NCBI RefSeq assembly: GCF_040529335.1
Contig: NZ_CP159534.1
Location: 186,001-250,000, forward strand
DNA: 64,000 bases
From: Streptomyces sp. HUAS MG91
Lineage (GTDB): Bacteria; Actinomycetota; Actinomycetes; Streptomycetales; Streptomycetaceae
Direction: 5' to 3'
In this document: positions 1-64,000 of the stretch, piece by piece
Numbering within the stretch: the first letter of the stretch is position 1
How the letters are laid out: the number at the start of each line of letters is the position of its first letter
Notes under the pieces: generated by a model
Database searches by the model: none
What the model saw: only the letters and a program-made list of their open reading frames with translations
What the model was told of the DNA's origin: nothing
Position numbers and translations under genes: made by a program

Positions 1-300
1 GCGCACACGGCCCGTACGACGTTCGCCGCCAACCTGTTCCAGGCGGGCGGCATCGAGCCCGTGACCGACGGCACCTTCGAGGAGAGCGGGGCGCGGGAAG
101 CGTGCCTGTGCTCCAGCGACGCCGTCTACGCCGAGCAGGCCGAGGACGCCGCACGGTCCCTGCGGGACGCGGGCGCCCGGCACGTGTTCCTCGCGGGCCG
201 CCCGGGCACCTCCGCCGCCCCCGACAGCTTCGTCTTCGCCGGCTGCGACGCCGTCGACGTACTCAGCGCCACGCTCGACCGCATGGGAGTGTCCCGATGA
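1..300 (+). CDS. mutA: methylmalonyl-CoA mutase small subunit, C-terminal part (cut by window edge)
   Basis: The reading frame is open from the first base and ends at TGA 298-300, giving about 99 residues that end in [10 protein letters not shown]. The residues resemble the C-terminal cobalamin-binding-like (Rossmann) domain of the non-catalytic beta subunit of methylmalonyl-CoA mutase. In known heterodimeric mutases (Propionibacterium, Streptomyces) this subunit pairs with MutB and does not itself bind B12. The stop overlaps the mutB start (ATGA), so the two are translationally coupled. The N-terminal part lies outside the window. Confidence 0.9.
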
Positions 301-2492
301 CCGCCCCTGGCACGTCCGGTGTCCCCGACTTCTCCACGCTCGGTCTCGACAGCCCCGCGCCGGGCGTCACGGCGCAGGAGTGGCGCAGCGCCCTCAAGCG
401 CGCGGGCGACGGCGCCGACCCGCTGTGGGAGACGCCCGAGGGCATCTCCGTCAAGCCGCTGTACACCGGTGAGGACCTGGAGGGGCTGGACTTCCTCGGC
501 ACCTACCCGGGTGTCGCCCCGTACCTGCGCGGCCCCTATCCGACGATGTACGTCAATCAGCCCTGGACGATCCGCCAGTACGCGGGTTTCTCCACGGCCG
601 AGGAGTCCAACGCCTTCTACCGGCGCAATCTCGCCGCCGGCCAGAAGGGCCTGTCGGTCGCCTTCGACCTGCCGACGCACCGCGGCTACGACAGCGACCA
701 CCCGCGGGTGACCGGTGACGTCGGCATGGCGGGTGTCGCGATCGACTCGATCTACGACATGCGGCAGCTCTTCGACGGCATCCCGCTGGACCGGATGACC
801 GTGTCGATGACGATGAACGGCGCGGTGCTGCCCGTGCTCGCGCTGTACATCGTGGCGGCCGAGGAGCAGGGTGTGCCGCCGGAGAAGCTGGCCGGGACCA
901 TCCAGAACGACATCCTCAAGGAGTTCATGGTCCGCAACACCTACATCTATCCGCCGAAACCGTCGATGCGGATCATCTCCGACATCTTCGCGTACACGTC
1001 GCAGCGGATGCCGCGCTACAACTCGATCTCCATCTCCGGCTATCACATCCAGGAGGCGGGTGCGACGGCCGATCTGGAGCTGGCGTACACGCTCGCGGAC
1101 GGCGTCGAGTACATCCGGGCGGGCCGGGAGGCCGGGCTCGACGTCGACGCGTTCGCGCCGCGCCTGAGCTTCTTCTGGGCGATCGGCATGAACTTCTTCA
1201 TGGAGGTCGCCAAGCTGCGCGCGGCGCGCCTGCTGTGGGCGAAGCTGGTGAAGCAGTTCGACCCGAAGAACACCAAGTCCCTCTCGCTGCGCACCCATTC
1301 GCAGACGTCGGGCTGGTCGCTGACGGCGCAGGACGTGTTCAACAACGTCACACGTACGTGCGTGGAGGCGATGGCCGCGACGCAGGGCCACACCCAGTCG
1401 CTGCACACGAACGCGCTCGACGAGGCGCTCGCGCTGCCCACCGACTTCTCGGCGCGCATCGCCCGCAACACCCAGCTGCTCATCCAGCAGGAGTCGGGCA
1501 CGACGCGGGCGATCGACCCGTGGGGCGGCAGCGCGTACGTGGAGAAGCTGACGTACGACCTGGCGCGCCGGGCCTGGCAGCACATCCAGGAGGTCGAGCA
1601 GGCGGGCGGCATGGCCAAGGCCATCGACGCGGGCATCCCGAAGCTGCGCATCGAGGAGGCGGCCGCCCGCACCCAGGCGCGGATCGACTCCGGGCGGCAG
1701 CCCGTCATCGGCGTCAACAAGTACCGCGTCGACAGCGACGAGGAGATCGAGGTCCTCAAGGTCGACAACTCCTCGGTGCGGGCCCAGCAGATCGCCAAGC
1801 TGCGCCGGCTGCGCGAGGAGCGGGACGAGACGGCCTGCCGGGACGCGCTCGACGCGCTGACCCGGGCGGCGGGCGGTGACGGCAATCTGCTGGAACTCGC
1901 GGTCGACGCGGCGCGGGCCATGGCCACGGTCGGCGAGATCTCGGACGCGCTGGAGAAGGTCTACGGCCGGCACGCGGGCCAGATCCGTACGATCTCCGGT
2001 GTGTACCGCAACGAAGCAGGGGAGTCCGTGAACGTGGACCGGACCCGCGGCCGCGTCGAGGAGTTCGCCGAGGCCGAGGGGCGCCGGCCGCGCATCCTCG
2101 TGGCAAAGATGGGCCAGGACGGGCACGACCGCGGCCAGAAGGTGATCGCGACCGCCTTCGCCGACCTGGGCTTCGACGTCGATGTCGGCCCGCTGTTCCA
2201 GACCCCCGGCGAGGTGGCGCGACAGGCCGTCGAGGCGGACGTGCACATCGTCGGCGTGTCGTCACTGGCCGCCGGTCACCTCACCCTCGTACCGGCGCTG
2301 CGCGAGGCGCTCGCCGAAGAGGGGCGCGAGGACATCATGATCGTGGTGGGCGGGGTGATTCCGCCGCAGGACGTGCCCACGCTCCTGGAGATGGGCGCGG
2401 CCGCCGTGTTCCCGCCGGGCACCGTGATCCCGGACGCCGCCCACGACCTGGTGTCGCGCCTCGCGGCGGACCTCGGGCACGACGACCAGTGA
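297..2492 (+). CDS. mutB: methylmalonyl-CoA mutase large (catalytic) subunit
   Basis: A 731-residue protein starting [12 protein letters not shown], the usual length for MutB. It interconverts (R)-methylmalonyl-CoA and succinyl-CoA with adenosylcobalamin, linking propionate and branched-chain amino acid catabolism to the TCA cycle and to methylmalonyl extender units for polyketides. The N-terminal TIM barrel carries [12 protein letters not shown]. The C-terminal B12 domain has the base-off DxHxxG motif (GQDGHDRG), with His610 as the expected lower cobalt ligand. I rejected a much earlier in-frame start because ATG 297 overlaps the mutA stop. meaB follows 12 bp after the stop. Confidence 0.97.
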
Positions 2493-2504
2493 GCCGGTGA
2501 CGGT

Positions 2505-3503
2505 GTGCCCATCGATCTCGATACGTACGTCAAGGGCGTCCTGGCCGGGAAGCGGGCGATCGTCGCACGGGCGATCACCCTCGTCGAGTCGACGCGCCCC
2601 CAGCACCGGCGCCTGGCGCAGGAGTTGCTGACGGAGCTGCTGCCGTACAGCGGCCGGGCCCGCCGGATCGGCGTCAGCGGGGTGCCGGGGGTGGGGAAGT
2701 CGACGTTCATCGACGCGTTCGGCTCCCTGCTCACCGGCCGCGGTCACCGGGTCGCCGTGCTCGCGGTCGACCCGTCGTCCAGCCGCACCGGCGGTTCCAT
2801 CCTGGGCGACAAGACGCGGATGGAGCGCCTCGCGGTCGATCCGGCCGCCTTCGTGCGCCCCTCCCCCACGGCCGGCACGCTCGGCGGGGTCGCCAAGGCG
2901 ACCCGTGAGTCGATCGTCGTCATGGAGGCCGCCGGGTACGACGTGGTGCTGGTGGAGACGGTCGGCGTGGGGCAGTCGGAGACGGCTGTGGCGAACATGG
3001 TCGACACGTTTCTGCTGCTGTCGCTGGCGCGGACCGGTGACCAGTTGCAGGGCATCAAGAAGGGTGTCCTCGAACTCGCCGACGTGATCGCGGTGAACAA
3101 GGCGGACGGGCCGCATGAGCGGGACGCGCGTTCGGCGGCGCGGGAACTGTCGGGCGCGCTGCGCCTGATGCACGGCAAGGACGCGTTCTGGACGCCTCCG
3201 GTGCTGTCGTGCAGCGCCCGCGAGGAGAGCGGACTCGACGAGGTCTGGGAGCGGATCGAGCAGCATCGCACGCTCCTCGACTCGACGGGACGTCTCGCCG
3301 AGCGGCGCCGCACGCAGCAGGTCGACTGGACGTGGACGATGGTGCGCGACGAACTCCTCGGCCGACTGCACGCCGATCCCGCGGTACGGGCACTCACCCC
3401 CGGTCTGGAGCGGCGGGTCCGCGACGGTGACCTCACCGCGACGCTCGCGGCCGAGCAGATCCTGGACACCTTCCGGAAAGGGGAGGCGGAGGTCGGGGAC
3501 TGA
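2505..3503 (+). CDS. meaB: methylmalonyl-CoA mutase-associated GTPase MeaB (ArgK family)
   Basis: A 332-residue P-loop GTPase with GTG start 2505. The Walker A motif is GVPGVGKST around Lys65. Further motifs are AVDPSSSRTGGSILGDKTRM, VETVGVGQSE and the base-recognition motif NKAD. The N-terminal helices and C-terminal dimerisation arm match the G3E/MeaB family. MeaB protects methylmalonyl-CoA mutase and gates delivery of adenosylcobalamin to it. Its position as third gene of the mutAB operon is classical. Older annotations call this family ArgK or LAO/AO transport ATPase, which is outdated. Confidence 0.95.
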   Translation: MPIDLDTYVKGVLAGKRAIVARAITLVESTRPQHRRLAQELLTELLPYSGRARRIGVSGVPGVGKSTFIDAFGSLLTGRGHRVAVLAVDPSSSRTGGSILGDKTRMERLAVDPAAFVRPSPTAGTLGGVAKATRESIVVMEAAGYDVVLVETVGVGQSETAVANMVDTFLLLSLARTGDQLQGIKKGVLELADVIAVNKADGPHERDARSAARELSGALRLMHGKDAFWTPPVLSCSAREESGLDEVWERIEQHRTLLDSTGRLAERRRTQQVDWTWTMVRDELLGRLHADPAVRALTPGLERRVRDGDLTATLAAEQILDTFRKGEAEVGD

Positions 3504-3512
3504 CGCGGCCGG

Positions 3513-4190
3513 TCACCCGGTCAGGCAGCAGTCCCCGCACGTGCCGCCGCCCGGGGCACGGTAGAAGAGACAACAGCTGTTGCGGCGGAACGTCAGCCGG
3601 GGCCCGGTGATCCGCCCGGTGCCCCGCAGCCGGCCCGTCTCCAGGAGCTCGCGGGTCAGGCGGGTGAGCGGGCCGCGCAGGGCGGGCCGGGTGCGCAGCA
3701 GTTGCGCAGCCGAACCGACCAGCGCGGACGCGGAGTTGCCTGCCAGCAGGCCCGGCGCCACCTTGGCGGTGAGGCCGCTTTCTACGTCGCGCAGCACGCC
3801 GTCGACCTCCGCGTGGACGGCTTCCACCGGCGACGGAAGCCGCGCCGCGATCCGCCCCCGCGACTCGGTCAGGCACAGGTCCGTGCCCTCACCGGACCAG
3901 TCGACGGCGCTCATCGTGGGCACGATCCCGTGCACGAGCGCGCAGGCGAGGACCGGTGACCACAGCCGGGCCGCGAGCCCGAGGTGCGCGATGGAGACGC
4001 CGACGCGCGCCTCGGCGGTTCCGAAACGGTCGTTGACCGCCCGCGCACGGGCCGCGAACCCGTCGCGGAGGGCCCCGCCGCCGGCACGGTCCCGGGGCGC
4101 GACCGTGTCGAGGGCGAAGAATCCACCGAGCCGAGCGATGTCGCGCAGCGCCTCGGTGACCTGCTCCGGCCGGGCCTCGGTGGCGTTCAC
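3513..4190 (-). CDS. FhuF-like [2Fe-2S] protein (ferric siderophore reductase family)
   Basis: A 225-residue protein whose last residues hold the FhuF cluster signature CC-x10-C-x2-C (NSCCLFYRAPGGGTCGDCC). In FhuF of E. coli this C-terminal [2Fe-2S] site reduces ferric iron in siderophores. The GTG start at 4190 overlaps the stop of the upstream ferredoxin-like gene (GTGA), so the two form a tight operon. The operon is led by a cobalamin riboswitch, so the substrate is more likely a corrinoid or cobalt species than a ferric siderophore (inference). It converges on meaB with only 9 bp between the stops. Confidence 0.8.
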   Translation of the reverse strand: MNATEARPEQVTEALRDIARLGGFFALDTVAPRDRAGGGALRDGFAARARAVNDRFGTAEARVGVSIAHLGLAARLWSPVLACALVHGIVPTMSAVDWSGEGTDLCLTESRGRIAARLPSPVEAVHAEVDGVLRDVESGLTAKVAPGLLAGNSASALVGSAAQLLRTRPALRGPLTRLTRELLETGRLRGTGRITGPRLTFRRNSCCLFYRAPGGGTCGDCCLTG

Positions 4191-4576
4191 GGGGTGCCGG
4201 GGGCGCGGCGCGGCGGCTCGATGAGGTAGAGGTCGAGGATCTCGGGCCGGGCCGCGACACCCGGGCCGCCCTCCCGTACCCAGTCCGCTATGTCCTCGGT
4301 CGCGTCCGGGTCGTTGACCAGGCCGAGCCACACCGGCCGGGCGCCCGCCGCCCGCCCGGCCGTCGACGGCTGCACGACGACCACGTTGGCCTGCTCGCAG
4401 ACGTCCAGGCACTCGGAGATCCGCACCGGCGCGATCTGGCGCAGCCGCGCCGTCTGGGCCGCGTGATCGGCATTGACCTTGACGGTGCCGCAGCAGCAGT
4501 CGCGGCACACCACCACCCGGCACGGGACCGTCCGGTCCCCTGTCGTCACGGTCTCGTCGGCGAGCCGTTCGGGCAT
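4187..4576 (-). CDS. thioredoxin-like [2Fe-2S] ferredoxin-type small protein
   Basis: A 129-residue protein starting MPERLADE. Clustered cysteines, VVCRDCCCGT near residue 25 and ISECLDVCEQAN about 30 residues later, resemble thioredoxin-like [2Fe-2S] ferredoxins. The hydrophobic stretch NVVVVQP follows the second cluster, as in that fold. I chose ATG 4576 over an upstream in-frame start because that start would put the riboswitch inside the coding sequence, and because an AGGAAGGA ribosome site lies 4-5 nt before ATG 4576. A 6-bp hairpin (4595-4613) sits between riboswitch and ribosome site. It probably passes electrons to the FhuF-like partner under B12-responsive control (inference). Confidence 0.75.
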   Translation of the reverse strand: MPERLADETVTTGDRTVPCRVVVCRDCCCGTVKVNADHAAQTARLRQIAPVRISECLDVCEQANVVVVQPSTAGRAAGARPVWLGLVNDPDATEDIADWVREGGPGVAARPEILDLYLIEPPRRAPGTP

Positions 4577-4626
4577 GCCGTGTCCTTCCTCTCGCCGGGG
4601 AGTTCCGCCCCGGGGTGCTTCGAGGA

Positions 4627-4774
4627 GGCGACAGCGTGAGTCTCCTGGCTCTCGGGTCCACGCTCGTCCCGGCCTTCCCACCCGCGCGGGGCAGTGGCTC
4701 GTCGGGATCCGCTCGCCGATCACAGTGGCGGTACCGCACCGGATTCGCACCGGTTTCCTCGGGCGGCTGTCGCC
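4627..4774 (-). promoter_or_regulatory. cobalamin (AdoCbl-type) riboswitch
   Basis: Read on the minus strand, the region has the B12 riboswitch consensus: GGAAACCGGTGCGAATCCGG, then the B12-box-like CCGCCACTGTGATCGG, and a 3' part with GAGCCAGGAGACTC. The ends pair perfectly as a P1 stem: GGCGACAGC on one side (plus strand 4766-4774) and its exact complement (4627-4635). The first gene starts 50 nt downstream. A short GC hairpin (4595-4613) next to the ribosome site suggests translational control. In Streptomyces such elements repress downstream genes when adenosylcobalamin is abundant. Confidence 0.93.
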
Positions 4775-4843
4775 CATGTCCGCGCTCATCATGCCATCCG
4801 CCCGACACGGCGACCGGCCCGAGGCCGCGCCGGACGGCATGCG

Positions 4844-6076
4844 CTACGCGGAATCGGTGCGCCACAGACCGTCGGGGCCGTCGCCCGCCGCGTCGAGGAT
4901 GATCCGGGCGTCCCGTTGGCCGAGTTTGACGGCCTCGCCGAGGAACTCCGGTTCGAAGAACAGGTAGCTGAGCAGTTCGCCCCGGCTCTGTCCCGGGCCC
5001 AGGAGCGCGGCGAGGAACATCAGGTCGGGGTTGGCCAGCCGGCGCAGGCCCCGGAAACAGGTGTCCAGGACGTACTCCGCCAGTTGTCCGAGCTGATCCG
5101 CCTGACCGGGCATCGGGCCGCCGAAGAGGTACTCGACGACCGTGTACGGGCGTCCGCGCGGGCTGATCCGTCGCGCCCCGGACTCGAGCAGCTCGTCGAC
5201 CTTGCCGAGCGTCCGCGTGTCCTCCACCATGCGGTCGCCCATCAGGCCGGTCAGGATCTGCGCGACGACGTCCTGGACGGACGGGCGGGGTTCGTCGCCG
5301 CAGTCCGCTGGGCGGGGCAGGTCGCGCAGCGGTGTCGTGGCGACGATCACCACGCGTCGCGCGCCGAGCGAGATCGTCGGCTTGACGGGGGCGTTGAGGC
5401 GTACGCCGCCGTCCATGTACCAGCAGCCGCTCGGCTCGATCCTGACGGGCGGAAACGCCACGGGAATCGCGGCGGACGCCATCACGTGGTCCACGCTCAG
5501 GACGGTACGGGTGTAATCCACAGCCCGGTCGGTGTCGGACGCCGGCAGCCGGGCCGCCGCGGGTCCCTCGGCGAAGATCTCCGTACGGCCGGTGCCGCAG
5601 GCCGTCGTGGCCACGGCCACGGCCTGCACGACGCCGTCGACCAGATTGGTGTGGAGCTGGTCCCAGTTCACCTTCGTGCGCAGGGTCGTCCGCAGCGGGG
5701 TCGTGTCGAGCAGGCCGGCCAGGGGCGCGCTGGAGGGGTTGACGACTCTCGTGACGCACTGCCGCAGGATCATGGGCAGGGCCGTCAGGACGAACGGCCT
5801 GAAGACCTGACTTTTCGTCAGTTCCGCCCAGGCGGTCATCACTTGGTCGGCGGCCTGGGCGACGGGCAGGTGGGCGAGCGAGGCGAAGAGCACCGCGTTG
5901 AGCGCTCCCGCACTGGTGCCGGTGAACAGCGTCGGCCGCTGCCCCCGCGCGTCGAGCTCCGGCAGCAGGGTCGCCAGCATGCCCGCCTCGTAGGCACCCC
6001 GAGCCCCGCCCCCTGCCAGCACCACGCCGATGTCACCGCCGGCCGTGGCCGACGTGGCGGCTGCGTCCTCGGGCAT
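4844..6076 (-). CDS. patatin-like phospholipase family protein
   Basis: A 410-residue protein. It has the glycine-rich oxyanion loop GGGARGAYEAG near residue 23, the nucleophile elbow GTSAG, and the Asp of the Ser-Asp dyad in DGGVRLNAP. These define a patatin-type acyl hydrolase acting on lipid or acyl esters. The C-terminal third is not recognised beyond the patatin fold. No signal peptide is visible, so it is probably cytoplasmic or peripheral. It sits upstream of the riboswitch on the same strand but ends before it, so it is a separate unit. Confidence 0.88.
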   Translation of the reverse strand: MPEDAAATSATAGGDIGVVLAGGGARGAYEAGMLATLLPELDARGQRPTLFTGTSAGALNAVLFASLAHLPVAQAADQVMTAWAELTKSQVFRPFVLTALPMILRQCVTRVVNPSSAPLAGLLDTTPLRTTLRTKVNWDQLHTNLVDGVVQAVAVATTACGTGRTEIFAEGPAAARLPASDTDRAVDYTRTVLSVDHVMASAAIPVAFPPVRIEPSGCWYMDGGVRLNAPVKPTISLGARRVVIVATTPLRDLPRPADCGDEPRPSVQDVVAQILTGLMGDRMVEDTRTLGKVDELLESGARRISPRGRPYTVVEYLFGGPMPGQADQLGQLAEYVLDTCFRGLRRLANPDLMFLAALLGPGQSRGELLSYLFFEPEFLGEAVKLGQRDARIILDAAGDGPDGLWRTDSA

Positions 6077-6222
6077 CGCCCCTCCCCGGTCGACGTCGCT
6101 CCGGTACGGCCGCGGCAGGTTCCCTGCGCGTCACGGGCCGCCCGGTCGATGCCACTACGCCGGGCGCAACGGTGCAACGGCGGAACCGGCCATGCCCCGG
6201 ACGGCAGCCCCGCTGTGTCGCC

Positions 6223-7371
6223 CTAGAGCCGGCTCATCGATGCCATCGCGTACAGCAGCTCGACGGCGGCCGTGGGGTCGCCCTGTTGGTTCCTGGCCGC
6301 CTCCCGTGGTGCGAGATGGCCCGCCGCGACCCGGCAGAACTCCACTTCGGGCAGGACGATGTGGCTGACGCAGTTGTCCGGGCCGGCCGGGCCGTCGGCA
6401 TCGTCCACGGGCAGGTACCAGTCGCCCCCGCTCTCGCCCTCGATCTCCAGGCGCACACTGCGCGGCGCCGCCCCGGGCTGGGTGCGGGACAGCGGCGGCG
6501 ACGCGAGTCCCGCCTGCCTGCGCGCGGCCAGGATCGCCGGCAGCATCTGCACGGCGACCCCGATGAGCGTCCGCAGATGTTCGGGCACCGGGGGCGGATA
6601 GGGATAGTCCACGGCGTCCGCGATGTCGGTGGCGTGGATCCACGTCTCGAAGGCCCGGTCGAGCAGGGCCAGGCGCAGGGGCAGGACGACATCGTCTCCG
6701 TAGGGCACGGCGATGTCCGCCACCCCGTTGCCGCTGAACGAGCAGGTGCGGATGAGTTCGTAGGCGTGGTCCCGCCAGGCGCGGCGGACGGATTCGGGGC
6801 TCTCGTCACCGGACGTGTCGGACGCCGTACGGTCCTGTTCCGTCTGCTCCCACAGCGCCCTGGTCCGCGCCTCCGGATCCGACGACAGGTCCTGGGCACC
6901 GCGCACGGGGTCCGGCAGTCCCAGCGAACGGGACACCGAGCCGTCCACCGCGAGGAGATGGTGGAGCACCCCGGACACGGACGTGGAGTGGGTGGCGGGG
7001 TCGTCGCCCTCGAACCATTCCAGCTGGACCGGGGACTTCCACTCGTCGTCGCTCATGTCCGCGAGCAGCGAGCCGAGGCGGGCGGTCTCGGCGTCGTACG
7101 GCTGGGCGTAGTCGGGGACCGCGATCTGGGGCGGGCGGGCGCTCAGGCAGGAGCCGAGGACCTCGGCGCGCAGCGTGGGTGCCAGGTCGAGACCCATGTG
7201 GGGGTGCAGCAGTTCGAGGGAGGTCCGCAGCCGTGCCGCCTCGTCGGCGCAGGAGGGGCACCGGGCGAGGTGCTCGTCGACCTCCGCCGTCTCCTCCGTG
7301 GAGCAGGCCCCCAGCGCCCAGGCGCCGAGGAGCTGCTCGAGGCGGGAGTGCCCGTCGAAGTCACTACTCAT
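6223..7371 (-). CDS. zinc-finger anti-sigma factor fused to a mycothiol-dependent maleylpyruvate isomerase-like (DinB-fold) domain
   Basis: A 382-residue protein. Residues about 12-50 carry the anti-sigma zinc finger H-x3-C-x2-C (HLARCPSC). The remainder resembles the DinB-fold MDMPI family: a HHLLAVDGSVSR helix and a C-terminal FETWIHATDIADAVDYP segment typical of actinobacterial maleylpyruvate isomerase domains. Its start overlaps the stop of the ECF sigma gene (ATGA), the usual sigma/anti-sigma arrangement. It probably binds and inhibits that sigma factor. A possible sensing role for the MDMPI-like domain (mycothiol or metal) is inference. Confidence 0.8.
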   Translation of the reverse strand: MSSDFDGHSRLEQLLGAWALGACSTEETAEVDEHLARCPSCADEAARLRTSLELLHPHMGLDLAPTLRAEVLGSCLSARPPQIAVPDYAQPYDAETARLGSLLADMSDDEWKSPVQLEWFEGDDPATHSTSVSGVLHHLLAVDGSVSRSLGLPDPVRGAQDLSSDPEARTRALWEQTEQDRTASDTSGDESPESVRRAWRDHAYELIRTCSFSGNGVADIAVPYGDDVVLPLRLALLDRAFETWIHATDIADAVDYPYPPPVPEHLRTLIGVAVQMLPAILAARRQAGLASPPLSRTQPGAAPRSVRLEIEGESGGDWYLPVDDADGPAGPDNCVSHIVLPEVEFCRVAAGHLAPREAARNQQGDPTAAVELLYAMASMSRL

Positions 7372-7898
7372 CGTCCGTCCTCCCCGGTGGCGGCGTCGGT
7401 ACCGGCCAGCATGGTCAGCCCGTGCCGGAGTCTGCGCAGTATCTCGTCCTCGGCGACGCCGAGTTCGGCCGCGGCCTGGTGGTAGTCCATCTTCTCCGTG
7501 TGGACGAGGTGGATCGCGACGCGTGTGCCCCGGTTCATGGAGCCGAGGGCCGCGTCCGCTCGCTCGATGCGGGCGGCCGAGAGGCGGGCGGCCGGCTCGC
7601 CCTCCCGGGGCGGCGCGTCGGGCCCGCTCTCGTACCGGTCCAGCGCCGCCATGACCAGCCAGGTGCCGAGACGGTACCGCCCCGGGTCGAGGGACCGGGG
7701 GTGCTGCCACAGGTGCGTGAAGACGCCCACCACGAGGTCGCGGGTGGCCTGTTCGTCGCCGGTCAGCCGTGCCGCCACTGAGTGAAGCATGCGGGCGTAG
7801 CGGTCGTAGACCTCGCCGAGCACCGCGGCCTCGCCGCGGACCAGGCGGATCTGGACCTGCCGTTCCCACCGTGCCCCATCGTCGACCGGGTCGGCCAT
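7368..7898 (-). CDS. ECF-type RNA polymerase sigma factor
   Basis: A 176-residue protein starting MADPVDDGARWERQVQ. Region 2 is recognisable (VYDRYARMLHSVAARLTGDEQATRDLVVGVF...LWQHP). The C-terminal region 4 helix-turn-helix reads YHQAAAELGVAEDEILRRLRHG. The length is typical of ECF sigmas. I used ATG 7898 rather than an in-frame start 120 bases upstream, because the family's conserved part begins shortly after it and the extra sequence is atypical. It is translationally coupled to the downstream anti-sigma gene. Region 2.3/2.4 is degenerate compared with classical ECFs. Confidence 0.85.
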   Translation of the reverse strand: MADPVDDGARWERQVQIRLVRGEAAVLGEVYDRYARMLHSVAARLTGDEQATRDLVVGVFTHLWQHPRSLDPGRYRLGTWLVMAALDRYESGPDAPPREGEPAARLSAARIERADAALGSMNRGTRVAIHLVHTEKMDYHQAAAELGVAEDEILRRLRHGLTMLAGTDAATGEDGR

Positions 7899-7952
7899 GC
7901 CCCTCCTCGGGTCCCTGACGTGCTGCCGCACACGCCAACGTACCCAGTGAAT

Positions 7953-7968
7953 GTTGTCATGCGACAAC
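7953..7968. promoter_or_regulatory. short palindrome upstream of the sigma/anti-sigma operon
   Basis: GTTGTC-ATGC-GACAAC is a perfect 6-bp inverted repeat centred 62 bp upstream of the sigma-factor start, in an otherwise gene-free 189-bp stretch. It could be an operator or part of the promoter. Its size makes chance occurrence possible. Confidence 0.35.
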
Positions 7969-8087
7969 TCGCCCGCGCATGAACTGTATTGATCGAAGGG
8001 GAAGTTGCATCGGATCACTTCTGGCCCGTCCGTGACGGCATGGATCTCGCCGACGCCCGCGCCCCGTCCCCTCCGTTCGCCACCGGC

Positions 8088-8522
8088 TCAGTCGATGCAG
8101 AACTCGTTGCCCTCGATGTCCTGCATCGGGATGCAGGACTCGTTCTCCTCGTCGGCGTACAGGGTGGTCACGTGTGTCGCGCCGAGCGCGACGAGCCGTG
8201 CGCACTCGGCCTCGAGGGCGGCGAGGCGCTCGGCACCCACCAGGCCGGTGCCGACGCGCACGTCGAGGTGCACGCGGTTCTTGACGACCCTGCCCTCGGG
8301 CACCCGCTGGAAGAACAGCCGCGGTCCCTCACCCGAGGGGTCGACGCAGGCCGACCACGCGTCCCGCTCCTCGGGCGGCTGCGCGTTCCTGAAGTCGTCC
8401 CAGGTGTCGAACTCCTCGGGCGGCCGGGGCATGACGTACCCGAGCACCTCGCACCAGAACCGGGCGACACGCTCGGGTTCCGCGCAGTCGAAGGTGACCT
8501 GGAATTTCTTGATCGCTGACAT
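8088..8522 (-). CDS. VOC family (glyoxalase/bleomycin-resistance-like) protein
   Basis: A 144-residue protein with the glyoxalase-type beta-alpha-beta-beta-beta pattern in two halves. The N-terminal half has QVTFDCAEPERVARFWCEVLGY. The C-terminal half has NRVHLDVRVG and ends QDIEGNEFCID, where the final Glu is a typical VOC metal ligand position. The length fits single-domain VOC proteins of the glyoxalase_6 type common in Streptomyces. Substrate unknown. It stands alone with the opposing or unrelated genes more than 65 bp away. Confidence 0.85.
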   Translation of the reverse strand: MSAIKKFQVTFDCAEPERVARFWCEVLGYVMPRPPEEFDTWDDFRNAQPPEERDAWSACVDPSGEGPRLFFQRVPEGRVVKNRVHLDVRVGTGLVGAERLAALEAECARLVALGATHVTTLYADEENESCIPMQDIEGNEFCID

Positions 8523-8590
8523 CGGCGCACCATACCAACGGCTCCCTGCCGCCCACACCCCGAATAAGGAGCCCAGGCCCGCGGCCGCCG

Positions 8591-9244
8591 TCAGAGGCCC
8601 GCGAGGGTCGCGTTCAGCTGACCGGCCGTCAGAGCGGGCTCCGGCAGGGCGAGTTCGGGCGCCGCGGGGCGCAGCCCTGCCAGGAGCAGGGCGAGGGGGC
8701 GGCGCCAGGCCTCGGGAGTGGTCGCGGCGGTGAGCGCGGGGACGGCGCGGCCCAGTGCGGCGAGCGCGAACAGGACGTCCTCCACGACGACGTCGGACCG
8801 GACGGAGCCCTGCGCCCGCCCCCGCCGCAGGAGTTCGTCGAGAGTCCGGTGATTGTGCGCGTGGACGGCCTCCAGGGCGGCGACGCCCTCCAGGCTCGTC
8901 GTCATCAGGTCGTTCGTGCCGCGGTCGGAGGCGAGCACCGTGAAGACGACCTCCAGGTAGCCGGTGAGGCCCTCCCAGGCGTCGTCGGCCGTGCGCGCCC
9001 GCTCACCGGCGGACATCGTGCCGCTCAACTGGTCGCGGAAGACGGCGTCGACGAGGTCGGCACGGCGCGCGAAGTGCCGGTACAGCGTCGCGTTGCCCAC
9101 GCCCGCGCGGCGGGCGACGACGTCGAGCGGCGCCGCGAGGCCCTGCTCCCGGAACACCGCGCGCGCGGCCTCGACGATCAGCTCACGGTTGCGTCGCGCG
9201 TCCCGCCGCCGGTGCGCCGCCGTGCCCGATGCGCCGCCGGTCAT
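8591..9244 (-). CDS. TetR/AcrR family repressor of the divergent patatin-P450 genes
   Basis: A 217-residue protein. The N-terminal TetR HTH is clear (DVVARRAGVGNATLYRHFARRADLVDAVF, about residues 33-62), followed by a helical ligand domain with SerR-like segments. I chose ATG 9244; the longer frame would cover the operator palindromes. It is divergent from the patatin/P450 pair, with two matching palindromes between them, so it probably represses both directions and responds to an unknown lipophilic ligand. Confidence 0.88.
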   Translation of the reverse strand: MTGGASGTAAHRRRDARRNRELIVEAARAVFREQGLAAPLDVVARRAGVGNATLYRHFARRADLVDAVFRDQLSGTMSAGERARTADDAWEGLTGYLEVVFTVLASDRGTNDLMTTSLEGVAALEAVHAHNHRTLDELLRRGRAQGSVRSDVVVEDVLFALAALGRAVPALTAATTPEAWRRPLALLLAGLRPAAPELALPEPALTAGQLNATLAGL

Positions 9245-9277
9245 GTCGATCTCCTTCGCCGTTCTCCTGGGAAACAT

Positions 9278-9335
9278 CCGGGGAGTGCTCCCCGGTAAGG
9301 ATGCTATCGTCCCGACGAAACGGGGAGCACTCCCC
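9278..9335. promoter_or_regulatory. paired TetR operators
   Basis: Two near-identical palindromes. CCGGGGAG-TG-CTCCCCGG lies at 9278-9295 and GGGGAG-CA-CTCCCC at 9322-9335. Their centres are 42 bp apart (about four helical turns), so bound dimers would lie on the same face. The second ends 19 bp before the GTG start of the patatin gene, next to its ribosome site (GAGGAGGGG). Together they fit autoregulation by the divergent TetR protein. Confidence 0.8.
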
Positions 9336-9354
9336 ATTTGAGGAGGGGTGAATC

Positions 9355-10206
9355 GTGGAAGAAGCGGACAGGGCACTGGTGCTGGGCGGTGGCGGACCCG
9401 TGGGCGGTGCGTGGCTGGTCGGCGTCCTGGCCGGGCTCGCGGACGCCGGATCCGATCCGGCCGAGGCCGGGCTGACGGCGGGCGCGTCGGCGGGAGCCGT
9501 CTTCGGCGCCCGGCTCCTGTCGGGGCAGTCGCCGCGGGAGCTGTACGAGCGTCAGCTGGCCGGCGCCGACCGCGTCGACCTCGCCGTCACGGCCGGGCAG
9601 ACACTCCGGTTCCTCCGGGCGGCCCTCGGCGCGAGGGACCCCGATCGCTCCGCGCGCCGCCTCGGCCGGGCCGCGCTCGACGCGCGGACGCCTCCGGAGT
9701 CCGACGTCCTCGACACCGTACGGGCGTTGCTGAACGGCGTGCAGAACTGGCCGGAGCGTCCGCTGCGCCTCGCGGCCGTGGACGCCGTGACGGGAGAGCC
9801 GGACGCCTTCGACCGGGAGTCGGGCGTCTCCCTCGTCGAGGCGGTCGCCGCCAGCTGTGCCGTCCCGCTGGTGTGGCCGCCGGTCACGGTGGCCGGGCGG
9901 CGGTGGATGGACGGCGGCAGCCGCTCGACCGCACCGCTCGAACTGGCCCGCGGCCACCGGCGCGTCCTGGCCGTGGTGCCCCTTCCGTCCGCCGTTGGGC
10001 CGCACCCGCACGCTGTGCGTCAGGCGGCCGCGCTGACGGCGGCCGGAAGCCACGTCACGCTCATCACGCCCGACGCGGCGGCGCGGCGCGCCATGGGGCG
10101 GAACATGACCGCGGACCACCGCCGGGCGGACGCCGCCCGCGCCGGTCACGCGCAGGCCCGGGCGCTGGCCGCGTCCGGCGCGATCGACGACCTCCTGACC
10201 GCCTGA
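9355..10206 (+). CDS. patatin-like phospholipase family protein
   Basis: A 283-residue protein with GTG start preceded by GAGGAGGGG. It has the oxyanion loop GGGGPVGGAW, the nucleophile motif GASAG and the Asp motif DGGSRS, so the catalytic dyad appears intact. It is smaller than the 4844-6076 patatin and divergent from it in sequence. It is the first gene of a two-gene unit with a cytochrome P450 (16 bp gap), which suggests that a hydrolysed lipid or ester is a P450 substrate, or that both act in detoxification. Confidence 0.87.
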   Translation: MEEADRALVLGGGGPVGGAWLVGVLAGLADAGSDPAEAGLTAGASAGAVFGARLLSGQSPRELYERQLAGADRVDLAVTAGQTLRFLRAALGARDPDRSARRLGRAALDARTPPESDVLDTVRALLNGVQNWPERPLRLAAVDAVTGEPDAFDRESGVSLVEAVAASCAVPLVWPPVTVAGRRWMDGGSRSTAPLELARGHRRVLAVVPLPSAVGPHPHAVRQAAALTAAGSHVTLITPDAAARRAMGRNMTADHRRADAARAGHAQARALAASGAIDDLLTA

Positions 10207-10222
10207 ACCGAGGGACGACCCC

Positions 10223-11416
10223 ATGCCGACGGCACCCACCCTGGAAGAACTGGCTCCCGCCGGGCACGACCCGGCCCGCGATCCCCATCCCGTGTACGCG
10301 GCGCTGCGTGCGCGCGGCCCGGTCCATCGCGTCCTCGTCCCCGGGAGCGGCGAGACCTGGCTCGTCGTGAGCCGGGACGCGGCGCGTCAGGCGCTGACCG
10401 ATCCCCGGCTGAGCAACGACATCCGTCACTCGGCGACCTGGGACACCGACGGCGGTCATGCTCTCGGGCGGAACATGCTGCAGAGCGACCCTCCGCACCA
10501 CACGCGGCTGCGCAAGCTGGTCGCCGGGCACTTCACGCCCGGGCGGATCGCCGCGCTGCGTCCGCGCGTCGAAGCCCTCGCGGACGCCCTGCTGTCCGGC
10601 CTGCCCGCGGAGGGCACGGTCGACGTGGTCAGCGGTTACGCGCTGCCGCTGTCGGTCGCGGTGATCTGTGAACTTCTCGGAGTGCCCGAGGACGGACGTG
10701 ACGTCTTCCACGCCTGGTCGCGGGAGCTGGTGATGCCCACGTCGGAAACGGCGGCGTCCGCGGCCGGCGCGCGACTGGCCGCTCTCATAGACGACCTGGT
10801 CGCCCGGAAGACCGCGGCTCCCGACGGCACCCTGCTGAGCGAGCTGGCCGTCGCCGGACGGGACGGCGGCCTCGCGGCCGATGAACTCCTCGGGATGGTC
10901 TTCCTGCTGCTCGTCGCCGGGCACGAGACGACCGTCAATCTGATCTCGGCGGCCCTGTTCGCTCTTCTCACGCACCCGGACCAGCTGGCCCTCGTACGCG
11001 CGGATCCCTCGCTCACGGCCGCGGCGGTCGAGGAGGCCCTGCGCCATCAGGCACCGGTCCACTCCACCGCGTTCCGGTTCGCCGTGGAGCCGCTGGAGCT
11101 GGCGGGGACGGCGATCGCGGCGGGCGACGCGGTCCTGGTCAGTCTCGCGGCGGCGTCGCGGGACCCCGCGCACTACGCCGACCCCGACCGTTTCGACCTG
11201 CGCCGCACCGGCCCCGCGCACGTCGCCTTCGGGCACGGCCTGCATCACTGCCTGGGGGCGCCCCTGGCCCGCGTGGAGGCCGAGACGGCCCTGCGGCGCT
11301 TCCTGGCGCGCTTCCCGACGGTCGCGCTCGCCGCGGATCCGGCGACGCTGACATGGCGCAGCAGCACCCTACTGCGCGGGCTCACGGACCTTCCGCTGCG
11401 ACTGGGGCAGCGGTAG
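10223..11416 (+). CDS. cytochrome P450
   Basis: A 397-residue soluble bacterial P450. The I-helix motif AGHETT, K-helix ExxR (EEALR) and heme-binding loop [16 protein letters not shown] with the Cys thiolate ligand are all present. The length is typical of class I Streptomyces P450s, which need ferredoxin and reductase partners; none is adjacent. A GAGGGAC ribosome site lies before ATG 10223. It is probably co-transcribed with the patatin gene and controlled by the TetR protein at 8591. Substrate unknown. Confidence 0.94.
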
Positions 11417-11493
11417 CGCGGACTGCGCGGCGAGCGGGACGGCGAGCGGAAGATCCTCCGAGCGGTGGCGGGTGGCGGCGCCGAGGGAGGTGT

Positions 11494-11883
11494 TCACCGC
11501 AGCGACAGCGCGGCGGTGACCGTCTTTCCTTCGGGGCCGATCTCCACGTCCATGCGGGAGCAGAGCCGCTCGATCACCACCAGGCCGTATCCGCCGGGGC
11601 TCCCCTTGCGGGTGCGCACCCGCTGCGGCGCGGTCCGGCTGGCGTCGCTGACCCGCAACCGGAACTCGCCGTCCGCCACATCGACCTCGAGCCGGGTCAC
11701 CCCGCCCGCGTGCACCAGGGCGTTGGTCACCAGCTCGCTGACCACGAGCAGCGCGTCCTCGCCCAGCTGGCCGGCCCGGTCCCGCGGCAGTTCACGGCCC
11801 GCCTCGGCCATTGCCGCGCGGACCGCCACCCGGGCGTCCGCACAACTGATCTCCTCTGTCTCCAGTGCTTGAGCCGCGCTCAT
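11494..11883 (-). CDS. RsbW/SpoIIAB-like ATP-binding regulatory protein
   Basis: A 129-residue HATPase_c protein. The N-box is ELVTNALVHA, and the G1/G2 segments are LRVSDAS and GSPGGYGLVVIERLC. This is the Streptomyces single-domain anti-sigma/serine kinase-like family. An upstream in-frame ATG (11964) exists, but the family normally begins near MSAAQALE, and GGAAAGGA lies upstream of ATG 11883. It is divergent from a STAS-domain gene, a natural partner in a partner-switching circuit (inference). Confidence 0.82.
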   Translation of the reverse strand: MSAAQALETEEISCADARVAVRAAMAEAGRELPRDRAGQLGEDALLVVSELVTNALVHAGGVTRLEVDVADGEFRLRVSDASRTAPQRVRTRKGSPGGYGLVVIERLCSRMDVEIGPEGKTVTAALSLR

Positions 11884-12043
11884 ATCGACGTAGGTCCTTT
11901 CCCGTACATGTCGCACCTCGTGCCGCCACAGTTCTCGCTTTCCCCGCACCTGTCGGTCCGACACTCCCCCGATCCCACCCGCTCCGGACGAGAAAGGGGG
12001 ATCTGCCGATCACCCACCGAGGAACCTGTGGTTAGGTCTGCGG

Positions 12044-12451
12044 ATGGTTTCCGACAGACAGAGAATCGACGTCACCCGGCAGGACCGGGTGACCGTGGTC
12101 TCCTTCCGTGACGACATGGACCTCACGGACGAGGCCGAGGCCTACCTCGCCCTGTCCGGCGCGCGGGGGGACACCGGCACCACCGGCACCCTCCTCGACC
12201 TCGCCGGCCTCACCTTCGCCGACAGCACGACGCTCAACGTGATCCTGCGCGCCTACAACGAACACCAGGCCGTGCCGAGGCCCTTCGTCCTGAGCGGCCC
12301 CTACCACCCGGCCGTCGACAGACTCTTCGAGATCACCGGCGCCGGCGAGGCCCTGGAGATGACCGACAGCCGCGCCGAGGGCCTGCGCCGCGTCCACGAG
12401 CTCCGGGAGCGTCTCGGAAGCGACCAGGCCTCCGCTCCCGACGCGCAGTGA
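12044..12451 (+). CDS. STAS-domain anti-sigma factor antagonist-like protein
   Basis: A 135-residue protein with the SpoIIAA/RsbV pattern: RVTVVSFRDDMDL, then GTLLDLAGLTFADSTTLNVIL. Ser61 in the DST motif is the expected phosphorylation site. A C-terminal tail of about 30 polar residues follows the domain. No strong Shine-Dalgarno precedes ATG 12044. It probably switches partners with the divergent ATP-binding protein at 11494-11883; the target sigma factor is not in the immediate neighbourhood. Confidence 0.8.
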   Translation: MVSDRQRIDVTRQDRVTVVSFRDDMDLTDEAEAYLALSGARGDTGTTGTLLDLAGLTFADSTTLNVILRAYNEHQAVPRPFVLSGPYHPAVDRLFEITGAGEALEMTDSRAEGLRRVHELRERLGSDQASAPDAQ

Positions 12452-12491
12452 CGCCGGGAGCCGGGCCGGACGACGGTCTTGTCCTGCGCCG

Positions 12492-12955
12492 ATGACGCAC
12501 GAGACCGAACTGACGTCCCCCGTCGATCTGTGCCGGCCCGACGGGCGGTAGAACCCGGACGCGGTCGGCTGGACCCGGCGTCCGACGAACACGGACGCGG
12601 TGGTGCCGCTGGCCAGGCGCGCGGCACCGCCCGTTCGCAGCGGTGAGGGCGAGGTCCGTGCCACGCGACGGGCCCCGGTGTGCGGCTCGACGCGGAGGTG
12701 CCGCCGCCGGGGCACGGGGCCCTCGGCGTGGTCGTGCCGTGGAGCGACCGCCGGTTCCAGTACACCGTGAAGGACATCGGCCGCCCGGTGCACGGCACCC
12801 TGACCCTGCACGGCCGGACCCACGAGGTGAGCGGTCCGGGTTCGTTCGCCGCACTGGACCACGGCCGCGGCAAGTGGGCCCACACCGACGACGGCACCAG
12901 AACGGACCTCGACGGGCTGGTCGGCTGGGCCGAGGAGGCCCGGAACCGCTGGTAG
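12492..12955 (+). pseudogene. decayed DUF2804 family gene
   Basis: From ATG 12492 the frame reads MTHETELTSPVDLCRPDGR, which looks like the start of DUF2804 proteins, but stops at TAG 12549-12551. The same frame then continues NPDAVGWTRRP, the expected continuation. A second piece in another frame (from about 12671) holds the DUF2804 core LGVVVPWSDRRFQYTVKDIGRP and LDHGRGKW and ends at 12955. Full-length members are several hundred residues long, so the middle and the C-terminal part are missing. One nonsense change, a frame change and deletions together make this a relic. No upstream ribosome site supports expression of the 91-residue fragment. Confidence 0.75.
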
Positions 12956-13025
12956 CGGACTGGGCCGCACGGGTGAATAACCTGACACTTCATCACATGA
13001 GGCACTGTCGCGTTGTCATACGGTC

Positions 13026-13574
13026 ATGACGATCGAACTCATCACCCGACGGCCCATGCCCTCCCACCCACGCCGCAGCGACGGCCAAGCCCCCCTGCCC
13101 GCACCCGAGGAGCGCTCCTCGCTGCGCCGCGCCTGGCGGCTCACCGAGGAGCAGGTGGCCGAGGCGTTCGGGGTGACGGCGGCGACGGTCCGTTCCTGGG
13201 AAGCCGGGCGGTCCGCCCCGCGGGGGCGGCGCCGGGCGGCCTACGCGGCGTTCCTCAGCGGCCTCGCGCACGGACTGGTACCGGGGCCCTCCACCGAGAG
13301 CACTCCCCCGCCCGCACAGCCGCCCGCGCCCCGTCCTGCGCGCGTGCGGTCGAGCGCCGCCGTCGCGAAGGCCGCGGAGGAGAGCACGGCGGCGAGCACC
13401 ACGGAGACCGTTCTGCGCGGGGCGGCACCCTCGACGCCCGGTCGGCCGGTAGGGCGGGCGCCCGATCCCGTGTCGCCCGCGCGGCTGCGCGGATTCCGCC
13501 GGACGACCGCGGCCGTGGCGATGTGGATCGCGTTCGGCCACCTGATGGCCACCGCGCCGCTCCCGCATCTCTAG
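13026..13574 (+). CDS. XRE-like helix-turn-helix protein with C-terminal hydrophobic segment
   Basis: A 182-residue protein. Residues about 33-70 form a helix-turn-helix (WRLTEEQVAEAFGVTAATVR, then SWEAGRSAPRG). A long Pro/Ala-rich linker follows. The C-terminus has a hydrophobic stretch (TTAAVAMWIAFGHLMATA) long enough for one membrane helix. It may be a membrane-tethered DNA-binding protein. No obvious Shine-Dalgarno precedes ATG 13026. Target and ligand are unknown. Confidence 0.72.
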   Translation: MTIELITRRPMPSHPRRSDGQAPLPAPEERSSLRRAWRLTEEQVAEAFGVTAATVRSWEAGRSAPRGRRRAAYAAFLSGLAHGLVPGPSTESTPPPAQPPAPRPARVRSSAAVAKAAEESTAASTTETVLRGAAPSTPGRPVGRAPDPVSPARLRGFRRTTAAVAMWIAFGHLMATAPLPHL

Positions 13575-13611
13575 TCCGGAACGGAAGAGCGGCCTTTCGC
13601 CGGCCCCGGGT

Positions 13612-13899
13612 TCAGAGCACGAAGACGCTCCGCGCCGTCTCCGTGTCGTACACCTCGCCCGGGTAGACCAGCCATTCCACCGGCCCCGTGCAGTCGGGGC
13701 CGGCGTGGACCTCCGCGATGGCGTCGGTGTTGTTGACGATGGACTCGGGGAAGCGGTCGACGGCGTAACAGCCGCTCGGATCGACGTGATCGGTGCCGTC
13801 GACGACGAGGATGCCCTCGGCCGCGGAGGCCGGTACCGCGGCGGCCAGGGTCGCCGCTGCCGCCAGTGCCCCGAGGGTCAGGGCCGTACGTCGCATCAT
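13612..13899 (-). CDS. small secreted protein of unknown function
   Basis: A 95-residue protein starting MMRRTALT. It has a clear Sec signal peptide: positive N-terminus, hydrophobic LGALAAAATLAAAV and an ASA-A cleavage site near residue 27. The mature part is about 68 residues with two cysteines (SGCYAVD and PDCTGPV) that could form a disulfide. The motif GPVEWLVYPGEV resembles small peptidase-inhibitor-like secreted proteins of Streptomyces, but I cannot assign a family. Confidence 0.7.
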   Translation of the reverse strand: MMRRTALTLGALAAAATLAAAVPASAAEGILVVDGTDHVDPSGCYAVDRFPESIVNNTDAIAEVHAGPDCTGPVEWLVYPGEVYDTETARSVFVL

Positions 13900-14027
13900 G
13901 GTGAGTCCTCTCCGTGGCGCGGGTCGCGCTCGTCACCACCCGCGGTCATCACGGAACGTACCGGATCACGTACAACAGGTAACCGGCGTGCGGAAGCGAT
14001 CAGCCGCGACGCGGTGCGCCGTACGCC

Positions 14028-14606
14028 TCACCCCAGCGAGGCCACCGCCGCGCGCAACTGCCCCAGCGCCTCCAGCACGCACCGGGCCAGCTCCTCGCAG
14101 CCGCCGCGCTCCGCCTCGGACCACCGTGCGAGCCCGCGCTTGAACGCGAGAACGCCCAACTCCCCCGCGACGGCGGCGACCTCGCCGGGGACGCCGCGCT
14201 CCTCCAGGGCCGCGACCATCGCGGCCGCGAGGCTGACGGTCTTGAGCGCGTCCCGCTCCTGGAGCTCCGCGCTGGCGGCGACGGCGGCCTTCACGCGCGG
14301 GGCCAGCTCACGATTCTGCGGACCCATCGCACCCGATGCGCGCACGAGACCCGCGGCGACGGCCTCTAGCGGGCCGGCCCCCGCGGGCGCCTCGGCGATG
14401 CCCTCGACCAGCAGCCGGCTCAGGGTCTCCTGACCGGCCACCAGCAGATCGCGCTTGTCCGGGAAGTACCGGAAGAAGGTGCTCTTGGTGACCCCGGCGC
14501 GCTCGGAGATCTGCGCGACGGTCGTAGCGTCGTAGCCCTGCTCGGTGAACAGGTCGACGGCCGCCACGACGAGCCGTTCGCGTGAACCTGATTCCCACCG
14601 AGCCAT
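14028..14606 (-). CDS. TetR family repressor of the divergent epimerase gene
   Basis: A 192-residue protein. The HTH VAQISERAGVTKSTFFRYFPDK lies near residues 30-51, followed by a helical effector domain (AcrR_C-like). It is divergent from the NAD-dependent epimerase at 14693. Two mirror-image operators lie between them, so autoregulation and control of that gene are expected. Ligand unknown. Confidence 0.88.
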   Translation of the reverse strand: MARWESGSRERLVVAAVDLFTEQGYDATTVAQISERAGVTKSTFFRYFPDKRDLLVAGQETLSRLLVEGIAEAPAGAGPLEAVAAGLVRASGAMGPQNRELAPRVKAAVAASAELQERDALKTVSLAAAMVAALEERGVPGEVAAVAGELGVLAFKRGLARWSEAERGGCEELARCVLEALGQLRAAVASLG

Positions 14607-14620
14607 GTCGCCATCCTACG

Positions 14621-14675
14621 TGATGGGACTCTTGTCCCATCATCCGTGTACGGTGATGGGACAAGAGTCCCATCA
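14621..14675. promoter_or_regulatory. double TetR operator
   Basis: Two 22-bp palindromes: TGATGGGAC-TCTT-GTCCCATCA at 14621-14642 and TGATGGGAC-AAGA-GTCCCATCA at 14654-14675. The 9-bp arms are perfect in each. The spacers are complements of each other, so the second site is the exact reverse complement of the first. The centres are 33 bp apart. The first starts 14 bp upstream of the repressor start and the second ends 17 bp before the epimerase start. Confidence 0.88.
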
Positions 14676-14692
14676 CTATGAGGAGAGACCTC

Positions 14693-15574
14693 ATGCGCGT
14701 CTTCGTCACCGGCGGCACCGGCCTGATCGGCTCCACCGTCGTCGCCGAGCTCCTCGGCAACGGCCACTCCGTCCTCGCGCTCGCGCGTTCCGAGACGTCG
14801 GCGGCGGCCGTCGAGCGGGCCGGAGCGCAGCCGCTGCGGGGCGGGCTGGCCGATCTGGACGTCCTCCGCTCCGGCGTCGCCGAGTCCGACGGGGTCATCC
14901 ACCTCGCGTTCAGCAACGACTTCAGCAGCCCCGAGGCCCTGGCCCAGGGCGTCGCGGAGGAAGGGGCGGCCCTGGCGGCCCTGGGCGACGCGCTCGTCGG
15001 CAGCGACCGGCCGCTCGTCACCGTCTCGGGCACGCCGGTGGCGGCGGGCCGCCCGTCGACCGAGGACGATCCGCTGCCGACCGACGGACCGGTCGGCGGC
15101 CGGAGCGTCGCGGTCGTGCGCGCCCTGGGTCTGGCCTCCCAGGGGGTGCGGAGTTCGGCGGTGCGGCTGCCGCGCACCGTCCACAACGAGGGCACGGGCG
15201 GCTTCGCGGGGCTGCTGACGAACATCGCGCGTCAGAGCGGCGTGTCCGGCTACCCGGGCGACGGCGCCCAGCGCTGGCCGGCCGTGCACGCGCTCGACGC
15301 GGCCGTGCTGTTCCGCCTCGCCCTGGAACAGGCACCGGCCGGCACCGCCTGGCACGCGGTGGCCGACGAGGGGGACGCGGTGCGGGACATCGCCGGGGTC
15401 ATCGGGCGGCGGCTGGGGCTGCCGGTCCAGTCGGTGCCGGCGGAGACCTACGGTCCGCTCGGCCCGATCTTCGCGGCGGACCAGCCCTCCTCCAGCGCCC
15501 GCACGCGCGAAGCGCTCGGCTGGGAGCCGAAGCACCCGGCACTGCTGGCGGACCTGGAGAAGATCCAGCCCTGA
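14693..15574 (+). CDS. NAD-dependent epimerase/dehydratase (atypical SDR) family protein
   Basis: A 293-residue Rossmann protein with the N-terminal NAD(P) motif TGGTGLIG (GxxGxxG) at residues about 6-13. A catalytic YxxxK is not evident, which places it with atypical SDRs of the NmrA/epimerase type. I chose ATG 14693 over ATG 14678 because GAGGAGAG lies just upstream of 14693. It is controlled by the divergent TetR protein through paired operators. It probably acts in redox detoxification of a small molecule. Confidence 0.85.
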   Translation: MRVFVTGGTGLIGSTVVAELLGNGHSVLALARSETSAAAVERAGAQPLRGGLADLDVLRSGVAESDGVIHLAFSNDFSSPEALAQGVAEEGAALAALGDALVGSDRPLVTVSGTPVAAGRPSTEDDPLPTDGPVGGRSVAVVRALGLASQGVRSSAVRLPRTVHNEGTGGFAGLLTNIARQSGVSGYPGDGAQRWPAVHALDAAVLFRLALEQAPAGTAWHAVADEGDAVRDIAGVIGRRLGLPVQSVPAETYGPLGPIFAADQPSSSARTREALGWEPKHPALLADLEKIQP

Positions 15575-15586
15575 CCGGCCCCCGGC

Positions 15587-15611
15587 GGGCGGGGCCGCGT
15601 CGGCCCCGCCC
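15587..15611. terminator. bidirectional hairpin terminator
   Basis: GGGCGGGGCCG, a CGT loop and CGGCCCCGCCC give an 11-bp perfect stem between the convergent epimerase and MFS genes. There is no U-tract, as is usual for Streptomyces hairpin terminators. Confidence 0.65.
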
Positions 15612-15628
15612 ACCGGGTCCGTCCGCGG

Positions 15629-16825
15629 CTACGCGTCCACGGCGGCGGGCTCGCGGGTACGGGTGTCGGCGGCCGGGGCCAGCAGGATCGCTCCGGCCAC
15701 GAACACGAGGACCGCGACCATCGCCGAGCGCAGGCCGTAGTGGTCGCCCAGGAAGCCGAGGGCCGGCGGGCCGACGAGGAACGCCACGTATCCGATGATG
15801 GCGACCAGGGAGACGCGGGCCGTCTGGTCGGGGCCCGAGTCACCGGCCGCGGACAGGGCCACCGGGAAGCCCAGCGAGGCGCCGAGGCCCCAGAACAGCA
15901 CGGCGATCGCGGCCACGACGGCGCTGTCCGAGAAGATCACCAGGACGAGCCCGACGGCACCGGAGACGGCGCTCGCCCGGACGACCGCCACCCGCCCGAA
16001 GCGGTCGAGGAAGAACGAGCCGCAGAAGCGGCCCGTGGTCATCGCGGCGGCGAACCCGACGTAGACGAGGGATCCGGCCGCCGCGTCGAGCCCGTGACCG
16101 TCGACCATGAGCAGCGGCAGCCAGTCGTTCGCCGCTCCCTCGGCCAGCGCCATGGCGAGCACGATGGCGCCGATCAGCAGCAGGCGGCGGTCCTTCCAGA
16201 CCTGTGGCCGGGAGGCCGGTCCCGCTTCCGGCGTCGCCGGTCCGGTGCTGCGGCCGGTACCGGCCGGCACGGAGCGCAGCGCGTACAGCAGGAGCGCCGT
16301 GGCCACCGCCGCGACGACGGCCAGGTGCCAGTGCGCGGGGACGTCGGCGGCCGTGGCCGCCATTCCGGCCAGTCCGCCGACCACCGTGCCCAGGCTGAAG
16401 CAGCCGTGCAGGGTGGGCAGGACCGCACGCTCGGTGATGCGCTCGACGTCGGCCCCGTCGACGTTGACGGCCACCTCGCCCGCTCCCGTACCCGCGCCGA
16501 ACAGGCACAGGCCCGCGGTGACCACGGGTGCGGAGGCGAGGGCGCTGCCCGCGCCGATGACGACGACGGCCGCGACGATCAGGGAGGTGCCCACGGCGAT
16601 CACGGGCCGGGTGCCGAAGCGCGAGACGAAGCGTCCGGAGCACAGGATGCCGGCCATGGCCCCGACGGAGAGACCGAAGAGGACGAGGCCCATCTGCGCG
16701 GTCGACACGCCCAGTTCGTCGCGTACGTCCGGGGTGCGGGTCACCCAGGAGGACATGGCGATACCGGGAAGGAAGAAGAAGAGGTACAAGGCCTGACGGC
16801 GTCGGCGCACGGCAGGGTCTGTCAA
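15629..16825 (-). CDS. MFS transporter
   Basis: A 398-residue protein with about 12 hydrophobic segments and the MFS loop motif GRFVSRFGTRPV between helices 2 and 3. The N-terminal WVTRTPDVRDELGVS segment is typical of YbjJ-like MFS proteins. I chose TTG 16825 (LTDPAVRRRR) because GGAG lies 8 nt upstream, and because the longer frame would run through the operator and the divergent promoter. It is probably an exporter controlled by the divergent TetR protein. Substrate unknown. Confidence 0.85.
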   Translation of the reverse strand: MTDPAVRRRRQALYLFFFLPGIAMSSWVTRTPDVRDELGVSTAQMGLVLFGLSVGAMAGILCSGRFVSRFGTRPVIAVGTSLIVAAVVVIGAGSALASAPVVTAGLCLFGAGTGAGEVAVNVDGADVERITERAVLPTLHGCFSLGTVVGGLAGMAATAADVPAHWHLAVVAAVATALLLYALRSVPAGTGRSTGPATPEAGPASRPQVWKDRRLLLIGAIVLAMALAEGAANDWLPLLMVDGHGLDAAAGSLVYVGFAAAMTTGRFCGSFFLDRFGRVAVVRASAVSGAVGLVLVIFSDSAVVAAIAVLFWGLGASLGFPVALSAAGDSGPDQTARVSLVAIIGYVAFLVGPPALGFLGDHYGLRSAMVAVLVFVAGAILLAPAADTRTREPAAVDA

Positions 16826-16880
16826 CGGGAGCTCCGCGGGAGTTCGGAAGAATGGACAGGCAGGCGACGCGTCCCGCCCC

Positions 16881-16912
16881 CACCGGGTATGCACAAATGT
16901 ACATACCCGGTG
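16881..16912. promoter_or_regulatory. TetR operator between the MFS and TetR genes
   Basis: CACCGGGTATG and its perfect complement CATACCCGGTG are separated by a 10-bp spacer (CACAAATGTA), an 11+10+11 palindrome. It lies between the divergent MFS and TetR starts, next to the shared promoters. The inner part is AT-richer than the surroundings. Confidence 0.85.
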
Positions 16913-16943
16913 GAGCGGAGAGAAGAGAAGGCGGACCACCACG

Positions 16944-17516
16944 ATGACCGGAAGCAACCGCGGCCCCAACGACCCCCGGCGGCGCGAGCGGATCCTCGAC
17001 GCTGCCCTCGACGTCATCGCCGAACACGGCGCCATCAAGGTCACCTTCCGCCGGATCGCCGCGGCGGCCGGGGTACCGCTCGGTTCGCTCACGTACTACT
17101 TCGACGACATGCAGCATCTGCTCACGGAGGCCTTCACCCGCCTCGCCGAGACCGTGTCCAGCCGCTACGGGGCGCTGCTGGCCGCGGCGCGCACCCCCGA
17201 GGAGGCACAGGAGGCGGTGGTGGAGATCATCTGCGGCAAGGTCTGGGGCTCCGACCGCAATCTCCTGCTCAGCTACGAGCTGTACGCCTTCGCCACCCGT
17301 CATCCCGAACTCCGCGAGGTGATGCGCTCGTGGATGCAGGCCAGCCGGGACTCCCTCGCCCGGCACTTCGACCCGCTCACCGCCCGCGCCCTGGACGCGC
17401 TGGTGGAGGGCTTCTCCATCCACAACTCCGTCGACGCCCGGCCCACCGACCGCGCGGGCATCGCGGCGGTCGTCGGTGCCGTCGTCGCACGTTCCGCCGC
17501 CCCCGGCGTCGTCTAG
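16944..17516 (+). CDS. TetR family regulator of the divergent MFS gene
   Basis: A 190-residue protein. The HTH reads FRRIAAAAGVPLGSLTYYFDD near residues 34-54. The C-terminal domain (ELYAFATRHPELREVMRSWM) fits TetR regulators of drug-export genes. It is divergent from the MFS gene at 15629-16825 with a perfect palindrome between. The following ROK gene starts 13 bp after its stop and may be read from the same transcript. Confidence 0.88.
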   Translation: MTGSNRGPNDPRRRERILDAALDVIAEHGAIKVTFRRIAAAAGVPLGSLTYYFDDMQHLLTEAFTRLAETVSSRYGALLAAARTPEEAQEAVVEIICGKVWGSDRNLLLSYELYAFATRHPELREVMRSWMQASRDSLARHFDPLTARALDALVEGFSIHNSVDARPTDRAGIAAVVGAVVARSAAPGVV

Positions 17517-17529
17517 GGTCGACACCACG

Positions 17530-18786
17530 ATGAACAGCAACAACGCGTCCCCCGCCCCGCCCGCGAAGGCCGACAAGGCAAGCGTGCGGCGGCACAACCT
17601 GAGCCTGGTGCTGCGCACCGTCCACGACGAGGGCGAGGCGACCCGGGCCGGTGTCGCCGCACGCGTGGGGCTGACCCGGGCGGCGGTCTCCTCGCTCGTC
17701 GACCAGCTCCTGACGGAGGGGTTCCTCAGCGAGTGGGGCAAGACGTTCAGCGGGCAGGCGGGCCGCCCGGGCACCGTCCTGAAGGTCGCCCGCAGCGGCC
17801 CCGCGGGACTCGGCGTCGAGATCAACATCGACTACGTGGCCGTGTGCGTCGTCGATCTCGCTGGTACCGACCGGGTCCGACTGGTCGAGCGGATGGACAA
17901 CCGCGGCGCGGCGCCGGCCACCGTCCTCAACCAGGCCGCCCGGATCGCCGCGCGGGCCGTCGCCTCCGCCACCGAGCAGGAACTCCGTCCGGTGGCCGCC
18001 GAGTTGGCGCTGCCCGGTCTGGTCTCCGGCGGTACGGTGCGGCAGGCACCCAACCTGGGGTGGAACCGGGTTCCGGTTGAGGGCCTGTTCGCCCAGGCGC
18101 TCAGCACGCTGCGGCCCGAGCATCGCGCGCTCCCGGTGAGCGCGGACAACGAGGCGAATCTCGCGGCGATGGCCGAGCTGTGGTTCGCCACGGCCGACGA
18201 CGACCGCACGCCGGTGAACAGCTTCGTCTACCTCACCGGCGAGATCGGTGTCGGCGGCGCGCTGGTGCTGAACGGTCAACTGCTGCGCGGCGCCCACGGG
18301 TTCGCGGGCGAGATCGGCCATCTGGTGGTCGACCCCGACGGGCCCCCGTGCAGCTGCGGCGCGCGCGGCTGCCTGGAGCAGTACGCGGGCCAGGCGGCGC
18401 TGCTGCGGGCCGCCGGCCTCGACGAGAAGGCGGGCGCGGCGGGCGTCGCGGAGCTGGAGGCGCGGGCGCGGGCCGGCCGGCCGCGCGCGCTCCAGGCCCT
18501 GGAGGAGGCCGGGCGGCGGCTCGGCCGGGTGCTGTCGGGAGCGGTGAACCTGCTGGACCCGGACGCGGTGATCCTGGGCGGCTCCTTCCGGGAGCTGAAG
18601 CCGTGGCTGGCGCCCGCCGCGGACGCGGAGCTGACGGCGCGGGTGGTGTCGGGCCTCTGGACGCCCGGCAACGGACGGCTGCGGGCGTCGTCCTCGTCCG
18701 GCGACGCGGCGCGCGGCGCTGCGGCCCATGTGGTGCGCGAGGTGCTGGCGGACCCGGCGGCGTACGCGGAGCCGGGGAAGGACTGA
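17530..18786 (+). CDS. ROK family transcriptional regulator/sugar kinase-like protein
   Basis: A 418-residue protein. The N-terminal winged helix is GEATRAGVAARVGLTRAAVSSLVDQLL near residues 36-62. The C-terminal ROK domain has the zinc motif CSCGARGCLEQYAG (CxCGxxGCxE) and the EIGHLVVDPDG signature with His. ATG 17530 is preferred. Such regulators respond to sugars, and the nearby sugar-acid and xylose operons are possible targets, although none is directly adjacent. It could act on the xylAB promoters (inference only). Confidence 0.88.
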   Translation: MNSNNASPAPPAKADKASVRRHNLSLVLRTVHDEGEATRAGVAARVGLTRAAVSSLVDQLLTEGFLSEWGKTFSGQAGRPGTVLKVARSGPAGLGVEINIDYVAVCVVDLAGTDRVRLVERMDNRGAAPATVLNQAARIAARAVASATEQELRPVAAELALPGLVSGGTVRQAPNLGWNRVPVEGLFAQALSTLRPEHRALPVSADNEANLAAMAELWFATADDDRTPVNSFVYLTGEIGVGGALVLNGQLLRGAHGFAGEIGHLVVDPDGPPCSCGARGCLEQYAGQAALLRAAGLDEKAGAAGVAELEARARAGRPRALQALEEAGRRLGRVLSGAVNLLDPDAVILGGSFRELKPWLAPAADAELTARVVSGLWTPGNGRLRASSSSGDAARGAAAHVVREVLADPAAYAEPGKD

Positions 18787-18788
18787 AC

Positions 18789-18828
18789 GGCGGCGCCCGG
18801 GCCGTGGGCGGAGCCCGGTCGCGCCGCC
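18789..18828. terminator. hairpin terminator after the ROK gene and aldolase operon
   Basis: GGCGGCGC and GCGCCGCC form an outer 8-bp stem, with CCGGGC/GCCCGG as an inner 6-bp stem interrupted by a 2-nt bulge. It lies just beyond the ROK stop and between convergent transcripts. Confidence 0.6.
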
Positions 18829-18859
18829 CCGTCCCGGGTGTCCGCCGGGTCCGGCGCCC

Positions 18860-19498
18860 TCAGCCGATGCTCTCCTTCAGCCGCGCGACATTGGCCCGCA
18901 CGTCCCCCTTGGCGAGATCGCTGCCGATGCTGACGGTGAAGGCGCCGGCCGCGAGCCACTGCGCGGCGTTGTCGACACCGACGCCGCCGGTGGCCATGAT
19001 CCTGGCGCCCGGCAGGACGGACAGGAGCGACTTCAGATAGCCGGTCCCGCCGATGTTCGCGGGGAAGAGCTTCGCCACCCCGCGCCCGGCCGCGATCCGC
19101 AGCTCGCTCGGGGTGAAGCCGCCCTCGACGAGGAGCCGTCCCGCCCCGTCGGCGACCGGGCGGACCTCCGGGACCTGGAAGGGGCTGACGAGGAAGTGCG
19201 CCCCGGCGGCGAGGGCCCGCTCGGCGATCTCGGGCGAGGTGACGGTCCCCAGGCCCAGCGTGATCCCGGGCTCCTGCCGCGACCAGGTCTCCACCAGCTT
19301 CTCCCAGCCGGGTGTGGTGGCCGTGAACTCGAAGGCGGTGATGCCGGACTCGATCAGGGTGCGGGCCATCCGGTCGGCCGCGTCGGCGTCGGCCTCGCGG
19401 ACGGTCGGGGTGACGCGGGCCAGGCGCAGCCGCTCGATGACGTCGGGGACGGCCGGGACGTCGGGGTTCATGGGTGTCTCCGTACGGTGCTCTGTCAT
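18860..19498 (-). CDS. KDPG/KHG-type aldolase (2-dehydro-3-deoxy-phosphosugar-acid aldolase)
   Basis: A 212-residue class I aldolase of the Eda/DgaF type. Glu57 lies in FEFTATTP and the Schiff-base Lys143 in VAKLFPAN. GLGTVTS and FLVSPFQVPE are family signatures. It would cleave a 2-keto-3-deoxy-phosphosugar acid to pyruvate and a triose phosphate. It is the last gene of the nine-gene minus-strand operon, and its start overlaps the HPr stop (ATGA). In the dga pathway of Salmonella, an aldolase of this kind acts directly after the PLP ammonia-lyase, as the gene order here also implies. Confidence 0.85.
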   Translation of the reverse strand: MTEHRTETPMNPDVPAVPDVIERLRLARVTPTVREADADAADRMARTLIESGITAFEFTATTPGWEKLVETWSRQEPGITLGLGTVTSPEIAERALAAGAHFLVSPFQVPEVRPVADGAGRLLVEGGFTPSELRIAAGRGVAKLFPANIGGTGYLKSLLSVLPGARIMATGGVGVDNAAQWLAAGAFTVSIGSDLAKGDVRANVARLKESIG

Positions 19499-19758
19499 GC
19501 CGGGGCCGCGATGCGCGCGAGGGCGTCCAGGGTGGACTCGGCGTCGGTGCCACTGGCGCGCAACACGATGGCGTCGCCGCAGCGGATGTTGAGGGTCATC
19601 AGCGACAGGACGCTGCGGGCGGGCACCTCGGTGCCGTCCTCGCGGGCGACGGTCACCTCGGCGGCGGCGCGGGCTGCGGTCTGAGCGAAGGCGGCAGCGG
19701 GGCGGGCGTGCAGGCCGGCCTCCTCGGTGACGACCAGGCGGCGTTCGACGACGGTCAT
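19495..19758 (-). CDS. HPr family phosphocarrier protein
   Basis: An 87-residue protein with the HPr active site GLHARPAAAF, where His17 is the phosphorylated residue. Ser49 in RSVLSLM matches the position of Ser46 of Bacillus HPr. It overlaps both neighbours by 4 bp, so it is a true member of the operon. Streptomyces also has a general ptsH elsewhere in the genome (known biology). A dedicated copy here suggests PEP-dependent phosphoryl transfer to the unusual transporter encoded upstream. Confidence 0.92.
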   Translation of the reverse strand: MTVVERRLVVTEEAGLHARPAAAFAQTAARAAAEVTVAREDGTEVPARSVLSLMTLNIRCGDAIVLRASGTDAESTLDALARIAAPA

Positions 19759-20855
19759 CGGGCTCCTCCCTCGACCAGCGCGGTCAGCCGGTCCACGAGG
19801 TGGTCCTCCTCGTCGGGGCGCAGCGGGCGCGGGTCGATCAGCAGTCGGCCCGTCACCGCGAGGTGGTCCCTCAAGTGGACGCCCGTAGAAGCGAGTTCGG
19901 AGGCGAGCGTGGCCGCGTCCCGGCCTGCCGCCGCCGGGTCCACGGTCAGTTCGGTGCGGTGGATGGCGCGGCCGGCCTCGTCGCCGACGACCCGGGTGGT
20001 AATGCCGGGCAGGTCGGCGAGGCGCGCGGCCAGCTTCTCCATGCGCGCGCGGTGTCCGCCCGGCTCGGCCGTGCCGTAGTCGCGCAGCGCCTGGACGAGG
20101 CCGAACAGGGTCTCCTTGCCGACCTTCATGGGGCGGGCGATGCCGCCGTACTGGGCGCGGCAGGCGGCGATGCGTGCGGCGCTGCCGCAGATCATGCCGG
20201 AGGCGGGTCCGCCCACGGCCTTGCCGCCGCTGTAGACGACGAGGTCGGCGCCGGTGGCGGGCCAGTGCTTCAGGTCCTCCTCGGCGGCCGCGTCGACGAT
20301 GACGGGGATGTCGTGGCGGCGGCCGACCTCGATCGTCTCCGCGAGGGAGACCATGCCCTTCTGCACGGCGTGGTGGGACTGGACGTAGAGGAGGGCGGCC
20401 GTGCGCGGGCCGATCGCGCCCGCCAGGTGGTCTGCGGTGACCTTGTTCGCGGAGCCGACCTCGACGGGGCGGCCGCCGCCGAGGGCGATCATCTGGCGGA
20501 TCGGGGCGCCGAAGTAGACGGAGTGGCCGCGCGGCAGGATCACCTCGCACGGCGCGCCGCCGGGGTCGGGCAGCGCCTCGACGCGGCTCACGTCGGTGCC
20601 CGCGATCAGGGAGGCGACCGCGATGGCGACGCCGGAGGCGGCTCCGGTGGTGGGGCAGCCGGCCTCGGTGCCGGTGGCGCGGGCGATCTCCCGGCCGACG
20701 GCGTCCAGCAGGTCGTCCATGACGACGTGGTGGCGGGCCGCGTCGCCCATGGCGGCGATGACGCCGTCGCCGAGGACGCTGCCGCCGAGTGCGGTCATCC
20801 GGCCGCTGGCGTTGATGGCGGGCGGGACCCCGAGGTCGTGGTGGAGGGTGGGCAC
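19755..20855 (-). CDS. DgaE/SelA-like PLP-dependent ammonia-lyase
   Basis: A 366-residue fold-type I PLP enzyme. It resembles the SelA/DgaE group: INASGRMTALGGS near the start, then DAAAEEDLKHWPATG and the Lys motif VYSGGKAVGGP, where the Lys forms the aldimine. DgaE of Salmonella eliminates ammonia from D-glucosaminate-6-phosphate to give a 2-keto-3-deoxy-6-phosphosugar acid, the substrate of the aldolase two genes on. GTG 20855 has GGAG 5 nt upstream. It overlaps HPr by 4 bp. It is not a true selenocysteine synthase, because no tRNA-Sec genes are nearby and the family context differs. Confidence 0.82.
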   Translation of the reverse strand: MPTLHHDLGVPPAINASGRMTALGGSVLGDGVIAAMGDAARHHVVMDDLLDAVGREIARATGTEAGCPTTGAASGVAIAVASLIAGTDVSRVEALPDPGGAPCEVILPRGHSVYFGAPIRQMIALGGGRPVEVGSANKVTADHLAGAIGPRTAALLYVQSHHAVQKGMVSLAETIEVGRRHDIPVIVDAAAEEDLKHWPATGADLVVYSGGKAVGGPASGMICGSAARIAACRAQYGGIARPMKVGKETLFGLVQALRDYGTAEPGGHRARMEKLAARLADLPGITTRVVGDEAGRAIHRTELTVDPAAAGRDAATLASELASTGVHLRDHLAVTGRLLIDPRPLRPDEEDHLVDRLTALVEGGAR

Positions 20856-20893
20856 ACGGTCTCCTTGCGCTGCGGGTACGGGAGCGGGGGCGG

Positions 20894-21631
20894 TCACTTG
20901 CCGGGGATGGGGAAGAAGAGCCCGGCGAGCATCGCGCCGATGATGGCGCCGCCGGTCAGCGGCTTCTGCCACTTGTAGAAGAGGAGGGCGCCGATGGTGG
21001 AGCCGAGCCCCACGGGCAGGGACGCGGTCGCGGCGGAGATGATGACGAGCGGTCCGAGATAGCGGCCCGCGGAGTTGCCCGCGCCCATCATCACGTCGGC
21101 GCCGAAGGTGGAGGTGCCGCCCGTGGAGTTCACGGTGGCGCGCCGGATGACGACGATCGCGATGCCGATCAGGCCGCCGAGCAGCGCGCCGACCGGGACC
21201 GCGAGCCAGAAGTGCTGGAGCGGGGCGGTGAATCCGGCGCCGAGGAGCATGGCGGGGATGCCGATGCCCACGCCGGTCTGCAGGGAGCCGCCGATGTCGA
21301 GGATGCCGACCATGGGGCCCTCGATGATGCGGGCGAACAGGAAGCCCGCGCCGAACGCGGCGGCGGCGCCGTAACTGCCGTTCTGCATACCGGCCTTGAG
21401 CATGGAGGCGACGGCGACGTCGTTGAACACCCCGGTGTCGTAGACGTAGTAGAGGTGGGTGCCGGTGAAGATGCCCGCGGCCAGGCACGCCACGAAGACG
21501 GGGAAGGCCCACTCGGCCAGCCAGAAGCTGCCCTCGCCCGGCACCCTGCTGAGGAAGCCGCTCCTGGCCTCGGGCGCACCGGAGTTCTGTGCGGGTATGC
21601 CGCCCGCGGCGGCGGTGGATGTGTCGGTCAT
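20894..21631 (-). CDS. DUF4310 family membrane protein (EF_0833-like)
   Basis: A 245-residue integral membrane protein with about six to seven hydrophobic segments. Recognisable blocks are GTHLYYVYDTGVFNDVAVAS, GPMVGILDIGGSLQTGVGIG and GGAIIGAMLAGLFFPIPGK. The family occurs only in the conserved EF_0829-EF_0839 neighbourhood. It is probably one half of the membrane channel together with the DUF4311 protein. No experimental function is known to me. Confidence 0.82.
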   Translation of the reverse strand: MTDTSTAAAGGIPAQNSGAPEARSGFLSRVPGEGSFWLAEWAFPVFVACLAAGIFTGTHLYYVYDTGVFNDVAVASMLKAGMQNGSYGAAAAFGAGFLFARIIEGPMVGILDIGGSLQTGVGIGIPAMLLGAGFTAPLQHFWLAVPVGALLGGLIGIAIVVIRRATVNSTGGTSTFGADVMMGAGNSAGRYLGPLVIISAATASLPVGLGSTIGALLFYKWQKPLTGGAIIGAMLAGLFFPIPGK

Positions 21632-21644
21632 GTCGCTGCCTGCC

Positions 21645-22433
21645 TCACTGGGGCTTGGTGCCGGTGGTGTCGTGGAGCTGCGTGAGCCAGTGCGGGATGT
21701 GCACCTTCATCTGCTCCAGCAGGGTGATGTCGACGCCGCGCAGGAAGGTGCTGGCCACGAACAGGGCGATGACGACGCCGGCCAGCGACTTGGTGACCTT
21801 GGTCCAGCCGAGGTCGTCGACGCCCTTGCCGATGACGATGCCGAGCACGATGCCGGGGACCGCGTTGCCCATCACCAGGTGACCGAGTCCGCCGAGGACC
21901 GTGCCCCAGGCGCCGGTGCGGCGGCCCGCGTCCACGGCCGCCATCCAGAAGATGATCGGCATGACGGGGTTGATCAGCCACTCCGACGCCGGTCCCAGCA
22001 CCTGGGCGGCGACCTCCTGGAGGGAGTGCGGGATGGAGGCGGCCGTCGTGTTGAGGAGGGTGACGAGGAGCATGCCGACGACGGTGCCGGTCAGCGCCAT
22101 CCGGCGCGGGTTGTGCAGCGTCGCGTCGAGGTTGCGGTTCTTCGCCATGGCGACGGCCGCCGACCAGTGCGGCACGATGCGGTGGTCCACGTCCGAGGTC
22201 AGCGCGCCGGTTCCGACCGCGCTCGACCAGGCGTTGAAGAGGAAGCCGAGGCCGAAGGAGAAGTGGGCGACGGGGTCGTTCTGACAGGCGTTCAGCTCGC
22301 CCAGGGTGCGGAAGGCACCCATGCCCTGGACCTTCGGCGCGTGGAACATGCGGGCCACGCCCGCGCTCGCGCCGAAGCCGATGAGGCCGCCGATGACGAG
22401 CGACTCCAGGAGGACGGTGAGGGTTTCGTTCAT
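21645..22433 (-). CDS. DUF4311 family membrane protein (EF_0832-like)
   Basis: A 262-residue membrane protein with several hydrophobic segments (ESLVIGGLIGFGASAGVARM, VVGMLLVTLLNTTAASI, VVIALFVASTFLRGVDI). Conserved polar loops include NACQNDPVAHFSFGLGFLFN and SDVDHRIVPHWSAAVAMAKN, which could bind substrate. It lies 13 bp from the DUF4310 gene. It is probably the larger partner of a two-subunit permease (inference from constant co-occurrence). Confidence 0.82.
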   Translation of the reverse strand: MNETLTVLLESLVIGGLIGFGASAGVARMFHAPKVQGMGAFRTLGELNACQNDPVAHFSFGLGFLFNAWSSAVGTGALTSDVDHRIVPHWSAAVAMAKNRNLDATLHNPRRMALTGTVVGMLLVTLLNTTAASIPHSLQEVAAQVLGPASEWLINPVMPIIFWMAAVDAGRRTGAWGTVLGGLGHLVMGNAVPGIVLGIVIGKGVDDLGWTKVTKSLAGVVIALFVASTFLRGVDITLLEQMKVHIPHWLTQLHDTTGTKPQ

Positions 22434-22437
22434 CGGG

Positions 22438-22773
22438 TCACCTCATGTGCAGGGCGTGCTGGAGCGACGAGAGCCGCTCCTCGCGCACCGTGAAGTCGAC
22501 GGCGTCCAGGTCGAGGGAGGCCACCTGGACCTCGACGCGCAGCGTGATCTCGAAGCGCCGGCGGGTGCGGGGGAAGAGCAGGCCGAGGAACCGCTCGGTC
22601 CAGCGGTGCTCCACGGCGGACACCACGTCGAGTTCCAGGGGCTCCACGCGGAAGTCGACGCCTTCGGTGCGCTTGGCGACCTCGGACTGCACCTGGCCGA
22701 TGGCGGTGGCGAACGCCTTCTCCCGGGTGGGGCCCGACCCGCTGAGCCGCAGGGTGTGCCGGGACTGCTTCAC
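22438..22773 (-). CDS. DUF4312 family cytoplasmic protein (EF_0831-like)
   Basis: A 111-residue soluble protein (AFATAIGQVQSEVAKRTEGV, PLELDVVSAVEHRWTERFLG, TRRRFEITLRVEVQV). It has an alternating strand/helix pattern and no membrane segment. The family is specific to this operon type. Its small size and position suggest an accessory subunit of the transporter, perhaps a IIA/IIB-like partner. It overlaps the SFCGS gene by 4 bp. Confidence 0.8.
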   Translation of the reverse strand: MKQSRHTLRLSGSGPTREKAFATAIGQVQSEVAKRTEGVDFRVEPLELDVVSAVEHRWTERFLGLLFPRTRRRFEITLRVEVQVASLDLDAVDFTVREERLSSLQHALHMR

Positions 22774-23138
22774 GAGGCCTCCTTGGCGAGCTTCTTCAGG
22801 AGCGCCTCGGTGACCTTGAAGCCGAGTTCCTCGCTGTCGAGGAACCCGAAGCCGAGGACGGTGCGGCCCTGTTCCACGGCGGCCACCCCGGCCTGCGCCG
22901 AGCGCATGCCGAACTCGATGTCGTGGCCGTACTTGGCCTTGGCGGTGACGGCTCCGGCGCCGCCGCTGCCGCAGAAGGAGATGCCGAGCTGCGCTCCCTC
23001 GGCGTCCATCACGTCGCCCACCTTCATGTCGGCGCCGGGGCCCGGGATGAGGACGGGCTCGCCGCCCGCGGCGCGTACGCCGTCGGCGACCGCCTGGCCC
23101 TTGCCGAGCCGGTGTCCGATCACGATCTTGACTGTCAT
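22770..23138 (-). CDS. glycine-rich SFCGS family protein (EF_0830-like)
   Basis: A 122-residue protein with the family signature SFCGSGGAGA, where Cys56 sits in a Gly-rich loop. The loop resembles the phosphocysteine loop of PTS IIB domains, although it lies mid-protein rather than at the N-terminus. I chose ATG 23138 over an upstream ATG because AGGGAG lies 8 nt before it and the sequence then starts MTVKIVIGHRLGKG, as in the family. Role unproven; a IIB-like phosphoryl carrier is my inference. Confidence 0.8.
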   Translation of the reverse strand: MTVKIVIGHRLGKGQAVADGVRAAGGEPVLIPGPGADMKVGDVMDAEGAQLGISFCGSGGAGAVTAKAKYGHDIEFGMRSAQAGVAAVEQGRTVLGFGFLDSEELGFKVTEALLKKLAKEAS

Positions 23139-23175
23139 GGCGGTGCTCCCTGGTGTGTCGGTCATGGCTGAGCTG

Positions 23176-23571
23176 TCATGCCTGCTGGCTGGTCTGGTGC
23201 TGGAGCTGTGCCGCCGCCTCGAAGTGGAGGGCGAGCAGCAGGACTTCGGTGTCGTGTGCGGCGAATCCGCGGGGCGCGCAGAAGGCGTCGACGAGGGTGC
23301 GGACGGCCGCCATGCGCCCGGGGGCGATCTCGGCGCCGAGTTCCTCGTCGAGCGCGTCCAGGTGCTCGTCCACGCGGACCCGCCGGACGAAGGCGAGGGC
23401 GTGCACGGCGAGCGCCAGCGAGCGGATGTCGTCGAAGCCGATGCCGCAGGTCTCCGCGTAGACCTGGGCGAGCGGCAGGAACTCCGTCAGGTCGGCGCGG
23501 TCCGCGTCGGTGACGGGGCTGGACGAGTCCCCTACGGTCGTCGCGAGTCGCTCGATGAGGGGGGTGGTCAT
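23176..23571 (-). CDS. PRD-domain-like protein (EF_0829-like)
   Basis: A 131-residue helical protein resembling a single PTS-regulation domain, with histidines at His57 (LALAVHALAF) and His116 (LLLALHFEAA) in positions typical of PRD phosphorylation sites. It carries no DNA-binding or EII domain, so it may regulate the transporter or enzymes directly rather than transcription. It lies 37 bp upstream of the SFCGS gene in the same operon. Confidence 0.75.
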   Translation of the reverse strand: MTTPLIERLATTVGDSSSPVTDADRADLTEFLPLAQVYAETCGIGFDDIRSLALAVHALAFVRRVRVDEHLDALDEELGAEIAPGRMAAVRTLVDAFCAPRGFAAHDTEVLLLALHFEAAAQLQHQTSQQA

Positions 23572-23695
23572 GCACGGGCCTCTCGGTGGTTCGGTCGGTG
23601 GTTCGTGTCGTACGGCGCGGGCTCGGGTGCGTGGGGCACGTCCCGTGGCGTCCGGCGCGGGGCGGGTCCCGGCCGGGCGGCGGTCCGTACGGTGA

Positions 23696-24853
23696 TCAGG
23701 GGGCGCCGACGACGGGGTGCGCCCGCCCGGCGCGCACGGCGGCCACGGCGGTGAGCCGGGTGGTGCCGGTGCGGGTGGCGCCCTCGGCGTCGGTCAGGGT
23801 GACGGGTCCCTCGGTCGGCCGCAGCAGCGAAAGGTCCGCCGCGGAGCCGGGCCGCAGGGTGCCCAGCTCGTCCTCCATGCCGATCACTTGGGCGGCGTGC
23901 AGGGTCGAGCAGCGGATCGCCTCGTGCGGGGTCAGTCCGAGGGCGACGAGTTTGGTGAGGGTCTCCGCGAGGGAGTGGACGGGGCCCTCGACGTTGCGGT
24001 GGTGCAGGTCGGTGCTGATGGTGTGCGGGGTGAAGCCCGCCGCGAGGGCGCGTTCGGCGGTGGCGAAGCTGAGGCTGGCGCTGCCGTGTCCGACGTCGAG
24101 GCGGACGCCGCGGGCGACGGCGGCACGCGCCTGGGGTTCGCTGCCGAAGAGGCCGCCGGGCTTGCCGTGGAAGGCATGGGTGACGACGTCGCCCTCGCCG
24201 AGGAGGTCGAGGACGTCGCCGAGGTGCGGGGGTTCGTTGCCGACGTGCACCATCACGGGCCGGCCGACCCGGGCGGCCACGCGCTTGGCGGCGCGCAGCG
24301 GGGCGAGCCCGGAGTCGCCGAGGACCGAGGAGCTCATCCGGATCTTGAGGCCGCGCACCCGCTCGGGGTGTGCGCGCAGCAGCTTCTCCGTGGCCGCCTC
24401 GTCGATGTCGTCGGGGCCGTGGCTGAGTTCCCGCGGCCCGTGGACCAGGCCGTGCCGGGAGATGTTGAGCCAGCTCAGGACGCGGGTGGCGGCCGGTTCG
24501 ACAACGTTATCGGCGAAGTCGTCCCAGTGGTCGCTGCCGCAACTGCCCGCGTCCACCACGGTGGTGACGCCCTGGCGCACCCCGATCTCGTCGGCGGCCA
24601 CGCCGAGGTAGGTGCCGGGGGCGTAGACGTGCGTGTGGAGGTCGATGAGGCCGGGGGCGACGAGCAGCCCGGAGGCGTCGAGGGTCTCCTCTCCGGCGAG
24701 GGTGCCGGGGGCGCCGACGGCGGCGATCCGTCCGTCGCGCACGGCCAGGTCCCCCGGTACGGGAGCGGCCTGAAGGGGATCGGCCAGCAGGCCGCCCGCC
24801 ACGACGAGATCGAATCGTTGCGGGTGCACGGAGGAAGGTCCGTGTCCAGCCAT
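23696..24853 (-). CDS. amidohydrolase/deacetylase family metallohydrolase (EF_0837-like)
   Basis: A 385-residue dihydroorotase-like enzyme. Metal-site motifs are LIDLHTHVYAPG (HxH), a candidate carbamylated Lys in GLKIRMS, VHVGNEPP, THAFHGKPG and the catalytic Asp in STDLHH. The GSAADLSLL segment near the C-terminus is typical of amidohydrolases. ATG 24853 is chosen because upstream in-frame codons extend into the IclR promoter region. As first gene of the operon it could remove an N-acyl group before the PLP ammonia-lyase step (inference). A 124-bp gap separates it from the PRD gene. Confidence 0.82.
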   Translation of the reverse strand: MAGHGPSSVHPQRFDLVVAGGLLADPLQAAPVPGDLAVRDGRIAAVGAPGTLAGEETLDASGLLVAPGLIDLHTHVYAPGTYLGVAADEIGVRQGVTTVVDAGSCGSDHWDDFADNVVEPAATRVLSWLNISRHGLVHGPRELSHGPDDIDEAATEKLLRAHPERVRGLKIRMSSSVLGDSGLAPLRAAKRVAARVGRPVMVHVGNEPPHLGDVLDLLGEGDVVTHAFHGKPGGLFGSEPQARAAVARGVRLDVGHGSASLSFATAERALAAGFTPHTISTDLHHRNVEGPVHSLAETLTKLVALGLTPHEAIRCSTLHAAQVIGMEDELGTLRPGSAADLSLLRPTEGPVTLTDAEGATRTGTTRLTAVAAVRAGRAHPVVGAP

Positions 24854-24955
24854 GGACGGCCGCCTTTCACGAGCGTGAGAGTGGGTGCGTGGAGCATCCG
24901 GTCGCGCAGCCACGGACACCCGGGGGCTGTGCACGACCGAAGGACGCCACCCCGT

Positions 24956-25020
24956 TCCGTGGAGTAGAATGGCGTTCCGCTGTGCGGATCGATTGGCAAC
25001 ATAGTCCGCTTCTCCACGGA
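24956..25020. promoter_or_regulatory. divergent control region of the IclR gene and the sugar-acid operon
   Basis: The region contains a 9-bp inverted repeat TCCGTGGAG (24956-24964) and CTCCACGGA (25012-25020). Between them lies the palindrome TCCGC-TGT-GCGGA (24976-24988), and GTTCCG occurs twice (24954 and 24974). A -10-like TAGAAT lies at 24965-24970. These are candidate IclR operators. The exact bound sequence cannot be told from one copy. Confidence 0.5.
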
Positions 25021-25026
25021 GGGTCA

Positions 25027-25773
25027 ATGGAAGCGAGCAAGCCCGCGAATTCCGTCGCCAAGGCGCTGCATGTGCTGCATGCGGTGGCCCGCGCCGACGG
25101 ACCGCACCGGCTGGGCGACATCGCGGAGCGCTCCGGGGTCCCGAAGGCGACCGCCCACCGGGTGCTGGCGACGCTCGTCGAGGAGGGGTACGTGGCGGCC
25201 GACGGCGAGGGGCGCTACGGCTGCGGCGTCCAGCTCCGCGCCCTGGCCGCCCAGGTCCTCGCGGACGACGCCGTGGGCATCGACGCCGTGCTGCGCGCCC
25301 TCCAGCAGCGCCTCGGGCAGGCCGTCCACCTGGCGGTGCTCAGCGGTGACCACGCGACGTACACGCACAAGGTCGACCCGGGACACGCCTACCGGATCGC
25401 GACCGACGTCGGGACGCCGCTCCCGCTGCACGCCACGGCCGCGGGCAAGGCCCTGCTCGCCCATCTGCCGCCGGGCGAGGCGGCGGACATCCTCGACCGG
25501 ACCGGCCTGCCCACGCGCACCCCGCGCACCCATACCGACCGCGCGGCGCTCGTCGAGGAGCTCGCCGCGATCCGCGCCGCCGGGTACGCGGTCGACTACG
25601 AGGAGGCGGACGAATCCATCTGCTCGCTCGCCGCGCCGGTGCTCGACGCCGACGGCACGGCGGTCGGCGCCGTCTCCGTCTCCTCGCTCACCTTCCTGGT
25701 CACCGAGGCCCAACTGCCCGGGTTCGCACCGGCCGTCCGGCAGGCGGCGCAGGACGTGTCACGGCGCCTGTGA
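25027..25773 (+). CDS. IclR family transcriptional regulator
   Basis: A 248-residue protein. The N-terminal winged HTH is LGDIAERSGVPKATAHRVLATLVEEGYV (residues about 28-55). The C-terminal IclR effector domain contains GKALLAHLP and the signature AAPVLDADGTAVGAVSVSS. ATG 25027 is preferred over an in-frame start inside the promoter region. It is divergent from the nine-gene operon, whose regulator it most likely is, probably sensing a sugar-acid intermediate. Confidence 0.9.
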   Translation: MEASKPANSVAKALHVLHAVARADGPHRLGDIAERSGVPKATAHRVLATLVEEGYVAADGEGRYGCGVQLRALAAQVLADDAVGIDAVLRALQQRLGQAVHLAVLSGDHATYTHKVDPGHAYRIATDVGTPLPLHATAAGKALLAHLPPGEAADILDRTGLPTRTPRTHTDRAALVEELAAIRAAGYAVDYEEADESICSLAAPVLDADGTAVGAVSVSSLTFLVTEAQLPGFAPAVRQAAQDVSRRL

Positions 25774-25790
25774 CCTCCGGCCGGACATGC

Positions 25791-25823
25791 CGATGCCCGG
25801 CGGAGGGAATCCGCCGGGCATCG
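25791..25823. terminator. bidirectional hairpin terminator
   Basis: CGATGCCCGGCGG and CCGCCGGGCATCG form a perfect 13-bp stem with a 7-nt loop between the convergent IclR and GH1 genes. Confidence 0.8.
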
Positions 25824-25840
25824 TTCACCGAAGCGTCCCG

Positions 25841-27220
25841 TCAGCCCCGGTGGGCGGCGATCAGCTTCCGGTACCAGTGGTAGCTGTCCTTCGGGGTGCG
25901 CTCCTGGGTGTCGTAGTCGACGCGGACGATGCCGAATCGCTTGGCATAGCCCAGCGCCCACTCGAAGTTGTCGAGCAGCGACCAGACGTAGTAGCCGCGC
26001 ACGTCGACGCCCGCGTCCATGGCGGTGCGCAGGGCGGTGAGGTGGTCGTGGAGGTACGTGACCCGGTCCGCGTCGTGGACGGCGCCGTCGGCGGCGACCT
26101 CGTCGTGCTCCGCGGTGCCGTTCTCGGTGATGTGGATCGGCGGCAGCGCGTCGCCGTAGCGCTCCTTGAGGCCGGTGAGCAGCTGGGTGAACGTCTCGGG
26201 GACGACCGGCCAGCCCATGGAGTTGCGCCGCACGTCGGGCCAGGGGCGCTCCGCGTACCGGTTGTCGGTGGCGACGCGGACGGCCGGGTCGGGCTCCCGG
26301 TGCGGGGCGTCGGCGACCAGGGTGGGCCGGTAGTAGTTGACGCCGAGGAAGTCCAGCGGCTGCGCGATGAGGTCGAGGTCGCCGTCGAGCCGGAAGTCCT
26401 GGCGGGTGATCAGCTCGCCCCAGGTGTCCTCGTCCGATGCGGGGTAGCGGCCCGCGAGGATCGGGTCGGTCCACACCAGGTTGTGCTGGGTGTCGGCGCG
26501 CAGCGCGGCGCCGCGGTCGGCGGCCGAGTCGGTGGCCGGGACGTTGAAGTCCGGGTTGAGGGTGATGCCGACCTCGCGCACCCCGGCCGCGCGCAGCTCC
26601 TTGACGGCGAGTCCGTGGCCGACGAGGAGATGGTGGGCCGCGGCGAGGGCGGGGGTGCCCTCCTGGGCGCCGGGCGCGTGCCGCCCCACCGAGTAGCCGA
26701 GGAACGCGCTGCACCAGGGCTCGTTGAGGGTGATCCAGCGCGGCACGCGGTCGGCGAGGTGCCCGGCCACGATCGCCGTGTACTCGGCGAACCGCTCGGC
26801 GGTCTCGCGCACCCGCCAGCCGCCACGGTCCTCCAGTGCCTGCGGCAGGTCCCAGTGGTAGAGGGTGGCGGCGGGCTCGATGCCCGCTTCCAGCAGCTCG
26901 TCGACGAGCCGCGAGTAGAAGTCCAGGCCCTTCTGGTTGGCCGGGCCCTGTCCCGTCGGCTGGATGCGCGGCCAGGCTATGGAGAAGCGGTAGGACTCGA
27001 CGCCGAGGTCGCGCAGCAGCGCCACGTCCTCGGGGTAGCGGTGGTAGTGGTCGCAGGCCACGTCGCCGGTGTCGCCGCCGTCCGTGCGGCCGGGCGTGTG
27101 GCTGTAGACGTCCCAGATGGACGGGCCGCGGCCGTCCTCGTTCGCCGCGCCCTCGATCTGGTAGGAGGCGGTGGCCGCGCCGAACACGAAGCCTTCGGGG
27201 AAAACGGGCAAGTCACTCAT
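25841..27220 (-). CDS. GH1 family beta-glucosidase
   Basis: A 459-residue glycoside hydrolase family 1 enzyme. The acid/base Glu167 lies in TLNEPW and the nucleophile Glu366 in ITENG. The N-terminal motif FVFGAATASYQIEGA is the GH1 signature. No signal peptide, so it is cytoplasmic and acts on imported disaccharides or short oligosaccharides. It starts 8 bp after the last ABC permease gene on the same strand, so it hydrolyses what that transporter imports. With xylA/xylB and the alpha-xylosidase nearby, substrates with glucosyl or xylosyl units are likely. Confidence 0.93.
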   Translation of the reverse strand: MSDLPVFPEGFVFGAATASYQIEGAANEDGRGPSIWDVYSHTPGRTDGGDTGDVACDHYHRYPEDVALLRDLGVESYRFSIAWPRIQPTGQGPANQKGLDFYSRLVDELLEAGIEPAATLYHWDLPQALEDRGGWRVRETAERFAEYTAIVAGHLADRVPRWITLNEPWCSAFLGYSVGRHAPGAQEGTPALAAAHHLLVGHGLAVKELRAAGVREVGITLNPDFNVPATDSAADRGAALRADTQHNLVWTDPILAGRYPASDEDTWGELITRQDFRLDGDLDLIAQPLDFLGVNYYRPTLVADAPHREPDPAVRVATDNRYAERPWPDVRRNSMGWPVVPETFTQLLTGLKERYGDALPPIHITENGTAEHDEVAADGAVHDADRVTYLHDHLTALRTAMDAGVDVRGYYVWSLLDNFEWALGYAKRFGIVRVDYDTQERTPKDSYHWYRKLIAAHRG

Positions 27221-27228
27221 GGAAAGCC

Positions 27229-28059
27229 TTACTTGACGGATCCGCCGGTGATACCGGCAGCAATGTACTTCTGGGCGAGGACGAGCAGCACGGCGGCCGG
27301 GATCGCCGACAGGACGGACGCGGCCATGACGGAGCCCCAGTCGCCGACGTGGGCGCCGATGTACTGGTAGATGCCGAGCGTGACGGGCTTGACGTCGTCG
27401 GTGGTGTTGAGCGTGAGGGCGAACATGAAGTCGCTCCACGCGTACAGGAAGGAGAACAGGCCTGCCGTGATCAGCGAGTTGCGGCTCATCGGCAGCACGA
27501 CCTGGACGAACGTGCGCAGCTTGCCCGCGCCGTCGACCTCGGCCGCCTCGATGACCTCCTTGGGGATGGCCACCATGAACGAGCGCATCAGGACGATGGC
27601 GAAGGGGATGCCGAGCGAGGCGTCGGCGAGCATCAGGCCGAAGTAGGAGTTGACCAGGCCGAGATCGACGTACGCGCTGTAGAGGGCGTTGGCGATGACG
27701 ATGCCCGGCACCATCTGCGTGATGAGCGTGCCGAAGACGATGGACTTGGTGCCCGGCAGCCGGAACTGGGCGAGCCCGTACGCGGCCGGCGCGGCGACCG
27801 CCAGACAGATGACGACGGCGCCGAGCGCGACGGCGAGCGAGGTCAGCAGGTGGGCGCCCTGCTCGCTGATGGCGGAGGAGAAGCCGGACAGGTCGAGCGA
27901 GTGCGGCACGGGCGAGACGTCGAGGAGTCCCGACTCGGGCTGGAGCGCCGTGTTGATCATCCAGTACAGCGGGAACAGCATCACGAGCAGGATGACGACG
28001 CCGGCGACGGTGGCGCCCCAGCGGCGCTTCGGTCCGTTGGTCGCGGAGGCGGTTGCCAT
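27229..28059 (-). CDS. carbohydrate ABC transporter permease (MalG type)
   Basis: A 276-residue permease with six hydrophobic segments. The ABC-permease EAA loop reads EVIEAAEVDGAGKLRTFVQV (EAA---G consensus), which contacts a shared MsiK-like ATPase. No ATPase gene is nearby, as is normal in Streptomyces, where MsiK serves many sugar systems. ATG 28059 lies 5 bp after the stop of the first permease gene. Confidence 0.93.
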   Translation of the reverse strand: MATASATNGPKRRWGATVAGVVILLVMLFPLYWMINTALQPESGLLDVSPVPHSLDLSGFSSAISEQGAHLLTSLAVALGAVVICLAVAAPAAYGLAQFRLPGTKSIVFGTLITQMVPGIVIANALYSAYVDLGLVNSYFGLMLADASLGIPFAIVLMRSFMVAIPKEVIEAAEVDGAGKLRTFVQVVLPMSRNSLITAGLFSFLYAWSDFMFALTLNTTDDVKPVTLGIYQYIGAHVGDWGSVMAASVLSAIPAAVLLVLAQKYIAAGITGGSVK

Positions 28060-28064
28060 GCCGG

Positions 28065-29015
28065 TCACTTCCCCTCGGAGCGGTTGGCCCGCAGGTAGAA
28101 CACCGCGAAGACGGCGGAGATCAGGATCAGGATGTTGCCGACGACGGCGCCCGCGCCGAAGTCGAGCTGGACGAAGGAGTTCTGGTACGTGAGCGTGCCG
28201 AGCGTCTGCGTGGAGTCGGCGGGCCCGCCGTCGGTCAGGGCCAGGATCAGGTCGAGGATCTTCACCGTCGACATGAAGCCGAGCACGAGGACGACCGTGA
28301 TGACGGGCTTCAGCAGCGGCAGCGTGATGGAGCGGAAGGTGCGCCAGGCGGAGGCGCCGTCCAGGGACGCGGCCTCGTACAGCTCCTTGGGGATCTCCTG
28401 GAGTCCGCCGTAGAGGATCACCATGTTGAACGGGATGCCGATCCAGATGTTCACCATGATCACGGAGAACAGGGCCATGCCGGGGCTGGTCAGCCACGGG
28501 GTGTGGCCGCCGAGGCCGAGGGTGTCGAGGAAGGAGTTCAGGACGCCCGTGTCCTGGTCGAGGATGCGGCGCCAGACGATGCCGGAGACGACCATGGGGA
28601 CGAGCCAGGGCAGCAGGATCAGCGAGCGCAGGAACCCGTTGAGGGGGAACCGCTTCGTGAAGAAGACGGCGAGCGCGAGGCCGATGCCGAACTGGCCGAT
28701 CAGCGAGCCGATGGTGAAGACGATGGTGTGCCAGAGCGCCTTGCCGAAGAGGTCGTCGTGGAAGACCTTGCTCCAGTTGTCGGTGCCGTTGAAGGGCGAC
28801 TTGCCGTCGAAGAACGTGGACGGCGAGAAGTCCTGGAAGCTCATCACGACGTTGCGGACGAGCGGGTAGCCGAAGAACAGCAGCATGAAGACGACGGCGG
28901 GGGCGATGAAGCCCCACTGGGAGAGTCTGCGGCGGCGCCGCGTGTCGCGCTTCTTCACCGGGGTGGCGGGGGCCGGCCGGGTGGCGGGGGCGGCGGAGGC
29001 CGTGGTGGTCGACAT
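28065..29015 (-). CDS. carbohydrate ABC transporter permease (MalF type)
   Basis: A 316-residue permease with a charged cytoplasmic N-terminus (PVKKRDTRRRRRLSQ) and six hydrophobic segments. The EAA loop is ELYEAASLDGASAWRTFRSI. It forms the membrane channel with the MalG-type subunit. Its start lies 14 bp after the binding-protein gene stop. Confidence 0.93.
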   Translation of the reverse strand: MSTTTASAAPATRPAPATPVKKRDTRRRRRLSQWGFIAPAVVFMLLFFGYPLVRNVVMSFQDFSPSTFFDGKSPFNGTDNWSKVFHDDLFGKALWHTIVFTIGSLIGQFGIGLALAVFFTKRFPLNGFLRSLILLPWLVPMVVSGIVWRRILDQDTGVLNSFLDTLGLGGHTPWLTSPGMALFSVIMVNIWIGIPFNMVILYGGLQEIPKELYEAASLDGASAWRTFRSITLPLLKPVITVVLVLGFMSTVKILDLILALTDGGPADSTQTLGTLTYQNSFVQLDFGAGAVVGNILILISAVFAVFYLRANRSEGK

Positions 29016-29029
29016 GTTCGTGATACCCC

Positions 29030-30256
29030 TCAGTTCCCGCTCGTGGCGCGCGCCTGCGCCTTCTTCAGCGCGTCGGCGCTGTTCTGGCCGGTGAGCGCGG
29101 ACTGGAAGGCGCTCTGGAGGGCCAGCGACACGGACGACCAGCCTGCTCCGACCTTCGCGGTGCGCGAGCGGGCGGTGGCCACCTGGTCGGCGAGCGCGTC
29201 GAGTTCGGGCACTTCCTTGCGCCAGACGGCGGCCGCCTTCTCGTTCGCGGGCACCATCCAGCTGTTGCGCGCGTAGGTGATCTGCTCCTTCTCGGAGGAC
29301 ATGCACCCGATGATCTTCGCGGCGGTCTTCTCGCGGGCCGTGTCGTCCGTCCTGGGGACGGTGAGGACGGCGCCGCCGAGCGGACCGACGGAGTCGTCGC
29401 CGGCCCGGGGCACCGGGATCTGCGCGATGCCCCAGTGCAGGGACTTCTTGGTGTTGAGCGTCTCGACCTGCCAGGGACCGTTGATCATCATCGCGGCGTT
29501 GCCGGCCATGAACTGGTCGTTGACGTCGGCCTGCGTCCAGTTGACCGTCGACTTGGACAGCGAGCCGTCCTTGAGGAGGCCCTTCCAGTAGTCGAGGGCG
29601 TCGGCGACCTGCTTGCTGTCGAGGTCGGTCTCGTCGCCGCCGTTGGACCACATGAACGGGGTGAACTGGAAGACGCCGTCCTCGGCGCCGCCCGCGCTCA
29701 GGGCGATGCCGTACTGCTTGCCCCGGGTGAGCTTCTTCGCGGTCTCCTGCATCTCGGCCCAGGTGGTGGGGACCGCGAGGCCGGCCTTCTTCAGGACGTC
29801 CTTGTTGTAGAAGAGGGCGAGGGTGTTCACCGTGCGCGCGGCGCCGTAGTACGTGCCCTTGTAGGAGCCGAAGTCGACGATGCCCTTCGGGATGTCCTGC
29901 GTGGACAGCCCGAGCGACTTCAGGTCGACCAGGCCTCCCGCCTCGGCGAACGTCGGCATCTCGGAGGCGTCGAACTGGATGACGTCCGGGAGCGACTTCG
30001 ACGACGCCATCCGCAGCGACTTCGTCATGACCTGTGAGGCCGGGACGCTCTGCTGCTCGATGGTGATCCCCAGCCGGGCGCTGCACCGCTTCAGGGTGGC
30101 GGCGTCCCAGCCGTGGTAGGAGTCGTCGGTCGAGGAGTTGAGGACGGTGTAGACGTCGTCGTCGCGCTGGCTGCCGCAGCCCGCGAGTGCCGCGGAGGCG
30201 ACGAGGACGGAGACAACGGTGAGCGGGATCACGGCCCGCCGGCGTGCTGCTGTCAC
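29030..30256 (-). CDS. sugar ABC transporter substrate-binding lipoprotein
   Basis: A 408-residue extracellular solute-binding protein (family 1). The lipoprotein signal is MTAARRRAVIPLTVVSVLVA followed by the lipobox LAGC (Cys27). Further signatures are PDVIQFDASEMPTFAEAGGL, LFYNKDVLKKAGL and PTTWAEM. The GTG start at 30256 is used. It is the first gene of the transporter/beta-glucosidase operon. Specificity is probably a xyloglucan- or xylo-oligosaccharide-derived sugar (inference from neighbours). Confidence 0.93.
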   Translation of the reverse strand: MTAARRRAVIPLTVVSVLVASAALAGCGSQRDDDVYTVLNSSTDDSYHGWDAATLKRCSARLGITIEQQSVPASQVMTKSLRMASSKSLPDVIQFDASEMPTFAEAGGLVDLKSLGLSTQDIPKGIVDFGSYKGTYYGAARTVNTLALFYNKDVLKKAGLAVPTTWAEMQETAKKLTRGKQYGIALSAGGAEDGVFQFTPFMWSNGGDETDLDSKQVADALDYWKGLLKDGSLSKSTVNWTQADVNDQFMAGNAAMMINGPWQVETLNTKKSLHWGIAQIPVPRAGDDSVGPLGGAVLTVPRTDDTAREKTAAKIIGCMSSEKEQITYARNSWMVPANEKAAAVWRKEVPELDALADQVATARSRTAKVGAGWSSVSLALQSAFQSALTGQNSADALKKAQARATSGN

Positions 30257-30289
30257 GGTGGTTGCCCTTGCATGGGGAGGGGTGGCCGG

Positions 30290-30358
30290 CCCGGCGGAAC
30301 GCCCGTGTTCCGCCGGGGATCGCTGCGCGGGGCGTACGGGTCCGGCCAGGCCGTACGC
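30290..30358 (-). terminator. two hairpins between xylA and the transporter operon
   Basis: CCCGGCGGAAC, GCCCGT and GTTCCGCCGGG form a perfect 11-bp stem (30290-30317). GCGTACGG and CCGTACGC form an 8-bp stem with an 11-nt loop (30332-30339 and 30351-30358). They lie between the xylA stop and the binding-protein start on the same strand. They may end the xylA transcript or attenuate read-through into the transporter genes. Confidence 0.6.
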
Positions 30359-30385
30359 GGGGAACGGGCGAGGTGCCCGGGGTGC

Positions 30386-31555
30386 TCAGCGGGCGCCGAG
30401 CAGGTGGTCCATCGCGAGCTGGTCGAGCCGTTCGAAGGCCATCGAGCGCTTGGCGGCGGCCTCCACGTCGAACTCCTCGAAGGCGCTCTTGTCGGCGAGC
30501 AGCGCCGAGAGGCCGTCGGCCGCGGTGGGCTGCGCGAGCTGGTCGAGACGCGAGTCGAGCAGCGCCGTCCGCACCTCGGGGTCGGCGCGGAAGGCCGCGG
30601 CGCGCTCCTTGAGGATCAGGTAGTTGCGCATGCAGTTCTTGGCGGACTCCCACACGCCGTCGAAGCCGTCGGTGCGCACCGGCTTGAAGTCGAAGTGGCG
30701 CGGGCCCGCGTAGTCGGAGTTCTCCAGCAGGTCCACCAGCCAGAACGCCTGGCGCACGTCACCGGCGCCGAACCGGAAGTCCTGGTCGTACTTGATGCCG
30801 GTCTGGCCGTTGAGGTCGATGTGGAAGAGCTTGCCCGCCCACAGGGCCTGGGCGATGCCGTGCGGGAAGTTGAGTCCCGCCATCTGCTCGTGGCCGACTT
30901 CGGGGTTCACGCCGACGAGTTCGGGGCGCTCCAGGCGCTCGATGAAGGCGAGGGCGTGGCCGATGGTGGGCAGGAGGATGTCGCCGCGCGGCTCGTTGGG
31001 CTTGGGCTCGATGGCGAACTTCAGGTCGTAGCCCTGCTCGACGACGTAGTCGCCCAGGAGGTCGAAGGCCTCCTTCATGCGGTCGAGGGCGTCCCGGACG
31101 TCCTTGGCGCCACCGGACTCGGCGCCCTCGCGGCCGCCCCACGCGACGTACGTCTGCGCGCCGAGCTCGGCGGCGAGATCGATGTTGCGGATCGTCTTGC
31201 GCAGCGCGTAGCGGCGCACGTCGCGGTCGTTGGCGGTGAAGCCGCCGTCCTTGAAGACCGGGTGGGTGAAGAGGTTCGTGGTGGCCATCGGGACGGCCAT
31301 GCCCGTCTCGTCGAGCGCGGCGCGGAACCGCTTGACGATCGCCTCGCGCTCGGCGTCGGTGGAGCCGAAGGGGATGAGGTCGTCGTCGTGGAACGTGACG
31401 CCGTACGCGCCGAGTTCGGACAGCCGCCGCACCGACTCGACGGGGTCGAGAGCGGGGCGCGTGGCGTCACCGAACGGGTCGTTGCCCCGCCAGCCCACGG
31501 TCCACAGACCGAACGTGAACTTGTCTTCAGGGGTGGGGGTGAATCCGCCGGACAT
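30386..31555 (-). CDS. xylA: xylose isomerase, class I (short form)
   Basis: A 389-residue protein very close to classical Streptomyces xylose isomerases. The active-site His56 lies in [10 protein letters not shown], the [14 protein letters not shown] block holds the metal and proton-transfer residues, and [10 protein letters not shown] is conserved. It converts D-xylose to D-xylulose (and glucose to fructose) with Mg2+ or Mn2+. Divergent from xylB, with a shared 29-bp motif upstream of both. GGACGG precedes ATG 31555 at a short distance. Confidence 0.98.
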
Positions 31556-31577
31556 GGTGCCGTCCTTGGGTCGATCG

Positions 31578-31606
31578 TTTGTTTTCTGACATGACTAATA
31601 CGTCAT
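31578..31606. promoter_or_regulatory. xyl motif, copy next to xylA
   Basis: TTTGTTTTCTG, 12 bp, then CGTCAT on the plus strand, 23 bp upstream of the xylA start. It is the first of two matching copies, and has an AT-rich character unusual in this genome. It also contains the small palindrome ATGAC-TAATAC-GTCAT. A candidate repressor site over the xylA promoter. Confidence 0.6.
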
Positions 31607-31723
31607 TCGGCCGCTCGGCGCCAGACCCGACGGCGAAACTCACACCGCACAGATCGGCAACGACCCGCTGATCCAGCGAATCGAAGCGCTTGCGCCACAT
31701 CACACCCCGAAGCCTCTTGTTCT

Positions 31724-31752
31724 TTTGTTTTTTGTACGATCAAATGCGTCAT
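31724..31752. promoter_or_regulatory. xyl motif, copy next to xylB
   Basis: TTTGTTTTTTG, 12 bp, then CGTCAT on the plus strand. The spacing and both conserved blocks match the xylA-proximal copy exactly, and in the middle CAAAT matches CTAAT. It lies 75 bp upstream of the xylB start. It is probably bound by the same xylose-responsive regulator (a ROK or LacI protein). Confidence 0.6.
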
Positions 31753-31827
31753 ACAAGCGCTTTGACCCGAGGTCGGCTTCCCGGCGCGGGCAGGATCACC
31801 AACACGTTGAAGGGGTGAGGGGGCTTC

Positions 31828-33288
31828 ATGGCCGTCGTGATCGGCGTGGACAGCTCCACGCAGTCCACCAAGGCAGCCGTCACGGACGCCGCCACCGGCC
31901 GGATCCTCGCCGTGGGCCGGGCCCCGCACGTGGTCACCGGTGAGCACGGCGCCCGCGAGACCGACCCGGACGTGTGGTGGTGGGCGCTGCGCGACGCGGT
32001 CGCGAACGGGCTCAAGGAGGCGGACATCGCCCCGGAGGCCGTCACCGGCATCGCCGTCGCCGGCCAGCAGCACGGTCTCGTCGTGCTCGACGCGGACGGC
32101 CGCCCGCTGCGCCCGGCCGCTCTGTGGAACGACACCCGCTCCGCCCCGCAGGCCGCCGCGCTGACCGAGGAGTTCGGCGGCCCGGACGCCTGGCTCGCGC
32201 GCACCGGCTCCGTACCGGTCGCCTCGCTCACCGCGACGAAGTGGCGCTGGCTGCGCGAGCACGAGCCGGCCCGCGCGGTCGCCGCCGTCCGGCTGCCGCA
32301 CGACTTCCTGACCGAGCGGCTGTGCGGGCAGGCGGTCACCGACCCCGGGGACGCCTCCGGGACCGGCTGGTACTCCACCGCCACCGGTGCCTACGATCCC
32401 GAGGTTCTCGACCTCCTCGGCCTGCGGCCCGAGCTGCTGCCCGCGGTCGCCGCGACCGGCGGCACCCGCGCCGGATCGCTGACCGCGCGGGCCGCGGCGG
32501 CGCTGGGCCTGCCCGAGGGCATCGCGGTGGCCGCGGGCACCGGCGACAACATGGCGGCAGCGGTGGGGCTCGGCCTCGGCGGCGCCGGCCTCCTGGACCA
32601 CCCGGTCGTCAGCCTCGGCACCTCCGGCACCGTGTTCACGGCCACCCGCACCCGTCCGGCCTCCCGGGACCTCGCCGGGTTCGCGGCGACCGACGGTACG
32701 TATCTGCCGCTGGCCTGCACCCTCAACTGCACGCTCGCCGTCGACAAGGTCGCAGCCCTGCTCGGCCTCGACCGCGAGGACGCCGAGCCCGGCGGCGGCG
32801 CCGTGCTCCTGCCGTACCTCGACGGAGAGCGCACCCCTGACCTGCCGCACGCCACGGGCCTGCTCACCGGCCTGCGGCACGCCACCAGCGGGCGGCAACT
32901 GCTCGGCGCCGCCTACGAGGGCGCCGTGTTCACCGTGCTGCGCGCCCTCGACGCACTGCTCCTGGCCTGCGGCCTCGACCCGGACGACCCCGAGATCGCC
33001 GCGCGCCCGCTGCGGCTGATCGGCGGCGGCGCCCGCGGCCGCACCTGGGTGGAGACGGTGCGCCGGCTGTCCGGACGGCCCGTGCTGCTGCCCGAGTCCG
33101 GCGAACTCGTCGCGCTCGGCGCCGCCGCGCTCGCCCGCGCCGCCGCCACCGGTCTCGACCCGGTCGCCGTCGCCACGCAGTGGGACACCGGGCGGGGCAC
33201 ACCGCTCCCGGCGGTGCCCCGCGACCAGGTGACCTGGAACCGGTTGGCCCAGGTGCTGGACGAGGCGACGCCCGCCCTGCTGACCTGA
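31828..33288 (+). CDS. xylB: xylulokinase
   Basis: A 486-residue FGGY-family kinase. Motifs include VIGVDSSTQSTKA for ATP binding near the N-terminus, AGQQHGLVVLD, the catalytic Asp in GTGDNMAAAVG and IGGGARGRTW near the C-terminus. It phosphorylates D-xylulose to xylulose-5-phosphate. Divergent from xylA and followed 56 bp later by the alpha-xylosidase gene, probably on one transcript. Confidence 0.96.
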   Translation: MAVVIGVDSSTQSTKAAVTDAATGRILAVGRAPHVVTGEHGARETDPDVWWWALRDAVANGLKEADIAPEAVTGIAVAGQQHGLVVLDADGRPLRPAALWNDTRSAPQAAALTEEFGGPDAWLARTGSVPVASLTATKWRWLREHEPARAVAAVRLPHDFLTERLCGQAVTDPGDASGTGWYSTATGAYDPEVLDLLGLRPELLPAVAATGGTRAGSLTARAAAALGLPEGIAVAAGTGDNMAAAVGLGLGGAGLLDHPVVSLGTSGTVFTATRTRPASRDLAGFAATDGTYLPLACTLNCTLAVDKVAALLGLDREDAEPGGGAVLLPYLDGERTPDLPHATGLLTGLRHATSGRQLLGAAYEGAVFTVLRALDALLLACGLDPDDPEIAARPLRLIGGGARGRTWVETVRRLSGRPVLLPESGELVALGAAALARAAATGLDPVAVATQWDTGRGTPLPAVPRDQVTWNRLAQVLDEATPALLT

Positions 33289-33344
33289 ACCGCCCTCTGC
33301 GAACCGCGCACCATCCCGCACCACCCCGCACCCCAAGGAAGATG

Positions 33345-35585
33345 ATGAAGTTCACCGACGGCTTCTGGCTGATGCGCGACGGGGTCGAGGCCTCGTACGC
33401 CACCGAGGTACGCGACGTCCGCGCCGGCGACGACCGCTTCACCGCGTTCGCCGCGGTCAAGCGGGTCGAGCGGCGCGGCGACACCCTCAACGCCCCGCTC
33501 CTGACCGTCGACTGCTTCTCCCCCGCCGAAGGCGTCATCGGCGTCACCGTCACGCACCTGGCGGGCCGCAGGCACCGCGGCCCCGACTTCGCCCTGCCCG
33601 GCGCGGACACCGGTGCGGGACAGGTGCGCCGTGACGGCGACATCGTGGAGCTGACCAGCGGCGCCCTCGGCGTCCGCCTGGACGCGGGCGCGCCGTGGAC
33701 CCTGTCGTTCCGCGACCCCGGGGGCCGCGAGGTCGCCTCCGTGGGCCGCAAGGGCACCGCCTTCCTCACCACGGGCGACGGCGCCCACCACATGGCCGGG
33801 CAGCTGTCCCTCGGGGTCGGCGAGCAGGTCTACGGCCTCGGCGAGCGCTTCACCCCGTTCGTGAAGAACGGCCAGGTCGTCGACATGTGGCAGGCCGACG
33901 GCGGCACCAGCAGCGAGCAGGCCTACAAGAACATCCCCTTCAGCCTGCACGTCTCCCCCACCGGCGCGTACGGCGTCTTCGTGGACCACCCGGGGAAGGT
34001 CGGCTACGAGATCGGCTCGGAGTCCGTCGGGCAGATGCAGTTCAGCGTCGAGGACCAGACGCTGACCTACTACGTCGTCGCGGGCCCCGAACCCAAGGAC
34101 GTGCTGCGCCGCTACACCGCGCTGACCGGCCGCCCGGCGCTCCCTCCGGCGTGGTCGTTCGGCCTGTGGCTGACCACCTCGTTCACCACGCAGTACGACG
34201 AGGCGACGGTGACGAAGTTCGTGGACGGCATGGCGGAGCGCGACATCCCGCTGTCGGTCTTCCACTTCGACTGCTTCTGGATGCGCGAGTACCAGTGGTC
34301 GGACTTCGCCTGGGACCCGGACGTCTTCCCGGACCCGGAAGGCATGCTGGCCCGGCTCAAGGAGCGCGGCCTGCGGATCTCCGTGTGGATCAACCCGTAC
34401 ATCGCCCAGAAGTCCGCCCTGTTCGACGAGGCCGCGGAGCTGGGGTACCTGGTGCGGACCGCCGGCGGCGACATCTGGCAGTGGGACCTGTGGCAGGCCG
34501 GCATGGGCCTGGTGGACTTCACGAACCCCGACGCGTGCGCCTGGTTCCAGGCGAAGCTGAAGGTGCTCCTGGACCAGGGCGTCGACTGCTTCAAGACGGA
34601 CTTCGGCGAGCGCATCCCGACGGACGTGGTCTGGCACGACGGCTCCGACCCCGAGCGCATGCACAACTACTACACGCACCTGTACAACAAGGTCGTCTTC
34701 GACCTGCTGGAGAAGGAGCGCGGCAGCGGCGAGGCCGTGCTGTTCGCGCGGTCGGCGGCGGCGGGCGGGCAGCAGTTCCCGGTGCACTGGGGCGGCGACT
34801 GCTGGTCGTCGTTCGGCGCCATGGCCGAGTCGCTGCGCGGCGGCCTCTCGCTGTCCCTGTCGGGCTTCGGGTTCTGGTCGCACGACATCGGCGGCTTCGA
34901 GGGCACCCCCGACCCGGCGGTCTTCAAGCGCTGGCTGCAGTTCGGCCTGCTCTCCTCGCACAGCCGGCTGCACGGCTCGTCCTCGTACCGCGTGCCGTGG
35001 GAGTTCGGCGACGAGGCGGTCGACGTGGCCCGGCAGTTCACCAAGCTGAAGCACCGCCTGATGCCGTACCTGTACGGAGCGGCCGTCGAGGCCCATCGCA
35101 CGGGCGTCCCGCTGATGCGGCCGATGCTGCTCGACTTCCCCGGCGACCCGACCGCCCGCACGCTCGACCGGCAGTACATGCTCGGCCCCGACCTGCTGGT
35201 CGCGCCGGTCTTCTCCGCCGACGGCGACGTCGAGTACTACCTGCCCGAGGGCACCTGGACCCACCTGCTCACCGGGGAGCAGGTGCAGGGCCCGGTCTGG
35301 CGCAGCGAGCGGCACGGCTTCGACAGCCTGCCGCTGTACGTGCGGCCCGGCGCGGTGCTGCCGCTCGGCGCGGACACGAGCCGTCCCGACGGCGACTGGC
35401 TGACGGACCTGTCCCTGCTCGTCGCGCCCGGTGGCGCGGAGAACGGCACGGTGACCGTGTCGGTCCCCGACCACCAGGGCCGGGCCGCGGCGACGTTCGA
35501 GGTCGTGCGGGACGCGGCGGGAGCCGTGCGCGTGACCGCGCCGCAGGGCCGGGACGTACCGAAGGTGGTGCGCTCCGCGCGGTAG
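33345..35585 (+). CDS. yicI: GH31 alpha-xylosidase
   Basis: A 746-residue protein from ATG 33345 (an ATG one codon earlier is also possible; AAGGAAG precedes both). Beta-sandwich N-terminal domain, then the GH31 barrel. The nucleophile Asp419 lies in CFKTDFGE and the acid/base Asp485 in HWGGDCW. These, with the SHDIGGFEG block, match E. coli YicI with a three-residue offset. It removes alpha-1,6-linked xylose from isoprimeverose and xyloglucan oligosaccharides. No signal peptide; it acts inside the cell on imported sugars and feeds XylA/XylB. Confidence 0.94.
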   Translation: MKFTDGFWLMRDGVEASYATEVRDVRAGDDRFTAFAAVKRVERRGDTLNAPLLTVDCFSPAEGVIGVTVTHLAGRRHRGPDFALPGADTGAGQVRRDGDIVELTSGALGVRLDAGAPWTLSFRDPGGREVASVGRKGTAFLTTGDGAHHMAGQLSLGVGEQVYGLGERFTPFVKNGQVVDMWQADGGTSSEQAYKNIPFSLHVSPTGAYGVFVDHPGKVGYEIGSESVGQMQFSVEDQTLTYYVVAGPEPKDVLRRYTALTGRPALPPAWSFGLWLTTSFTTQYDEATVTKFVDGMAERDIPLSVFHFDCFWMREYQWSDFAWDPDVFPDPEGMLARLKERGLRISVWINPYIAQKSALFDEAAELGYLVRTAGGDIWQWDLWQAGMGLVDFTNPDACAWFQAKLKVLLDQGVDCFKTDFGERIPTDVVWHDGSDPERMHNYYTHLYNKVVFDLLEKERGSGEAVLFARSAAAGGQQFPVHWGGDCWSSFGAMAESLRGGLSLSLSGFGFWSHDIGGFEGTPDPAVFKRWLQFGLLSSHSRLHGSSSYRVPWEFGDEAVDVARQFTKLKHRLMPYLYGAAVEAHRTGVPLMRPMLLDFPGDPTARTLDRQYMLGPDLLVAPVFSADGDVEYYLPEGTWTHLLTGEQVQGPVWRSERHGFDSLPLYVRPGAVLPLGADTSRPDGDWLTDLSLLVAPGGAENGTVTVSVPDHQGRAAATFEVVRDAAGAVRVTAPQGRDVPKVVRSAR

Positions 35586-35600
35586 CCGTCGCGGTTCGTC

Positions 35601-35642
35601 CGAGCGCCGCCCGGAGCACGTGTGTGCTCCGGGCGGCGCTCG
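35601..35642. terminator. strong bidirectional hairpin terminator
   Basis: A perfect 19-bp stem (CGAGCGCCGCCCGGAGCAC and its complement) with a 4-nt GTGT loop, between the convergent alpha-xylosidase and MarR genes. Confidence 0.9.
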
Positions 35643-35647
35643 CGTTC

Positions 35648-36175
35648 CTACGAACGGATGCGCGGCGGCTCCAGGTGGGAGAGCCATGTCGTCAGCAGGG
35701 TTTCGAGGGAGGACGCCTCGTCGGCGGACAGGAGGTCCACAAGGCGTCGCTCGTTGTGCATGTGCTCGGCGAAGGCCCGGTCGATGAGGTCCTGCCCCGG
35801 GGCCGTGAGGGCGACGATCCGGCCGCGCTGATCGTCGGCCGAACGCCTCCGGGTGACCAGTCCGGCCTTCTCCAGGCGATCGATCCGCTTCGTCATCGCA
35901 CCGGTGGTGACCATGGTGTGGGCGGCCAGTTCACCCGGCGCCCGCTCGTACGGCTCGCCGGCCCGCCGCAGGGCGCAGAGGACGTCGAACTCGCCCTCGC
36001 TCAGGCCGTACCGGCCGTACACCAGGCGCAGCTCCTCGCCGAGCCGGTCCGCGAGGCGGTGCAGGCGGCCGATCACTCCTTGCGGCGTGACGTCGAGTTC
36101 GGGGCGCTCGCGCCGCCACTCGTCCTGGATGCGGGCCACGCGGTCCTTCGGCTGCTGCTCGTCCATGCCTCCCAT
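35648..36175 (-). CDS. MarR family repressor of the divergent DMT exporter
   Basis: A 175-residue winged-helix protein: LSEGEFDVLCALRRAG, APGELAAHTMVTTGAMTKRIDRLEKAGLV and the wing DDQRGRIVALT. ATG 36175 is chosen because GGAAG lies 5 nt upstream; ATG 36166 has its purine run only one base away. It is divergent from the DMT gene across nested palindromes and should repress both. Ligand unknown, probably a compound exported by the DMT protein. Confidence 0.88.
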   Translation of the reverse strand: MGGMDEQQPKDRVARIQDEWRRERPELDVTPQGVIGRLHRLADRLGEELRLVYGRYGLSEGEFDVLCALRRAGEPYERAPGELAAHTMVTTGAMTKRIDRLEKAGLVTRRRSADDQRGRIVALTAPGQDLIDRAFAEHMHNERRLVDLLSADEASSLETLLTTWLSHLEPPRIRS

Positions 36176-36218
36176 ATTAGCTTCCCAGGAAGTTATATTG
36201 TCTTCCATGGAAGCTAAT
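36176..36218. promoter_or_regulatory. nested MarR operators overlapping the DMT start codon
   Basis: Outer arms ATTAGCTTCC (36176-36185) and GGAAGCTAAT (36209-36218) are perfect complements. Inside lie two palindromes, CTTCC-CA-GGAAG (36181-36192) and CTTCC-AT-GGAAG (36202-36213). The second contains the ATG of the DMT gene. A plus-strand -10-like TATATT lies at 36194-36199, 7 nt before that ATG, so the DMT mRNA is probably leaderless. A minus-strand -10-like TATAAC lies at 36192-36197. Repressor binding here would cover both promoters. Confidence 0.85.
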
Positions 36219-37169
36219 TCCCGATGGGTGGCGCTCACCGCCGTCGCTCCGGTGGCCTGGGGAGCCAACTACTACGTGACCCGCGCGTATCTGCCGCCGG
36301 ACAGCCCGCTGTACGGCGCCGCGCTGCGGGCGCTGCCCGCGGGCCTCGCCCTGCTCGCTCTGCGCAGGCGACGGCCCCGTGGCGTGTGGTGGTGGCGCTC
36401 CGCGGTCCTGGGCGTGGTCAATGTGAGCGTGTTCTTCGCCCTCGTCTACGCCGCGTCCCAACTGCTGCCGACGAGCGTCGCCTCGACCGTCATGGCCGCC
36501 TCTCCCCTGACGATGATGTTCCTCGCCTGGCCGCTGGTGGCCGAGCGGCCACGGGCCGCGCATCTGGCCGGAGCCGCGATCGGACTCGGCGGCGTGTGCC
36601 TGATGCTGCTCACCGGGGCAGTGGCGGCGAGCATTGCGGGCATGCTCGCCTCGGCGGCGGCCGTGCTCGTGTCCTCCTTCGGGCATCTGCTGACCAAGCG
36701 CTGGAGCGGCGGCACCGACATGATCGCGACGACCGCCTGGCAGCTCGTCGCCGGCGGTCTGTTCCTGCTGCCGTTCGCCGCGGCCGTGGAGGGCGCGCCG
36801 CCCGCGCTCTCCCCGGCCGCGCTCCTCGCCTTCGGCTTCGTGTCCCTGGTGGCCACCGCGCTGGCGTTCACCGCCTGGTTCACGGGCCTGCGCCACCTGC
36901 CCGCGGGCACCGTGGGACTGATCGGGCTGCTCAATCCCGTGACAGGCGTGCTCTGCGGCGTCCTGATCGCCGGAGAGGAACTGACGGTCCGCCAACTGTG
37001 CGGTCTCGCCCTGGTCCTGACGGGCGTGGTGCTCGGCCGCCCGGCGCGTACGCGCGCCTCCGCGCCCGGCGGCCCGTGCGCGCCGGCCGCGGGTCAGGTC
37101 AGCTCGTGCGCGAGCAGGTCCATCAGCAGTCCGTCCTCCCAGACGCCCGTCCGGTGGTTGCGCCAGTAG
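36207..37169 (+). CDS. DMT (EamA) family transporter
   Basis: A 320-residue protein with about ten hydrophobic segments in two EamA repeats (first from WVALTAVAPVAWGANYYVTR, second from GMLASAAAVLVSSFGHLLTK). The ATG lies inside a palindromic operator and has no Shine-Dalgarno, consistent with a leaderless mRNA. The last 30 or so residues are polar, unlike the family, and overlap the opposing GNAT gene by 76 bp. It is probably an efflux pump controlled by the divergent MarR protein. Confidence 0.87.
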   Translation: MEANSRWVALTAVAPVAWGANYYVTRAYLPPDSPLYGAALRALPAGLALLALRRRRPRGVWWWRSAVLGVVNVSVFFALVYAASQLLPTSVASTVMAASPLTMMFLAWPLVAERPRAAHLAGAAIGLGGVCLMLLTGAVAASIAGMLASAAAVLVSSFGHLLTKRWSGGTDMIATTAWQLVAGGLFLLPFAAAVEGAPPALSPAALLAFGFVSLVATALAFTAWFTGLRHLPAGTVGLIGLLNPVTGVLCGVLIAGEELTVRQLCGLALVLTGVVLGRPARTRASAPGGPCAPAAGQVSSCASRSISSPSSQTPVRWLRQ

Positions 37170-37567
37170 GCCCGCATGATGCCGACGGGCCTGAACCCGA
37201 CCTTGCCGTAGCAGCGGATCGCCGCGGCATTGGCCGCGGCGGGGTCGATGGTCAGCCGGTGATGCCGCTTCTCCCGGACGAGCCACCGGGCGAGCGTGCG
37301 CACCGTGTCGGCTCCGAGCCCCGCCCCGTGGTGCCGCGCCGTCAGGAAGATGTCCAGGCCGGCCCGGCGGAACTCCGGATCGTTCTCCTCGGCGTACTGG
37401 ACGAGGCCGATGACCTCGTCCTCGTACACCACCGCCAGCGCGCCCTCGTAGTCGTCCGGGGGTGACCACCAGGCGGCGACCTCCGGCTCCCGCACGATCC
37501 TGTCCAGGATCTTCGCGTCGCCCTCGACCACCGGGCGCAGGACGACCTTGTCCCCATGCAGCTCCAT
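37094..37567 (-). CDS. GNAT acetyltransferase, AAC(6')-like
   Basis: A 157-residue GNAT protein. The region from GADTVRTLARWLVREKRHHRL through DPAAANAAAIRCYGKVGFRPVG resembles the AAC(6')-I type aminoglycoside acetyltransferases. Acetyl-CoA would bind at the loop just before HRLTIDPAAANAAA. Many such actinobacterial proteins are not proven resistance enzymes, so the substrate is uncertain. ATG 37567 gives the family start MELHGDKVVLRP. It converges with, and overlaps, the DMT gene. Confidence 0.85.
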   Translation of the reverse strand: MELHGDKVVLRPVVEGDAKILDRIVREPEVAAWWSPPDDYEGALAVVYEDEVIGLVQYAEENDPEFRRAGLDIFLTARHHGAGLGADTVRTLARWLVREKRHHRLTIDPAAANAAAIRCYGKVGFRPVGIMRAYWRNHRTGVWEDGLLMDLLAHELT

Positions 37568-37768
37568 ACGTGCATTCTCCCCTCTCCGCCGGCGCCGCCC
37601 GACCAACCGGCGCCCGCCGCAGGGGAGATGACCTCGACGGGCCACCCGCCGGTGCCTCTGCGTCATGCTGTGGCCAGTGCCATAATCACGGGGACCTCAA
37701 CGGCCTCACCGGGAACGTCATGGTTCCCGGTGAACCGGTCCGCGACCCGATCCACGCTGGAGCCAGGC

Positions 37769-38554
37769 ATGACGGCACATTCCTCCCCGAGCCGCATCGA
37801 CACGAGCAGACCTCATCCGGCGCGCGTCTACGACTGGCTGCTGGGCGGGAAGGACAACTATCCCGTCGATCAGGAAGTGGCGCAGAAGCTGCCGCCGCAG
37901 GCGCGGGAGAACGCCATGCGGAACCGGGCCTTCATGCACCGGGCCGCCGCCTGGCTGGCCGGGACCGGCGTCGACCAGTACCTCGACATCGGCACGGGGA
38001 TCCCGACCAAGCCCAATCTGCACCAGATCGTGCAGGGCGTCGTGCCGTCGGCCCGCGTCGCCTACGTCGACAACGACCCGATCGTGCTGCGGCACGCGGA
38101 GGCGCTGCTGGTCAGCAGCCCCGAAGGGGCGACGGACTACATCGAGGCGGATGTCCGCCGGCCCGAGGCGATCCTCGACCACGCACGGACGTTCCTGGAC
38201 TTCAGCCGCCCCATCGCGCTGTCGATGATCGCGCTGATGCACTTCATCACCGACGAGGAGGATCCCTACGGCCTGGCGCGGACCCTCGTCGACGCGCTGC
38301 CTTCGGGCAGTTACCTGGTGCTCTCCCACGGCACGACCGACGAGCACCCGCATCTGGTCAAGTCGGTGCAGTCCACGTACAAGAAGGGCGAGATTCCGCT
38401 GCGGATGCGGACGAAGTCCGAGGTGGAGCCGTTCTTCGAGGGGCTGGAGATGGTGGATCCGGGTCTGGTCACGGCCACGTACTGGTACAAGGACACGCCC
38501 GCGCCGACCCCGGAGCTGAGCGGCTTCTACGTCGGCGTGGCCCGCGTCTCCTGA
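37769..38554 (+). CDS. SAM-dependent methyltransferase, DUF574 family
   Basis: A 261-residue protein of the actinobacterial Methyltransf_19/DUF574 family. Family blocks are ARVYDWLLGGKDNYPVDQEV, the SAM site YLDIGTGIPT and YVDNDPIVL. The substrate of this widespread Streptomyces family is unknown. ATG 37769 has GGAG about 9 nt upstream. It stands alone, with a hairpin terminator just after. Confidence 0.9.
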   Translation: MTAHSSPSRIDTSRPHPARVYDWLLGGKDNYPVDQEVAQKLPPQARENAMRNRAFMHRAAAWLAGTGVDQYLDIGTGIPTKPNLHQIVQGVVPSARVAYVDNDPIVLRHAEALLVSSPEGATDYIEADVRRPEAILDHARTFLDFSRPIALSMIALMHFITDEEDPYGLARTLVDALPSGSYLVLSHGTTDEHPHLVKSVQSTYKKGEIPLRMRTKSEVEPFFEGLEMVDPGLVTATYWYKDTPAPTPELSGFYVGVARVS

Positions 38555-38561
38555 CCACCCA

Positions 38562-38586
38562 CGGCGCCCCGGCCGCCGGGGCGCCG
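38562..38586. terminator. hairpin terminator after the methyltransferase gene
   Basis: CGGCGCCCCGG, a CCG loop and CCGGGGCGCCG: an 11-bp perfect stem 8 bp after the stop. Confidence 0.7.
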
Positions 38587-38655
38587 CGTCCACGGCCCCG
38601 GCCTGTGCCAGCATGGGCGGCTCCCCGCCCCTGACACCGGCAGAAAGAGGCTGCG

Positions 38656-39132
38656 ATGGACGAGCGAGAACTGACCCACCTGCGGCGCTGTGTGGACCTG
38701 GCCGCCGAGGCCCTGGAAGCGGGCGACGAGCCCTTCGGATCGGTTCTGGTGGACGGCGCAGGAACGGTCCGGGCCGAGGACCGCAACCGGATCGCCGGCG
38801 GCGACTCCACCCGGCATCCGGAGTTCGAGCTGGCCCGCTGGGCCGCCGAGAACCTCACCCCGCAGGAGCGCCGGGACGCCACGGTCTACACCTCGGGCGA
38901 GCACTGCCCGATGTGTTCGGCCGCGCACGCCTGGGTCGGTCTCGGCCGGATCGTGTACGTCGCCTCCTCGGCCCAGCTGACCGAGTGGCTGACCGCGTGG
39001 GGGCGGCCCCAGCCGCCCGTCCGTCCGCTGTCCGTGCGGGAGATCGCCCCGTCGGTGAAGGTCGAGGGCCCGGTCGACGCGCTGGTGCCCGCCGTCAAGG
39101 CGCTGCACCGCCGGCTCGCCGACCGGTCCTGA
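38656..39132 (+). CDS. nucleoside deaminase (cytidine/guanine deaminase-like family)
   Basis: A 158-residue zinc deaminase. His54 and catalytic Glu56 lie in RHPEFELA, and zinc ligands Cys84 and Cys87 in GEHCPMC. In most family members the first motif reads HAE; here it is HPE, as in a subgroup of actinobacterial proteins. It lacks the conserved features of TadA, so a free base or nucleoside substrate is more likely than tRNA. GAAAGAGG precedes ATG 38656. Confidence 0.87.
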   Translation: MDERELTHLRRCVDLAAEALEAGDEPFGSVLVDGAGTVRAEDRNRIAGGDSTRHPEFELARWAAENLTPQERRDATVYTSGEHCPMCSAAHAWVGLGRIVYVASSAQLTEWLTAWGRPQPPVRPLSVREIAPSVKVEGPVDALVPAVKALHRRLADRS

Positions 39133-39154
39133 ACTCCGGCTTCCCGCGGGTGGT

Positions 39155-40204
39155 TCAGCCCAGACCGAGTTCCCGCTCGCCCAGGTCCGCGAAGTAGCGC
39201 TCCACCTGGGCGGGCGTCACCTCGGCGAGGGTCGCGGGGCTCCAGTGCGGGTCGCGGTCCTTGTCGATGATCTGCGCCCGGATGCCCTCCGGCAGGTCGT
39301 GGGTGTCCAGAGCCGCGCACGACACCCGGAACTCCTGGTCGAGGGCGGCTTCCAGGGAGTCGAGGCGGGCCGCCCGGCGCAGGGACTCAAGCGTCGCCTT
39401 GAGCGCCGACGGGGACTTGGCCAGCAGGGTCTCGGCGGCCTCCTTCGCGGCGGGCTCCCCGCAGGAGAAGAGCCGGTCGACGATCTCCTCGACCGTGTCG
39501 GCGGCGTAGCAGGCGTCGATCCACGGCCGCTCCCCGGCGAGCACGCCCTCGGGGGCCGTCCCGGCATGGCGCGCGACCGCCTCGTGCGCCGGTTCGCGGG
39601 CCAGGTCGGCCAGGAGGTCCGGCAGCGCGGCCGACGGGACGAAGTGGTCGGCCAGGCCGCACAGCAGCGCGTCGGCGCCTCCGGCCGACAGCCCCGTCAG
39701 GGCGAGGTGGGTGCCCAGCTGCCCCGGCGCCCGGGACAGCAGGAACGTGCCGCCGACGTCGGGGACCAGGCCGATGGAGACCTCGGGCATCGCGACCCTC
39801 GACCGTTCGGTGACCACGCGGACGGCGCCGTGCGCGGACAGGCCGACACCGCCGCCCATGACGATGCCGTCCATGAGGGCGACGTACGGCTTGGGGTAGT
39901 GCGCGATACGGGAGTCGAGGCGGTACTCGGCACGCAGGAACGCCTCGGAGGCGGTGTGGTCGCCGCTGCGCGCGTCGGCGTGGAAGAGGCGGATGTCGGC
40001 GCCCGCGCACAGCCCGCGCTCCCCCGCCCCGTCGAGGACGACGGTGCGGACGGCGGGGTCGTGCTCCCAGGCGTCGAGCGCTTCGGCGACGCCGTGGAGC
40101 ATGGCGGGGGTCAGGGCGTTCAGCGCCCGCGGCCGGTTGAGGGTGATGCGGGCGGCGTGTCCGTCGACGGCGGTGAGCACGGGGGCGGCGTCGGGGGTCA
40201 ACAC
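39155..40204 (-). CDS. 3-hydroxyisobutyryl-CoA hydrolase (enoyl-CoA hydratase/isomerase family)
   Basis: A 349-residue crotonase-fold enzyme. It has the oxyanion-hole motif GLCAGADIRLF and the long C-terminal domain with SPSALKATLESLRRA and HDLPEGIRAQIIDKD, which identifies the HIBCH group rather than plain enoyl-CoA hydratases. It hydrolyses 3-hydroxyisobutyryl-CoA in valine degradation, which yields propionyl-CoA and thus connects functionally with methylmalonyl-CoA mutase. GTG 40204 has GGAAGGA upstream. Confidence 0.9.
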   Translation of the reverse strand: MLTPDAAPVLTAVDGHAARITLNRPRALNALTPAMLHGVAEALDAWEHDPAVRTVVLDGAGERGLCAGADIRLFHADARSGDHTASEAFLRAEYRLDSRIAHYPKPYVALMDGIVMGGGVGLSAHGAVRVVTERSRVAMPEVSIGLVPDVGGTFLLSRAPGQLGTHLALTGLSAGGADALLCGLADHFVPSAALPDLLADLAREPAHEAVARHAGTAPEGVLAGERPWIDACYAADTVEEIVDRLFSCGEPAAKEAAETLLAKSPSALKATLESLRRAARLDSLEAALDQEFRVSCAALDTHDLPEGIRAQIIDKDRDPHWSPATLAEVTPAQVERYFADLGERELGLG

Positions 40205-40292
40205 GAGTCCTTCCGGTGAAGATCACGGCTGGCCCATCTCTATCACCCGCGAAGGACGGCGGCCGGGCGCCCCCTGCCCCGGCGACGGGGCG

Positions 40293-40868
40293 TCACCCGG
40301 CGGCGGACGGCCCGCCCGCGCCGAAGGTCTCCAGCAGGATGTCGACGACCTCGTCCACCTCTGCCTCGGCCAGGTCGTCGAAGGCGCCGGAGTGCCGGGC
40401 GAGCAGCACCCCGGAGACCGCCGCGACCAGGACGTCGGCGCGCAGTCCCGGCCGGTCGCGGCCCTCCCGGGCGAACCGGTCCCGCAGCGGCTCCACCAGA
40501 CGGTCGTGCAGGGCCGCCCTGGTGGCCTCCTGGGCGGCGGTGTCCCGCAACGGTTCGACGGCGACCCGCAGCAGCGGCACCGGTCCGCGCCGCTGGGCGC
40601 GCCGGGCCACCTCGCGCAGCCGGGGTTCGGTGAGCAGGTCGTCCGGGCGGTCGTCGCCGTGCTCGGCCCGCAGCACCTCCACGTACAGCAGCGGTTTGCT
40701 GCCGAAGTAGCGGGCGATCAGGGACGGGTCGACGCCGGCCCGTTCGCCGATCTCGCGGATGGTCGTACGGTCGTAGCCCCGCTCGGAGAAGAGGGCGGTG
40801 GCCGCCGTCAGCAGGGCCTCCCTGCTGCGCGCCGCGTTGCGGCGCGGTCCCGTCTCCGGCGTGCTCAC
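40293..40868 (-). CDS. TetR family regulator co-transcribed with an MFS exporter
   Basis: A 191-residue TetR protein. The HTH reads IREIGERAGVDPSLIARYFGSK near residues 36-57. Its GTG start overlaps the stop of the MFS gene by 4 bp (GTGA), so it is translated after it from the same mRNA. An operon in which exporter precedes its own repressor is common. The palindrome at the MFS start is its likely target. Confidence 0.87.
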   Translation of the reverse strand: MSTPETGPRRNAARSREALLTAATALFSERGYDRTTIREIGERAGVDPSLIARYFGSKPLLYVEVLRAEHGDDRPDDLLTEPRLREVARRAQRRGPVPLLRVAVEPLRDTAAQEATRAALHDRLVEPLRDRFAREGRDRPGLRADVLVAAVSGVLLARHSGAFDDLAEAEVDEVVDILLETFGAGGPSAAG

Positions 40869-42406
40869 GGGCGGCCCTGCGCGGACGGCGCCGGGTCGGC
40901 GGCCACGGCGGGCGCCGTCTGGACCACCGCGACGACGGACGGGCGCGGCCGGGCGCCGCCGCGGGTGAGGGCCACGGCGATGATCCCGGTGATCGCGAAG
41001 GCGGCGCAGCCGACGAGGCCCGCGGTGCGGTAGCCGTCGTTGCCCGGCAGGCTCGCGCCGGGAGCGGTGGCGGCCTGGAGGATGACGGCGCTGAGCGCGC
41101 TGCCGGTCGAGTATCCGATGTACTTCACGACCTGATTGAAACTCATCGCGCTGCCCGTCTCCCGCGCGGGCACTCCGGCGACGATCAGGCCGGGGGTGAC
41201 CGCGAAGGTGACGCCGACGCCGAGTCCGGCGAGCGCCATCATCGTGCCGATGCCCCACAGGCTGGAGCGGGCGAGCAGGAAGCAGACCAGGGAGCCGAGG
41301 GAGAGCAGGCAGCCCAGCGGCAGCATGCGGCCGGGCGTGGCCGCGCTGCCCAGCATCCGTACGAGGCGGCCGGTCAGGAGGCTCGCGGCGGAGAACGGCA
41401 CGAGGAGCAGTCCGGTGACGACGATGGAGGCGGAGAATCCGTATCCCGCGGAGGTCGGGGTCTGGACGTAGCGGGTGACCAGGGCGATGAGGAGGTAGGT
41501 GCCGACGCCGCCGACCATCGTGGTCAGGTTGGCGACGAGGACGCCGCGGTCCTTGACGAGGCGGACCCGCACCAGGGGATGGGTGCTGCGCAGCGAGTGG
41601 GCGACCCAGCCGGCCAGCAGGACGACGGCCGCGGCGGCCAGGCCGAGCAGCCCGGCCGAGGTCCAGCCCCAGCGTTCCCCTTCGGCGAGGGTCAGCAGCA
41701 GGGCCGCCATGCCGCCGGTGAGCAGCAGCGCGCCGGGAACGTCCATCGGGACGCTGGGGCGGTGCGGGGCGCGGGGCACGACGATCAGCGTGGCGGTCAG
41801 GGCCGCGGCGGCGGTGGCGGCCGCGAACCAGAATCCCGCGTACATGCCCAGGTACTCGGCGAACATCCCGGTGATCGGGTAGCCGAGCCCGATGCCCGCG
41901 GCGGTGGTGAGGGAGAGCGTCGCCACCGCGGAGCGGGCCCGGGTGTCGGGAAGAGCGTCCCGCGCCGTGGCGATGGCGAGCGGGACCAGGCCCATGCCCA
42001 CGCCCTGGAGGGCCCGGCCCACCAGGAGGCAGGCGAATCCGGCGGGGAGGGCGGCCAGGACGCTGCCGACGAGGACGAAGCCGAGCCCGCCGAGGATGAC
42101 GCGCTTGCGGTGCGGACCGTCGCCGAGGCGTCCCATCACCGGCGTCGCCACGGCGCCGACGAGCATCGTCACCGTGAGCGCCCACTGCGCGGTGGAGACG
42201 GACACGTGGTCCTCGGCCGCGATGGTCGGGATGAGCGGAGCGCCGAGGCTGCTGACGACGGCGACGAGCATGCCGAGCGAGACGAGGACGGGCACCAGGG
42301 CCCGCGGGTGGCGGAGCGCGGGCGCCGCCGCGTCGGGGGTGGACACGGGCGCCGGTATGGAGGGCTGCAAGGAGGGCTTCCCATTCTTGTCATCAATCGA
42401 TGTCAT
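40865..42406 (-). CDS. MFS drug-export transporter (DHA2/EmrB-like, 14 TM)
   Basis: A 513-residue protein with about 14 hydrophobic segments: the conserved motif GRLGDGPHRKRV after helix 2, GRALQGVGMGLVPLA, and the antiporter motif C-like GIGLGYPITGMF. The ATG at 42406 has no Shine-Dalgarno and sits in a palindrome, so an unconventional (leaderless) start or a slightly later one is possible. The gene is likely repressed by its co-transcribed TetR partner. Substrate unknown, probably a hydrophobic toxicant. Confidence 0.88.
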   Translation of the reverse strand: MTSIDDKNGKPSLQPSIPAPVSTPDAAAPALRHPRALVPVLVSLGMLVAVVSSLGAPLIPTIAAEDHVSVSTAQWALTVTMLVGAVATPVMGRLGDGPHRKRVILGGLGFVLVGSVLAALPAGFACLLVGRALQGVGMGLVPLAIATARDALPDTRARSAVATLSLTTAAGIGLGYPITGMFAEYLGMYAGFWFAAATAAAALTATLIVVPRAPHRPSVPMDVPGALLLTGGMAALLLTLAEGERWGWTSAGLLGLAAAAVVLLAGWVAHSLRSTHPLVRVRLVKDRGVLVANLTTMVGGVGTYLLIALVTRYVQTPTSAGYGFSASIVVTGLLLVPFSAASLLTGRLVRMLGSAATPGRMLPLGCLLSLGSLVCFLLARSSLWGIGTMMALAGLGVGVTFAVTPGLIVAGVPARETGSAMSFNQVVKYIGYSTGSALSAVILQAATAPGASLPGNDGYRTAGLVGCAAFAITGIIAVALTRGGARPRPSVVAVVQTAPAVAADPAPSAQGRP

Positions 42407-42418
42407 TGAATGATGACA
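42388..42418. promoter_or_regulatory. palindrome over the MFS start codon
   Basis: TGTCATCA (42388-42395) and TGATGACA (42411-42418) are perfect 8-bp inverted arms 15 bp apart, with further TGTCAT/ATGACA-like halves between. The minus-strand MFS start (ATG, 42404-42406) is inside. It is a likely operator for the TetR protein encoded downstream in the same operon. Confidence 0.7.
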
Positions 42419-42521
42419 TGGCGGTGACGCGGTCCTCGCCGCCCACCACCGTGCCGACTGCCTCCGTGGCTCTCCCTGCCTCGACCGCTTGGGCCGCACC
42501 GGTACGGGGTACCAGGGGTCC

Positions 42522-44480
42522 ATGATCACCGACACCTCCACGCCCTCCGGCGGCTACAGCCGGCCGGACATCGACGTACGGGCCCTCACCCAGGTGCTCG
42601 ACGGCGAGTACGCCGAGATCCGCGAGCTGGTCCGGACGAACCTCGTGAAGCACGCCTCCGTACTCGAGGAGGCCGAGGAACTCGACATCGAGGCGTTCCG
42701 CGAGCGGGTGCGCGAGCTCGCCGTCGCGCTGGCGGCGACCGGGCAGACGGGCATGGGCTTCCCGAAGGAGTACGGGGGCGGCGGCGACATCGGCGCGTCG
42801 ATCGCCGCGTTCGAGACGCTCGCGTTCGGTGATCTGTCACTGCTGGTGAAGGTGGGTGTGCAGTTCGGCCTGTTCGGGGGCGCGATCCTGCATCTCGGCA
42901 CGGAGCGGCACCACCGCGCGTATCTGCCGGATCTGATCACCGGCAAGCTGCTTGGCTGCTTCGCGATGACCGAGACCGGGCACGGCTCGAACGTCCAGGC
43001 GCTCGGCACCGTGGCGACGTACGACGCGGACAGCCAGGAGTTCGTCATCACCACACAGGGCGAAGGCGCCCGCAAGGACTACATCGGCAACGCGGCCCGC
43101 CACGCCGAACTGGCCGTCGTCTTCGCGCAGCTCGAGGTGGGCGGCCGGGCCGAGGGCGTGCACGCCTTCGTCGTGCCGGTCCGGGTCGACGGCGCACCCG
43201 CTCCGGGCGTCCGGATCGAGGACGCCGGCCGCAAGATGGGGCTCAACGGCGTCGACAACGGCCGCATCTGGTTCGACGGCGTGCGGGTGCCGCGGGAGGC
43301 GCTGCTCAACCGGTTCGCCGACGTCACTCCCGAGGGCGTCTACGAGAGCCCCATCGAGAACCCGGGCCGCCGCTTCTTCACCATGCTCGGCACGCTCGTC
43401 CAGGGCCGGGTCAGCGTCGGCGGCGGTGCGATCAACGCGGCCAAGGTGGCGCTGGCGATCGCCGTGAAGTACGCGGTGCGCCGCCGGCAGTTCGACGCGG
43501 CGCCGGACACCGAGGAGCAGTTGCTGCTCGACTACGGGATGCACCAGCGCCGGCTCCTGCCGCTGGTCGCCCGCACCTATGCCCTGCACTTCGCCCAGGA
43601 CGTGGTCCGCACCCAGCTCCACGAGGTCTTCTCGACGGAGACGGGCGACGAACAGGAGCGGCGCGAGCTGGAGTCGCGGGCCGCCGGCACGAAGGCGCTC
43701 GGCACCTGGCACGCCACGCGCACGATCCAGGAGTGCCGCGAGGCGTGCGGCGGCGCCGGTTATCTCGCCGTCAACCGGTTCGCCGCGCTCAAGGCCGACA
43801 GCGACGTGTTCACGACCTTCGAGGGCGACAACCACGTGCTCCTCCAGCTCGTGGCCAAGGGCCTCCTCACCAACTACGCGCACGAGTTCGAGGACATGGA
43901 CCAGCTCGGCATGGTGCGGTTCGTGACCGGCCAGGCCGTCGAGACGGTCATCGAGAAGACCTCGGTGCACAAGCTCCTGGAGCGGGTCCGCGACCTGCTG
44001 CCCGGTGGTGACGAGTGGGACCAGGAGGCCGGTCTGCTCGACTCGGAGTACCAGCTCGCCATGGTCCGCTTCCGGGAGGAGCACATGCTCGCCGGGCTGG
44101 CCCGCCGCCTCAAGCGCGGGATGGACCAGGAGCGGGAACCCGGCGCCGTCTTCTCCCACGTGCAGGACCACGTCATCGCGGTGGCGCGCGTGCACGTCGA
44201 ACGGCTGGTCCTGGAGGCGTTCGTCGACCGGCTGCGCACCCTGCCCGACGACGACAACAAGGTCGCGCTCGGGCTGCTGTGCGATCTGTTCGCGCTGTCC
44301 ACGATCGAGGCCGACCGCGCCTGGTTCATGGAGCACGGCCGGCTCACCGTCCAGCGCTCCAAGGCGATCAGCCGGGAGATCAACGACCTCTGCCGCAAGG
44401 TCCGGCCGCTCGCCGTCGATCTCGTCGACGCGTGGGGCATCCCGCCGGAGATGCTGCGCTCGCCGGACCTGGTGGGCTGA
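42522..44480 (+). CDS. acyl-CoA oxidase/dehydrogenase family protein
   Basis: A 652-residue flavoenzyme, longer than plain acyl-CoA dehydrogenases and like the acyl-CoA oxidase group. FAD/substrate-binding blocks include GCFAMTETGHGSNVQALGT, KMGLNGVDNGRIWFDGVRVP and QECREACGGAGYL, the last typical of the oxidase-type C-terminal half. It oxidises acyl-CoA in beta-oxidation. ATG 42522 has AGGGG upstream. Stand-alone gene, divergent from the MFS operon. Confidence 0.88.
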   Translation: MITDTSTPSGGYSRPDIDVRALTQVLDGEYAEIRELVRTNLVKHASVLEEAEELDIEAFRERVRELAVALAATGQTGMGFPKEYGGGGDIGASIAAFETLAFGDLSLLVKVGVQFGLFGGAILHLGTERHHRAYLPDLITGKLLGCFAMTETGHGSNVQALGTVATYDADSQEFVITTQGEGARKDYIGNAARHAELAVVFAQLEVGGRAEGVHAFVVPVRVDGAPAPGVRIEDAGRKMGLNGVDNGRIWFDGVRVPREALLNRFADVTPEGVYESPIENPGRRFFTMLGTLVQGRVSVGGGAINAAKVALAIAVKYAVRRRQFDAAPDTEEQLLLDYGMHQRRLLPLVARTYALHFAQDVVRTQLHEVFSTETGDEQERRELESRAAGTKALGTWHATRTIQECREACGGAGYLAVNRFAALKADSDVFTTFEGDNHVLLQLVAKGLLTNYAHEFEDMDQLGMVRFVTGQAVETVIEKTSVHKLLERVRDLLPGGDEWDQEAGLLDSEYQLAMVRFREEHMLAGLARRLKRGMDQEREPGAVFSHVQDHVIAVARVHVERLVLEAFVDRLRTLPDDDNKVALGLLCDLFALSTIEADRAWFMEHGRLTVQRSKAISREINDLCRKVRPLAVDLVDAWGIPPEMLRSPDLVG

Positions 44481-44560
44481 TCCCGGCGGAGCACCGCGTG
44501 AGCGGACGCGGAGGGACGGGCGTGGATCGCGCGCGCTCCCGCCGCAACCGCTCTTTCCGC

Positions 44561-44911
44561 TCAGACCAGCCCGGTGACCGTCACCGTGACGTGCGCGGGC
44601 ACGGCCTGGTCCGGGAGCGCCGCGGCCAGCTGCTCCTCCGCCGCGCGGCGGGCGGCGCGGGCGACGTCCACGGTGCGGGCCCGCCCGCGCGCGACGAGCT
44701 GGATCTGGACGCGCCAGGGCCCGGTGCCGTCGGCGGGGCCGGTCAGCCGGACGCCCGCCGACGACGACGCGGGCGCGGCCGGTTCCGCGCGGGAGAGCGC
44801 GGAGCGCAGCCGGCCGGCGAGGTCGGGCTTGAGGAAGGCGACGTCGGGCAGGCCCGCCACGGCCCGGGCGATGTCCTCGGAGAGGGTGCCGGGCACGGTG
44901 TGCTGGGTCAT
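44561..44911 (-). CDS. small protein of the Asp23 stress locus, unknown function
   Basis: A 116-residue soluble protein: SEDIARAVAGLPDVAFLKPDL, then strands (WRVQIQLVARG) and a final ALPDQAVPAHVTVTVTGLV. The strand-helix-strand pattern with ARAARRAAEEQLAAAL resembles a reduced Asp23/Gls24-like fold. Its start overlaps the stop of the zinc-finger-Asp23 gene by 4 bp, so it belongs to the sigma-factor operon. Function unknown. Confidence 0.75.
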   Translation of the reverse strand: MTQHTVPGTLSEDIARAVAGLPDVAFLKPDLAGRLRSALSRAEPAAPASSSAGVRLTGPADGTGPWRVQIQLVARGRARTVDVARAARRAAEEQLAAALPDQAVPAHVTVTVTGLV

Positions 44912-45561
44912 CGGGTGCCGCCTTCCTGACGGTCGCTGAGACCGGTGCTGTTGTCGAGACCAGCACTGCCGGTGCTGTCGGTGAGATCGGTGATACGGAT
45001 GTCCACCGAAGCGATCTCCATGCCCAGCTCGCGGTCGGCCGCGTCCCGTACCCGGTCACGGACGTCCTCCGCGAGGTCCGGGAGATGGGCGTCGGCCGGT
45101 GCGTGGATCTCCAGGCGGACCTCGACGCGGTCGGCGGCCGCGCCGCCGGCGGGCCGCAGCCGGCAGGAACCGGCCTGGACGCCGGGCACCGTCTCGGCCG
45201 CCGCCCGCAGGCTCCGGGCGGCCACCGCCTCCATGACCCACAGGTCCTCGTCCGGTCCTCCGAGCGGCAGTGGGCGGCCCGGACGCAGTTCGAGGCGGAC
45301 GACGTCCATGACCCGGCGGGTCAGCGTCGACGCGTCGCTTCCGTCGTCGTCCAGGGGCTCCTCGCGCAGCTCCCGGACCGCGCTCTCCAGCCGGTCGAGG
45401 TCGCCCACGGCGTCCCGGCAGTGGGGGCAGGTGCGCAGGTGGGGATCGTCGGACTGCTCCTCCCACGACTCCCAGACCAGGGACAGCGGCCTACCGCAGG
45501 CCAGCCGCTCGTCGTCGGTCAGGTCGTCGTGCGGGTTGGGCGGTTCTGTGTGAGCGGTCAT
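44908..45561 (-). CDS. zinc-finger anti-sigma-like protein with C-terminal Asp23/Gls24-like domain
   Basis: A 217-residue protein. Its N-terminal part has the anti-sigma zinc signature H-x3-C-x2-C (HLRTCPHC). Residues about 80-200 resemble an Asp23/Gls24 domain: VMDVVRLELR..., and then RVEVRLEIHA, LAEDVRDRVRDAADRELGMEIASVDIRITDL, the characteristic C-terminal half. It is translationally coupled by 4-bp overlaps to the sigma gene upstream and the small protein downstream. It may tether sigma release to the envelope-stress state sensed by Asp23-like assembly (inference). Confidence 0.78.
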   Translation of the reverse strand: MTAHTEPPNPHDDLTDDERLACGRPLSLVWESWEEQSDDPHLRTCPHCRDAVGDLDRLESAVRELREEPLDDDGSDASTLTRRVMDVVRLELRPGRPLPLGGPDEDLWVMEAVAARSLRAAAETVPGVQAGSCRLRPAGGAAADRVEVRLEIHAPADAHLPDLAEDVRDRVRDAADRELGMEIASVDIRITDLTDSTGSAGLDNSTGLSDRQEGGTR

Positions 45562-46142
45562 CGCCAGGCCCCCAGCGCTTGTGTCAGACAGCGTCGTGCA
45601 CGGAAGACGCGGGCGCGGACAGCCTCCTGGCTGATTCCGACCGCGTCCGCGATGAATTCGTAGGACCGGCCGTCCAGTTCGCGCAACACCCAGCAGGCGC
45701 GCTGTTCGGCCGACAGCTGGTCGAGGGCCTGACTCAGTTCGCGTACCGCGTCGCGCCCCTCGGCGATCCGGGCCGGTGACACCACGTGCTCGGGCGCGGC
45801 CACCTCCCCCGCCGACTCCAGGGGCGCGGCGGGCCGGCGGCCGCGCAGGATGTTCAGGCAGCGGTTGGTGACGATGCGGTACGTCCAGGTGCCGAACGAC
45901 GCCTGGCCCTGGAACTCGGGCAGGCGCCGCCAGGCGCTGATGAACGCGTCCTGCACGGCGTCCTCGGCCTCCGTGCGGGTGCCGAGCAGCCGGGTCGCGA
46001 GCCGGATCAGCGCCGGGGCGTGTCGTTGCACCAGGGCCGCGAAGGCGTCCTCGTCCCCTTCCGCGGCACGGACCACCAACAGGGTGTCATCCCTCGCGCC
46101 CCTGCCGTCCGGCGGTGCGGTATCGATGCGGGCCCCCGCCAC
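45558..46142 (-). CDS. ECF RNA polymerase sigma factor of the Asp23 locus
   Basis: A 194-residue ECF sigma. Region 2 reads LATRLLGTRTEAEDAVQDAFISAWRRL with the ASFGTWTYRIVTNRCLN segment. Region 4 reads LSAEQRACWVLRELDGRSYEFIADAVGISQEAVRARVFRARR. Start GTG 46142. Co-transcribed with the zinc-finger-Asp23 gene and divergent from the Asp23/AmaP operon, which it probably regulates. Confidence 0.92.
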   Translation of the reverse strand: MAGARIDTAPPDGRGARDDTLLVVRAAEGDEDAFAALVQRHAPALIRLATRLLGTRTEAEDAVQDAFISAWRRLPEFQGQASFGTWTYRIVTNRCLNILRGRRPAAPLESAGEVAAPEHVVSPARIAEGRDAVRELSQALDQLSAEQRACWVLRELDGRSYEFIADAVGISQEAVRARVFRARRCLTQALGAWR

Positions 46143-46359
46143 TGGGCGGCTCCTCTCGTCTCGTCCTGCTGGTTGGACACACCCGCGCGGCGTTCTGTTA
46201 CGCGGCTTTTTCGGGCGGGTCGACGCCGGTGACCGGTTCCGCCCGGCACGGCGGAGAAAGATTCTTCGTCGGGCCGCGTCACAGATGCGCCCGGGACGGG
46301 TCTATCGGAACAAGCGCAACGGAACAGCCGGCGACCCGCCGGAGGAAGAAGGCCACATC

Positions 46360-46866
46360 ATGACCACCAGCACGCAGACCGCGCAGACCGTCAAGGACGT
46401 TCCGGCGGTGCGCACGGGACCGTCGGTGCGCACCACGGCGGTCTCCGGTGGCGCCACCGGAGCCGACCAGCCCGCCGCGGACCGCGGCAGGACCTCCATC
46501 GCGGATGTCGTCGTGGTGAAGGTGGCGGGCATCGCGGCCCGGGAGATCCCCGGGGTGCACGACATGGGCGGCGGCCTGTCGCGGACCATCGGCGCGGTGC
46601 GCGACCGGGTGCCGGGCGGCCGGCCGAACGTGGGGCGCGGGGTGAAGGTCGAGGTCGGCGAGCGGCAGACCGCCATCGACCTGGACCTCGTGGTGGAGTA
46701 CGGCGTCCCGATCACGGACGTGGCGCGCGACGTGCGCGAGAACGTCATCTCGGCGGTGGAGCGCGTCACCGGCCTCGAGGTCGTCGAGGTGAACGTGACG
46801 ATCAACGACGTGCACCTGCCCGAGGACGACGCCGAGACCCCGGCCGCGGACTCCCGCGTGGAGTGA
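46360..46866 (+). CDS. Asp23/Gls24 family envelope stress response protein
   Basis: A 168-residue protein. The Asp23 domain runs from residue about 47: IADVVVVKVAGIAAREIPGV, GVKVEVGERQTAIDLDLVVE, then YGVPITDVARDVRENVISAV and TGLEVVEVNVTINDV. A flexible acidic C-terminal tail follows. In Staphylococcus, Asp23 lines the inner membrane through AmaP. GGAGGAAGAAGG precedes ATG 46360. First gene of the plus-strand operon that also encodes the AmaP homologue. Confidence 0.93.
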   Translation: MTTSTQTAQTVKDVPAVRTGPSVRTTAVSGGATGADQPAADRGRTSIADVVVVKVAGIAAREIPGVHDMGGGLSRTIGAVRDRVPGGRPNVGRGVKVEVGERQTAIDLDLVVEYGVPITDVARDVRENVISAVERVTGLEVVEVNVTINDVHLPEDDAETPAADSRVE

Positions 46867-46938
46867 CCGGTCCGCGGTGGACGGCAGTCGGCGGATCGGT
46901 GACCGGCGCGTGAGAGCGCCGGGCGAGAGGGGACGAGA

Positions 46939-47130
46939 GTGACAGGGAGCAGGGCGTTCGCCGGGATGGCCGCCGGCATGGCACTGGCCTTCGCGGGATA
47001 TTTCGGGGGCTTCGGGGCGTTCCTGCTCGTGGCCGCCCTCGGAGGCCTGGGCGCCGCGGCGGGCCACTGGTCCGACGGCGGCGGCCGCCTCCGTGACCTG
47101 CGGGACGCCTATGAGCGGAGCCGCCGGTGA
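46939..47130 (+). CDS. DUF2273-like small integral membrane protein
   Basis: A 63-residue protein (GTG start) with one long or two short hydrophobic segments, FAGMAAGMALAFAGYFGGFG and AFLLVAALGGLGAAAG, then a charged tail. Small proteins of this type accompany Asp23 and AmaP genes. It is preceded by a 72-bp gap and overlaps the next gene by 4 bp. Confidence 0.78.
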   Translation: MTGSRAFAGMAAGMALAFAGYFGGFGAFLLVAALGGLGAAAGHWSDGGGRLRDLRDAYERSRR

Positions 47131-48083
47131 CCGCGGCGGCCCGGCGCGGCACGACGGTCGTGTCCGAGCGGGCGGTGCGCAAGATCGCCGAGCGGGCCGC
47201 CGTCGAGGCGGCGCAGGCGGGCGGCCGTCCCGCGACGGACACGGCGAAGGGGTCGGCGAGCGTGCGCGGGCGGCGCGCGGACGTCGCGCTGGAGGTGGCC
47301 CTCCCCTGCCAGGCGGCGCTGTCCGACTCGGTCCGCCGGTTGCAGTCCCATGTCTCGGCCCGCACCGAGGAGTTGACGGGCCTGCACGTCGACACTCCGC
47401 GCGTCGGGGTCACCGCCCTGCTCCCCGCGCGGCCCGGGTGGAGCGTCCCGGTGCCCGGCGCGCCGGTGCCCACCGGGCGGACGCCGCTGCGGTGGTGGTC
47501 GCCGCGCAGGGTGCCGGCGGGCCTGCTGACGCTGGCCGGCACGGTGCTCTGCGGCGCCCTCGCGCTCGATCTGGTCCTGGTGCATCTCGCGCACCGCCCC
47601 GCCGCGCCCTGGCGCACGGAGTCCGTGCACTGGCTGACGGGCCACGGCTCCGGCGATCCGGTCGTGCGCGTGGTCGCCGCCGGGCTCGCCGTGCTCGGCG
47701 TCCTGATGATCTTCCTGGCGCTCTCCCCCGGCCGACGCGGGCTGCTCACCGTCTCCTCGTCCGATCCGCGGGTGCGGGCGGCCGTGGACCGGGCGGCGGT
47801 CGCGCTCCTGGTGCGCGACGCCGTGGGCGACGTGCCGGGCATCGGGCCGGTCCGGGTGCGGGTGGGGCGTCGGCGTGCCACCGTCCGGGCGCGGCTCGCC
47901 TTCGGGGAGCGGGAGAGCGCGCGGGACGCGGTGCGGGAGGCGGCGCGCGGTGTGCTGGACTCCTGTGAGCTGCGGCGCCCGTTGAGGCTCCGGGTCCGGG
48001 TCCGGCCGGACGACTCCTGGGAGTCCACCGGGGCGGGGCCCTCCCCGGTGCCGGACCAGCAGGCCGAAGGAGACCTCAGCTGA
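47127..48083 (+). CDS. Asp23-like/DUF6286 membrane protein
   Basis: A 318-residue protein. The N-terminal 110 residues resemble a second Asp23-type domain (VSERAVRKIAERAAVEAAQAG, DVALEVALPCQAALSDSVRRL and HVSARTEELTGLHV). Two membrane segments follow (VPAGLLTLAGTVLCGALALDL and VVAAGLAVLGVLMIFLALS), then a cytoplasmic domain of the DUF6286 type. GTG start overlaps the previous stop, and its own stop overlaps the AmaP start (TGATG). Confidence 0.78.
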   Translation: MTAAARRGTTVVSERAVRKIAERAAVEAAQAGGRPATDTAKGSASVRGRRADVALEVALPCQAALSDSVRRLQSHVSARTEELTGLHVDTPRVGVTALLPARPGWSVPVPGAPVPTGRTPLRWWSPRRVPAGLLTLAGTVLCGALALDLVLVHLAHRPAAPWRTESVHWLTGHGSGDPVVRVVAAGLAVLGVLMIFLALSPGRRGLLTVSSSDPRVRAAVDRAAVALLVRDAVGDVPGIGPVRVRVGRRRATVRARLAFGERESARDAVREAARGVLDSCELRRPLRLRVRVRPDDSWESTGAGPSPVPDQQAEGDLS

Positions 48084-48664
48084 TGCCCCGTAGCCGTACG
48101 ATCCTCAACCGGCTCGCGCTCGCCGTGCTCGGCGCGGTGCTGCTCGCGGCGGCCCTCTGGCTGTCCGCCGGCCGGACGTCGTGGGCCCCCGAGCTGCCGG
48201 ACCGGTGGCCGCTGCCCGATCCGCACACCTCGATCGTGCCGGCCGGGCGGCTCGGTTCGCTGCGCGAGAGCGGCTGGTGGACGCCGACCGTCATGACGGT
48301 GTCGATCGTCGCGACCCTGCTCCTCGCGTACGGGACCGTGCGCCAGCTGCGCGGCGGGTTCCGCCGGCTGGTGCCGCTGCCCGCGCCCCACGGTGTCCTG
48401 CGGACCCGGGCCCTGGAGGACGCTCTGGCGCGTCGGGCGACGGCCGTCGACGGCGTCGCGCACTGCCGGGCTCGCACGCGGGTGCGACGACGGCGACTGG
48501 ATGTCGTCCTGCGGGTAAGACTTCGGGAGGACACCTCTCCCCACACCGTGCTGCCCGCGCTCACCGGGCTCGCACGGGAAACGGAGACCGTGCTCAGTCC
48601 GTACCGTCTCCGCCTGCACATCCGGCTCACCAGCCGCTCTCACCGAAGGCCTCATGTCCGCTGA
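48083..48664 (+). CDS. amaP: AmaP-like membrane anchor of the Asp23 system
   Basis: A 193-residue protein with two membrane helices (LALAVLGAVLLAAALWLSAG and VMTVSIVATLLLAYGTVRQL) and a C-terminal soluble Asp23-like alpha/beta domain (LDVVLRVRLREDTSP, VLPALTGLARETETV). The size and layout fit alkaline shock response membrane anchor proteins. It would hold Asp23 at the membrane. The stop overlaps the YihY start by 11 bp. Confidence 0.78.
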   Translation: MPRSRTILNRLALAVLGAVLLAAALWLSAGRTSWAPELPDRWPLPDPHTSIVPAGRLGSLRESGWWTPTVMTVSIVATLLLAYGTVRQLRGGFRRLVPLPAPHGVLRTRALEDALARRATAVDGVAHCRARTRVRRRRLDVVLRVRLREDTSPHTVLPALTGLARETETVLSPYRLRLHIRLTSRSHRRPHVR

Positions 48665-49562
48665 ACCGCACGCCTCCGCCGCCCGTCCACGTTCGTTCAC
48701 CGCGAGATGGCGGGCCGTCCGCCTCCCCGTGGAGTGGCAGGCCGCGCTGCGCCGCACCCCGCTGTCCATGTGGCGCGACGACGTGTCGGACTACGCGGCC
48801 GCCCTCACCTACTACGCGATCCTCGCCGTGCTGCCCTCGTTGCTGGTCACCGCCATCGGCTTCAGCCTGATCAGTCCGGGCACGGCGGAGGCGTTCGTCG
48901 CCCATGTCACCGCCTACGCGCCGGCGCAGTCCGGCACACAGCTGCACGACGTGTTGTCGCGGACCCTGCGGGGCGGCACGGCCGCGTGGACCCTGCTGAT
49001 CACGGGCGCCGCGAGCGGGCTGTGGTCCGCGTCCAGCTACCTCGCGGTGTTCCGCCGCGCGCTGCACCGCATGCACCGGGTGGCGGACCGCCGCTCGCCC
49101 TGGCACAAGGCGCACCGCATCCTGATCACCGCCCTGGCGCTGCTCGGGCTGCTGGTGCTCAGCGCGCTCGTGCTGCTGCTGACCGGGCCCGTCGCCGAGA
49201 GCCTCGGCCGCTCCCTCGGGTTCGGCACCATGGCCGCGTGGGCGTGGAGTCTGCTGCGCTGGCCGCTGCTGATGGGCGTGGTCGCCCTGCTGGTCGTCAT
49301 CGTCTTCCACACCGGCCCGGTGGCGGCGCGGGTGCGCGCCCACAGCATCCCCGGCGGCATTCTGGCGTCCGTCCTGTGGCTCGTCGTCTCCGCCGGGTTC
49401 GCCCTGTACGCGTCCGCGCTGAGCACGTACAGCAGGCTCTACGGATCCCTCGCCGGTGCCGTGGTGTTCCTGATCTGGCTGTGGCTGTCGAATCTCGCGC
49501 TGCTCGCCGGTGCGCAGTTCACGGCCGAGCTCACCGCGCAGGAGCGGCGGACCGCCGACTGA
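48654..49562 (+). CDS. YihY/BrkB family inner-membrane protein
   Basis: A 302-residue protein with six hydrophobic segments. Family signatures are DDVSDYAAALTYYAILAVLP, SASSYLAVFRRALHRMH and the C-terminal SRLYGSLAGAVVFLIWLWLS. Formerly annotated as ribonuclease BN. Function unsettled. Its reading frame begins inside the AmaP gene, so it belongs to the Asp23 operon. Confidence 0.92.
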   Translation: MSAEPHASAARPRSFTARWRAVRLPVEWQAALRRTPLSMWRDDVSDYAAALTYYAILAVLPSLLVTAIGFSLISPGTAEAFVAHVTAYAPAQSGTQLHDVLSRTLRGGTAAWTLLITGAASGLWSASSYLAVFRRALHRMHRVADRRSPWHKAHRILITALALLGLLVLSALVLLLTGPVAESLGRSLGFGTMAAWAWSLLRWPLLMGVVALLVVIVFHTGPVAARVRAHSIPGGILASVLWLVVSAGFALYASALSTYSRLYGSLAGAVVFLIWLWLSNLALLAGAQFTAELTAQERRTAD

Positions 49563-49706
49563 CCGGCGGCGGGCGGGGTGCGTGCGGCAAGCTGCATGCG
49601 AACTGCCTGTTGTCGCGCGGCGTCGTCCGGTGGGATGGGAGCCACGACAAGAGGGCTCCCCGTGGTGCGGTCGGAAGCGCTCGATGTCCTGGAACAGGGA
49701 GCGCCC

Positions 49707-52505
49707 ATGACCATCCGGATCGACACCTTGTCCGCCGCGGGGCCGGAGTTCGGCCGCCGCGCCCCGCAGCCCGTCGGCCCGCCGGACCACGGTCCGGCGG
49801 GCGCCGCCCGGCTCATCGGCCGCGAGGCGGAACGGGAGCTGCTGCGGACGTTCGTGCGGGACGCGTCGTCGGGCGGCGCGGCCCGTGTCCTGTGCGGCGG
49901 CGCGGGGTCGGGCAAGTCGGAGCTGCTGGAGGCGGGCGTCGCGCTGGGGGCGGCCGCCGGGATGTCCGTTCTGCGCTGCGCGGGTGTGCGGGGCAGCGCC
50001 CCGTCCGATCTGTCGGGCCTGTTGCAGATGCTCTGGCCACTGCTCGGGGACGCGCGGCTGCCGTCGGGCAGCGGGCAGCTGCGGGCGCTGGAGGCGCTCC
50101 TGGTCGACGGCGCGCCGGGCAGGCGGGACCGGGCGCGGCTGCCGTTCACCGTGCTCGAGGTGCTGGAGTCGGTCGGCGTCGTGCGGCCGCTGCTGATCGC
50201 GGTGGACGACTGGGACGCGCTGGACTCCCCCAGCGCCGACGTGCTCATGTTCGTGGCCCGCCGCTGCGCGGGGCATCCCCTTGGCCTGCTGATGACGTCC
50301 CGCACCCCGCCCGCGGGCCCGCTCTCTCCGGGTCTTCCGGTGCTGTCCCTGGGGCCCATGACGTTGGCCGAGTCCGCCGCGCTGCTTGCGGCGCGGCGCC
50401 CCGGTCACGACCCGCAGGCCGTGCGCGACCTGATGGCGCGGGCCGCCGGGAACCCGCTCGCGCTCCTCGAACTCCCCGCCCGCACCGACGACTTCCCTCC
50501 ACACCTGCCCGCGTCGTCGGACCGGCTCGCGGCCGCGCTGGCTCCCGGCGCCGCGCGGCTCCCGGCGGCCACGCGCGACCTGCTCCTGTTGGCGGCCCTG
50601 CATCCGGCGGCGGACATCCCTCTGCTGCTGTCGGCGGCGTCCCGGATGCGGGGCGGCGACCCGCTCGGGCTCACCGCCGTGGAGCCCGCCGAGCGACTCG
50701 GGCTCGTCGTCCTCGACGGCATGCGCGTCGACTTCACGCATCCCGCGGTGGCCGGTGCCGTGGCGCACGGCACCGGGCCACGGACCTGCCGTCGCGCGCA
50801 CGCGGCGCTCGCCGCGGAACTCACCCGGGGTTCCGTGCTTCAGCTGTGGCACCTGTCCCAGTCCGTGGAGGGCCATGACCCGCACCTCGCCGCGCGTCTG
50901 GAGGACGTCCACCGCTCGGCCCTGCGGCAGAACGAACCCGCCATGGCGCTGCGCCTGTTGCGGCGGGCGGCCGGTCTGTACAGCGCGCCGCGCGACCAGG
51001 GGCGCTGCCTGCTGCGGGCCGCCCAGCTCGCCCACGGCGCCGGGTGGACGCGCACGTCCCGGTCGCTGGCGCGCCACGCGTCCGACCATCCGCTCGGCCC
51101 CCTCGGCTCCTTGTACGCCGAGACGCTGACAGGGCTCGGGGGCGACGCTCCCACGATCGACCCGGCCCGCTGGCCGCGGCCCGAGGGGGCTGCGGAGACG
51201 GACAGCGCCCTCGAACTCGCCCACCTCGTCGCGCCCCTGCTGACCGACGACAGGGAACGGGCGGACGCGCTCCTCGGCTACCTCGACGCGCTGCCGCCGG
51301 AGGTCGCCGGTGACCCGCGGCTGCTGCACGCCATGGCGAGCGCGGCGCCGGTCCGCCGGGCCGCCACGGTCCTCGCGCGGCTGGCCGCCCGTGGCCCTGA
51401 CATCGTTGCCATTCGGGATCTCGAACGGCTGGGCGAGGCGGCGCTGCGGGCCGGCGCGCCGCTCGAAGCGCTGGACCTGCACCGGCAGGCGGAACGGCTG
51501 TGCCTGTTCCACGACCTTCCCGACCGGCTCCCCGCCACCGTGCTCGGGCAGGGGCTCGCGCATCTCGTGACGGGTGACTGGGGGCAGGCCGAGACGGCGT
51601 TCCGCCGGTCGCGCGAGGAGGCCGAGCGGCGCGCCCTGAGCGACGACAGGGCCGCGGCGGAGATCCTCGAACGCCTCACGTGCGCGCTGCGTACGGGCAC
51701 CGTGCCGGAGCCGGCCGACTCCGATGCCCTCGCCGCCGGGCGGGTGCCGGTGAGCGCGCTGCACGAGATCGTCGCCGTCGGCACCGGCTGGGCGCGGGTC
51801 GAGAGCGGTGACGTGGCCGCCGGTCACGCCGCTCTCGATCGTCTCCTCGCCGATCCCGCGCGCTGCACTCCGGCGCTGTTCGCTCTCGTGGTGTTCGCCG
51901 AGGCGGCGGCCGCCGTGAACGAGGCCGGGACGGCCCGTGCCCGGCTGCGGTCGCTGGAACGGGACCTGGGGCCGGAGCGGGCGCCGCTCGTCGCGGTCGA
52001 ACTGGCCGTGGCGCAGGCGATCCTGGCGGACGACGAGAACGCGGCGGCCCTGTTCGAGAGGGCCTTCCACATGGATCTCGCGCACCGGCCGTTCCTGGAG
52101 GCGTCGTTGCGGCTGGCGCACGGGCGCTGGCTGCGGCGGCAGCACGAGTTCACCGATTCCCGTGTGACGCTGCGTCAGGCGGCGGCCACGTTCGCCATGA
52201 TGGGCGCCGAGGCCCGGGTCACGCGGATCACCGAGGAGCTACGGGCTTCGGGGCAGCGGACGGACACGGCCACGGCGGCCGGCACGCGGCCCGCCCCCGT
52301 GGCCGGGCTGCTGAGCGCGCAGGAGCTGCGGATCGCCCGGCTCGCGGGGCGGGGCCTGTCCAACCGGCAGATCGGCCAGGAGCTGGGCCTCTCCCCGCGC
52401 ACCATCGGCGCCTATCTGTACCGGATCTTCCCCCGGCTCGGGGTGACGGCGCGGGCCCAGTTGTCGGGCGTGCTGCGGTCGGCCGACGAGGGCGTCGAGG
52501 AGTGA
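49707..52505 (+). CDS. LAL-type LuxR family regulator (AAA ATPase with C-terminal HTH)
   Basis: A 932-residue regulator of the LAL (MalT-like) class. Walker A GGAGSGKSE lies near residue 65, Walker B is LLIAVDDWDAL, and a long helical (TPR-like) middle follows. The C-terminal LuxR HTH is LSAQELRIARLAGRGLSNRQ, then IGQELGLSPRTIGAYLYRIF. ATG 49707 has GGGAG upstream. It converges on the LAL gene at 52528-55239. Target pathway unknown. Confidence 0.9.
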   Translation: MTIRIDTLSAAGPEFGRRAPQPVGPPDHGPAGAARLIGREAERELLRTFVRDASSGGAARVLCGGAGSGKSELLEAGVALGAAAGMSVLRCAGVRGSAPSDLSGLLQMLWPLLGDARLPSGSGQLRALEALLVDGAPGRRDRARLPFTVLEVLESVGVVRPLLIAVDDWDALDSPSADVLMFVARRCAGHPLGLLMTSRTPPAGPLSPGLPVLSLGPMTLAESAALLAARRPGHDPQAVRDLMARAAGNPLALLELPARTDDFPPHLPASSDRLAAALAPGAARLPAATRDLLLLAALHPAADIPLLLSAASRMRGGDPLGLTAVEPAERLGLVVLDGMRVDFTHPAVAGAVAHGTGPRTCRRAHAALAAELTRGSVLQLWHLSQSVEGHDPHLAARLEDVHRSALRQNEPAMALRLLRRAAGLYSAPRDQGRCLLRAAQLAHGAGWTRTSRSLARHASDHPLGPLGSLYAETLTGLGGDAPTIDPARWPRPEGAAETDSALELAHLVAPLLTDDRERADALLGYLDALPPEVAGDPRLLHAMASAAPVRRAATVLARLAARGPDIVAIRDLERLGEAALRAGAPLEALDLHRQAERLCLFHDLPDRLPATVLGQGLAHLVTGDWGQAETAFRRSREEAERRALSDDRAAAEILERLTCALRTGTVPEPADSDALAAGRVPVSALHEIVAVGTGWARVESGDVAAGHAALDRLLADPARCTPALFALVVFAEAAAAVNEAGTARARLRSLERDLGPERAPLVAVELAVAQAILADDENAAALFERAFHMDLAHRPFLEASLRLAHGRWLRRQHEFTDSRVTLRQAAATFAMMGAEARVTRITEELRASGQRTDTATAAGTRPAPVAGLLSAQELRIARLAGRGLSNRQIGQELGLSPRTIGAYLYRIFPRLGVTARAQLSGVLRSADEGVEE

Positions 52506-52527
52506 CCCGGAGCGATCTCTCGGCTGA

Positions 52528-55239
52528 TCAGCGCAGGTCGGTCCGCTGCGCGAGCTGGGCGCGGGAGCTGACGCCCAGCTTGGGGAAGATCTGGTAGAGG
52601 TGCGATGCCACCGTGCGGGCGGACAGGTGGAGTTGCTCGCCGATGGCGCGGTTGGTCAGGCCGTCGGCGGCGAGGCGGGCGATCGTCAGCTGCTGCGGGG
52701 AGAGCGCCGTGGCCGGGCTGTCCTGGTCGGGCGCGCTGTCGGTGCGGCCCGCGGCGCGCAGTTCCGAGGCGGCGAGGTCGGCCCGGGAGGTGGCGCCGAG
52801 CGTCCGGAAGAGCGACTCGGCGACGGTGAGGGGTGCGCGGGACTCGACGACGCGACGGCGCCGCCTGAGCCACACGCCGTGGCTCAGACTCGTCATGGCG
52901 TGCAGCAGGGGCCATGCGGCGATGTCGCCGTCGAGGGCCGCGCGGTAACGGACCTCGGCCTCCTCGTCCGGGGCGAGGGCCGCGTCGGCGTAGGCGAGTA
53001 CCTGCCGGAGTAGCGGGGCCCGGCCGTCGCGGGTGCGGTCGGCGATCTCCTTGACGACGGTCCTGGCGTCCTCGGCCTCGCCGGCGGGCAGGGCGGCCTC
53101 GACGAAGAAGGCCAGGCCCCAGAACTGCTGGAACGAGTACGGCGTGGTCAGTTCGGTGAACGACGCGCGCAGTTGGGTGTAGGCGTCGGCGTAGCGTCCT
53201 GCTCCGGAGGCGGTCAGTACGCGGGTGAGGGTGGCGAGGTTGAGGTGCTGGCCCTGGTCGAGGTGGCGGGAGGCTCCCTCGATGGCCGCCGCGCGTTCCA
53301 GCGCCTTGTCGTGGTGGCCCTGGAGGGCTTCGATGAGGCCCTGGGCGCCGGTGGCGCGGGCCGCGTAGTTGTCGAGGCGCAGCCGGGTGGCGATGGTGCG
53401 GGCCTCGTCGGCCATGGCGTGTGCGGTCCGCCACTGGGTGCCGCGCCAGATCTCGCCCAGGGCCCGGGCCCCGAGGATGTGCGGGAGCCGTCCGTGGCGT
53501 CCGGTGGCCCGGGCGGCCCGTTCGGCGGCTTCGAGGAGTTCCCCGGCCCGTTCGAGATCGCCGGTGAGGTGGGCGACCTGGCCGAGGATGAGCTGGTCGT
53601 CGGGGGTGGGCGGGTCCGCCGCGCGCAGGGGTGTGTGGCTGATCGAGAGCGGGTCGGTGAGCGCCAGGGCGGCCAGTTCGCGTGGCTGCCAGGGCGCGGT
53701 GCGCAGATCCTTCAGCGTGGCGACGACCAGCTCGCGCTCGGGGGCTGCTGCCTGTTCCCACCAGCAGCGGCCCGCCGCGGCGTGCAGGAGTTTCCGGGCG
53801 AGCGCCGGATGGCGGGCGGCCACCGAGCGGGCGGCGGCGCAGAGTTGGCCGATCCGTTCGGCGCCGACCGGGGGGTTGCCGGGCAGGAGGTCGTGGAGCC
53901 ACAGGAGCATGGCCCGGCCGAGGTCGCCGATTTCGGCGGGGTCGATGCCGCGGGCGTACTGCCGGGCCTGTTCGCCGAGGCCGTAGTGGCAGGCCAGTTC
54001 GGCGGCGCGCAGCAGCCGGTCCGCCCGGTGCTCCGGGTCCGGGGAGAGCCGGGCCGCGGTCTCCAGCGCGGCGAGCGCGACGAGCAGGGTGGTGTCCGGC
54101 CAGGGCCCCGCGGCCAGGGCCTCGACGCGCCGGGCGAGTGCCTCGTCGGTGCCGGTCGCGCACTGGGCCGTGTGCCAGGCGGCGCGGGTGGGGTCGGTGA
54201 TGCTGTGGCCGAGTGCCGCGTGCGCGGTCGTGCGCCGGGTGGCGGGCACCCGGTGCAGGGCGGCGACGCGGAACAGGGGCCGCGCGAACCGCAGGTGCGG
54301 TTGTTCCACGGTGACGAGGCCGCGTGCCACGGCCTCGTCGAGACCGCTGCGCGCGTGCTCCGCGCCGCCCAGCAGACGGGCGCCTGCGTCGAGGATCTCC
54401 TCGACGAGCGTGGACGTGCTCAGTGCCGCGGTGAGGAGGAGGCCGTGGCCCTGCGGTGTCAGGGTCCGCAGGTCGTCGGCGAAGGCGTCGGCCAGGCGCG
54501 GGGTCGCGGGGAGCATGCCGAACCCGGCCGCTTCGCGCAGACCGGGGCCGCTGAGGGACAGTTCGGTGAGGGCGAGAGGGTTGCCCCGGGCCACGGCGAG
54601 GATGAGCTCCTCCTCGGTGTGGGCCTGTGCCCGGCCCCGGCGGCGGAGCAGCTCACGGGCGTGGGGCTCGGGGAGCGGGGCGAGGGCGGCGGTGCGGGCC
54701 TCCGTCGGGGACCGGTCGGTGGCGGTGCGTTCGGTGACGAGGATGCCGACCTGGGTGGCGTGGCACAGGTGTGTCATCGCGAGGAGTGTGTCGCGGCTGG
54801 CGGTGTCGAGGCGGTCGAGGTCGTCGACGCAGAGGAGGACGGGCCCGGGAGTACGGGTGATGAGCAGGAGTGCCGCGCGGGCCAGGACCGTCGGTTCCGG
54901 CTCGGCGGCGCCCTCGCCGAACGCCGCGGCCAGCGCGGCGCGTTCGGGGCCCGGCAGGTCGCCGAGGCGGGGCAGCACGGGGTGGAGCAGCCCGTGCAGT
55001 GCGGCATGGGCGAGGTCCCGCTCGGCCGGGGCCCAGGTCACCGACAGGACGGGGGTGCCGCGCTGTGCCGCCGCCCGCGCGGCGAACCGTACGAGAGCGG
55101 TCTTGCCCGAGCCCGGTTCACCGGTCAGACGCAGGACGCGGCCGCCGTCGGGCAGCGCGTCCAGCAACGTCTCCACCAGGTCGCGCTCGTGCGCACGGCC
55201 GATCGGAGCTCTGTCGTCGGACTGCCTGTGCGCGCTCAC
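52528..55239 (-). CDS. second LAL-type LuxR family regulator
   Basis: A 903-residue LAL protein with GTG start. Walker A is GEPGSGKTALV near residue 41, Walker B reads LLCVDDLDRLD, and it has a long helical middle. The C-terminal HTH is LSPQQLTIARLAADGLTNRA with IGEQLHLSARTVASHLYQIF. It is convergent with, and related to, the LAL gene at 49707 (same architecture and near-identical HTH class), so the pair may stem from duplication. The 22-bp gap between the two stops holds no clear hairpin. Confidence 0.9.
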   Translation of the reverse strand: MSAHRQSDDRAPIGRAHERDLVETLLDALPDGGRVLRLTGEPGSGKTALVRFAARAAAQRGTPVLSVTWAPAERDLAHAALHGLLHPVLPRLGDLPGPERAALAAAFGEGAAEPEPTVLARAALLLITRTPGPVLLCVDDLDRLDTASRDTLLAMTHLCHATQVGILVTERTATDRSPTEARTAALAPLPEPHARELLRRRGRAQAHTEEELILAVARGNPLALTELSLSGPGLREAAGFGMLPATPRLADAFADDLRTLTPQGHGLLLTAALSTSTLVEEILDAGARLLGGAEHARSGLDEAVARGLVTVEQPHLRFARPLFRVAALHRVPATRRTTAHAALGHSITDPTRAAWHTAQCATGTDEALARRVEALAAGPWPDTTLLVALAALETAARLSPDPEHRADRLLRAAELACHYGLGEQARQYARGIDPAEIGDLGRAMLLWLHDLLPGNPPVGAERIGQLCAAARSVAARHPALARKLLHAAAGRCWWEQAAAPERELVVATLKDLRTAPWQPRELAALALTDPLSISHTPLRAADPPTPDDQLILGQVAHLTGDLERAGELLEAAERAARATGRHGRLPHILGARALGEIWRGTQWRTAHAMADEARTIATRLRLDNYAARATGAQGLIEALQGHHDKALERAAAIEGASRHLDQGQHLNLATLTRVLTASGAGRYADAYTQLRASFTELTTPYSFQQFWGLAFFVEAALPAGEAEDARTVVKEIADRTRDGRAPLLRQVLAYADAALAPDEEAEVRYRAALDGDIAAWPLLHAMTSLSHGVWLRRRRRVVESRAPLTVAESLFRTLGATSRADLAASELRAAGRTDSAPDQDSPATALSPQQLTIARLAADGLTNRAIGEQLHLSARTVASHLYQIFPKLGVSSRAQLAQRTDLR

Positions 55240-55402
55240 GGCGCCCTCCCCTGCCCCGGCGCTCCCTCACGGAGCCACGGGTGTGTCACCGGATGTGCCG
55301 AAAAAAGTGCTGTGCCGTCTGCTTCCGGGCGGTGTGACACACGACGCCGAGACGGCTCCCGGATCAGCTGGGATCCTATCAGTCAGGTGTGCACACCGGC
55401 CG

Positions 55403-55819
55403 TCACATGTCGCGCGCTTCCTCGTGGACGGCCGTCGCGTACAGCGCGCGGATACTGATGTCGGGTCCGTGCTCCAGCCGCCGGAAGACCCAGTCGACCG
55501 GGTGGCACCGGCGCGGGCCGGGCAGGTCCACGACGAGCGGGACCGGGTGGTGGGCGGCGGGTTCGTGGTGCCAGGTCCCGCCCGCGTGCCGGACCAGGAT
55601 CTCGCCGACGTAGCAGCCGAACTCGGCGAGGGACTCGGCCATCTCGTCGCAGGTGGCGCCGTCGCTGCGGAAGCTGTCGACGATGTCCTCGACGAGTTCG
55701 ATGCTGGCGGGGCTGTAGTCGAGCTCCGCGCCGCTGATGTCCAGGGCGGCCTCGACAACTGCCGCCGCATGCCGAGGTGCGCTGTCGGGTTCCAGCGGAT
55801 ACTTCAGATGCAGGTGCAT
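55403..55819 (-). CDS. conserved hypothetical protein
   Basis: A 138-residue protein starting MHLHLKYPLE, preceded in frame by atypical sequence I leave out. It is acidic, with SIELVEDIVDSFRSDGATCD, EMAESLAEFGCYVGEILVRH and PRRCHPVDWVFRRLEHGPD. The last blocks resemble small actinobacterial hypothetical proteins with a DUF3806-like look. No membrane segment or signal. Function unknown. It is divergent from the TetR gene at 56074, with 254 bp of relatively AT-rich DNA between. Confidence 0.65.
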   Translation of the reverse strand: MHLHLKYPLEPDSAPRHAAAVVEAALDISGAELDYSPASIELVEDIVDSFRSDGATCDEMAESLAEFGCYVGEILVRHAGGTWHHEPAAHHPVPLVVDLPGPRRCHPVDWVFRRLEHGPDISIRALYATAVHEEARDM

Positions 55820-56073
55820 GTGTGTCCTCGGACCGTTTCCGTCGTTGCCCTCGGGGCCGGCCGCGGGTTTCGGGCCGGGCGGGCGTCTGAGCAAGTGTGC
55901 GGGCTCTACCATGCCGACCCGGGAGGCCGGAAGTACAGCCCCACCGATTACTTCACTGGTTAATTTAAGAACCTGCACAGGCGGGCGGAGGCATGCAGTC
56001 GATCGACTCATGCCGCGCGCGGGACGGTCTGGGAGAGTCGAGTCCGCGTGACACCTGGACGAAGAGGACACAC

Positions 56074-56649
56074 ATGGCTCGCCCCCGCGGATTCGACACC
56101 GGCCTGGCAGTGGAGCGGGCGATGCGGCTCTTCCGCCGGCAGGGCTACCACGCCACGCCCCTGCCGCACCTGACGGCGCGGCTGCACATCGGCAGCGGCA
56201 GTCTCTACGCGGCGTTCGGCTCGAAGGAAGGGCTCTACGCGCGCGCCCTCGACCTCTACTGTGCCGACCTGGTCCGGGACTTCGCGGAACGCTTACGGAG
56301 CGACGGCGACATCCGCACTACAGTGCGGGAGTTGTTGCTCGCGCTGGCCGCGGCGGACCTGGCGGAGCCGGAGCGGGGCTGTCTGCTGGTCAATGCCGTC
56401 ACGGAACGCTCGGGACACCCTCCGACGGTGGAACGCGTGGGGGCGGCCATGGCCGCCGTGGAGCTTCTGCTCGCCGACGCGCTGCGGCGCGCGCAGGCGC
56501 GGGGCGAGCTGCGTGCCGCCCAGGACCCGGCGGAATTGGCCCGTTTCCTGACCGCGTTCGTCCAGGGACTGCATGTCATGGGAAACGCGCGGGCCGGCCG
56601 GGGCTTTCTGGAGTCGGCGGTGTCCGGGGCGCTGCGTGCCCTGGACTGA
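56074..56649 (+). CDS. TetR family transcriptional regulator
   Basis: A 191-residue protein. The HTH region is GYHATPLPHLTARLHIGSGS, then LYAAFGSKEGLY. The C-terminal domain (RGCLLVNAVTERSGHPPTVE) matches the TetR_C_11-like group that often regulates small oxidoreductase genes. GAAGAGGA precedes ATG 56074. No clear partner gene is adjacent apart from the divergent hypothetical protein. Confidence 0.87.
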   Translation: MARPRGFDTGLAVERAMRLFRRQGYHATPLPHLTARLHIGSGSLYAAFGSKEGLYARALDLYCADLVRDFAERLRSDGDIRTTVRELLLALAAADLAEPERGCLLVNAVTERSGHPPTVERVGAAMAAVELLLADALRRAQARGELRAAQDPAELARFLTAFVQGLHVMGNARAGRGFLESAVSGALRALD

Positions 56650-56660
56650 GCGTCGTGGGA

Positions 56661-57932
56661 TCACCCGGCGTTCTCGTCCGGCTCCGCCCGGTCGGCCAGT
56701 TCGCCGCCGTAGGCGCGGACGAGGTCGTGCAGGACGTGCCGGCCGTCGGCGTCCCGCGAGATCAGGCCGGCCGCGGTGAGCGCGCGCAGATGGCGGCGTG
56801 CCTGGGGCAGCTCCACCGCGGCGAGCGCGGCGGCGGCTTCCGTGGACACGAGGGGCCCGGGGTGCCGCACCAGGTGCCGGAAGAACCGGGCCGTCGCGTC
56901 GTCGAGCGTCCGGTACGAGCAGGAGAAGGCGCCGCGGACGTCCACGTGCCGGTCGTCGGTGGTCAGGCCGTCCAGTCGCGGCTGGGTGGCGCGCAGTTCG
57001 GCGACGGCGAGGCGCAGGGGCAGCCGGGGTGCCGCGCCGAGCTGTGCGCCGACCACGGCGACGGCGAGCGGCAGCAGACCGCACAGCGCGACGAGTTCGG
57101 CGGCGGCCTCGGGTTCCGCGCGGCAGCGCCGTTCGCCGATCCGTGCGGCCAGGGCCGCGCACGCTTCGTCCGGTGTCCACACGTCGAGGTTGAGCACCGA
57201 GGCGCCCTCGACCGCGGCGAGGCCGGACAGCTCGTTGCGCGAGGTGACAAGGGTCAGGGACGTCGCGGACCCGGGCAGGAGGGGTCTGACCTGCGCGGAG
57301 TCCCGCGCGTTGTCGAGTACGACGATCAGTTGCCGGGACGCGGCCCGTTCCCGGAACAGCAGGCTGCGCTGCTCGGTGTCGTCAGGTATGTCGCCGCTCG
57401 GGACGCCGAGGGCGCGCAGGAAGCCGGCGAGGGCCTCGCCGGGGTCCAGGGGGCTGTCCGTCGCGTCGAAGCCGTGGCAGTCGACGTAGAGCTGGCCGTC
57501 CGGGAAGCGGTCGGCCATCTGGTGGGCCCAGTGCACGGCGAGGGTGGTCTTGCCGATGCCCGCCATACCGGAGATCGCGGCGATGGCGGCGTGCGCTCCG
57601 GGCGTCTCGGCCGCTGCCGTGCGGCGGCGGATCTCGGCGAGGTCCGCCGTTCTGCCGCGGAACACCATGAGGTCGGGCGGCAGCTGGCGCGGGGTCCCGG
57701 TCCGGGCGGTGCGTCGTGCGGCGGCGTCCGCCAGGCGGCGCCGCTCGGCGTCGTCCAGGGCGAGCGCGTCCATCAGTTCGCTCAGGGTCGACGGGCGCGG
57801 CAGGCTCTGTCCGCGCTCCATGTCGCTGATGGCCCGGCCGCTCACACCCGACGCTTCGGCGAGGCCCTCCATCGTCATCAGCGAGCGCTGCCGCGCCTCA
57901 CGCAGCAGCCGGCCGAACAGCTTGTTGTCCAT
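56661..57932 (-). CDS. XRE HTH-NB-ARC ATPase regulator (SARP-less AfsR-like, no TPR)
   Basis: A 423-residue protein. The N-terminal XRE HTH is GLAEASGVSGRAISDMERGQ (residues about 22-41). The NB-ARC ATPase has Walker A ISGMAGIGKTTLAVHWAH, Walker B QLIVVLDNARDS and GLPL-like CGLLPLAVAVVG. A winged-helix-like segment ends the protein. The TPR domain usual in AfsR- or GutR-like regulators is absent. ATG 57932 lies after GAGGTGGGG. Converges on the TetR gene with an 11-bp gap. Confidence 0.85.
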   Translation of the reverse strand: MDNKLFGRLLREARQRSLMTMEGLAEASGVSGRAISDMERGQSLPRPSTLSELMDALALDDAERRRLADAAARRTARTGTPRQLPPDLMVFRGRTADLAEIRRRTAAAETPGAHAAIAAISGMAGIGKTTLAVHWAHQMADRFPDGQLYVDCHGFDATDSPLDPGEALAGFLRALGVPSGDIPDDTEQRSLLFRERAASRQLIVVLDNARDSAQVRPLLPGSATSLTLVTSRNELSGLAAVEGASVLNLDVWTPDEACAALAARIGERRCRAEPEAAAELVALCGLLPLAVAVVGAQLGAAPRLPLRLAVAELRATQPRLDGLTTDDRHVDVRGAFSCSYRTLDDATARFFRHLVRHPGPLVSTEAAAALAAVELPQARRHLRALTAAGLISRDADGRHVLHDLVRAYGGELADRAEPDENAG

Positions 57933-58077
57933 CCCCACCTCGCCGGCCGGCGGCGCGTGGGAGCGCCCACCGGAAACCCCCGCACATGTTTCCAAGTCCC
58001 GTCAACTTAGCAGTTCTGGATCGATCGTTCACGGGACCATCTCACATATCGGGCGTCCGGGGCACACGTGTGGGTGT

Positions 58078-58947
58078 TCAGGCCGTTCGGTCGCGCAGCG
58101 GTTCCTGGTCGACGGGGTGCTCGGCGGTCCAGGAGGTGAGGATCCGCAACGCGTCGTACGAGGGGCTGCCGGGTTCGGCGGTGAGCACCATCAGGCGCTG
58201 GCCGGAGCCGTCGGGGCAGGCCCAGGTGTCGCAGTCGAGCGTGAGGTCGCCGACGAGGTGGTGCCGGTACTGCTTGGTGCCGTAGGTGGCGGTGATCACG
58301 CGGTGTTCGGCCCACCAGGTGCTGAAGTCCTTGTCGCGCACGGACAGTTCCCCCACGAGCCGGGCGAGGTCCGGATCGTCGGGGGCGGTGGCGGCTTCCA
58401 TGCGCAGGGCGGCGACGGCGTCGCGGGCGTCGCTGCGCCACTGCCGGTACAGGCCGCGGAAGGCGGGGTCGGTGAAGAGCAGGTGGAGGTAGTTGCGCCG
58501 GCCCTGCGGGAGTGCGGAGAAGTCCGTGTACAGGGCGGTGGCCGCCGGGTTCCAGGCCAGGATGTCGAGGCGTCGGCCGAGGACCAGGGCGGGTGTCTGG
58601 GTGAGCTGGTCCAGGAGCCGCAGCATCGCGGGGCGCGGGCGTTGCGGGGTCCGGCGGCGCGGGCGGGCGTCGGTGCGGCCGGCGAGGTCGTAGAGGTAGG
58701 TCTGCTGGTCCTCGTCGAGGCGCAGCGCGCGGACCAGGGTGGCCAGGACGGCCGCGGAGGCCCGGACCCTGCCCTGTTCCAGGCGCGTGTAGTAGTCGAC
58801 GCTGATCGCCGCGAGCCGGGCCGCCTCTTCGCGGCGCAGTCCGGCGACCTTGCGGGGCGTGTCCGGGGCGGGCAGTCCGCAGGCTTCCGGCGTCAGCCGC
58901 GCTCGGCAGGCTTTGAGGAACGCTCCGAGTTCACGGGGGTCGGACAC
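58078..58947 (-). CDS. XRE family regulator with MmyB-like ligand domain
   Basis: A 289-residue protein. N-terminal HTH REEAARLAAISVDYYTRLEQ (about residues 40-60), then the MmyB-type PAS-like domain: GRRLDILAWNPAATALYTDF and LLFTDPAFRGLYRQW, ending with LDCDTWACPDGSGQRLMVLT. GTG 58947 is preferred to ATG 58956 because AAGGGAG touches that ATG but is 9 nt from the GTG. In Streptomyces these regulators usually control an adjacent SDR gene; none is adjacent here. Confidence 0.87.
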   Translation of the reverse strand: MSDPRELGAFLKACRARLTPEACGLPAPDTPRKVAGLRREEAARLAAISVDYYTRLEQGRVRASAAVLATLVRALRLDEDQQTYLYDLAGRTDARPRRRTPQRPRPAMLRLLDQLTQTPALVLGRRLDILAWNPAATALYTDFSALPQGRRNYLHLLFTDPAFRGLYRQWRSDARDAVAALRMEAATAPDDPDLARLVGELSVRDKDFSTWWAEHRVITATYGTKQYRHHLVGDLTLDCDTWACPDGSGQRLMVLTAEPGSPSYDALRILTSWTAEHPVDQEPLRDRTA

Positions 58948-59102
58948 CGCGATCATCTCCCTTGGTGGCGTGGCTCTGTAGGGGCAGCCCCATGGTCTCC
59001 GGGCCGGGAGCGTCGGGGCGGCTCCATCGCGTCGGGCACGGGTTCCGAACGACCATGGGACACGCCGGCGAACCGGACGGAACCGACAGACACGGAGCGA
59101 GC

Positions 59103-59390
59103 ATGTCTTCCACGATGACGACGACCGGCCGGGGCGTCGTTGCGCACACCCCGGGCCGCCTCACCCGGCGCGAGCGGCAGATCGCCGAACTGGCCGCGTC
59201 GGGTCTGACGGTGGAGCAGATCGGCAGGCTGTCCGGTCTGCCCCACCGGACCGTCAGGACGCAGTTGTACCGGATCCTGCCCAGGCTGGGTGTGACCACG
59301 CGCGCCTCGGTGCGCGACGCACTGGACAGGCTGGACGCCCTGCACCCCGACGACGGCGCCCCGACCGCTCACCGGCATCGCTCCTCCTGA
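59103..59390 (+). CDS. stand-alone LuxR-type HTH protein
   Basis: A 95-residue protein made almost only of a LuxR HTH (LTRRERQIAELAASGLTVEQ, then IGRLSGLPHRTVRTQLYRIL). GGAG lies 6 nt before ATG 59103. An in-frame start 141 bp upstream gives no recognisable domain. The HTH is of the same type as the C-termini of the two LAL proteins at 49707 and 52528 (all share LY-x-I-x-P-x-LGV). Without an effector domain it may act as a constitutive or competing DNA binder. Confidence 0.78.
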   Translation: MSSTMTTTGRGVVAHTPGRLTRRERQIAELAASGLTVEQIGRLSGLPHRTVRTQLYRILPRLGVTTRASVRDALDRLDALHPDDGAPTAHRHRSS

Positions 59391-59403
59391 CCGCGGCCCC
59401 TCG

Positions 59404-59598
59404 TCACAGCCCCAGATCGAGGGCCAGGCACGAGTAGTAGTTCCATGAACCCTCGGGGTTGTAGCCGGACTTCGTCCTTCCGTCCGGGTCCGCCTCCACC
59501 ACCGTGGTCATGTCCTCCAAGCGGATCCGCTCGGGGAGCTTGCCGTACTTCGCGCTGCGCAGTGCCGCAGCGGCGTCCGTCGCGAGTGCCTTGGGCAT
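59404..59598 (-). CDS. orphan 64-residue protein
   Basis: Starts MPKALATDAAAALRSAKYGK. The middle (IRLEDMTTVVEADPDG) is polar and the C-terminus is unusual, ending GSWNYYSCLALDLGL. GGGAAC lies a few bases before ATG 59598. It has one Cys, no signal peptide and no membrane segment. It converges on the stand-alone LuxR gene (13 bp between stops). A large perfect palindrome lies 78 bp upstream. I do not recognise the family; a small regulatory or precursor peptide is possible, but no modification enzymes are nearby. Confidence 0.6.
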   Translation of the reverse strand: MPKALATDAAAALRSAKYGKLPERIRLEDMTTVVEADPDGRTKSGYNPEGSWNYYSCLALDLGL

Positions 59599-59675
59599 GA
59601 CTCGTTCCCTCTTCCGTGAGTTTCCTGAGCTGCCGGTCGCGTCCCGGTGACCGCCTGGACCGTCTTCAGCTTGCC

Positions 59676-59714
59676 TCTCCATTCGTCACCAGTCAAGACG
59701 GTGACGAATGGAGA
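59676..59714. promoter_or_regulatory. perfect 15+9+15 palindrome upstream of the 64-aa gene
   Basis: Arms TCTCCATTCGTCACC (59676-59690) and GGTGACGAATGGAGA (59700-59714) are exact complements, separated by AGTCAAGAC. A minus-strand -35-like TTGACT (59691-59696) falls in the spacer. Best explained as a high-affinity operator over a minus-strand promoter, or alternatively as an RNA hairpin. Confidence 0.7.
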
Positions 59715-59791
59715 TACCTTCAGCAGTCCGCGCCACACGTCACTCGGCGGTGGCCGACGCGGTCACGGCGCGTGCGGCGCGGTGTCGGTGT

Positions 59792-60238
59792 TCAGCGGCC
59801 GGGCGCGCGAGTCGTGATCTCCTGGAAGAACCATTCGTTGCCGTCGGGATCGGCGAACGAGGCGAAGGTGCCGTAGCTGGGCCGGTCCGGCGCCATCCCC
59901 TGCACGCGCTGCGCTCCTCCCGCGTGATGGAAGGCGCCCGTGGCGTCGTGGAACGGGCCGGTGACGTCGACGCCGCGTCCGGTGAGTTCGGCGTGCGCCT
60001 GCTCGATGTCGGTGACGATCAGGTGCAGGCCCTGCGCCGAGCCGGCGGGAGCGGTGGTGAGCCCGTCGCCGAAGATGACGGAGCAGGCGGAGCCGGGCGG
60101 CGTCACCTGCACGATGCGGTAGCCGTCGTGGATGGGGAAGTCCGCGTCGAGGCGGAATCCGAGTTTCCCGGAGTAGAAGTCCTTGGCCCGGTCGACGTCC
60201 GAGACGGGGACGACGACGACTTCGAGCTTCAGATCCAT
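59792..60238 (-). CDS. VOC family (glyoxalase-like) protein
   Basis: A 148-residue protein. VPVSDVDRAKDFYSGKLGFR is the VOC N-terminal motif, LHLIVTDIEQAHAELTGRGV the second half, and FADPDGNEWFFQEI the C-terminal metal-Glu motif. ATG 60238 begins the usual MDLKLEVVVVPVSDVDRAK. It resembles actinobacterial VOC proteins that act with or near small hydrolases. It lies 65 bp downstream of the alpha/beta hydrolase gene on the same strand and may share its transcript. Confidence 0.88.
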   Translation of the reverse strand: MDLKLEVVVVPVSDVDRAKDFYSGKLGFRLDADFPIHDGYRIVQVTPPGSACSVIFGDGLTTAPAGSAQGLHLIVTDIEQAHAELTGRGVDVTGPFHDATGAFHHAGGAQRVQGMAPDRPSYGTFASFADPDGNEWFFQEITTRAPGR

Positions 60239-60303
60239 GGCGGGCGTTCTCGCTTTCGAGACGGTTCGGGTACGGGGATGCGGACCGGTTCCGCGGGCGC
60301 CGG

Positions 60304-61164
60304 TCACCGGGTGGCGCGGGCGGCGTCCTCGATGACGCGGGTGACGAGCCCGGGGTGGGAGACGGCGACGGAGTGCGAGGCGGCGACCTCGGTGGTGCGG
60401 GCGTGGGCGCGCTCGGCCATGAACCGCTGCGCGGCGGCCGGGATGTTCAGGTCGCGGGTCGTGACGATGTCCCAGCTGGGGATGGACTTCCAGGCGGCCG
60501 TGGTGGCCTTCTCCTCCAGCGCGGACTGGGCGATGGGGCGCTGCCCGGCGGCGGCGAGCGCGGCCTGGGCCGGCGGGACGTCGGCGGCGAACTGGTGGCG
60601 GAACTTGTCCTGCTGGATGTAGAGGTCGGTGCCCTTGGTGCCGTCGGGCAGGGTGACGGGCACCGGGTCGAGAGCGTCGGGGAGCGTGGATCCGGGGTAC
60701 TTGCCGGTCAGTTCCAGGGCCGACTCCCCCACGGCGGGCAGGAACGCGGCGACGTAGACGAGCCCCTTCACCTGCGGGTCGCCCGCGGCGGCCTCACTGA
60801 TCACGGAACCGCCGTAGGAGTGTCCGACGAGGACCTTGGGGCCCTTGACGTGGTCGAGGACGCTGCGCAGCGCGGTGGCGTCGGCGTGCGGGCCGCGCAG
60901 GGGGTTGGCGGCGGCGACGACCGGATATCCGTCGGCGCGCAGCCGGGAGACGACGCCGTTCCAGCTGGAGGAGTCGGCGAACGCGCCGTGCTCCAGCACG
61001 ATGGTGGGCTTGGCCGCGCCCCGGGGCTCCGGCGAACGTCCGGCGTCGGCATCGGCGTTGGCAGTGCCGCTCAGCGCGAGGGCGCCGAGCGCGGCACCGG
61101 CCGCGACCGCGGCCCCGATACCGGTGAGAATCCGTCGGCCGTTCGCACGCTTGATGGTGAACAC
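60304..61164 (-). CDS. secreted alpha/beta hydrolase
   Basis: A 286-residue protein with GTG 61164 and AGAAGGG 6 nt before it. The signal peptide is RRILTGIGAAVAAGAALGAL with a likely cleavage after TANADA. The hydrolase domain starts PTIVLEHGAFADSSSWNG, the nucleophile motif is VGHSYGGSV, and the His is in SHSVAVSHPG. This 'HGAFADSSSW' type is the widespread actinobacterial esterase-like family. It is divergent from another hydrolase across a 368-bp gap. Confidence 0.88.
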   Translation of the reverse strand: MFTIKRANGRRILTGIGAAVAAGAALGALALSGTANADADAGRSPEPRGAAKPTIVLEHGAFADSSSWNGVVSRLRADGYPVVAAANPLRGPHADATALRSVLDHVKGPKVLVGHSYGGSVISEAAAGDPQVKGLVYVAAFLPAVGESALELTGKYPGSTLPDALDPVPVTLPDGTKGTDLYIQQDKFRHQFAADVPPAQAALAAAGQRPIAQSALEEKATTAAWKSIPSWDIVTTRDLNIPAAAQRFMAERAHARTTEVAASHSVAVSHPGLVTRVIEDAARATR

Positions 61165-61532
61165 GAGAAACCCTTCTCGAAGGATCAGAGAAATCAGAGG
61201 GATCAAAGAGATCGGCGGCTTCGGACGAACCGAAGGAGTCGACGCGGCGCCGAGGCGAACCGCCTCGGCGTCACCGCTTTGTCTGGTAACCAACTTGTCA
61301 GGCACCTAATAACCTGTCAAGGTGGTGACGCGACAGTGACGGTCGATCTCCGTCCTCACTGTCACCCGCGAACAGCAGGCACACATCCGTCACTTGACCA
61401 TCCACCGGACGCCGGACACCGCACACCCGGGAAGTGGCCCGTACGACGGTCAAGTGACTGATGCGCGCACCGAAGGCGCGGAGAAGAGTGGCCCTGTCGG
61501 TAAGCACACCGCACTCGCACGGAAGGTTTCAC
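61165..61532. promoter_or_regulatory. gene-free divergent control region with two inverted repeats
   Basis: No credible gene lies in these 368 bases. One imperfect palindrome is CTTGTCAGG (61294-61302), 10 bp, CCTGTCAAG (61313-61321). A second, wider, perfect 11-bp pair is GTCACTTGACC (61389-61399) and GGTCAAGTGAC (61448-61458), 48 bp apart. All four halves share an ACTTG(A/T)C core, as expected for several sites of one regulator. A weaker pair GACAGTGA/TCACTGTC lies at 61332-61363. Confidence 0.55.
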
Positions 61533-62594
61533 ATGATCAACAGGCGTAGCTTCAACAAGGCCGTGGGCTTGGGCACGGGGGCGGCCGCCGCCTCACTGGC
61601 CGGACTGCAGGGCGTCTCGCACGCCGCCGCCGCGACCCCGGGCCACGCCGGGAAGGCGCCCGTGGTGCCGACCGTCACCCCGGGTACGCACACCTCGTTC
61701 CCCGCGCTCAAGCAGATCAAGGCCGGCGTACTGAACGTCGGTTACGCCGAGCTGGGCCCCTCGCACGGGCCCGTCGTTCTCCTGCTGCACGGCTGGCCGT
61801 ACGACATCCACAGCTACGTCGACGTCGCGCCGCTCCTGGCCGACCAGGGCTATCGCGTGATCGTGCCCTACCTGCGCGGCCACGGCACGACGCGATTCCT
61901 GTCCTCCCGGACGGTCCGCAACGCCCAGCAGTCGGTGATCGCCCTGGACATCATCGCCCTGATGGACGCCCTGAAGATCCAGAAGGCCGTCGTCGCGGGA
62001 TTCGACTGGGGTTCGCGCACCGGTGACATTCTCGCGGCGCTGTGGCCCGAGCGGGTCAAGGCACTGGTCTCGGTGAGCGGTTACCTGATCACCAACCGCA
62101 AGGCCCAGCTGGAGCCGATCTCGCCGACCTCCGAGCACACCTGGTGGTACCAGTACTACTTCGCGACGGAGCGCGGCAAGAAGGCGATGGAGCGTCAGGA
62201 CCTGCGCCACGACCTGACCAAGCTGGTGTGGCAGATCGTCTCGCCGACCTGGGGATTCGACGACGCCACCTTCGAGCGCACCGCGGCCGCGTTCGAGAAC
62301 CCCGACTACGCCGCCATCGTCATCCACAACTACCGCTGGCGGCTGGATCTGGCCGAGGGCGAGCGACGCTACGACCGTTACGAGGACAAGCTGTCCGAGG
62401 CCCCGCACATCGCGGTGCCGACCATCACCATCGACGCCCAGTACGACCCGTTCACAGCACCCGGCGACGGCGCGTCGTACCGCTCGATGTTCACCGGGAA
62501 GTACGAGCACCGCACGCTGGCCGTCGGCCACAACCTGCCGCAGGAAGCACCGACGGCGTTCGCCCAGGCCGTCGTCGACGTGGACCGCTTCTGA
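61533..62594 (+). CDS. Tat-exported epoxide hydrolase-like alpha/beta hydrolase
   Basis: A 353-residue protein. The N-terminus MINRRSFNKAVGLGTGAAAA has a twin-arginine (RRSFNK) motif and a hydrophobic core, so export is by Tat. The catalytic domain has the oxyanion motif LLHGWPYD (HGWP), nucleophile Asp158 in GFDWGSRTG and the His in VGHNLPQE. Asp instead of Ser as nucleophile marks the epoxide hydrolase/dehalogenase group. GGAAGG precedes ATG 61533. It faces another hydrolase across the divergent region. Confidence 0.87.
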   Translation: MINRRSFNKAVGLGTGAAAASLAGLQGVSHAAAATPGHAGKAPVVPTVTPGTHTSFPALKQIKAGVLNVGYAELGPSHGPVVLLLHGWPYDIHSYVDVAPLLADQGYRVIVPYLRGHGTTRFLSSRTVRNAQQSVIALDIIALMDALKIQKAVVAGFDWGSRTGDILAALWPERVKALVSVSGYLITNRKAQLEPISPTSEHTWWYQYYFATERGKKAMERQDLRHDLTKLVWQIVSPTWGFDDATFERTAAAFENPDYAAIVIHNYRWRLDLAEGERRYDRYEDKLSEAPHIAVPTITIDAQYDPFTAPGDGASYRSMFTGKYEHRTLAVGHNLPQEAPTAFAQAVVDVDRF

Positions 62595-62608
62595 CGGACG
62601 ACGAGCCA

Positions 62609-62633
62609 GGGGCCGGCCCCCCCGGCCGGCCCC
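62609..62633. terminator. hairpin terminator after the epoxide hydrolase gene
   Basis: GGGGCCGGCC, a CCCCC loop and GGCCGGCCCC form a perfect 10-bp stem 15 bp after the stop. Confidence 0.75.
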
Positions 62634-62762
62634 GGCACGGCCCACGCCCCGCGGGGCGAGAAGCCGTCCCGGGCGACACATGTATGTTCCGCACTCCTCG
62701 GCACGGGCGCACCGGCGTGGGTACCATGCCCAGCGTCCACCACTAGTGAGGAGTGACCGGTT

Positions 62763-63233
62763 GTGACCAGCCCATCAGCCGACACGCTCCGATCGCGGTA
62801 CGTAGAGCAGGCCGCGTCGGATCTGGAAGACAACCGTCGCAGGCAGCAGGAACTGACCGAGAAGATCAAGATGCTGGAGCAGGAGGAGGCCCTCCTGGTC
62901 GACATCATGCATCTCGCCGAGCGGCACGAGGGTGCGCGGCCCGCGGCCCCGCGCCCCGAACGGAAGAAGCCCTCCCCCACGCGGGAGAAGGCGGCGCAGC
63001 CCCTGCTCGGGGACCTCCTGGTGGAGCTGCTCGCGCAGTACGAGGAGCCGCGACTGGCCAGGGAGCTGCGGGACGAGCTGATGCAGAAGCATCCGGACCG
63101 CTCCCCCACGCCGCAGGTCGTGCGGAACACGCTGGAGTCGCTCGTCGCCAAGGGCCGGATCCAGCGCCACAAGCAGCAGCGTTCGGTGATGTACACGAGC
63201 ACGGAGTCCGGCCCCGCGGGCACGGACGGCTGA
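62763..63233 (+). CDS. coiled-coil/winged-helix regulatory-type protein
   Basis: A 156-residue protein with GTG start after GAGGAG. The N-terminal 50 residues predict a coiled coil (DNRRRQQELTEKIKMLEQEE). A basic, proline-rich linker follows. The C-terminal 60 residues look like a winged helix (PTPQVVRNTLESLVAKGRIQ, RHKQQRSVMYT). The family is common in Streptomyces, and its targets are unknown to me. Confidence 0.75.
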   Translation: MTSPSADTLRSRYVEQAASDLEDNRRRQQELTEKIKMLEQEEALLVDIMHLAERHEGARPAAPRPERKKPSPTREKAAQPLLGDLLVELLAQYEEPRLARELRDELMQKHPDRSPTPQVVRNTLESLVAKGRIQRHKQQRSVMYTSTESGPAGTDG

Positions 63234-63360
63234 TCCCGGTCGGGTTCACACCTCTTCACACCCACATGCACATCCGGGTACACGCATCTCACCCGGCGAG
63301 GCGGCGCCGACCGCCCTCCGCTCCGTCCCGGGCGACAGCCGACCGCGCCGGGCCGGCCGA

Positions 63361-63909
63361 TCAGCCCTGGGTGCTGTGCTGGCGGGCCCGATAGGCGGCG
63401 GCCTTGACGCGGTTGCCGCAGGTCCGCATCGCGCACCATTCACGCCGGTGCCCCCGCGAGCGGTCGAGGTAGACCTGGGTGCACTCGGGGCGGGCGCACT
63501 CGCGCAGCAGCGCCCCGTCGTCGCCGCCGAGGATCTCGACGGTCTCCCGGGCGAGCGCCGCGAGGCCCTGGCCGACCGAGCCGGTGCGGGTCGCGCCGTC
63601 GGGGCCCAGCCGCAGCGTCACGGGCATCCCCGACGCCTGCAGATTCAGCTCGGCCACGGCGTCCGGGGGCAGCGGCTCGCCGTGCAGACGGGCCGCGACC
63701 AGTGAGTAGATCGATTCGCGCAGGTCGACAGCGAGGGTGAGGTCCACCTCGCTCGCGCCCGGAGCCAGATCGAGCATGCCGGACTCCACGAACCAGTCGT
63801 CGAGCAGCTCGGGGGTGGCGAGCTTCTCCATCGGCAGGTCGTTGCGCCTCGCGCGCAGCGTGCCGACGAAGTCGAGGGGGAGCGTCCCACAAGGAAAGGC
63901 ATGATTCAC
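63361..63909 (-). CDS. ABATE-domain protein with CGNR zinc finger
   Basis: A 182-residue protein with GTG start. The N-terminal ABATE domain reads LPLDFVGTLRARRNDLPMEK. The C-terminal CGNR zinc finger carries ECARPECTQVYLDRSRGHRR, then EWCAMRTCGNRVKAAAYRAR. Four cysteines fit one zinc site. These proteins are thought to be transcriptional regulators in stress responses. Nothing is recognised in the 91 bases upstream to the window edge. Confidence 0.92.
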   Translation of the reverse strand: MNHAFPCGTLPLDFVGTLRARRNDLPMEKLATPELLDDWFVESGMLDLAPGASEVDLTLAVDLRESIYSLVAARLHGEPLPPDAVAELNLQASGMPVTLRLGPDGATRTGSVGQGLAALARETVEILGGDDGALLRECARPECTQVYLDRSRGHRREWCAMRTCGNRVKAAAYRARQHSTQG

Positions 63910-64000
63910 GTAACCATACTGACCAGTGACCTACGAGAATGCAAGCCTCTCCCTTCCCGCCCCGCCCGCGCTCCCGCGCGAGAGCACGCCCGCACTCTGG

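What the first reader, a model, noticed from the sequence alone, without database searches (positions are those of the whole stretch)
18860..25773. Nine-gene EF_0829-EF_0839-type operon: a possible non-canonical PTS for an amino sugar acid
The order amidohydrolase, PRD, SFCGS, DUF4312, DUF4311, DUF4310, DgaE-like PLP lyase, HPr, KDPG-type aldolase, with a divergent IclR, matches a neighbourhood known in Enterococcus and Salmonella whose transport subunits lack a known mechanism. The enzymes suggest a path: N-deacylation, loss of ammonia, aldol cleavage to pyruvate. HPr inside the operon implies PEP-driven phosphorylation, yet no recognisable EIIA/B/C exists, so the DUF and SFCGS proteins would form a new phosphotransferase-type transporter.
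Basis: partly seen in the sequence, partly recalled or inferred. Interest (0 to 1): 0.88.

Follow-up and report, generated by a model that had tools for sequence, protein, structure and literature searches.

The report
Possible new sugar-acid phosphorylating uptake system
A nine-gene bacterial operon of largely unnamed proteins looks like a machine that imports and phosphorylates an amino sugar acid with phosphate passed from the cell's sugar-transport phosphate relay, although its parts resemble none of the known parts of such transporters; if true it would be a new class of this well-studied transport system.

Summary
The operon is real. PRD-SFCGS-DUF4312-DUF4311-DUF4310 is a fixed five-gene core, complete and in order in 77 of 79 related loci. 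HPr lies in 29 of 79, EI in 9 of 79. New evidence that the core supplies phosphate: among 174 de-duplicated DgaE loci a PfkB kinase stands in 2 of 84 with the core as sole recognised supply and 0 of 12 with a mannose-type PTS, but in 17 of 18 with neither and 34 of 36 with only a MupG/EIIC route. The DgaE phosphate-binding arginines are kept in 90 of 90 compared, so the substrate should be phosphorylated first. PRD His57 (46 of 46 aligned) and SFCGS Cys65 (48 of 48 aligned) are invariant. Correction: SFCGS has the RpiB/LacAB fold, not an EIIB fold; DUF4312 is tentatively dodecin-like; DUF4310/4311 match no EIIC tested. Best reading: a PTS-like uptake system for N-acetyl-D-glucosaminate. Phosphotransfer and substrate are inferred. 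Independent kinase contrasts are few, and LPMO co-occurrence gave no support outside one clade.

The parts
18860..19498 (-). KDPG/KHG-type aldolase (PF01081), last gene
   Evidence: E 4.1e-29; among solved natural enzymes 1wa3/1vlw (KDPG aldolase) are nearest
19495..19758 (-). HPr phosphocarrier with a GLHARP active-site His
   Evidence: E 1.1e-24; sequence
19755..20855 (-). DgaE-like PLP ammonia lyase
   Evidence: TIGR01437 over cut-off; His162/163, Lys213 and Arg301/332/346 of the Salmonella enzyme kept
20894..21631 (-). DUF4310 membrane protein
   Evidence: PF14187 E 1.7e-92
21645..22433 (-). DUF4311 membrane protein
   Evidence: PF14188 E 3.5e-106
22438..22773 (-). DUF4312, small protein with predicted beta-alpha-beta-beta (dodecin-like) fold
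   Evidence: E 4.6e-24; no invariant His or Cys in 38 rows
22770..23165 (-). SFCGS protein, RpiB/LacAB-like fold with invariant Cys65
   Evidence: E 2.2e-48; probable start at Met10 (22770-23138)
23176..23571 (-). stand-alone PRD domain protein, His57 and His116
23696..24853 (-). amidohydrolase/deacetylase-type metallohydrolase, first gene
   Evidence: PRK09237 over cut-off; relatives of 8wzy, 2ogj, 2ics
24953..24991 (.). conserved intergenic footprint CGTTCCG...CGTTCCGnnnnnCGGATCG, presumed IclR operator
   Evidence: whole in 6 of 8 aligned Streptomyces relatives, partly covered in L004, not covered in L006; function inferred
25027..25773 (+). divergent IclR-family regulator
   Evidence: PF01614 and PF09339

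Best explanation
The operon takes up an N-acylated amino sugar acid, most likely N-acetyl-D-glucosaminate, and phosphorylates it at C6 on the way in. Shown by sequence: the parts, their fixed order, the invariant His and Cys, the HPr (and in some relatives EI) genes in the loci, and the rarity of a linked kinase. Inferred: phosphate flows EI -> HPr -> PRD (His57/His116) -> SFCGS (Cys65, in an RpiB-like sugar-phosphate fold) -> substrate held by the DUF4311/DUF4310 membrane pair, with DUF4312 as an accessory part. The 6-phosphate is then deacetylated by the amidohydrolase, deaminated by the DgaE-like lyase to KDPG, and cleaved by the aldolase to pyruvate and glyceraldehyde-3-phosphate. IclR controls the operon from the divergent promoter.
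For: Kinase displacement: in 250 evenly drawn Bacilli genomes there are 37 DgaE places; 17 of 17 in the 62-100% identity group have the whole core and no PfkB, 20 of 20 in the 40-46% group have PfkB and no core (35 places fetched, the other two are L028 and L035). Over 174 de-duplicated DgaE loci: PfkB in 2 of 84 (core only), 20 of 24 (core plus MupG/EIIC), 17 of 18 (no core, MupG/EIIC or mannose PTS), 34 of 36 (MupG/EIIC, no core), 0 of 12 (mannose-type PTS). The mannose-type loci are an internal control: a PTS supply goes without a linked kinase. The amidohydrolase is in 162 of 162 loci without, and 0 of 12 with, the mannose-type PTS, the type that in Salmonella carries free glucosaminate (PMC9529869, passages): so the amidohydrolase fits a deacylase of an N-acylated substrate. 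One kinase-type locus has a GntP (gluconate-type) permease (L144). DgaE phosphate arginines 90 of 90. HPr in 36 of 84 core-only loci and 0 of 90 others; EI in 9 of 79 core loci and somewhere in 29 of 29 core genomes tested. PRD His57, Arg64, Glu109 invariant in the 46 rows aligned, His116 in at least 90%; SFCGS Cys65 48 of 48 aligned. Four loci (L016, L051, L053, L065) hold the core without amidohydrolase or DgaE, so the core is a unit of its own.
Against: No phosphotransfer, transport or growth has been measured. SFCGS has an RpiB-like fold, for which a phosphocysteine would be unprecedented as far as I recall. DUF4310/4311 match no known EIIC. 48 of 84 core-only loci and 24 of 24 core loci with MupG/EIIC have no linked HPr. 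The kinase pattern rests on few independent events: 6 supported phylogenetic contrasts, kinase goes the opposite way in 3.4, does not differ in 2.6, same way in 0; sign test median p 0.25 (an earlier 101-row tree gave 3 contrasts). An unlinked kinase is not excluded. 20 of 24 core loci with MupG/EIIC do carry a kinase, so core and kinase do not exclude each other as such. LPMO genes: 13 of 28 core genomes; in Enterococcaceae no association outside one clade (8/19/15/41, p 0.80).
Confidence: 0.55

Rival explanations
1. The core is an ordinary permease that the PTS only regulates: HPr phosphorylates the PRD, which gates DUF4311/4310; SFCGS senses a sugar phosphate through its RpiB-like pocket; the substrate is phosphorylated by a kinase encoded elsewhere.
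For: PRDs are known as regulatory phosphorylation domains (established knowledge); SFCGS has a sugar-phosphate isomerase fold; no EIIC fold matched; a core lies next to a separate kinase unit in L023 and L025.
Against: No linked kinase in 82 of 84 core-only loci, as in 12 of 12 mannose-PTS loci, while 51 of 54 loci with neither have one. Co-encoded EI suits energy supply better than a switch.
Confidence: 0.28
2. SFCGS is a catabolic sugar-phosphate isomerase, and the rest is a permease.
Against: In the alignment the RpiB histidine/asparagine of the HNN motif has no counterpart, and the C-terminal tail, where the phosphate-binding arginines are recalled to lie, is missing; SFCGS stays with the membrane genes even where the catabolic genes are absent (L016, L051, L053, L065).
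Confidence: 0.08
3. The core is a signalling assembly (PRD, SFCGS, membrane pair) that senses the sugar acid and controls the operon; uptake is by another transporter.
For: PRD is a signalling domain; many core loci carry a PRD-type regulator (cluster c0 in 56 of 79 loci; three members scanned).
Against: No other transporter gene lies within the window operon, and several loci without the core hold a mannose-type PTS, a GntP permease or an EIIC instead; in other kinase-type loci I recognised no transporter.
Confidence: 0.07

Closest known systems
D-glucosaminate utilisation by DgaABCD-EF of Salmonella (mannose-family PTS)
   Same: DgaE-type lyase with the same phosphate-binding and catalytic residues, then a KDPG aldolase; PTS supply without linked kinase
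   Different: Transporter made of recognised EII parts; no amidohydrolase (0 of 12 loci of this type); acts on free glucosaminate (PMC9529869, passages)
ong pathway for GlcNAc1A in Pseudoalteromonas (PMC9537276)
   Same: Deacetylation, deamination and KDPG formation from N-acetylglucosaminate (passages)
   Different: SSS-family transporter, KDG kinase late in the path, enzymes act on unphosphorylated substrate; its deacetylase OngB (9kb1) matches ours only weakly (E 1.2e-07, residues 13-108)
EF_0829/AHA_3910 gene neighbourhood (TIGR03577-TIGR03583)
   Same: Same core families and order as in the loci
   Different: Here Eda-type aldolase and IclR; TIGR03582, TIGR03583 and (narrowly) TIGR03578 below cut-off; the models are hypothetical equivalogs without stated function in the listing
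Ribose-5-phosphate isomerase B / LacAB family
   Same: Fold of SFCGS and the Cys-Gly-rich loop
   Different: Other catalytic and phosphate-binding residues not kept (roles recalled); linked to membrane proteins and a PRD
E. coli yhfS-yhfZ cluster
   Same: Stand-alone PRD (YhfY), small protein with a weak LacAB_rpiB match (YhfU, E 0.065), membrane protein (YhfT), PLP enzyme
   Different: YhfT and YhfU show no significant relation to DUF4311/4310 or SFCGS (YhfT and YhfU as single sequences); no DUF4312 annotated

Membership tests
PEP:sugar phosphotransferase system | EI and HPr available in the cell | tested here: met
   HPr in the operon; EI in 29 of 29 genomes incl. G000; EI inside 9 of 79 loci
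PEP:sugar phosphotransferase system | Recognisable EIIA/EIIB/EIIC(D) components | tested here: inconclusive
   No Pfam EII match; hhalign shows no relation to mannose EIIC/EIID, one GFL EIIC set or PF02302-type EIIBs; no structure match, but the model is of moderate confidence
PEP:sugar phosphotransferase system | Conserved candidate phospho-acceptor His and Cys in the operon's small proteins | tested here: met
   PRD His57 46 of 46 rows, SFCGS Cys65 48 of 48 rows
PEP:sugar phosphotransferase system | Phosphate transfer from PEP to substrate | not testable with these tools
   needs biochemistry; indirect support from the kinase pattern
EF_0829/AHA_3910-type operon | Core families in conserved order | tested here: met
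   77 of 79 related loci in the same order
EF_0829/AHA_3910-type operon | All members over the curated NCBIfam cut-offs | tested here: not met
   TIGR03577, 03579, 03580 over; TIGR03578 89.2/89.65, TIGR03582 26.9/69.35, TIGR03583 326.1/432.15 under
RpiB/LacAB isomerases | Fold | tested here: met
   [not shown]
RpiB/LacAB isomerases | Catalytic Cys plus His/Asn and C-terminal phosphate arginines | tested here: not met
   Cys kept; the other sites not kept in the alignment (roles of the sites recalled)
[quoted passage not shown]
   but NF047797 356.3 bits against a cut-off of 600, and Arg226 is Ser in the window protein
Dodecin-like fold (DUF4312) | beta-alpha-beta-beta unit | tested here: inconclusive
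   [not shown]
Mannose-family PTS permease | EIIC/EIID homology of DUF4311/4310 | tested here: inconclusive
   hhalign probabilities 0.6-1.1%

The most novel reading that the evidence does not exclude
The PRD-SFCGS-DUF4312-DUF4311-DUF4310 set is a further, independently evolved class of PTS permease: a stand-alone PRD works as the EIIA, an RpiB-fold protein with an active-site cysteine works as the EIIB, and an unrelated membrane pair as EIIC/D, importing and phosphorylating N-acetyl-D-glucosaminate, the monomer left by oxidative chitin cleavage. It would give Gram-positive and some Gram-negative bacteria a phosphorylating route for a compound whose described route (ong) uses a symporter and a late kinase.
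Probability: 0.4. Interest if true: 0.9.

Novelty: new variant of a known kind. Interest (0 to 1): 0.74.

Why it matters
Four domain families of unknown function, found here in loci of Bacillota, Actinomycetota and Pseudomonadota, would gain a joint function that can be tested with one deletion series. A phosphotransfer route through a PRD and an RpiB-like fold would widen what counts as a PTS permease and show regulatory and isomerase folds recruited as phosphocarriers. It would also offer a route for oxidised chitin sugars in bacteria without close ong genes: two Aeromonas species had only distant or no matches to OngB/OngC (PMC11653859, passages), while the family names of this operon cite an Aeromonas locus (AHA_3910).

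Tried and rejected
Rejected: SFCGS as EIIB (hhalign 0.5% against 13 PF02302-type EIIBs; RpiB set 89.6%). LPMO co-occurrence as proof of a chitin source: 13 of 28 core genomes; Enterococcaceae, 105 genomes: 29 both, 20 core only, 15 LPMO only, 41 neither, p 0.001; but without one run of 22 genomes (G019, G097-G117) 8/19/15/41, p 0.80 (that these form a clade was judged from their order in the listing only). LPMO in the window's own genome was not searched. A homology of YhfT with DUF4311/4310 was not found. A simple 'core excludes kinase' rule: true in the Bacilli sample, but 20 of 24 core loci with MupG/EIIC have both. Gammaproteobacteria gave too few DgaE loci to test (1 of 369 genomes). Searches of PDB sequences with profiles of the membrane pair, DUF4312 and SFCGS found nothing meaningful. 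No carrier fold stood out among the 50 rows shown for DUF4310/4311, which tells little for a 604-residue model with pLDDT 77. Literature, by search listings only: DUF4310/4311/4312/SFCGS, 7 papers, none about these proteins by title; TIGR and Pfam numbers, 0 papers; EF_0829/EF_0830 with yhf names, 64 papers of which 20 were listed, none of those 20 with the EF names; two searches listed 1 and 2 papers on other subjects.
Full report
What is there. Nine minus-strand genes run from 24853 down to 18860, with a divergent IclR at 25027-25773. Family scans name them amidohydrolase, PRD, SFCGS, DUF4312, DUF4311, DUF4310, DgaE-like lyase, HPr and aldolase. From PRD to aldolase they overlap or nearly touch, so one transcript is likely. 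The window PRD alone scores weakly, but its family alignment (46 rows: window, 44 loci, E. coli YhfY) keeps the PRD histidine His57 in all and His116 in at least 90%. The intergenic region keeps a block with two CGTTCCG repeats followed by CGGATCG, whole in 6 of 8 aligned Streptomyces relatives, partly covered in one and not covered in one; I take it as the IclR operator. DUF4311 was found in only 2 of 293 genomes of the order, this one included.

The core. A scan of genome contigs with a DUF4311 alignment gave 79 distinct loci (the best of more than 500 relatives), whose titles name Actinomycetota, Bacillota and Pseudomonadota. PRD, SFCGS, DUF4312, DUF4311 and DUF4310 are complete and in that order in 77 of 79; L078 lacks a detected DUF4312 and L068 lacks PRD, SFCGS and DUF4312. 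Amidohydrolase is in 75 and DgaE in 74 of 79. Four loci (L016, L051, L053, L065) have the core without either, and two of these (L016, L051) still carry HPr. The core is therefore a unit, and the catabolic genes are its usual customers.

Link to the PTS. HPr is in 29 of 79 loci; the 34 HPr reading frames found keep the active histidine motif (GxHARP in 21, GIHSRP in the other 13); EI is in 9 of 79 (the domains of one, L028, checked). EI is present in 29 of 29 core genomes tested, and the window's genome has one. A regulator cluster c0 is in 56 of 79 loci; three members scanned carry HTH and PRD domains.

The kinase test. DgaE of Salmonella acts on glucosaminate-6-phosphate, and three arginines were placed near the phosphate by docking (PMC9529869, passages read). 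All three are kept in 74 of 74 core-type and 16 of 16 kinase-type enzymes compared, so in both the substrate should already be phosphorylated. Where does the phosphate come from? In 250 evenly drawn Bacilli genomes, 36 genomes have DgaE, at 37 places. I examined all 37 (35 fetched, some of them again loci; two, L028 and L035, already held): 17 of 17 of the higher-identity group have the core and no PfkB kinase; 20 of 20 of the lower group have PfkB and no core or HPr. Enterococcaceae give 94 DgaE places in 74 of 105 genomes, 46 within 9 kb of DUF4311 and 48 not; I fetched all 48 and 32 of the 46. Of the 48, 13 have a mannose-type EIIC and EIID and neither amidohydrolase nor kinase, 31 have PfkB, and 4 have neither (one of them on a 3.9-kb contig). 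Of the 32, 10 have the core alone and no kinase, 21 have the core with MupG (20 of them with an EIIC) and a kinase, and 1 has the core with an EIIC and no kinase. Pooled over 174 loci (184 with a DgaE of at least 330 residues, 10 with an identical DgaE dropped; shorter DgaE frames were left out): core only, 2 of 84 with kinase; core plus MupG/EIIC, 20 of 24; neither core, MupG/EIIC nor mannose PTS, 17 of 18; MupG/EIIC without core, 34 of 36; mannose PTS, 0 of 12. The two core-only exceptions, L023 and L025, have a separate amidohydrolase-DgaE-aldolase-PfkB-GntR unit next to a core. So the kinase is nearly always absent when the core, or a known PTS, is the only supply recognised. A MupG/EIIC route would free an unphosphorylated sugar acid from a disaccharide, which would explain why those loci need a kinase (inference).

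How strong. The counts are large, but the independent events are few: 6 supported contrasts on the tree (15 on all branches), with the kinase moving opposite in 3.4 on average, not differing in 2.6 and never the same way; the sign test cannot reach 0.05. The pooled set is not a random sample: 79 loci were chosen by DUF4311.

Substrate. The amidohydrolase is in 162 of 162 loci without, and 0 of 12 with, the mannose-type PTS. In Salmonella that type imports free glucosaminate (passages and reference title). Hence the amidohydrolase most likely removes an N-acyl group. Its nearest solved relatives are labelled dihydroorotase (8wzy, 2ogj) and adenine deaminase (2ics); a published activity of the 2ogj enzyme on acetylated alpha-acids is recalled, not seen. 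Neighbours of kinase-type loci include a GntP permease (L144), a GH20 enzyme (L139) and MupG, EIIC and SIS-domain genes as in MurNAc catabolism (L131). N-acetyl-D-glucosaminate, known from LPMO-cleaved chitin (PMC9537276, passages), fits best. LPMO co-occurrence did not support a chitin source: 13 of 28 core genomes and no association in Enterococcaceae outside one clade. Other sources, such as peptidoglycan fragments, remain open.

Verdict. The operon is not new to databases: its families bear EF_0829-type names. The literature searches made here listed no paper that describes a function (listings only, in part). The kinase pattern, the co-encoded EI, the RpiB-like fold of SFCGS and the conserved histidine and cysteine turn it into a concrete, testable proposal for a new class of PTS permease. 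Steps shown: parts, order, conservation, folds as predicted, kinase pattern. Steps inferred: every transfer of phosphate, the transport itself, the exact sugar.

Noticed in passing
L002:5936-13345: E. coli yhf cluster shows the same kind of set: stand-alone PRD (YhfY), a small protein with a weak RpiB match (YhfU) and a membrane protein (YhfT); it may be a second system of this sort. Homology of the membrane parts was not detected.
   Followed up: partly
control genome E. coli: The DUF4311 profile gives a sub-cut-off match somewhere in E. coli; its place was not shown and YhfT does not clearly explain it.
   Followed up: partly
[not shown]
   Followed up: no
L064:3885-9954 and L068:6559-11543: Lactococcus loci that look decayed: DgaE and DUF4312 are each in two frames in L064; PRD, SFCGS and DUF4312 are not found in L068, which keeps the kinase.
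   Followed up: no
window 4638-4760, - strand: Cobalamin riboswitch, 85.5 bits.
   Followed up: no
window 17476-18786 and 25841-30256: ROK-family regulator beside the operon, and on its other side a GH1 glycosidase and a solute-binding protein of an ABC transporter.
   Followed up: no
L141, L142, L131 and many Enterococcaceae loci: Amidohydrolase-DgaE-aldolase-PfkB units sit with PTS EIIC and MupG (6-phospho-N-acetylmuramidase family), suggesting a disaccharide with a sugar-acid end as another source.
   Followed up: partly
Enterococcus faecalis V583 (PMC7396535, passages): dgaE and dgaF are reported as duplicated in E. faecalis, which fits the two or three DgaE places seen in several Enterococcaceae genomes.
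   Followed up: no
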